Positions 1 through 20,436 of a stretch of DNA of 20,436 nucleotides are shown one piece after another (position 1 is the stretch's first letter; each line of letters opens with the position of its first letter). This DNA is from a virus. Below the pieces are notes generated by a model, which was not told where the DNA came from, made no database searches, and was given only the letters and a program-made list of their open reading frames with translations. Made by a program: the position numbers and the translations under genes. Location: IMG/VR virus record IMGVR_UViG_3300015360_000238, positions 1-20,436 of that record. One strand, written 5' to 3'.

Positions 1-329
1 CGGGTCTGGACGCCAGAGGCGACGGGCAGGGAAATGTTCAGCCCGACGTTAGCCCCAAGGCTGGTCGTGTGTGCGGGAGCGCCCTCGATGTTGACGGAGT
101 TGCCGCCGTTGGAATTGTCGTTGTTGCTCGATTGCGATTGGCCCTGCTGTTGCGCGGCGTGGGCTGCTGCAAATGCCGCAGCCTCTGCGGCGCTGGTCGC
201 GTTGGCGATGGTGTAGGTCGTGCCGTCAACGGGGCATTTCCAGTTCTTGCCTTCCATCTTGCAGGGGCTGGCGGATGCGATGCCGGTGGACAGGGCGATG
301 GCGAACACGGTGGTGATGATCAGTTTCAT
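1..329 (-). CDS. Secreted Ala/Gln/Asn-rich hypothetical protein (3' end off window)
   Basis: The gene runs off the left edge, so only about 109 codons are visible. The ATG at 329 follows a GAGGGA ribosome-binding site. The N-terminus is a clear Sec-type signal peptide (MKLIITTVFAIALSTGIASA, then SPC), followed by a small CxxxxxxxxC region (C-K-M ... K-C-P). After that come an Ala-rich stretch, a Gln/Ser/Asn-rich low-complexity linker and a more ordered segment. Export to the periplasm or cell surface is inferred from the signal peptide. The Cys lies in an S-P-C context, which is a poor lipobox, so I do not call a lipoprotein. It is the last visible gene of a coupled minus-strand operon and lies 43 bases after a tiny membrane peptide gene. 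I do not recognise the family. Confidence 0.72.
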   Translation of the reverse strand, partial: MKLIITTVFAIALSTGIASASPCKMEGKNWKCPVDGTTYTIANATSAAEAAAFAAAHAAQQQGQSQSSNNDNSNGGNSVNIEGAPAHTTSLGANVGLNISLPVASGVQT

Positions 330-372
330 TCGGTTTCCCTCGGGTTAAGCCTGATGCCGTCAGGCGGCGGAT

Positions 373-459
373 TTATGGCAGCATTGCCAGGAATAGCGCC
401 GCCCATGATGCCGATACAAAAACCACGGCGTAGATCGTGGCGCGGATGAGATTGGTCAT
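373..459 (-). CDS. 28-residue single-pass membrane peptide
   Basis: The peptide starts MTNLIRATIYAVVFVSASWA and ends in LFLAMLP before TAA. Almost the whole length after Arg6 is one hydrophobic helix, with a charged N-terminus. Its ATG sits in an ATGA overlap with the stop of the upstream 56-residue gene, and GGGAGA lies at about 7 bases, so it is probably translated by coupling. A competing frame starting at ATG 463 would give 45 residues of Pro/Arg-rich sequence ending at the next gene's ATG. The hydrophobic frame is more protein-like and matches the coupling pattern of its neighbours. Tiny phage membrane peptides include holins and other membrane effectors, but nothing here identifies a role. 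Confidence 0.5.
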   Translation of the reverse strand: MTNLIRATIYAVVFVSASWAALFLAMLP

Positions 460-626
460 TCATTCGTCTCCCGATAAATCTTGTGGATCGTCTTGCCCAT
501 CACGACAGCATGGCCCCGCAGCAAGAGCGGCAGGCGATTGCCGTAAACGGCGGGCAGGTCATCGCGGAGCAGCTCCAGAAAGCTGCGGCGGTTTTCGCGC
601 AATTCGGTAATGCGGATGACGATCAT
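456..626 (-). CDS. 56-residue hypothetical protein
   Basis: The reading frame begins MIVIRITELRENRRSF and ends KIYRETNE. The start ATG overlaps the stop of the upstream 99-residue gene (ATGA), with GGAGGA about 9 bases upstream. Its own stop overlaps the start of the 28-residue membrane peptide gene, again as ATGA. The product is basic, has no membrane segment or signal, and looks mainly helical. Two-sided stop-start overlap is the main evidence that this short frame is real. No family recognised. Confidence 0.55.
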   Translation of the reverse strand: MIVIRITELRENRRSFLELLRDDLPAVYGNRLPLLLRGHAVVMGKTIHKIYRETNE

Positions 627-922
627 TGCGCATCTTCCTCCGCATCAAGCGCCGCTTTTTCCTCGGCGCTTTCAACCCACGCGCGCCCAAACGTTTCCCA
701 AGCATCGTCTCGGGTCAGAATGTCGCCATTCCAATCAACCCCGATCAGGGTGCAGGTATATTCCCAGAAGTAGCGCCCGCCATTCACGGCGTCGTCGCTG
801 ACATGCTCGGAGCTGTCGGTGAAGAAGGCTGTCACATCGCTGTCCTCGTCGTCTCGGAGATCAATCATACGGTCAGCCCGTTGGGCAAGCGCGGTTGCGG
901 TCATGTCGCGGTTCGGGGTCAC
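623..922 (-). CDS. Acidic 99-residue hypothetical protein
   Basis: I chose the GTG at 922 because it overlaps the stop of the upstream secreted-protein gene (GTGA) and has a strong GGAGGG site 8 bases upstream. The longer open frame upstream lies inside that other gene. The protein begins VTPNRDMTATALAQRAD, is strongly acidic, and ends in an Ala/Glu-rich helix (AEEKAALDAEEDAQ). The middle is rich in aromatic residues (YFWEYTC, IGVDWNGDILTRDDAWETF), suggesting a small folded domain. An internal ATG seven codons in is an alternative start. No signal peptide or known motif; function unknown. Confidence 0.65.
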   Translation of the reverse strand: MTPNRDMTATALAQRADRMIDLRDDEDSDVTAFFTDSSEHVSDDAVNGGRYFWEYTCTLIGVDWNGDILTRDDAWETFGRAWVESAEEKAALDAEEDAQ

Positions 923-1203
923 AGGTTCGCCCTCCGCACCCAGAATTCCCATCCAGATCCAGCCAATATCATGCAGGCGTTGCCTCTCGCATCGGTCCGG
1001 ACGATGGTCCATGTATCCGTGACCGGGTTGACGTAAAGCGCCACGAGGTCTGCAGGGTCTCCAGTCATCCCGACACCCGTTCGGGTCTCGCCCCACTCGC
1101 TTTCCAGATATGCATCAATGCTCATGAGTTGCCCGCAGTCTTCGGCGGCAACGGGGCTGGTCGCGATGCAGGCGGCAATGGCTAAGGGGATCAGGCGGTT
1201 CAT
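919..1203 (-). CDS. Secreted 94-residue hypothetical protein
   Basis: A signal peptide is evident: MNRLIPLAIAACIATSPVAA followed by EDCGQL. The mature part holds two cysteines (E-D-C-G and N-A-C-M), which could form one disulfide in the periplasm, and ends in a Trp-rich strand region (SGWEFWVRRANL). From memory, the segment LYVNPVTDTWTIV plus a following A-C-M-I-L resembles small exported proteins common in Rhodobacterales, but I cannot name a family. The ATG overlaps the stop of the upstream gene (ATGA) and has no strong ribosome-binding site of its own, so coupling is likely. It is followed by the acidic 99-residue gene with a GTGA overlap. Confidence 0.7.
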   Translation of the reverse strand: MNRLIPLAIAACIATSPVAAEDCGQLMSIDAYLESEWGETRTGVGMTGDPADLVALYVNPVTDTWTIVRTDARGNACMILAGSGWEFWVRRANL

Positions 1204-1397
1204 GCCGACACCGCAGCTTTCATCGCCCGAAGCTCTGGCGTCATCACAATGCGGCCTTCGCTGTCGCGGGGCTGCATGTCGCGGACGTTATAGTAAGCCA
1301 CCTCCGCATCGTTGCGGCATGCGATGCCGTTACTGGCGACAAACCCTGCATTAATGCGGCGGGCTTTGGCGGCGGCGATAAGGTCTAGCGGGTTAAT
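1200..1397 (-). CDS. 65-residue hypothetical protein, probable ATT start
   Basis: This is the first gene of the left minus-strand operon. The frame is open back to an ATG at 1514, but that start would run through the divergent promoter region. Between the putative promoter and the body of the gene there is no usable ATG, GTG or TTG. Instead GGAGAG (1407-1402) sits 5 bases before ATT at 1397, giving (M)NPLDLIAAAKARRINAGF, a natural-looking N-terminus. GTG at 1433 is the nearest conventional start but has a poor site and lies at the predicted -10. The stop overlaps the next gene's ATG (ATGA). The protein is small, basic at the N-terminus, and of unknown function. Confidence 0.5.
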   Translation of the reverse strand: MNPLDLIAAAKARRINAGFVASNGIACRNDAEVAYYNVRDMQPRDSEGRIVMTPELRAMKAAVSA

Positions 1398-1431
1398 TCT
1401 GTCTCTCCATGGTTTGCGTTTCGTTAGGGAC

Positions 1432-1460
1432 ACCTTGCGGCATGGCGCGGGGCGTGTCAA
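1432..1460 (-). promoter_or_regulatory. Candidate promoter of the left minus-strand operon
   Basis: On the minus strand a perfect -35 TTGACA lies at 1460-1455, followed after 17 bases by a weak -10 (CAAGGT, 1437-1432). Transcription would start near 1425. This leaves a leader of about 28 bases before the ATT start and its GGAGAG site. The -10 is poor, so this is a suggestion only. Confidence 0.35.
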
Positions 1461-1461
1461 T

Positions 1462-1491
1462 AAAATATTACCGCTTGCCCCAAGATATTTT
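1462..1491. repeat. 7-bp inverted repeat, candidate operator
   Basis: AAAATAT at 1462-1468 is repeated as ATATTTT at 1485-1491, a perfect inverted repeat with centres about 23 bases apart, roughly two helical turns. It covers the -35/spacer of the rightward promoter and touches the -35 of the leftward one. It is therefore well placed as an operator for the HTH protein encoded just downstream or for an unseen repressor. Confidence 0.35.
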
Positions 1492-1502
1492 GCCTGTATA
1501 GT
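1475..1502 (+). promoter_or_regulatory. Candidate promoter of the left plus-strand operon
   Basis: TTGCCC (1475-1480) and TATAGT (1497-1502) are separated by 16 bases. They lie just upstream of an AAAGGAGG ribosome-binding site (1513-1520) and the ATG at 1528. The leader would be about 20 bases. This is the only convincing promoter-like sequence before the clamp/methyltransferase operon. Confidence 0.45.
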
Positions 1503-1527
1503 CGCAGGACACAAAGGAGGCTCTCAC

Positions 1528-1737
1528 ATGGCAGAAACACAAGGCCCCGCGCTTCTGGCGCTATGGCTGCAAACCAAAGGATTGAAAAAGTCCTGGATGG
1601 CACAGAAGGTCGCCACATCTGGAAAGACCTTCGGATGGTGGCTGCAAGGCCGCACCGTGCCATCACAGGCGCAAGCAAACCATATCGAAACCCTGACCGG
1701 CGGCGAAGTCCCGGCAACATCATGGGTGCCGAAATGA
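1528..1737 (+). CDS. Cro-like helix-turn-helix protein
   Basis: This 69-residue protein has the layout of small phage Cro/CI-type DNA-binding proteins. It has a first helix (ALLALWLQTKG), then a helix-turn-helix at about residues 22-45 (SWMAQKVATSGKTFGWWLQG), then a short tail. It has the strongest ribosome-binding site of the region (AAAGGAGG, 7 bases) and is first in the rightward operon, next to an inverted repeat overlapping divergent promoters. By position it probably regulates these promoters. It could equally be a YdaS-like or excisionase-like regulator. The stop overlaps the next start (ATGA). Confidence 0.75.
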   Translation: MAETQGPALLALWLQTKGLKKSWMAQKVATSGKTFGWWLQGRTVPSQAQANHIETLTGGEVPATSWVPK

Positions 1738-2048
1738 GCAGCGCAGATCAGATCATGACGGCATCGCCGCACCCAGCGGTATGGCGCAGTGATCCATACA
1801 CAATCGCGGAAATTGATACACATCATGACGCGGGCCGGATTTGGGCAACACTTGAGGCCATGAAGGCGAGTATATCGGCAGAAGTTGCCGACGCAGAATA
1901 TACCGCCGAATATGCCGCAAAGAATGCGCGGAAAGATTGCCGAAATGAGGTTCTCGAAGAGGTAAATCGCCTGTTGCAGGACATGGATGACAACCCCGAA
2001 ACCATCAACATCCGCGTGCGGATCAAGCAAATTGGAGAGACCCTGTGA
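1734..2048 (+). CDS. 104-residue hypothetical protein
   Basis: The start ATG overlaps the stop of the HTH gene. The frame is open further upstream but only as a shadow of that gene. The protein begins MSSADQIMTASPHPAVW. It has a long charged helical centre (Ala/Glu-rich, about residues 43-88) ending EEVNRLLQDMDDN, then a short beta-like end (INIRVRIKQIGETL). No catalytic motif or membrane segment is visible. It sits between a regulator and the sliding clamp, with a GTGA overlap to the clamp gene. Function unknown. Confidence 0.65.
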   Translation: MSSADQIMTASPHPAVWRSDPYTIAEIDTHHDAGRIWATLEAMKASISAEVADAEYTAEYAAKNARKDCRNEVLEEVNRLLQDMDDNPETINIRVRIKQIGETL

Positions 2049-3079
2049 AGTTTGAAAGCGAACTGGCCCCGATCGCGGCGGCAATCAAGCGCGCCCGCAC
2101 CGTCATTGCATCCCGCCAAACCATCCCCATCCTAGGGTGCGTTCATATCACTGCCAGAGACACCGGGCTGAGGATTACTGGCACGAACATGGACGAGTGG
2201 GTCACAGTCCAATCAGATGCGGCGGTCGCTGTCCCCGGCGCGGTATGCGTTGACGCAGGACTGATCGGCGCATGGCTGCAAACACTGCCCAAGGGCGCGC
2301 TTGTATCGGCTTCGCTGATCGACAATCGTCTTGCCGTCACGGCTGGCCGCGCCACGGCATCCTTCGCCGTGATGGATGCGAAAGACTACCCGTCGCCGGT
2401 CACGCCGGATGCCGGGGTGGAGTTGATTGACGCAGCGCGAGGGTTGGCAATGTGCCTGCCGTTCGCTTCAAGCGAAGAAACCCGATATTACCTCAAAGGC
2501 GTGGCGATCAACCGCGGGCACGCCGTGGCGACGGATGGACATCGTCTATGCTCAGTGGACATCGGCGCCGATGCTGATGGGGCAGTCATCATTCCCACGA
2601 GCGGCGTTCAGCAGATCGTTCAGGGGTCCCCAGCGGCGCGGCTGTGGGTGACAGACACGATGTGGCGGTGCGAGGATGCAGGGGTGGTCGCGGGCGGCAA
2701 GCTGATTGAAGGAACATTTCCGGACTGGACGCGACTAATGCCAGTGGCGGATGCTTCCGGCACAGTTGATGCGGACGCATTGGCTGGCGCAGTGGCGACG
2801 GTGTCAGTGTCCGGCGATGATCGGGCATCCTGCGTCAAGATGGTGGCGGCTGATGGCGAGATTGAGCTTTCGTGCACGGGCAGCGCCATGACCGCGACGG
2901 GGGCCGTCAGTTATGACGGATCGCCGTTTGAGTTGGGCATCAATGGCAAATATGCCGACGCCGCACTTGCCGTCTTCACGGGGCGATGCGTGTCGATTGC
3001 GGTAGGCGAAGGGAAAGCGGTGATGACCAGCGATGCGCTGCATGGCGTTCGCGTCTTGGTCATGGGGATGAGAGTATGA
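2045..3079 (+). CDS. dnaN-like: DNA polymerase III beta-like sliding clamp
   Basis: The 344-residue product resembles bacterial DnaN along its length. R-Q-T-I-P-I-L-G at residues 24-31 matches the first-domain RPTLPILG segment. RYYLKGVAI ... ATDGHRL matches the second-domain signature, and EGTFPDWTRLMP matches EGxFPDYxxxLP. The C-terminus LVMGMRV corresponds to the VVMPMRL tail that forms part of the partner-binding cleft, with Pro replaced by Gly. It is about 20 residues shorter than cellular clamps. A clamp dimer encircles DNA and tethers polymerase and other partners. The start is GTG overlapping the previous stop, with GGAGAG 5 bases upstream. Phage-encoded DnaN homologues are known but uncommon. 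No DNA polymerase gene is in view, so it may work with the host enzyme. Confidence 0.9.
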   Translation: MKFESELAPIAAAIKRARTVIASRQTIPILGCVHITARDTGLRITGTNMDEWVTVQSDAAVAVPGAVCVDAGLIGAWLQTLPKGALVSASLIDNRLAVTAGRATASFAVMDAKDYPSPVTPDAGVELIDAARGLAMCLPFASSEETRYYLKGVAINRGHAVATDGHRLCSVDIGADADGAVIIPTSGVQQIVQGSPAARLWVTDTMWRCEDAGVVAGGKLIEGTFPDWTRLMPVADASGTVDADALAGAVATVSVSGDDRASCVKMVAADGEIELSCTGSAMTATGAVSYDGSPFELGINGKYADAALAVFTGRCVSIAVGEGKAVMTSDALHGVRVLVMGMRV

Positions 3080-3219
3080 CCCGCTACGTTGATCGGGAAG
3101 CCAAGCCATTGCCCATGTATCTGCCGATTACCGATGCCAGCGCTAAAGCCGTGCGCGCGTTCTGGCGAGGGATCTTCATCGGCGCGGCTGTGGGATTGGC
3201 CGTAGGGGTGATGTGGTGA
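3076..3219 (+). CDS. 47-residue C-terminal membrane-anchor protein
   Basis: The ATG overlaps the clamp stop (ATGA). The N-terminal 28 residues are polar and charged (MTRYVDREAKPLPMYLPI...). The C-terminus is a Gly/Ala/Val-rich hydrophobic helix (FWRGIFIGAAVGLAVGVMW), i.e. one membrane segment at the extreme end. The cytoplasmic methyltransferase gene starts 2 bases after its stop. Function is unknown. Coupling to the clamp gene is the main reason to call it. Confidence 0.6.
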   Translation: MTRYVDREAKPLPMYLPITDASAKAVRAFWRGIFIGAAVGLAVGVMW

Positions 3220-3220
3220 C

Positions 3221-4459
3221 ATGGCAATACATTCCAGACCAAGAAACGGCATCAGCCTGTGCGCAGGAGCCGGAGGTCTTGATCTTGGCCTCATGCTTGC
3301 CGATCCGGGCTTTCACACGCGATGCTTTGTCGAATGGGAAGACTACCCTCGAAAAGCCATCATCGCAGCCCAGCGCGCAGGATACTTCGCTCCCGCCCCT
3401 ATCTGGGATGATCTTCGCACCTTCGACGCAACCCCATTCCGGGGCGCAATCGACACCGTGCTTGCCGGATACCCATGCCAGCCATTCAGCCAAGCTGGAC
3501 AGCGCAAGGGCGAAGATGACCCCCGCCATCTCTGGCCCGAGGTTGCCCGCATTGTCCGGGAAATTCAGCCTGAATGGGTGTTCCTCGAAAACGTCGCCGG
3601 TCACATCACCCTCGGCCTTGAAGCCGTGCTGCGAACCCTATGGGACATGGGCTACACGCCTGCGGCTGGCGCATTCTCGGCGGCTGAAACTGGTGCGCCG
3701 CATGAAAGGCTCCGCGTATTCATCGTGGCCCACACCGATGAGCCTGCATCCCGGCACGGATCGCTACAACCCGGCAGGCAACAGCGACTTCACTCGCAAG
3801 GCGGAAGCGCTGGCGCTGGGCATCACCAACTGGTCGACGCCCAAGGCGACCGATGGCGCGAATGGTGGCCCGGGCCAGAGCTACGGCTCGGGCGGGATGC
3901 CACCCCTGCCAGCGCAGGCGGCACAATGGCAAACGCCAGTGGCGGACGACCAGATGGATCGGCTGCGCGGCAAGATCAACAGCCGGGGCGAGCCGAAGCT
4001 GTCGGCGCAAGCGCTGCAATGGCCGACGCCTGCCGCACAGAACTGGAAAGGGTCGAGCGAGGCCAGCATCACCCGCGCCAATGGCAAGAGCCGGATGGAT
4101 ATCCTGCATTACCGCGCCGAACAGGGCTTCACCCACCCGGACCAGGTGACAGCGCAGCATGGGCCGAAACTCTCGCAGCTGCGCCCGATCTGGCGCCCGC
4201 TACGGGCCTCGGTGATTGCCTCGCATGGGCAAGCCGTCTGGCGCAAACTCTGGAAGTAACGGGCCAGGCGCAGGCTCAATCCGATCTTTGGCGAATGGCT
4301 CATGGGCTGGCCGCCAGGTCACGCGCTTTGCGATTGCTCGGCAACGGAGTTCACCCGCTGGCAGCGGCACATGCGTGGCGCACTCTCAGCCATGCCCATG
4401 GCCTCGGGGCCGTGGATCTGGAAACCGCCGGCCGAAACGGTGGCCTTGATGCAGGATGA
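3221..4459 (+). CDS. C5-cytosine DNA methyltransferase
   Basis: The 412-residue frame contains the m5C methyltransferase motifs in order. Motif I is SLCAGAGGLDLGL (12-24). Motif IV is GYPCQPFSQAG with catalytic Cys86. Motif VI is ENV (123-125). Motif VIII is ERLRVFIVA (162-170). The motif X-like GNGV (374-377) is in LLGNGVHPLAAAHAW. It transfers a methyl group from AdoMet to cytosine C5. No restriction endonuclease is nearby, so protection of phage DNA against host restriction is the likely role. The segment between motifs VIII and X (about 171-371), normally the target-recognition region, is low-complexity and has poor codon bias here. A different frame over the same bases looks more coding (see next entries). 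Either two proteins are encoded or the active enzyme needs frame changes. Confidence 0.85.
   Translation: MAIHSRPRNGISLCAGAGGLDLGLMLADPGFHTRCFVEWEDYPRKAIIAAQRAGYFAPAPIWDDLRTFDATPFRGAIDTVLAGYPCQPFSQAGQRKGEDDPRHLWPEVARIVREIQPEWVFLENVAGHITLGLEAVLRTLWDMGYTPAAGAFSAAETGAPHERLRVFIVAHTDEPASRHGSLQPGRQQRLHSQGGSAGAGHHQLVDAQGDRWREWWPGPELRLGRDATPASAGGTMANASGGRPDGSAARQDQQPGRAEAVGASAAMADACRTELERVERGQHHPRQWQEPDGYPALPRRTGLHPPGPGDSAAWAETLAAAPDLAPATGLGDCLAWASRLAQTLEVTGQAQAQSDLWRMAHGLAARSRALRLLGNGVHPLAAAHAWRTLSHAHGLGAVDLETAGRNGGLDAG
3702..4259 (+). CDS. Alternative-frame W-x-T-P repeat protein inside the methyltransferase gene
   Basis: In the +1-shifted frame, ATG 3702 opens 185 codons to TAA 4257-4259; the same frame is open back to about 3213. 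By my hand count over about 135 codons (3738-4140), G/C at third positions is near 80% in this frame and near 55% in the methyltransferase frame. So this frame carries the codon bias. It has four W-x-T-P motifs: SSWPTP, TNWSTP, AQWQTP and LQWPTP. From memory, such WPTP proteins are common beside or within phage cytosine methyltransferases, sometimes annotated as methylases. Their function is unknown to me. It may be an overprinted gene, or the true target-recognition segment of a methyltransferase split between frames. Confidence 0.5.
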   Translation: MKGSAYSSWPTPMSLHPGTDRYNPAGNSDFTRKAEALALGITNWSTPKATDGANGGPGQSYGSGGMPPLPAQAAQWQTPVADDQMDRLRGKINSRGEPKLSAQALQWPTPAAQNWKGSSEASITRANGKSRMDILHYRAEQGFTHPDQVTAQHGPKLSQLRPIWRPLRASVIASHGQAVWRKLWK

Positions 4460-4499
4460 CCTTTTCGGCACGATTGACACGCAGCACGGCGGGGCATAG
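4260..4499 (+). pseudogene. C-terminal remainder of the W-x-T-P frame after an in-frame stop
   Basis: Directly after TAA 4257-4259 the same frame continues for 79 codons to TAG 4497-4499. It contains LNPIFGEWLMGWPPGH and CDCSATEFTRW, then a Pro-rich end with MQDDLFG. Third positions stay GC-rich (about 79% by hand count against about 58% in the methyltransferase frame). I recognise the EWLMGWP block from memory as a usual C-terminal feature of W-x-T-P proteins, so the stop seems to cut one protein in two. An internal ATG at 4302 (65 residues) could restart translation. It extends 40 bases past the methyltransferase stop. QDDLF fits the bacterial clamp-binding consensus. Confidence 0.4.
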
Positions 4500-4593
4500 T
4501 GTTGGCGGGCGCGGCACGGGGGCACCCGAGCGCATCGCCCTACCGATGCCTGCCGCGCACTTCACAGTAGGACAACCCGTAGGAGGGGTGAGC

Positions 4594-5979
4594 ATGACAA
4601 ACATCAAAGCATATCGGGCGTTTATCGCCGCAAAGGTCAAGGCAATGCCTCGACGCGGATTTGACCCGAAGCCCATCAACACCATGGCAAAGGCGCATCA
4701 GGTCGCGGCCATCAACTTCGCACTGAACCTTGGCAAGTCCGCCGAATTCCTGGATACCGGCCTTGGAAAAAGCTTCATCGAGTTGGAGTTTGCGCGCCAG
4801 TGCTGCGAAGAAACACGCAAGCCGTCTCTGATCCTGACGCCTCTGGCCGTTGCCGGTCAGATGGTTCGGGAGGGGCTGAAATTCGGCATTGAAGCCCGCC
4901 AGATCCGGGAACATGTGGACGTAGGGAGCGGCATCATGGTTGCCAACTATGAGCGACTGCCGAAGCTTGATCCGTCCGCGTTCGGTGCGATTATCCTTGA
5001 TGAAAGCAGCATCCTGAAATCGTTTGCCGGTCGCACGCGCAACATGCTGATGGATGCATTCTCTGCCACGCCTTACAAGCTGGCCGCAACTGCTACGCCG
5101 TCGCCGAACGACCATACCGAACTCGGAAACCACGCCGAGTTTCTAGGCGTCATGCGACAGCAAGAAATGCTCTCAAAATGGTTTATCAATGACACCGGGT
5201 CAGCATCGCAAGACTGGCGATTGAAGGGTCATGCGGTCGAAAGCTTCTGGGCATGGGTTGCAAGCTGGTCTCGGTGCGCCACCATGCCGAGCGATCTTGG
5301 GGGGGATGACACCGGATACATCTTGCCGTCGATAGACCGGCATTTGCATGAAGTCGCAGCGGACAGGACAGCCGACACGCAAGGGCTTTTGTTCCGTATT
5401 CCTGAAATGTCGGCCACGTCGTTTCATGCCGAAAAGCGGTTGACGCTGGCCAATCGGTGCGCGCTGGCGGCGGAACTGGCAACGCATGACAAGCCGGTGA
5501 CTGTCTGGTGCGAAACAAATGAGGAAAGCGCCAATCTGGCCAGGATGATCCCCGATGCGGTGGAAGTGCATGGCGCGCTTGATGCGGATGAGAAAGAGCG
5601 GCGGTTGCTTGGCTTTGCCGATGGCGCTTTTCGCGTGATCGTGACCAAGCCGAAGTTGGCTGGTTTTGGCGTCAACTGGCAGCATTGTGCCCATGCGGTT
5701 TTTGCCTCGATCAGCTTCAGCTATGAGCAGCACTATCAGGCCGTGCGCCGGTCGCAGCGCTTTGGGCAGAAAGAGCAGGTCCGCAACGATATCGTGTTCA
5801 GCGACACCGAGCGTTCGATTTGGGAAGCCGTGAATGTCAAAGGTCAGAACCACGAGGAAATGAAGCGCCGGATGGCCGATGCAATGCAAAAAGCGCAAGG
5901 CAAAACAGTGACAAACGTAGCATACGACAGGCCGCTTGAATTGGCGTTCCCGTCTTGGATCAAGGGAGAGACAGCATGA
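4594..5979 (+). CDS. SNF2-type SF2 helicase/translocase
   Basis: The product has 461 residues with helicase motifs in order. Walker A is DTGLGKS (54-60) and Ia is ILTPLAV. Motif II is ILDESS (134-139; DESS instead of DEAH). Motif III is AATATP. Motif V is VTKPKLAGFGVNW, and motif VI is QAVRRSQRFGQ, typical of SNF2-like ATPases. Such proteins move along duplex DNA rather than unwinding it. ATG 4594 is preceded by AGGAGG at 7 bases; the open frame extends further upstream but has no such site. It is coupled (ATGA) to a DNA methyltransferase gene, a pairing often seen in phages. It may help modification or remodel bound proteins. No nuclease domain is present. Confidence 0.87.
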   Translation: MTNIKAYRAFIAAKVKAMPRRGFDPKPINTMAKAHQVAAINFALNLGKSAEFLDTGLGKSFIELEFARQCCEETRKPSLILTPLAVAGQMVREGLKFGIEARQIREHVDVGSGIMVANYERLPKLDPSAFGAIILDESSILKSFAGRTRNMLMDAFSATPYKLAATATPSPNDHTELGNHAEFLGVMRQQEMLSKWFINDTGSASQDWRLKGHAVESFWAWVASWSRCATMPSDLGGDDTGYILPSIDRHLHEVAADRTADTQGLLFRIPEMSATSFHAEKRLTLANRCALAAELATHDKPVTVWCETNEESANLARMIPDAVEVHGALDADEKERRLLGFADGAFRVIVTKPKLAGFGVNWQHCAHAVFASISFSYEQHYQAVRRSQRFGQKEQVRNDIVFSDTERSIWEAVNVKGQNHEEMKRRMADAMQKAQGKTVTNVAYDRPLELAFPSWIKGETA

Positions 5980-6980
5980 AAAAGCAACCAGAATACAGCG
6001 GTGCGGGATGGGCGCTACACAATAGCGATTGCATTGAGGGCATGGCGGCGATGCCACCCGATAGTGTGGATTGCGCCATATTTTCACCTCCTTTCGGTGA
6101 CTTATTCGTTTACAGCGACAGCGAGCGCGATCTTGGCAACGCTGGAACGGGAGAGAAATTCATCAACCAATATTCGTTCTTCGCGAACGAACTGACCCTC
6201 GTCATGAAGCCCGGTCGGATGACGTGCGTTCACTGCACAGATTTGCCGATGCGCAAGGGCAGGGATGGGGCGATTGGGCTGCAAGACTTCTCGGGCGATC
6301 TGATCAAGGCGCACACTGCGGCAGGTATGATCTACCATGGTCGCACGACAATCTGGAAAGATCCGGTTGTCGAGATGCAGCGGACAAAAGCGCTGGGCTT
6401 GCTTTACAAGCAGATCCGGAAAGACAGCACAATGAACCGCGTTGGCATGCCCGACTACATGCTTTTTTTCCGCAAGGATGGGGAAAACCCTGACCGGATC
6501 GAGCATTGCGCGCCGGGGGATAAATCTGCAGGACTACCCATCGCCCGCAAATGGCTGGAGCATATGCGCAAGCATGGGCTTTGCGCCGCCGTGCCGGATG
6601 ATGCGGTTTTGGCCGAGTTGATCAAGCATGTGGAGTTTGACGTTTACGAATGGCAGAAGCTGGCAAGCCCGGTATGGATGAATATCAAGCAAGGCAACGT
6701 CCTGAACGGCTACCGCAAGGCGCGCGCTGACGGCGACGAGCGGCATGTCTGCCCGCTGCAACTGGACACTATCGAGAATTGCCTGCGGCTCTACAGCAAG
6801 CCTGGCGATGTAGTTATGGACCCGTTCAACGGCGTTGGCAGCACGGGCTATCAGGCGATCAAGATGATGCGCAGGTATCTTGGATTTGAGCTGAAGCCGG
6901 AATATGCAGAGCAGGCCAATGCCAACCTGATCGACGCGGAGCGGTCATGCAATGATCTGTTCGAAATGGCAGCCGAATGA
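5976..6980 (+). CDS. Site-specific DNA methyltransferase (N4-C/N6-A type)
   Basis: This 334-residue amino-methyltransferase has catalytic motif IV SPPF (37-40) ahead of the AdoMet-binding motif I DPFNGVGSTG (282-291), the order of the beta class. SPPF rather than DPPY leans towards N4-cytosine, but N6-adenine is possible. The long insert between motifs probably holds target recognition. The C-terminus has the usual GFELKPEYAEQA helix. I start at ATG 5976 (MKKQPEYSG) because it overlaps the helicase stop; a longer start upstream lies inside the helicase gene. With the cytosine enzyme it gives the phage two kinds of DNA methylation, probably anti-restriction. Confidence 0.88.
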   Translation: MKKQPEYSGAGWALHNSDCIEGMAAMPPDSVDCAIFSPPFGDLFVYSDSERDLGNAGTGEKFINQYSFFANELTLVMKPGRMTCVHCTDLPMRKGRDGAIGLQDFSGDLIKAHTAAGMIYHGRTTIWKDPVVEMQRTKALGLLYKQIRKDSTMNRVGMPDYMLFFRKDGENPDRIEHCAPGDKSAGLPIARKWLEHMRKHGLCAAVPDDAVLAELIKHVEFDVYEWQKLASPVWMNIKQGNVLNGYRKARADGDERHVCPLQLDTIENCLRLYSKPGDVVMDPFNGVGSTGYQAIKMMRRYLGFELKPEYAEQANANLIDAERSCNDLFEMAAE

Positions 6981-7477
6981 CCCATCCTTTCCGCGCATGG
7001 CGTGCCAGCTTCACCAGACGCTGGCACAGTAACCCTGACCTGTGCGACACAGTGGACCCGGACAGCGGGCACCAATGCCGCGTGGCGCTGCTTGTGCTGA
7101 CCCTGTGGCCAAGCGCCGGCAGAGAGCTGATCGTTGCCGCCATCACGCACGATCAAGGCGAGGCGGGGCCGGGGGATATGTCTCTCGGCACCAAGACCGC
7201 TAACCCGGAATTGCGGGCGATGGTGGCAGAATTGGAGGCGGCCGAAATCGAAGCGCAGGGGCTTCCCGACCTTGCCTTGACCGAGGAGGAACGGGCGATG
7301 CTGAAGCTGTGCGACCGGCTGGATTCCTATCTCTGGATGCTGCACCACATGCCGCATCTGGCGCGGCGCACCGATTGGCGAAAGCAGGCATCGGACACTT
7401 ACGCCATGGCCATCAAGTTGAGCGTTGGTCCGGAAGTTTCGCGGCTGATCAAGGAAGCCGATGGGGCGGCGGGATGA
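6977..7477 (+). CDS. HD-domain phosphohydrolase (YfbR-like)
   Basis: The 166-residue protein has the HD metal site: His32 (GHQCRVA), the His58-Asp59 doublet in AAITHDQGE, and Asp113 in KLCDRLDSYLW. This is the pattern of small HD hydrolases such as YfbR-type 5'-deoxynucleotidases. Phages often encode these to reshape nucleotide pools. Substrate is not shown by sequence. The start overlaps the methyltransferase stop (ATGA). It is the last gene of the left plus operon and its 3' end overlaps a convergent minus gene by 29 bases. A nucleotide-metabolism role fits the neighbouring DNA genes but is inference. Confidence 0.78.
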   Translation: MTHPFRAWRASFTRRWHSNPDLCDTVDPDSGHQCRVALLVLTLWPSAGRELIVAAITHDQGEAGPGDMSLGTKTANPELRAMVAELEAAEIEAQGLPDLALTEEERAMLKLCDRLDSYLWMLHHMPHLARRTDWRKQASDTYAMAIKLSVGPEVSRLIKEADGAAG

Positions 7478-7640
7478 AAACAGGCCGGATCGTCTCCACC
7501 AATACCTGACCATTATGCCGGAACAGGCGAACCTGATCCGGCGTCAACCCTTTTTCTTTCAGCCATGCCCGCGCATCTGCCGCTCCGTCGCGGCAATCGT
7601 CTGTTGCAAAAACAGTAACGCTAGTCTTGATATCACCCAT
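7449..7640 (-). CDS. 63-residue hypothetical protein
   Basis: I start at ATG 7640 (MGDIKTSVTVFATDDCRDGA); another ATG lies four codons upstream. The protein looks folded: a beta strand, an Ala-rich helix (ADARAWLKEKG), then TPDQVRLFRHNGQVLVE and a Pro-rich tail. Its 3' end overlaps the convergent HD gene. Its start faces the ribbon-helix-helix gene on the opposite strand. It could be transcribed by read-through from the large minus operon, whose last gene ends 128 bases upstream. Codon use is ordinary. Family not recognised. Confidence 0.6.
   Translation of the reverse strand: MGDIKTSVTVFATDDCRDGAADARAWLKEKGLTPDQVRLFRHNGQVLVETIRPVFIPPPHRLP
7517..7555 (+). terminator. Possible terminator of the left plus operon
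   Basis: GCCGGA (7517-7522) pairs with TCCGGC (7537-7542), and inside it CAGG pairs with CCTG around a CGAA tetraloop, with one A-A mismatch between. TTTTT follows at 7551-7555, but only after an 8-base gap, which weakens the call. It lies 40 bases after the HD gene stop and inside the coding region of the opposite-strand gene. Confidence 0.35.
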
Positions 7641-7655
7641 GTGTTGTTCCATAGT
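7627..7655 (+). promoter_or_regulatory. Candidate promoter of the ribbon-helix-helix gene
   Basis: TTGATA (7627-7632) and CATAGT (7650-7655) are separated by 17 bases and lie 29 bases upstream of ATG 7684. The promoter overlaps the start of the opposite-strand gene. A repeated GTGTTG (7641-7646 and 7654-7659, 13 bases apart) covers the spacer and -10, and could be an autoregulatory site. Confidence 0.4.
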
Positions 7656-7683
7656 GTTGCGCAAGACCTGAAAGGATTGCGCC

Positions 7684-7818
7684 ATGAAAGCCAAAGTTAT
7701 CCACTGCCGCGTGACCGAAGATCAGCACGCGGCCATTTCCGAAGCCGCGCGCAATGCGGGAAAGTCCCTCACGGAATATGTGATCCGCGCCGCACTTGCA
7801 GAACAGAAAGCAGCTTGA
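7684..7818 (+). CDS. 44-residue ribbon-helix-helix regulator
   Basis: The sequence fits the Arc/MetJ fold: a short strand (AKVIHCRV, 3-10), helix A (TEDQHAAISEAARNAG), then a G-K-S-L turn and helix B (TEYVIRAALAEQ). Proteins of this size bind DNA as dimers through the strand pair. Similar sequences occur as phage repressors, plasmid copy control proteins and antitoxins; no toxin is adjacent. ATG 7684 has AAGGA 7 bases upstream. It stands alone on the plus strand, lying antisense in the gap between two minus-strand genes and overlapping the VRR-NUC 3' end by 50 bases. Confidence 0.72.
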   Translation: MKAKVIHCRVTEDQHAAISEAARNAGKSLTEYVIRAALAEQKAA

Positions 7819-8134
7819 CGCTGGCATCACGCGCGCCGTTTGCCCAGATGACCGTATGACCAATGCCATCAAGGTAATCGCGCATTCTCATCTGGTCATC
7901 CGAAAACTTTCCACCCTTGATCCGCTTCATTTCAATCCACACATTCCAAATCGGAATGTGCAGATCAGGCATGCCCGGCTTGACGCCTTCGGCCTTTAGC
8001 CGCTTTGCCTCGCTCATGGCGCGATGCCCGCCGTTAGGAATGTGATAAATCAACACCCCAGGAAACTGCGGCTCAAACCATTGCAGGAAACCCCGCTGCT
8101 CTTCAGCCTCAGAAGGGAATGAAGTCTTCGGCAT
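7769..8134 (-). CDS. VRR-NUC domain nuclease
   Basis: The 121-residue protein carries the small phage VRR-NUC nuclease pattern: SEAEEQRGFLQWF (8-20), YHIPNGGHR (30-38), KAEGVKPGMPDLHI with the metal-binding Asp57, and WIEMK (Glu68, Lys70), i.e. a PD-(D/E)XK active site. Standalone VRR-NUC proteins from phages cut branched DNA in vitro. Resolving replication or recombination intermediates before packaging is the likely role. I start at ATG 8134, overlapping the upstream helicase gene by 26 bases; the longer open frame is shadow of that gene. It is the last gene of the core minus operon. Confidence 0.87.
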   Translation of the reverse strand: MPKTSFPSEAEEQRGFLQWFEPQFPGVLIYHIPNGGHRAMSEAKRLKAEGVKPGMPDLHIPIWNVWIEMKRIKGGKFSDDQMRMRDYLDGIGHTVIWANGARDASVKLLSVLQVRRGSHIP

Positions 8135-9782
8135 TCTCTGTATCCTCATCCCAGCCCATCGCATCGCCCCGCGGCTTCGGCTTCCGGCCTTCCGAATAAT
8201 CAAGCTGCACAATCTCATCAAACCGTGGATCGGCAGCGCGCGGGTGTATCTTGATCTTCCCCGGCCATGTCCACGCCACAGGCGCTTCCGCAAGAGCATC
8301 CTCAGTCGTGGTCGCGGTCGATCCTAGCGCCCCCATGCGGGCCCTGTAGCGGCTGGCGGCATAGCCTCCATGATCTGGGCACAGCCATTCGCTTACCGTC
8401 TTCAACCCACAATGATAGCTAACCTTGATGCTGTCAGGTTTGCCGTCCTTCTTGTGCCGGGCATAGGACACGCTTTCCACGTCAACCCATTCGGCCACAA
8501 CCTGGCTGGAAAGAACGGCGCCGCCATAAGCATTCTTGCCATGGTTCAATTCCGGATCTGGGAATTTGTGCGCGCACTCGGGGCAATAGCGCGCTCCGGC
8601 AGAAACCATCGTCTGACATGACGGGCATTCTTTGACTGGTGCAACCCCGTCGCCCTTGCTCGCGCTCTTGTCCTTGACCTTTACCGCGTCAATGAACCCA
8701 TGCCGCTCTACGTTGCCGCCAAAGTCCAGCAATAGGCAATCCGTCTTGCCGGGGTAAAGCCGCGTGCCCCGGCCTGCGATCTGAACATACAGGCCGGGGC
8801 TTGCCGTCGCCCGAACCATCGCCACAAGGTCCGTGGCGGGATGGTTGAAGCCCGCGGTCAGAACCCCGATATTGATCAGGCATCGCAAGCGTAACGCCTT
8901 GAAGTCGGAAATCCTGTCGCGCCGGTCTGTTTTGCTGTCGGCCCCGGTGACAACCTCGGCATCAATCCCGATTGCCGCCATCTCGGTCTTGATCATCTCG
9001 GCATGGTTGACGCCGCTGGCGAACACCAGCCATGACTTGCGGTCATGACCGAACTTTGCAATTTCAGCAACCGTGGCATTGACCAGTTCCGGATCACTCG
9101 CCGCCGTGGCAAGTTCGCTTTCGATGAATTCCCCGCCCCGCATTCCAACGTTGGTCAAGTCAATCTTTGCATTTGCCCCCTTGCTGATCAGCGGCGCAAG
9201 AAAGCCCTGGTCCATCAACTGGCCAACCGGGATATCGTAAGCAATGCCGTCAAAGATGGCGTCCTTGCCCTTGTGCAAATAACCGCTGTCCAGCCGGTAA
9301 GGCGTGGCTGTCAGCCCTACTACCTTCACGTCCGGGTTGCACAGGCGCAGATCGTCCAGGAACTTGCCGTAGCGCGTTGTCGTATTCTTGGGCACCAAGT
9401 GCGCCTCGTCGATCAGCACAAGGTCAGGCGGCGGCACCATGTCATAGGCGCGCCCCCATATGGACTGGATGCCCGCAAACGTGACCTGGCGATCCATCCG
9501 CTTTTGACCGATGCTGGCGGAATAGAATCCCAGATCCACAAAAGGCATCAACCCCGTCAATTCCCGCGCGTTCTGTTCAATCAACTCCGCTACGTGCGTC
9601 AGCATAAGAATGCGCGTGCCGGGGTAGGATAAAGCATCCTCGATTAGCTTGCCGATGATCAGGCTTTTTCCGCTGCCCGTGGGGGCAACGATCAACGGGT
9701 TATGCCCCCGGCCATCCGACCAGTAGCTGTAAAGACCATCAATCGCGTCTTGCTGGTATTGCCGAAGTTCAAGCTTGCTCAT
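8109..9782 (-). CDS. DEAD/DEAH SF2 helicase with zinc ribbon
   Basis: The product has 557 residues: a Q-motif-like LRQYQQ, Walker A APTGSGKS (33-40), DEAH (125-128), TATP (158-161), and motif VI QIAGRGTR. After the helicase core comes a zinc ribbon (C-P-S-C ... C-P-E-C) and a C-terminal region of unknown fold. The set resembles RadD/UvsW-like helicases that process recombination forks in phages. ATG 9782 shares one base with the stop of the upstream nuclease gene (TGATG), so the two are coupled. Its 3' end overlaps the VRR-NUC gene. A joint role with those two nucleases is inferred from this packing. Confidence 0.88.
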   Translation of the reverse strand: MSKLELRQYQQDAIDGLYSYWSDGRGHNPLIVAPTGSGKSLIIGKLIEDALSYPGTRILMLTHVAELIEQNARELTGLMPFVDLGFYSASIGQKRMDRQVTFAGIQSIWGRAYDMVPPPDLVLIDEAHLVPKNTTTRYGKFLDDLRLCNPDVKVVGLTATPYRLDSGYLHKGKDAIFDGIAYDIPVGQLMDQGFLAPLISKGANAKIDLTNVGMRGGEFIESELATAASDPELVNATVAEIAKFGHDRKSWLVFASGVNHAEMIKTEMAAIGIDAEVVTGADSKTDRRDRISDFKALRLRCLINIGVLTAGFNHPATDLVAMVRATASPGLYVQIAGRGTRLYPGKTDCLLLDFGGNVERHGFIDAVKVKDKSASKGDGVAPVKECPSCQTMVSAGARYCPECAHKFPDPELNHGKNAYGGAVLSSQVVAEWVDVESVSYARHKKDGKPDSIKVSYHCGLKTVSEWLCPDHGGYAASRYRARMGALGSTATTTEDALAEAPVAWTWPGKIKIHPRAADPRFDEIVQLDYSEGRKPKPRGDAMGWDEDTENAEDFIPF

Positions 9783-10726
9783 CAGAGCGGCACCCATGTT
9801 GCGGCGATATCATCGCTGTTGACTTGGTTCACGATCAACTCGCCATCACTAGTCACATACTCAATCCAGTCCGTCCCGGCGTCATGGACATCCCAAGGCA
9901 TCGCATACGGGTTGAACAGATGATCCACGCACGACTTGCCGAATGCCTTGCCCGCCGCGCACGCCCATGCCCCATCGCCACCGTGCTCCGGCGTGGCATG
10001 GGCGCACGTCCTGCAATTCACCAGAGGCAGCTTGCCTTCATGGCAGACATGCCTGAAATCGCAAAACTTGCACAGGTAGAATGACGGGTCATTGTTCAGT
10101 TTCTGCGGGGGCTTGTCTGAAAAAATGATGCTTTCTGCTTTGGCTAAAAGGCCAAGCCCAGCGGCCAAATCGCGCTTGACCCGCTCAAAGTATATCTCAT
10201 CCGTATTTTTGTTGACCGCAAAGAAAGCACAACGATCAATGTCGGAAAGATGCATTCCGATCTGGCATTGTGCCCAATAAACCGGCTTGGATTTTTCCAG
10301 TCCATCTTTCTCAATCGCCCTGAAGTTCTTTTCGCTCATTGTCTTGAATTCAAGAGTATGCGGCTGCCCGCTTTCCTTGAAACCTTGACCAACCCCATCA
10401 AGCGACAGAGCAAAGTGACAGTCGCAGGCGGTAAAGCGGATTTGCTTTCCGGTATCAGGATCACGATCCCAAACCGTCACGCCAATGGCGCGCAAGTTTT
10501 CAACAATGCGCCCCTCCTCTCTATCGCCTGCTTCAAACAAGCGCAGCATCCGGCCATCAAAAACCGGTGCATCCATATGCCGGAATTGATACCAGAGCGC
10601 CCTTGCGCATTCGTTCCCGATTTGGCTCCCGCCAAGGTGTGGCCTGTGCTCGTTCTTTCGCTTTGCTTTGTAATGCTCAAATATTGCTTGCACAGTTGCA
10701 GGTGTCATATGCGGCTCAAGGTTCAT
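9782..10726 (-). CDS. Cas4-like Fe-S PD-(D/E)XK exonuclease
   Basis: Of 314 residues, the nuclease core shows GGSQIGNECARALWYQF (32-48), Asp110 (SLDGVG), and LEFKT with Glu126 and Lys128, followed by an alpha-helix Q region (YWAQCQIGMH). Cys40 together with CKFCDFRHVC (219-228, CX2CX5C) reproduces the one-plus-three cysteine layout of the Cas4/AddB iron-sulfur cluster. A second Cys group (238, 241, 256, 266) follows. Phage proteins of this class are probable 5'-3' exonucleases making single strands for recombination. I chose ATG 10726 because GGAGACGGGA precedes it; ATG 10738 is an alternative. It sits between the DUF669 gene and the helicase. Confidence 0.82.
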   Translation of the reverse strand: MNLEPHMTPATVQAIFEHYKAKRKNEHRPHLGGSQIGNECARALWYQFRHMDAPVFDGRMLRLFEAGDREEGRIVENLRAIGVTVWDRDPDTGKQIRFTACDCHFALSLDGVGQGFKESGQPHTLEFKTMSEKNFRAIEKDGLEKSKPVYWAQCQIGMHLSDIDRCAFFAVNKNTDEIYFERVKRDLAAGLGLLAKAESIIFSDKPPQKLNNDPSFYLCKFCDFRHVCHEGKLPLVNCRTCAHATPEHGGDGAWACAAGKAFGKSCVDHLFNPYAMPWDVHDAGTDWIEYVTSDGELIVNQVNSDDIAATWVPL

Positions 10727-10748
10727 TCCCGTCTCCATCCATCCAGCA

Positions 10749-10770
10749 CTAAGCCCCCGAAAGGGCTTAG
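10749..10770. terminator. Perfect 8-bp hairpin between DUF669 and nuclease genes
   Basis: CTAAGCCC (10749-10756) and GGGCTTAG (10763-10770) form a perfect stem with a 6-base CCGAAA loop (TTTCGG on the minus strand). No T-run follows on either strand, so it is not a standard intrinsic terminator. It may stabilise or process the mRNA between the upstream genes and the nuclease. Confidence 0.4.
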
Positions 10771-10783
10771 GTCTTGATTGATG

Positions 10784-11245
10784 CTACTTGCGCTTCCATG
10801 GCGGAGTTGACGCGCCCCCAGATGCATCGGCCTTGGGCTTGGCCTTGCCAACCGGCGCATATTCCGACACCTCGTTGCCAGCGTCATAGCCATCGCGCGC
10901 AGGCGTGACCTTGATCTTGATCATCAACGGCTTGTCGTGCAGATCCTGGCTCGTGCGCGGCGTCGGAACACCCACAGCCCGACAAATCCCGGACAGGGAC
11001 CGCTGGGCAATCTCAACCGCTTGCGCGTTCGGGTTCTTCAAATTCAGGCGTTCAAACGCCTTGCGTCCGGCCAACTCGCCATCAATGATTTCCAGCGTCA
11101 TTTGCAGATAGCTGCCAGTCTGAGCCTTGGTCGGCCTTTCAAGGCTTTCAGTGATAACCGCCTTATACCATCCGGCGGGGATGGGGTCGCGCGGCTCATT
11201 CGGCTCGATTTCGTCGGCGTTAAAGCCTTGCAGGTCCATTGTCAT
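10784..11245 (-). CDS. DUF669 family protein (putative phage ssDNA-binding)
   Basis: The 153-residue sequence matches the DUF669 pattern: FNADEIEPNE, then IPAGWYKAVITES, ... GSYLQMTLEIIDGELAGRKAFERLNL, then NPNAQAVEIAQRSLSGICRAVGV. The C-terminus is a Lys/Ala/Gly/Pro-rich tail ending PPWKRK. DUF669 proteins lie beside phage recombinases, and a single-strand-binding role has been suggested for them. That fits the RecA-like ATPase gene upstream and the exonuclease downstream. ATG 11245 has AAGGA at 8 bases; the ATG two codons later is an alternative. Confidence 0.82.
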   Translation of the reverse strand: MTMDLQGFNADEIEPNEPRDPIPAGWYKAVITESLERPTKAQTGSYLQMTLEIIDGELAGRKAFERLNLKNPNAQAVEIAQRSLSGICRAVGVPTPRTSQDLHDKPLMIKIKVTPARDGYDAGNEVSEYAPVGKAKPKADASGGASTPPWKRK

Positions 11246-11257
11246 TTTTGCGTTCCT

Positions 11258-12034
11258 TTACTTTGTGACATATTTTGCGAAAGGGAATTCCCCGGACAGA
11301 TCGAACGGGATTGATTCCGTGATGTTAAAGCGGTTCTTGCTGACATTGCTTGCGACCGGAAAGCAGATGATTTCCCGCTCACCGTCGCTGATCGCGCGTT
11401 TCCTTCCTCCCTCTGTGCCCCGCAGGCTGGTTTTCAAGCGAATGAACGCCACCATGTCCGCATTGTTTGCGTAATGATGCACGCAGTCATATTGCCTGTT
11501 TTTGTGAAGCTGGATCGTGTAGCGGCTGTATTTATCAGCATCCGGCAGATCAAGCTCCTCGGTCGTGGCGTGGGCAATAAACACCACGTTCATACCGCAA
11601 TCGGTGGCGAGGTAATCGCAAGCTTCCCGCAATTCCTGATGCCGACGGTCCAGCATCCCGAACGCTTTGCCGTAGCCGCCATGTGCGGCAGCCATGTTTT
11701 TCGCCTTCGGATTGGTTTCGCTGTCCAGAATTTCGGAAATGGCCAGCTTTTCAAACTGCGTCACGCTGTCAATTACAACCGTCTTTCGGTCATGCTCTTG
11801 CGATGCAAGAGCGTCGATTGCGTCAAACACGTCCTGCACCGATTTGGCAACCGGAAACAACATCGCATCTGGGTGGCCTTCAAGGCTGGCCGTGCCATCC
11901 TCGGCCCGGATGAACACTGGCGCCGGGAACATGGCCGCAAGAGTAGTCTTGCCCAAGCCGGGTTCGCTGAACAGTGTGGCTATGATGGGCCGCCCGCTGG
12001 TCGGGCGAGACAGGGATTTGAGATCAATCGCCAT
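11258..12034 (-). CDS. RecA-like phage ATPase (AAA_24/Sak4-type)
   Basis: The 258-residue protein has Walker A SEPGLGKTT (23-31) and Walker B KTVVIDS (84-90) in a compact RecA-like core. An FIAH strand follows, and there is a basic region (RGTEGGRKRAISDG). Layout and length agree with the phage nucleotide-binding AAA_24 group, which includes Sak4-type annealing/recombination proteins. These work with an SSB partner, and the DUF669 gene 12 bases downstream may supply it. ATG 12034 is preceded by GAGGAGG; the longer open frame is out-of-frame sequence of the upstream gene. The precise role (strand annealing or loading) cannot be read from sequence. Confidence 0.8.
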   Translation of the reverse strand: MAIDLKSLSRPTSGRPIIATLFSEPGLGKTTLAAMFPAPVFIRAEDGTASLEGHPDAMLFPVAKSVQDVFDAIDALASQEHDRKTVVIDSVTQFEKLAISEILDSETNPKAKNMAAAHGGYGKAFGMLDRRHQELREACDYLATDCGMNVVFIAHATTEELDLPDADKYSRYTIQLHKNRQYDCVHHYANNADMVAFIRLKTSLRGTEGGRKRAISDGEREIICFPVASNVSKNRFNITESIPFDLSGEFPFAKYVTK

Positions 12035-12035
12035 A

Positions 12036-12413
12036 TCACACCTCCTCCACTCGAAAACCGATCTTTCCGGGCTTCGTCTCGAACGCCGAAGCAATCTTCT
12101 TCCAGATCGCAGGCTCATTCGTGGCAAGGTATTTGCAACCCGTGCCGTCAGCCTCGATCTTGATCTTGACCGGTTGCATGTCTGCGGGGCAATGCTTGGA
12201 TACCTTGGCCCATGCAGCCGGGTCAATCTTGCGCGTCACGGGCTGCGTGACCGTCACCTTGAAACCGTCCAACTTGTGGGTTTTCGATCCTTCGTCAGGA
12301 ACATCCATCGCGCTTGCAAGTTGTTCCTCGATCTTGATCCTCATGGCGTTCGCCGCCGTCTCCGCCCGCTTGGCATCAAGCCAATCCCGGCACAGTGCTT
12401 CCGTGTTTGTCAT
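12036..12413 (-). CDS. 125-residue phage hypothetical protein
   Basis: An N-terminal helix (MTNTEALCRDWLDAKRAETA) leads into a beta-rich part (HKLDGFKVTVTQPVTRKIDPAAW) and a conserved-looking end (NEPAIWKKIASAFETKPGKI). From memory this resembles small proteins encoded next to AAA_24 ATPases in many phages, function unknown. ATG 12413 has GGAGAG 5 bases upstream; the frame is open further upstream without a site. Its stop lies one base before the ATPase start, and the ATPase's ribosome-binding site is inside its last codons, so the pair should be co-translated. Confidence 0.72.
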   Translation of the reverse strand: MTNTEALCRDWLDAKRAETAANAMRIKIEEQLASAMDVPDEGSKTHKLDGFKVTVTQPVTRKIDPAAWAKVSKHCPADMQPVKIKIEADGTGCKYLATNEPAIWKKIASAFETKPGKIGFRVEEV

Positions 12414-12440
12414 GTGTCTCTCCAATATCCATCCAACACC

Positions 12441-12475
12441 CAAACCCTAGCACTGCACCACAACGGATGCAACAC
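12441..12475 (-). promoter_or_regulatory. Weak candidate promoter upstream of the small hypothetical gene
   Basis: In the 64-base gap after the primase gene, the minus strand has TTGCAT, 17 bases, then TAGGGT. The -10 matches consensus at only three positions. It could add transcription to the ATPase/DUF669/nuclease genes. Coordinates are approximate. Confidence 0.2.
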
Positions 12476-12477
12476 GT

Positions 12478-14781
12478 TTATTCGGGGTCTGACGGCATCA
12501 TCCAGACCATTGCCGATCTGGTCATAGACGGGCGCTTTGCCTTGATGATGCCGTAGTCCGAAATCAATGACCGGAATACGTCCTCACGCTCACGCGGCTT
12601 CATGCCCTTCATCGCCGCCACGGCGCGGCCTAATTCGCTTTCGCTCATGCCTCTCAAGCCGCTCGCGCGGATCGCTGCGATAGTCCGGTTGCAGGCGTCG
12701 TGAAAGTCATTGACTGACATGGATTTTTCAAGCCGCGCCATCACCTTGTCAGTGTAATGCGTCACAAAATCATGCGCCCAGCGCAGGCTATCGGCGCTGA
12801 CATCAGCCTCCCCAGAAGACACCGCCACGACCAGAGCCAGCCTCATGGCGATTTCCCGGCTTCGGCTTTTCATCTCCGACATTGGGTCAGCAACATTCTT
12901 GACGCGATAGTCATGCAAATCGTCAGTGATCCGATCCAGCAGCTTCAGCGCATCCGGCGAAAAAGGCACCACAACCGGCGCCGGCGGCGTGTCATGCCCG
13001 TCCGTCGCGGCAATCAGCCCGCCATCGGGGTCATGCGCTTCCGCCGCCCGCGTGCACCAGTCCCTAAGCCTGGCACTGAATGGTAGCGCCCGCGTGACCC
13101 GTTGCCGCGGCAGGCCTTCATTCGGCTCGATGATCAGAAAACGGTTCAGGAACCCGCTGGCCACGTCGCCGTAGGTCAAAGCCTCGGTGAAGTCTCTCAC
13201 AGTTGAAAGCCCGACAAAGGTCAGGCTCGGATGCTTCACAACCCTGTCAAGGCGCTGCGATTGATCTTTGGTCAGACCGGCCTTTGAATAGCCTTGGGGC
13301 ATCATTACCCCGTCCTGCATTCCAAAGACCTCCATAAGCGCAGTTAGTGTCGATTGGGCGTTGCTGTTGCCCTTCGCGCTGGCCTCCTTCAGCTTGCGCC
13401 CGAATTCATCCAGCACCACAACATGCGTTGGCTTGTCCAAAAGCGCAGACAGAACCGAAGACCCCGACGTATAGCCGTTCGGCCCGATCAGCCGTTCTAG
13501 CGCGAAATCAGCAAGCGTTTTATTGAGCGCCTTGCGCACGAATTCCTTTCCTGATCCGCTTTCGCCAATGCAGACAAAATAGCAGTTGGAGTAATTGCTT
13601 GCGTCCGTCCGCCACCTCCGACCCATGACAGTGCATCCCAAGGCCAAGGCATAGACAACCGCGAATTGAGGCTGCGGCACGACTGCCGTGGTGTTGAACC
13701 AGTTTACCGCGTCCTGGAGCACGCCGGGAACCGATAGCAGATGATCCATGCTTTCCGGTTTGATCTGATAGCTTGGCAATATCTGCCGGGCAACAGCCGC
13801 GCCATGTGCAATGGCCTCATCGTCCCGATCGGGATCATATTCCGGCGCGTCATTGGATATTCCCAAAAACCCTCCGGCGTCCCTGACCGCTTTTGATACA
13901 TCGCCGCCGTGCTCGTATTGGGCAAAAAGATCAAACGCGTCAAAGGTATGGGCGCTGTCGAAAGGATCGCTGGCATGGTGCGAATAAGCCCGGCCGTCAT
14001 CAAAGACCACTACCCCCGCCAAGCCTGACTTGGAATTTGGCGACAGATATCGGTTCGCCTTGCCGCACCGCCGATAGCCGTATTTCTCAAGCGTCTCGTG
14101 AATTCCGTTGGCGGCGTTGAAACCGTCAATCGCGCTGACCCTGTCGCTCGGGGGCCGTGGCTTTCTGGGCGGGATGAACTCTGGCACGGGCTTCCATGGG
14201 CAAAGGTCCATCATCTGCGGCCTGAACCGTTCCCATTCCTTCCAGATGGTCAGGATTTGCGCAGGCAATTCCGGCAGGCCATCCCAGATTGATCGGCCCG
14301 CCCAGGTGTAAGGGTTTCCGGTATCGGGATGGATCGACGGCGGCAGAACGTCCTGAACAGCCCCGGCCCGAAACTCGATCACCGTTTCAGAACCCTTGCC
14401 GTCCGGACGGGGCCAGCTTATCGCCCGTCGGGATAGCTCGATGTTATTCGGCGCCTTGAACAGAACCTTACCCCGGTCCGACCGGCCCACAATGCGCGGA
14501 CCTGATCCCATAACCGCGTCATAATCCAGACCCAAGCCGTCAAAGATAATCCGGGTCCAGTCGACGTTATCCACGTCCAGCGCCACCGTCCCCGATGCCG
14601 CGTGCAACAGCCCCACGTTGTGCTCGGGGTTGGCTGTCCAGTAGGCCAGAGCGTCGATCGGCGCACTGATGCCGTGCTTCTGCCAGCCGGGTGACTTCGG
14701 GGCCTTGGATCCGGCAGGGATGGCTACAAGCGACCACCCCAGATCAGCGCAATATCGGGCAAGCATTTCAGCTTTGGTCAT
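12478..14781 (-). CDS. Primase-polymerase/helicase fusion
   Basis: The 767-residue protein starts with a bifunctional primase/polymerase domain: GWSLVAIPAGSKAPKSPGW (15-33), NVGLLH, VALDVDN with Asp69 and Asp71, and LPPSIHPDTGNPYTW (147-160) with the conserved His. A linker follows, then an ATPase domain with Walker A GESGSGKE (406-413) and Walker B HVVVLDEF (453-460), as in the DUF3987/phage replicative helicase group. One protein probably both primes and unwinds at the phage origin. ATG 14781 overlaps the stop of the upstream 52-residue frame (ATGA); TTG 14793 is a weaker alternative. It is the largest gene of the minus operon and lies beside the structured intergenic region. Confidence 0.88.
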   Translation of the reverse strand: MTKAEMLARYCADLGWSLVAIPAGSKAPKSPGWQKHGISAPIDALAYWTANPEHNVGLLHAASGTVALDVDNVDWTRIIFDGLGLDYDAVMGSGPRIVGRSDRGKVLFKAPNNIELSRRAISWPRPDGKGSETVIEFRAGAVQDVLPPSIHPDTGNPYTWAGRSIWDGLPELPAQILTIWKEWERFRPQMMDLCPWKPVPEFIPPRKPRPPSDRVSAIDGFNAANGIHETLEKYGYRRCGKANRYLSPNSKSGLAGVVVFDDGRAYSHHASDPFDSAHTFDAFDLFAQYEHGGDVSKAVRDAGGFLGISNDAPEYDPDRDDEAIAHGAAVARQILPSYQIKPESMDHLLSVPGVLQDAVNWFNTTAVVPQPQFAVVYALALGCTVMGRRWRTDASNYSNCYFVCIGESGSGKEFVRKALNKTLADFALERLIGPNGYTSGSSVLSALLDKPTHVVVLDEFGRKLKEASAKGNSNAQSTLTALMEVFGMQDGVMMPQGYSKAGLTKDQSQRLDRVVKHPSLTFVGLSTVRDFTEALTYGDVASGFLNRFLIIEPNEGLPRQRVTRALPFSARLRDWCTRAAEAHDPDGGLIAATDGHDTPPAPVVVPFSPDALKLLDRITDDLHDYRVKNVADPMSEMKSRSREIAMRLALVVAVSSGEADVSADSLRWAHDFVTHYTDKVMARLEKSMSVNDFHDACNRTIAAIRASGLRGMSESELGRAVAAMKGMKPREREDVFRSLISDYGIIKAKRPSMTRSAMVWMMPSDPE

Positions 14782-14936
14782 GTCTTGCCCCAAACAGTGC
14801 CAAGGCGTATATTTCCGGAAGTCATCGGCTTGCCTCCATCAGGCTGGTGATCTGGGCCGGTCGAGCGCTGCCACACGCTCCCGGCCCGCCTCTTTTTCCC
14901 CATCAAACGCCAAACGTCAAGCATCGAATGTTGCAT
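14778..14936 (-). CDS. 52-residue hypothetical protein coupled to the primase gene
   Basis: The frame from ATG 14936 reads MQHSMLDVWRLMGKKRRAG and ends GNIRLGTVWGKT at TGA 14780-14778, overlapping the primase ATG. Internal starts exist at Met5, Met12 and Met27 (ATG 14825). The last has an excellent GGAGG at 7 bases, so a 15-residue leader peptide is another reading. The ATG 14936 site (AGGA) lies in the right arm of a 10-bp inverted repeat. The product is basic, and no family is recognised. Coupling to the primase start is the main evidence. Confidence 0.5.
   Translation of the reverse strand: MQHSMLDVWRLMGKKRRAGSVWQRSTGPDHQPDGGKPMTSGNIRLGTVWGKT
14854..14897 (+). terminator. Intrinsic-terminator-like hairpin, plus orientation
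   Basis: GGGCCGG (14854-14860) pairs with CCGGCCC (14881-14887), and GAGCG (14863-14867) pairs with CGCTC (14876-14880), with a two-base bulge and an 8-base loop. GCCTCTTTTT follows, with TTTTT at 14893-14897. In plus orientation this is a good terminator shape. It lies inside the 52-residue minus-strand frame and no plus-strand gene lies upstream. It may stop antisense transcription into the primase gene, or be fortuitous. Confidence 0.4.
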
Positions 14937-14939
14937 TCA

Positions 14940-14966
14940 ATCCTGCAATGGCCCAAATTGCAGGAT
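14940..14966. repeat. 10-bp inverted repeat with TCCTGCAAT half-sites
   Basis: ATCCTGCAAT (14940-14949) and ATTGCAGGAT (14957-14966) form a perfect inverted repeat with a 7-base spacer. On the minus strand the second arm holds the AGGA site for ATG 14936. It could act as a protein-binding operator on DNA or as an RNA hairpin that hides the ribosome-binding site. Confidence 0.6.
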
Positions 14967-15010
14967 CATCCATTTGAAAACACTAAGCTTTTTGGCAATG
15001 CTGCAATTTG

Positions 15011-15086
15011 AATGATGATACCCCTAGAGGGGGGGACACCCATGGGGAGATACACACAGGACAGGGGGGGGGTGGCTAGCATCATT
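15011..15086. repeat. 7-bp inverted repeat flanking a G-rich tract
   Basis: AATGATG (15011-15017) and CATCATT (15080-15086) are perfect inverted copies. Between them are G-runs at 15029-15035 (7), 15044-15047 (4), 15059-15060 (2) and 15064-15072 (9), enough for a possible G-quadruplex in the loop. Confidence 0.45.
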
Positions 15087-15130
15087 ACACTATATATATC
15101 CCCCCCCCCCTCTCTCTCCTTATATATAAG
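15064..15130. repeat. G9 and C11 homopolymers with TATATATA arms
   Basis: G9 (15064-15072) can pair with part of C11 (15100-15110). The C-run and a TCTCTCTCC repeat are enclosed by TATATATA at 15091-15098 and 15121-15128. The low-complexity tract is easily melted at its AT blocks. Homopolymer lengths may also be affected by sequencing error. Confidence 0.55.
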
Positions 15131-15159
15131 GGTTTTCTTCAAAAAAAATGACCCTCGAA

Positions 15160-15180
15160 TCCTGCAATCCTGCCATTGCA
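15160..15180. repeat. Further TCCTGCAAT copy with a 6-bp inverted repeat
   Basis: TCCTGCAAT recurs exactly at 15160-15168, followed at once by the variant TCCTGCCAT (15168-15176). TGCAAT (15163-15168) and ATTGCA (15175-15180) form an inverted repeat with a 6-base spacer. This mirrors the longer repeat at 14940-14966 across the G/C-rich tract. Confidence 0.45.
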
Positions 15181-15268
15181 ACATTATCGCAGCTTTCAAG
15201 ATTAGGTTTTGTGTTACCAAGCGCGGCATGATCTGCAAGGATGGCGCCAGCAACCCAAGGAGACCCAC

Positions 15269-15490
15269 ATGAAGCCCGAAATCGAAAAGAACCATCCGCC
15301 GCCGCTGCTAACCCGGAACAAGTATCCGTTCTCTCGAATGGTGCCAGGCGACAGCGTGTTCTATCCCGACCAGCCAAAGGGCGGGCAATCCGGCCCGGCA
15401 AAGGCAGCAAGAGAATACGGCAACCGATACGGTCAGACATTCGTCGCCAAGCCCGAAGACGGCGGCGTGCGCATCTGGCGGCTGGAGTGA
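15269..15490 (+). CDS. 73-residue phage hypothetical protein
   Basis: ATG 15269 has AAGGAG at 7 bases; the longer open frame upstream has no site. The body NKYPFSRMVPGDSVFYPDQP, followed by an Ala/Arg/Tyr-rich helix and GQTFVAKPEDGGVRIWRLE, has the shape of a widespread small phage protein family of the 'YPF..M..GDSFF ... GVRVWR' type. I recall the family without knowing its function. No membrane or catalytic motif is visible. It is first in the rightward packaging operon, 6 bases before the next gene. Confidence 0.72.
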   Translation: MKPEIEKNHPPPLLTRNKYPFSRMVPGDSVFYPDQPKGGQSGPAKAAREYGNRYGQTFVAKPEDGGVRIWRLE

Positions 15491-15495
15491 CAGCC

Positions 15496-15954
15496 ATGCC
15501 CGTAGAACCGCACAGCGCACTGACGCTCACACGAACCCGCGTCATGCCCCCAGCGCAGGACAAGCCAACCCCCAAGCCGATTATCTCCATGGCCGAGGAC
15601 GCTGCCATCTGCAACGCACGGCGCAAAAGGATCGACTTCCCCAGCCGATACCCCAAAGCCAAACCACCACCGCCCCCGCCGCCAAAGCCCAAACCCAAAG
15701 CCCTGCCCGGCGGGCCAAACCGCGACCAACGCCGCGCGGCATGGCTGGCAGACATTGCACGCCAGCCCAGCACCGCAGCCGAACTCGCCATTATCTGGCG
15801 CATGACCACCAAGGGCGCGTCCGTGCGCCTTTACCGCCTCCACCGCCGCCATGGCATGGTCATACCGCCGCCCGAAGGAACCAAAGGCGGCACATGGACC
15901 TTGACCGCAAAGGGACGCGCTGAAATGATAGCCGCACAGCCCCAGACGGCATAG
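15496..15954 (+). CDS. Pro-rich protein with winged-helix-like C-terminus
   Basis: The 152-residue protein has an N-terminal region without clear fold and a seven-proline run within a Lys/Pro linker (residues 54-71). After these comes a compact C-terminal domain. That domain (about 76-146: RDQRRAAWLADI, STAAELAIIWRMTTKGASVRLYRLHRRHGM, TWTLTAKGRAEM) follows a winged-helix order, with a recognition helix and a wing ending in T-x-x-G. This suggests DNA binding, perhaps regulating the packaging genes or assisting terminase. ATG 15496 has GGAGTG upstream; the frame is open further back only as shadow. Family not named. Confidence 0.65.
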   Translation: MPVEPHSALTLTRTRVMPPAQDKPTPKPIISMAEDAAICNARRKRIDFPSRYPKAKPPPPPPPKPKPKALPGGPNRDQRRAAWLADIARQPSTAAELAIIWRMTTKGASVRLYRLHRRHGMVIPPPEGTKGGTWTLTAKGRAEMIAAQPQTA

Positions 15955-16018
15955 TGGGCCAAAACCCCGGCCGCGCGGCAACGCGGTTACGGTCTTTGCC
16001 GCCAAGGCCGGGCACACC

Positions 16019-16047
16019 TTGAAACGTAACCCCAAACGCGATAGATT
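16019..16047 (+). promoter_or_regulatory. Weak candidate promoter at terS
   Basis: TTGAAA (16019-16024), 17 bases, then TAGATT (16042-16047), only 7 bases before ATG 16054. Transcription would begin at about the start codon, giving a leaderless terS message. The 99-base gap otherwise holds a CCGCG/CGCGG stem-loop (15971-15986) and no gene. Confidence 0.25.
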
Positions 16048-16053
16048 GCGGGC

Positions 16054-16431
16054 ATGACACCTAAAACCTTTGACATAATCTGCGAACGCATTGCCTGCGG
16101 CGAAAGCTTGAGGGCAATATGCCGTGATCCAGATATGCCTGGTGTCGGTGTGGTCCTGAAATGGGTGGAAAAAACGCCCGACTTCCGGGAACAATACATG
16201 CGTGCGCGCGAAGCTTCTGCCGACGCCGATGCAGATGCGGTTGGAGATATTGCGCAGCGCACATTGTCTGGAGAGTTTGAACCATCCGCCGCCCGTGTTG
16301 CGATTGATGCGCTGAAGTGGTCTGCTGGAAAGCGCAAGCCCAAGGTCTATGGCGAAAAGCTGGAAATTGGCGGGTCGGGGCCAAAAGGTGAAATCCTTTT
16401 CACCATCCGCGATATGATCAAGGGTGCCTGA
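16054..16431 (+). CDS. terS: Terminase small subunit (Sf6-like)
   Basis: The 125-residue protein begins with a helix-turn-helix (ICERIACGESLRAICRDP, then MPGVGVVLKWVEKTPDFREQY). A helical oligomerisation segment (ARVAIDALKWSAGKRKPKVYG) follows. This matches small terminase subunits of the Sf6 type, which bind the packaging start site as a ring. It is followed at once by the large subunit, as expected. The region before ATG 16054 has no strong ribosome-binding site. A TTGAAA/TAGATT pair ends 7 bases upstream, so a leaderless message is possible. Confidence 0.83.
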   Translation: MTPKTFDIICERIACGESLRAICRDPDMPGVGVVLKWVEKTPDFREQYMRAREASADADADAVGDIAQRTLSGEFEPSAARVAIDALKWSAGKRKPKVYGEKLEIGGSGPKGEILFTIRDMIKGA

Positions 16432-17797
16432 GGTTCTAATACCTCGCGCAGGGTGGTCATTGCGACCCTACCAGAAGCCGCTTTGGCGCGCGCTGGTTCA
16501 CGACAACCTGAACATCTGCGCAACATGGCATCGCCGCGGCGGCAAGGACGAGGTGCTTCTGAACGCGCTGGCTGTAAAGGCCATGCAACGCCCTGCCAGT
16601 TATGCCTACATGTTCCCAGAGATCAGCCATGCCCGCCGCGCCATGTGGCAATCCATCAACCCGCACACGGGCAAGCGCCGCATTCTTGAGGCGTTCCCGC
16701 CTGAGATCCTCGATGGCGACCCAAATGAGACGGAAATGCGGCTCAAAGTGGCGAACGGATCCAGCATCATGTTTTTCGGCTCGGACCAGTATGACCGTTT
16801 GGTGGGCGCGTCATTGGCAGGCATCGTGTCATCAGAGCACGCGCTTTCTCACCCCAGCGCCTATGCGTTCTTTTCGCCCATGCTGCGCGAGAATGGCGGG
16901 TTCTTCGCCGCCATCAGTACGCCGCGCGGGCGTAATCACTTTCACGGGTTGTTTAATTACGCCGCCGCTAATGCCGGTTGGTTTGCGCAAAGCCTCTCGA
17001 TCACTGACACGGGCGCGCTGTCGCCAGCAGAAATCAAGGACGCGTTGGCCGAATATGTCGGGCTTTACGGCGCGGACCAAGGCGAGGGGCTTTTCCAGCA
17101 AGAATACCTTTGCTCGTTCAACGCCGCGGTCCTCGGCGCGTTCTATGCCCGCGAAATGGTGCAGGTCCGAAACGAAGGCCGGATTGATCCGGCGCTGGAG
17201 GCTGTGCCGGGGCAGCCCGTCCACAGGGCGTGGGATATCGGCGTGCGAGATGACACAAGCATATGGTGGTTTCAGGTCGTCGGCGGGCAGGTCTACGTCC
17301 TCGACTGCTACAGCGCAAACGGCGCTGGGGTTGACCATTACGCGGAGGTCATTGACCAGCGGCGCACTGAGCATGGATGGACTGACGGCAATGACTTCGT
17401 GCCGCATGACGCCAAGGTCAAGGAATGGGGCACGGGCCGCACGCGGGTCGAAACCATGATGGGTCTGGGGCTGCATCCTGTTGTGGTGCCACAGGCGGGC
17501 CTGCTGGACGGCATCAACGCTCTGCGCCGAACCCTGCCGCGTTGCGTGTTTCACAGCAGATGCGAGGAAGTGGGAATATCCGCATTGGAGCAATACCGGC
17601 GCGAATGGGATGACGAAAAGAAGGCGTTCAAGGCCAATCCGCTGCACAATTGGTCATCGCATCTGGCCGATTCCGCGCGATACATGGCCCTTGCGTGGCG
17701 CACGATCCGGCCTGAACCCATGAGCGCCTTGCCACAGGACGGGTTCCGGCCTATGCTGCTGCGCAAAGCCCCCAAATCTGGCAGGATTGCACTGTGA
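16424..17797 (+). CDS. terL: Terminase large subunit
   Basis: The packaging ATPase-nuclease has 457 residues. Walker A is the divergent WHRRGGKD (35-42). The Walker B strand LAGIVSSEH ends in Glu138 with Ser where Asp is usual. Motif III AISTPRG (163-169) follows. The RNase-H-like nuclease has Asp271 (AWDIGVRDDTS), Asp329 (PHDAK) and Asp416 (HLADSARY). It cuts concatemers and drives DNA into the capsid. The GTG start overlaps terS by 8 bases. The stop overlaps the portal GTG (GTGA). Confidence 0.9.
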   Translation: MPEVLIPRAGWSLRPYQKPLWRALVHDNLNICATWHRRGGKDEVLLNALAVKAMQRPASYAYMFPEISHARRAMWQSINPHTGKRRILEAFPPEILDGDPNETEMRLKVANGSSIMFFGSDQYDRLVGASLAGIVSSEHALSHPSAYAFFSPMLRENGGFFAAISTPRGRNHFHGLFNYAAANAGWFAQSLSITDTGALSPAEIKDALAEYVGLYGADQGEGLFQQEYLCSFNAAVLGAFYAREMVQVRNEGRIDPALEAVPGQPVHRAWDIGVRDDTSIWWFQVVGGQVYVLDCYSANGAGVDHYAEVIDQRRTEHGWTDGNDFVPHDAKVKEWGTGRTRVETMMGLGLHPVVVPQAGLLDGINALRRTLPRCVFHSRCEEVGISALEQYRREWDDEKKAFKANPLHNWSSHLADSARYMALAWRTIRPEPMSALPQDGFRPMLLRKAPKSGRIAL

Positions 17798-20163
17798 CCG
17801 ATGACGAGGACAAGCCAGAGCGCGGCAAGAGCAAGTTTTGGCTTGAACTGATCAGCGACGGCGAGCAAGCGCTGCACGCATGGCAGGACACGGCAGACAA
17901 TATTGACAAGATTTACGCCAGCCTTTCGCGCATGGGGGGGATTGGCCGGGACCGCGAGTTTCAATTGTTCTGGTCCAATATCCAAGTCATGGGACCGTCG
18001 ATCTATGCCCGCCCGCCTGTCCCTGTTGTCACTCCAAAGTTCAAGGATCGTCGCCCGCTGCACCGCACCGCGTCCGAATTGCTTGAACGTTGTTGCCTGA
18101 TCAGCTTTGACATTGCAGACATTGACCAGACCATGATTGCCTTGCGCGACGATCTGGCAATCCTTGGCCGGGGCGCGTCTTGGGTCCGATACGACAGCGA
18201 TGACGGCGATAAGGTCTGTTATGAGCACGTGGACCGCAAAGACTTCCTGCACCAGCCTGCCCGCAAGTGGTCTGAGGTTGAATGGGTGGCGCGGCGCGGA
18301 TGGCTGACGCGCGAGGAAATGCGCAAGCGGTTCGGCGACGATGCCGAGATGGTGTCCTATTCCGTAACCCGTGACGACAAGGGCAATGCCAGCACTGAGA
18401 AGTGCGGCGTTTGGGAAATCTGGCACAAGACTGAAAAGAAGGTTGCGTGGGCGACCGAGGGCTTTGAGGAAACGCTTGAAGAATCCGCGCCGCACCTGAA
18501 GCTGGAAGGCTTCTTTCCCTGCCCCAAGCCCGCCTATGGCACGGTGGAGCGCCGCAGCCTTGTGCCGGTGCCCGATCTGATCTTTTACAAGGACCAGCTT
18601 GAGGAAGTGCACGCTCTGACCCGGCGCATTCATGCGCTGTCTGACGCCGTCAAGGTTCGCGGCTTTTACGCGGGCGGCGGCGATCTGGGCGATGCTATCG
18701 AGACCGCAATCAGGATGGCGGACGATACTCAAATCCTTGTGCCGGTTCCGGCCATGTCTTCACTGATGCAGGGGGGAGGTGATCCGATTATCTGGTTGCC
18801 CTTGGAAATGGTCGCCAGCACCATCACGGGGCTAATCGAGTTGCGGCGCCAGGTGATCGACGATGTTTACCAGATCATCGGTCTGTCCGACATCATGCGC
18901 GGGTCTACGGTGGCATCCGAGACGCTTGGCGCGCAGCAACTCAAACAGCAAAACGGCTCTTACCGGGTGAGGGACAAGCAGAATGAACTTGTGCGGGTTG
19001 CGCGGGACTTGGTGCGCATTGGTGCTGAAATCATGGCCAACGAATTCAGCCGCAAGACGCTGGAAACCATGGCGCAGATGGACTTGCCGACCGCCGCAGA
19101 CCAGAAGAAAAAGCTGAAGGATTACGAGGGACAGGCGAAGGCGGAACTTGAAGGCCTGATGGAACAAGCCCAGGGCATGGCGGAGCAGGCCATGCAGCAA
19201 GCGCAGCAATCGGGTCAGCCGATTGACCCGGCGCAAATGCAGGAAATGCAGCAACAGGCGGAACAGCAGTTCAACGAACAGCAACAGGCCATCATCGCCA
19301 AGTGGTCGAAAAAGCTGCAAGAGTGCCAGGACGAGATCACTATTGATGCGGTGATGGACTTCTTGTCCGACGAAAAGCTGCGCCCCTTCGCGCTGGATAT
19401 CGAGACAGATTCCACGATCTACCCGGATGAGATGGCCGAAAAGCAGTCCCGGCAAGAGTTCATGACTGCGTTTGCTGGCACAATGGCGGCGCTGCAACCG
19501 ATGTTCATGATGGGGCCAGAGGCAATCAGCGTGGCCGGTGGCGTGTTCAAGTTCGCTTTGTCGCCGTATCGTGTCGGGCGCGAGTTGGAAGGGCTGATCG
19601 ATGATTTTGTGGACCAAGGGCCTGCCATGGCTGAACGGCTGCAAGGTGCTGCGGGAGACAACGGGGCCGAGGAAATGGCCAAGGCGACTGCGATGATGGC
19701 TGAAGCCGAGATGATGAAGGCTCAAGCCGACGTGGCCAAGGTTCAGACGGATATGCAGATCAAGGGCCAGCAGATGGAACAGGACGCGCAATCCAAGGTC
19801 CAGGATATGCAGGTCAAGGTCGAGAAAGAGCGTGCGGACTTGCAGCTATCGGCGGCAGAGTTGCAGTTGAAGTCGCGTGAAACTGCAGTGAGTGAGCGTG
19901 AGGTTGCGGTCAAGGAAGCGCTGGCTGGCGTGACTGTCCAGACGGCCCAAGTGGACAACGGCATCAAGCGCGGTGAGGTCGTCATGCAGTCGGGCGAACA
20001 ACTACCCATGGCGGTTGCCTTGTCGATTGCGCCCATGCTGGAGCAAATGCAGGCAACGGCAGCGCAGCAGACGGCCATGATTGCCGCGATGATGAGCGCG
20101 CCGAAGGAGATCGTGCGCGGTCCTGACGGCCGGGCGGTGGGCGTGCGGACGATGGTGCAGTAG
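17794..20163 (+). CDS. Portal protein (podovirus/P22-like)
   Basis: The 789-residue product follows terL, as portals do, and has the portal-type beginning. This includes an N-terminal helix region, a conserved SNIQVMGPSIYARPPVPVV stretch (about 61-79), and a stem/clip region with DLIFYKDQLEEVHALTRRIHALSDAVK. Then come a Gln-rich part (about 455-495) and a very long Gln/Lys/Glu-rich coiled coil (about 625-715), the extended C-terminal barrel seen in P22-like portals. It forms the dodecameric DNA entry ring at one capsid vertex. GTG 17794 overlaps the terL stop. Length is close to that of P22-type portals. Confidence 0.85.
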   Translation: MTDDEDKPERGKSKFWLELISDGEQALHAWQDTADNIDKIYASLSRMGGIGRDREFQLFWSNIQVMGPSIYARPPVPVVTPKFKDRRPLHRTASELLERCCLISFDIADIDQTMIALRDDLAILGRGASWVRYDSDDGDKVCYEHVDRKDFLHQPARKWSEVEWVARRGWLTREEMRKRFGDDAEMVSYSVTRDDKGNASTEKCGVWEIWHKTEKKVAWATEGFEETLEESAPHLKLEGFFPCPKPAYGTVERRSLVPVPDLIFYKDQLEEVHALTRRIHALSDAVKVRGFYAGGGDLGDAIETAIRMADDTQILVPVPAMSSLMQGGGDPIIWLPLEMVASTITGLIELRRQVIDDVYQIIGLSDIMRGSTVASETLGAQQLKQQNGSYRVRDKQNELVRVARDLVRIGAEIMANEFSRKTLETMAQMDLPTAADQKKKLKDYEGQAKAELEGLMEQAQGMAEQAMQQAQQSGQPIDPAQMQEMQQQAEQQFNEQQQAIIAKWSKKLQECQDEITIDAVMDFLSDEKLRPFALDIETDSTIYPDEMAEKQSRQEFMTAFAGTMAALQPMFMMGPEAISVAGGVFKFALSPYRVGRELEGLIDDFVDQGPAMAERLQGAAGDNGAEEMAKATAMMAEAEMMKAQADVAKVQTDMQIKGQQMEQDAQSKVQDMQVKVEKERADLQLSAAELQLKSRETAVSEREVAVKEALAGVTVQTAQVDNGIKRGEVVMQSGEQLPMAVALSIAPMLEQMQATAAQQTAMIAAMMSAPKEIVRGPDGRAVGVRTMVQ

Positions 20164-20436
20164 ATGGCAACGATTGTCACCCGCGCGGGCAAGGGTAGCC
20201 CGTTAAGCCACGCGGAAGTTGATGCCAACTTTACCAATCTCAATACTGACAAGGTGGAGGTTGGGGGCTTTGCAGCTGCAGTTGCCGCAACTGCCTCTGT
20301 CACAGCGAACACTGCCAAGGTGACCAATGCGACCCATACCGGCGATGTGACCGGATCGGGCGCGCTGACCATCGATCCGGTGGCGATCACCGGCAAAAGC
20401 GCCGTGACGCCGGACGCTGCGGACTATGTGCTGATC
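20164..20436 (+). CDS. Tail fibre/appendage-like protein (5' part)
   Basis: Ninety-one codons are visible before the right edge. The start MATIVTRAGKGSPLSHAEVD, continuing NFTNLNTDKVE, is an N-terminus I recognise from phage tail fibre or neck-appendage proteins: a short strand, then 'HxEVDxNFxNL', then repetitive beta sequence (HTGDVTGSGALTIDPVAIT). It starts directly after the portal stop with no gap. Such proteins bind the host surface or the tail. Only the N-terminal attachment region is seen, so receptor type is unknown. Confidence 0.68.
   Translation, partial: MATIVTRAGKGSPLSHAEVDANFTNLNTDKVEVGGFAAAVAATASVTANTAKVTNATHTGDVTGSGALTIDPVAITGKSAVTPDAADYVLI

Follow-up and report, generated by a model that had tools for sequence, protein, structure and literature searches.

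A nested reading frame in a phage cytosine methyltransferase locus probably encodes the recognition-region subunit of a naturally split enzyme

The window, that is, the whole stretch of DNA that was analysed, is a virus record of 20,436 bases. Its cytosine methyltransferase locus, which has relatives mostly in Rhodobacterales and their viruses, lies downstream of a DNA-polymerase clamp gene and is followed by a helicase gene, an adenine methyltransferase gene, and then the terminase and portal genes. According to the list of open reading frames and the motif positions, a C5-methyltransferase frame of 412 amino acids, here called alpha, carries motifs I–VIII in its N-terminal part and motif X in its C-terminal part (Table 1). 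The frame shifted by +1 relative to alpha, in which a second polypeptide, beta, can begin at an internal ATG, is open over 3213–4259 and, past a single TAA, over 4260–4499. It includes an EWLMGWP block at 4293–4313. In most relatives, beta has a length of approximately 190–248 amino acids.

These features had been pointed out in an earlier, sequence-only reading of the same DNA, and recomputation reproduced them: the limits of alpha (3221–4459) and of the shifted frame with its TAA, the four W-x-T-P repeats and the EWLMGWP block in the shifted frame, and the use of the same bases for SATEF (4338–4352) and for GNGV (4340–4351). A hand count of the third-position bias (80% against 55% G+C) became, when computed over 3738–4118, 0.82 in the beta frame against 0.57 in the alpha frame.

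Several smaller observations belong to the same region. The end of alpha (4459), the start of the helicase and the beta frame all overlap at 4456–4499, where the beta frame would reach 44 bases into the helicase ORF (4456–5979). A second DNA methyltransferase-like gene (PHROG 67) occupies 5955–6980, directly after the helicase gene and overlapping its end. The number of W-x-T-P units ranges from 0 to 5 per locus (L001–L067), with peaks at 4, 2 and 3, and it varies by in-frame loss that preserves both frames. Such units may be exchangeable recognition modules.

Table 1. Features of the methyltransferase locus, in window coordinates.
Feature	Position	Strand	Remarks
Alpha, C5-cytosine methyltransferase frame	3221..4459	+	Pfam DNA_methylase residues 10–175, phrog_363, AF2 model
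Alpha motif I, LCAGAGGLD	3257..3283	+	motif position
Alpha motif IV with catalytic PCQ, AGYPCQPFS	3464..3490	+	motif position
Alpha motif VI, FLENV	3581..3595	+	motif position
Alpha motif VIII, GAPHERLRVFIVA	3692..3730	+	motif position
Alpha motif X, GNGV	4340..4351	+	shares bases with beta SATEF 4338–4352
Beta, putative recognition-region polypeptide, ATG 3738, 173 aa in the window	3738..4259	+	phrog_27243, 295 bits
W-x-T-P unit 1 (WPTP), beta frame, 5' of ATG 3738, overlapping alpha motif VIII	3726..3737	+	
W-x-T-P unit 2 (WSTP), beta frame	3831..3842	+	
W-x-T-P unit 3 (WQTP), beta frame	3927..3938	+	
W-x-T-P unit 4 (WPTP), beta frame	4020..4031	+	
In-frame TAA ending beta ahead of motif IX	4257..4259	+	sense codon in relatives
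Remainder of beta frame, motif IX-like block and SATEF	4260..4499	+	PHROG 27243 likeness, 6e-30
Motif IX-like block, beta frame, RLNPIFGEWLMGWP	4272..4313	+	precedes motif X in one chain elsewhere
Beta frame 5' of ATG 3738, open, protein little constrained	3213..3737	+	omega_beta 0.65 over 3240–3734

Alpha appears to be the catalytic part of an enzyme. It matches the Pfam DNA_methylase model with 118 bits, and motifs I, IV (PCQ), VI (ENV), VIII and X of the C5 methyltransferases are all found on its chain. The AF2 model of alpha aligns with M.HhaI at Z 17.4 and rmsd 3.2 over 197 residues. When alpha is modelled alone, pLDDT is approximately 80 in the large domain and approximately 30 at residues 178–309, which is exactly where its recognition domain should be. 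Because these residues drift (omega_alpha 1.34) and are disordered in the model, alpha appears to be without a recognition domain of its own. The chain does not combine a target recognition domain with motif IX, and the motif IX-like block occurs only in the +1 frame. As modelled, residues 178–309 of alpha are a shadow of the beta frame, an unstructured read-through.

The identity of beta was approached through its relatives. From ATG 3738, it matches the profile of PHROG 27243, a phage protein of 248 residues with no assigned function, over 1–170 and 175–244 of the profile length, and the TAA falls between the two parts. The betas of other phages match PHROG 1008. Among the 160 loci resolved by a motif scan, a set that was gathered with beta queries and is therefore no census of all phage methyltransferases, 157 have an EWLMGWP-type block in the +1 frame and motif X back in frame 0. 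The same parts can also occur together. Contigs of the mycobacteriophage type (L247, L248, L249, L252, L253) carry motifs I–VIII, LPTP repeats, 'LNPRFAEWMMGWP' or a similar block, and GNGV in a single frame. The beta profile (A1) matches the recognition/IX part of such single-chain methylases, and the alpha profile (A2) matches their motifs I–VIII and X. A motif IX-like block followed by motif X in one chain is found in L247–L249, L253, Firecracker gp5 and ArV1 67b. Moreover, Firecracker gp6 and gp5 match separate parts (205–374 and 441–482) of one PHROG 116 methyltransferase. The IX–X piece of the single-chain profile aligns collinearly to residues 271–308 of M.HhaI, an alignment that is not significant alone. 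Since single-chain methylases hold the same parts in one frame, beta probably corresponds to the small domain of a C5 methyltransferase, that is, to the recognition region and motif IX.

Other searches returned less. Neither the beta profile nor the IX–X segments matched any solved structure, and an NCBIfam search with beta found nothing. Beta modelled alone reached a pLDDT of 44, and the model was not used. Joining alpha, beta and alpha into an artificial composite did not raise the Pfam score above that of a shuffled control, since the model alignment goes no further than motif VIII even when the methylase is a real single-chain one. As beta itself matched neither a fold nor a domain, it might be thought an independent protein with another task, such as a regulator or an anti-restriction factor, that overlaps the methyltransferase by chance. 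However, the same recognition-region and EWMMGWP sequence forms part of single-chain methylases, and no recognition domain under constraint is present in alpha; an independent beta is very unlikely.

Further indications come from selection in the two frames, compared across 67 viral relatives that are 45–86% identical in beta. In nearly all of them, both frames are open over 1.1–1.25 kb, and length variants drop W-x-T-P units, yet both frames stay open. Column variability is highest at alpha third positions over 3219–3698, moves to beta third positions over 3759–4118, returns to those of alpha for approximately 60 bases, and is low at all codon positions over approximately 4179–4418. Overlap-aware substitution rates follow the same course. 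Over motifs I–VIII, omega_alpha is 0.11 and omega_beta is 0.65. In the recognition region, omega_alpha is 1.34 [0.84–2.22] and omega_beta 0.15 [0.10–0.24], and in the IX/X overlap at 4281–4418, the values are 0.15 [0.07–0.31] and 0.12 [0.05–0.25], with intervals that come from codon resampling rather than a tree and leave the kinship of the loci outside the model. The values of 0.65 (beta, N part) and 1.34 (alpha, middle) were taken as baselines, representing a frame in which no selection is visible. Read against them, the rates indicate that only alpha is constrained over motifs I–VIII, only beta over the recognition region, and both at the end, where purifying selection acts in both frames on the same bases.

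Stop codons were also counted in the window family, where the loci are related and the counts are consequently not independent: over the beta-constrained segment, alpha has 0 stops in 64 loci, with approximately 1.26 per locus expected from synonymous shuffles (L025, which was left out of this test, does carry an alpha stop there), and over the N part, the beta frame is without stops in 62 of the 67 loci, with 1.7 per locus expected from shuffles and 4.3 per 170 codons seen in control genes. An alpha frame that is kept open across the recognition region fits translation through to motif X. The openness of the N part of beta is also compatible with beta starting far upstream. As far as substitution patterns and open frames can tell, it is confirmed that both frames are coding and that the observation is more than chance.

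It could still be argued that only alpha is real, given that shadow frames are often open at high G+C and that alpha by itself scores as a methyltransferase; the beta frame would then simply result from the codon bias of DNA rich in G+C. The middle of the locus, where omega_beta of 0.15 stands against omega_alpha of 1.34, speaks against this, as do the presence of the overlap with 0 stops in phages of 38–45% G+C and the annotation of beta, not alpha, in some genomes by PHROG 27243 and RefSeq. This explanation is scarcely credible. Such a high-GC artefact was rejected on codon-position tests, stop tests and the AT-rich phages.

The suspicion voiced in the sequence-only reading that the overlap is conserved was borne out, as homologous phage loci keep both frames open. 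Its suggestion of an overprinted gene holds in form, and a better description appears to be a recognition domain with motif IX made as a separate polypeptide with its own start. Its alternative, a recognition domain in the other frame, was right in substance (omega_beta 0.15 against omega_alpha of approximately 1.3). The two-frame comparison of constraint that it proposed found both frames constrained at the end of the locus; elsewhere in the overlap, constraint falls on one frame or the other and switches between them. This switch from frame to frame was not foreseen there, nor was the truncation of the second protein by the TAA.

The same layout is found in other phages. In the locus of Acinetobacter phage ABMM1, alpha lies at 2020–2934 and beta at 2024–2920 of that locus, and the family around this pair displays the overlap more clearly still than the window family. 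Both frames are fully open in 80 of 80 viral relatives of this pair, at a G+C of 0.38–0.66, and the beta ATG mostly stands 4 nt after the alpha start. In one half, this family has 0 stops where 170 are expected, and in the other half 0 where 266 are expected, compared with 773 in the third frame. Constraint also extends to the N part of beta here, with omega_beta of 0.41–0.47 in two of three N segments. The overlap also occurs in Paenibacillus, Escherichia, Salmonella, Pseudomonas, Komagataeibacter and Lacticaseibacillus phages. In the actinophages Firecracker (L234) and ArV1 (L236), motifs IX and X are both in the +1 frame. Annotation is mixed: Pagassa gp59 and gp60 are both listed as methyltransferases, and elsewhere, only one frame is listed. 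Judged from these sequences, the two-frame layout is of long standing and occurs widely in phages, and annotation has mostly missed it. In a tree of alpha motifs I–VIII, nested forms fill several deep branches, and single-chain and AquI-like forms fall in one clade. The tree is unrooted and its branches are long, so the direction of change is unsettled; a single origin of the nested form is neither shown nor excluded by it.

Individual loci have departed from this layout. In Komagataeibacter phage phiKX1 (approximately 2519–4300), the C-terminal pieces of the two overlapping frames, GYGNAIVPQ and TAMPSSRKS, recur approximately 500 nt past the end of beta. Inserted sequence lies in between, and a gene for an HNH endonuclease follows shortly downstream, so that the overlapping methyltransferase seems to have been interrupted at motif X by an insertion. 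On plasmid pRA03 of Roseicitreum antarcticum (4004–4753), beta (WP_223814412.1, TTG start) is listed as a DNA methyltransferase, and the RefSeq-derived gene table, which is incomplete, lists beta only; alpha with the catalytic motifs is absent there. In L045, L321, L346 and L351, the C-terminal part is frameshifted, replaced or decayed. The beta of L321 is 95% identical to that of the window over 105 residues, after which both frames are lost.

How beta is translated can be addressed through its start codon. ATG 3738 is preserved in 132 of 136 distinct loci. The alpha codon above it is NAT in all 132, and its residue varies among D, N and Y; elsewhere in alpha, 48% of the D/N/Y codons end in T. 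Because the ATG is conserved while the alpha residue varies, initiation at 3738 is favoured in the window family. A second candidate start, 4 nt after that of alpha, is ATG in 56 of 66 loci. It is conceivable, if doubtful, that the frames are translated full-length from starts approximately 4 nt apart (NTGAATG) to give two proteins of almost the same extent, either of which would fold only in regions where its partner is a shadow. One ribosome-binding site would then set their ratio, and in the phages of several bacterial phyla the overlap would keep the catalytic core and the recognition module linked as they evolve.

Alternatively, a programmed frameshift from alpha to beta after motif VIII could produce a fused chain with motifs I–VIII, the recognition region and motif IX, a route that the sequence-only reading had offered. 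In Firecracker and ArV1, where motifs IX and X are both in +1, one shift would give the whole enzyme. However, the window family and most others (157 loci) have motif X in frame 0 and would require two shifts, and in the window, where motif X returns to the first frame, a single shift would yield an incomplete enzyme. An alpha frame open across the recognition region is needless for a shifted product, the internal beta ATG is conserved, and no conserved slippery run was seen at 3690–3745 by eye. With motif X in the first frame and ATG 3738 kept in nearly every locus, a frameshift is not needed, and it is considered unlikely.

The copy in this genome may not represent the working state. Its TAA at 4257–4259 is a sense codon in the relatives, and since beta stops before motif IX, the copy is predicted to be inactive, probably so unless the TAA is read through. 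Changes past the TAA that are silent in alpha and alter beta number 5.7 against 6.8 in other pairs; as they are not raised, the TAA is either young or tolerated. On balance, there is a leaning towards a pseudogene in decay whose beta acquired its stop recently, based on the position of this stop ahead of motif IX and its absence from intact relatives. Against this, alpha is intact, and the unraised beta-altering changes mean that decay is recent at most, or that the stop is tolerated. Decay of the window copy is compatible with a split enzyme in the relatives, and the two are not exclusive.

Taken as a whole, the locus is rather likely to be a naturally split, two-subunit C5 methyltransferase with a nested beta, in a phage of (mostly) Rhodobacterales. 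Alpha would make the catalytic, SAM-binding large domain with motifs I–VIII and X, and beta, in the +1 frame from ATG 3738, the small domain with the W-x-T-P recognition region and motif IX. Both proteins would be translated and would assemble into one enzyme, in which beta would set the target specificity, and the intact relatives would represent its working form. Such an enzyme would methylate phage DNA, probably against host restriction.

The consequences reach beyond this locus. Gene finders normally reject overlaps of this length, so most annotations lack one half of a common phage enzyme or list it as a protein of unknown function, as with PHROG 27243 and many W-x-T-P proteins. If the split-enzyme reading is true, an inactive enzyme results when only the annotated gene is cloned, and a function can be assigned to a large set of hypothetical proteins. 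Targeted methylation could then draw on phages as a source of naturally split methyltransferases whose recognition subunits can be exchanged. The locus, as a dual-coding gene that is old and has single-chain relatives, would also be a test case for the origin and persistence of overlapping genes.

C5 enzymes made of two polypeptides are already known, namely M.AquI and M.EcoHK31I; M.EaeI is also a two-subunit C5 methyltransferase. In 1995, Lee, Kam and Shaw reportedly found that the gene for the small subunit of M.EcoHK31I lies within that for the large subunit, in a different frame. Like M.AquI, the proposed enzyme is split after motif VIII into two polypeptides. The small subunit of M.AquI holds motifs IX and X, whereas motif X of the window is in alpha; the M.AquI pattern is matched by Firecracker gp6/gp5 and ArV1 67a/67b. 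In M.EcoHK31I, the large subunit carries motifs I–VIII and X, the small subunit carries motif IX alone, and the TRD is assigned to the large subunit (PMC3404938). As in that enzyme, motif IX is on the second polypeptide and motif X on the first (157 loci; in the window, the block lies past the stop), and beta (3738–4259, with its frame continuing to 4499) is nested in alpha (3221–4459) and intact in relatives. Unlike in M.EcoHK31I, beta alone shows constraint over the recognition region, and the counterpart in alpha drifts. In a comparison by description only, the window locus further differs in being phage-borne, in its W-x-T-P repeats, and in that no restriction partner was seen. The mycobacteriophage methylases Ramsey gp69, DLane gp65 and McProf gp6 have the same order of parts (I–VIII, LPTP repeats, EWMMGWP, GNGV), all in one frame, whereas the middle part of the window locus is in +1. 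The PHROG 27243 entry does not state an overlap with a methyltransferase, and no description of an overlap of this kind in phages was found in the literature searched. Within that literature, and as far as the papers show, four things appear new: the wide and, from the tree, old distribution in phages; a recognition region that would belong to beta while the alpha version drifts; the function proposed for PHROG 27243 and the W-x-T-P proteins; and the single-chain relatives.
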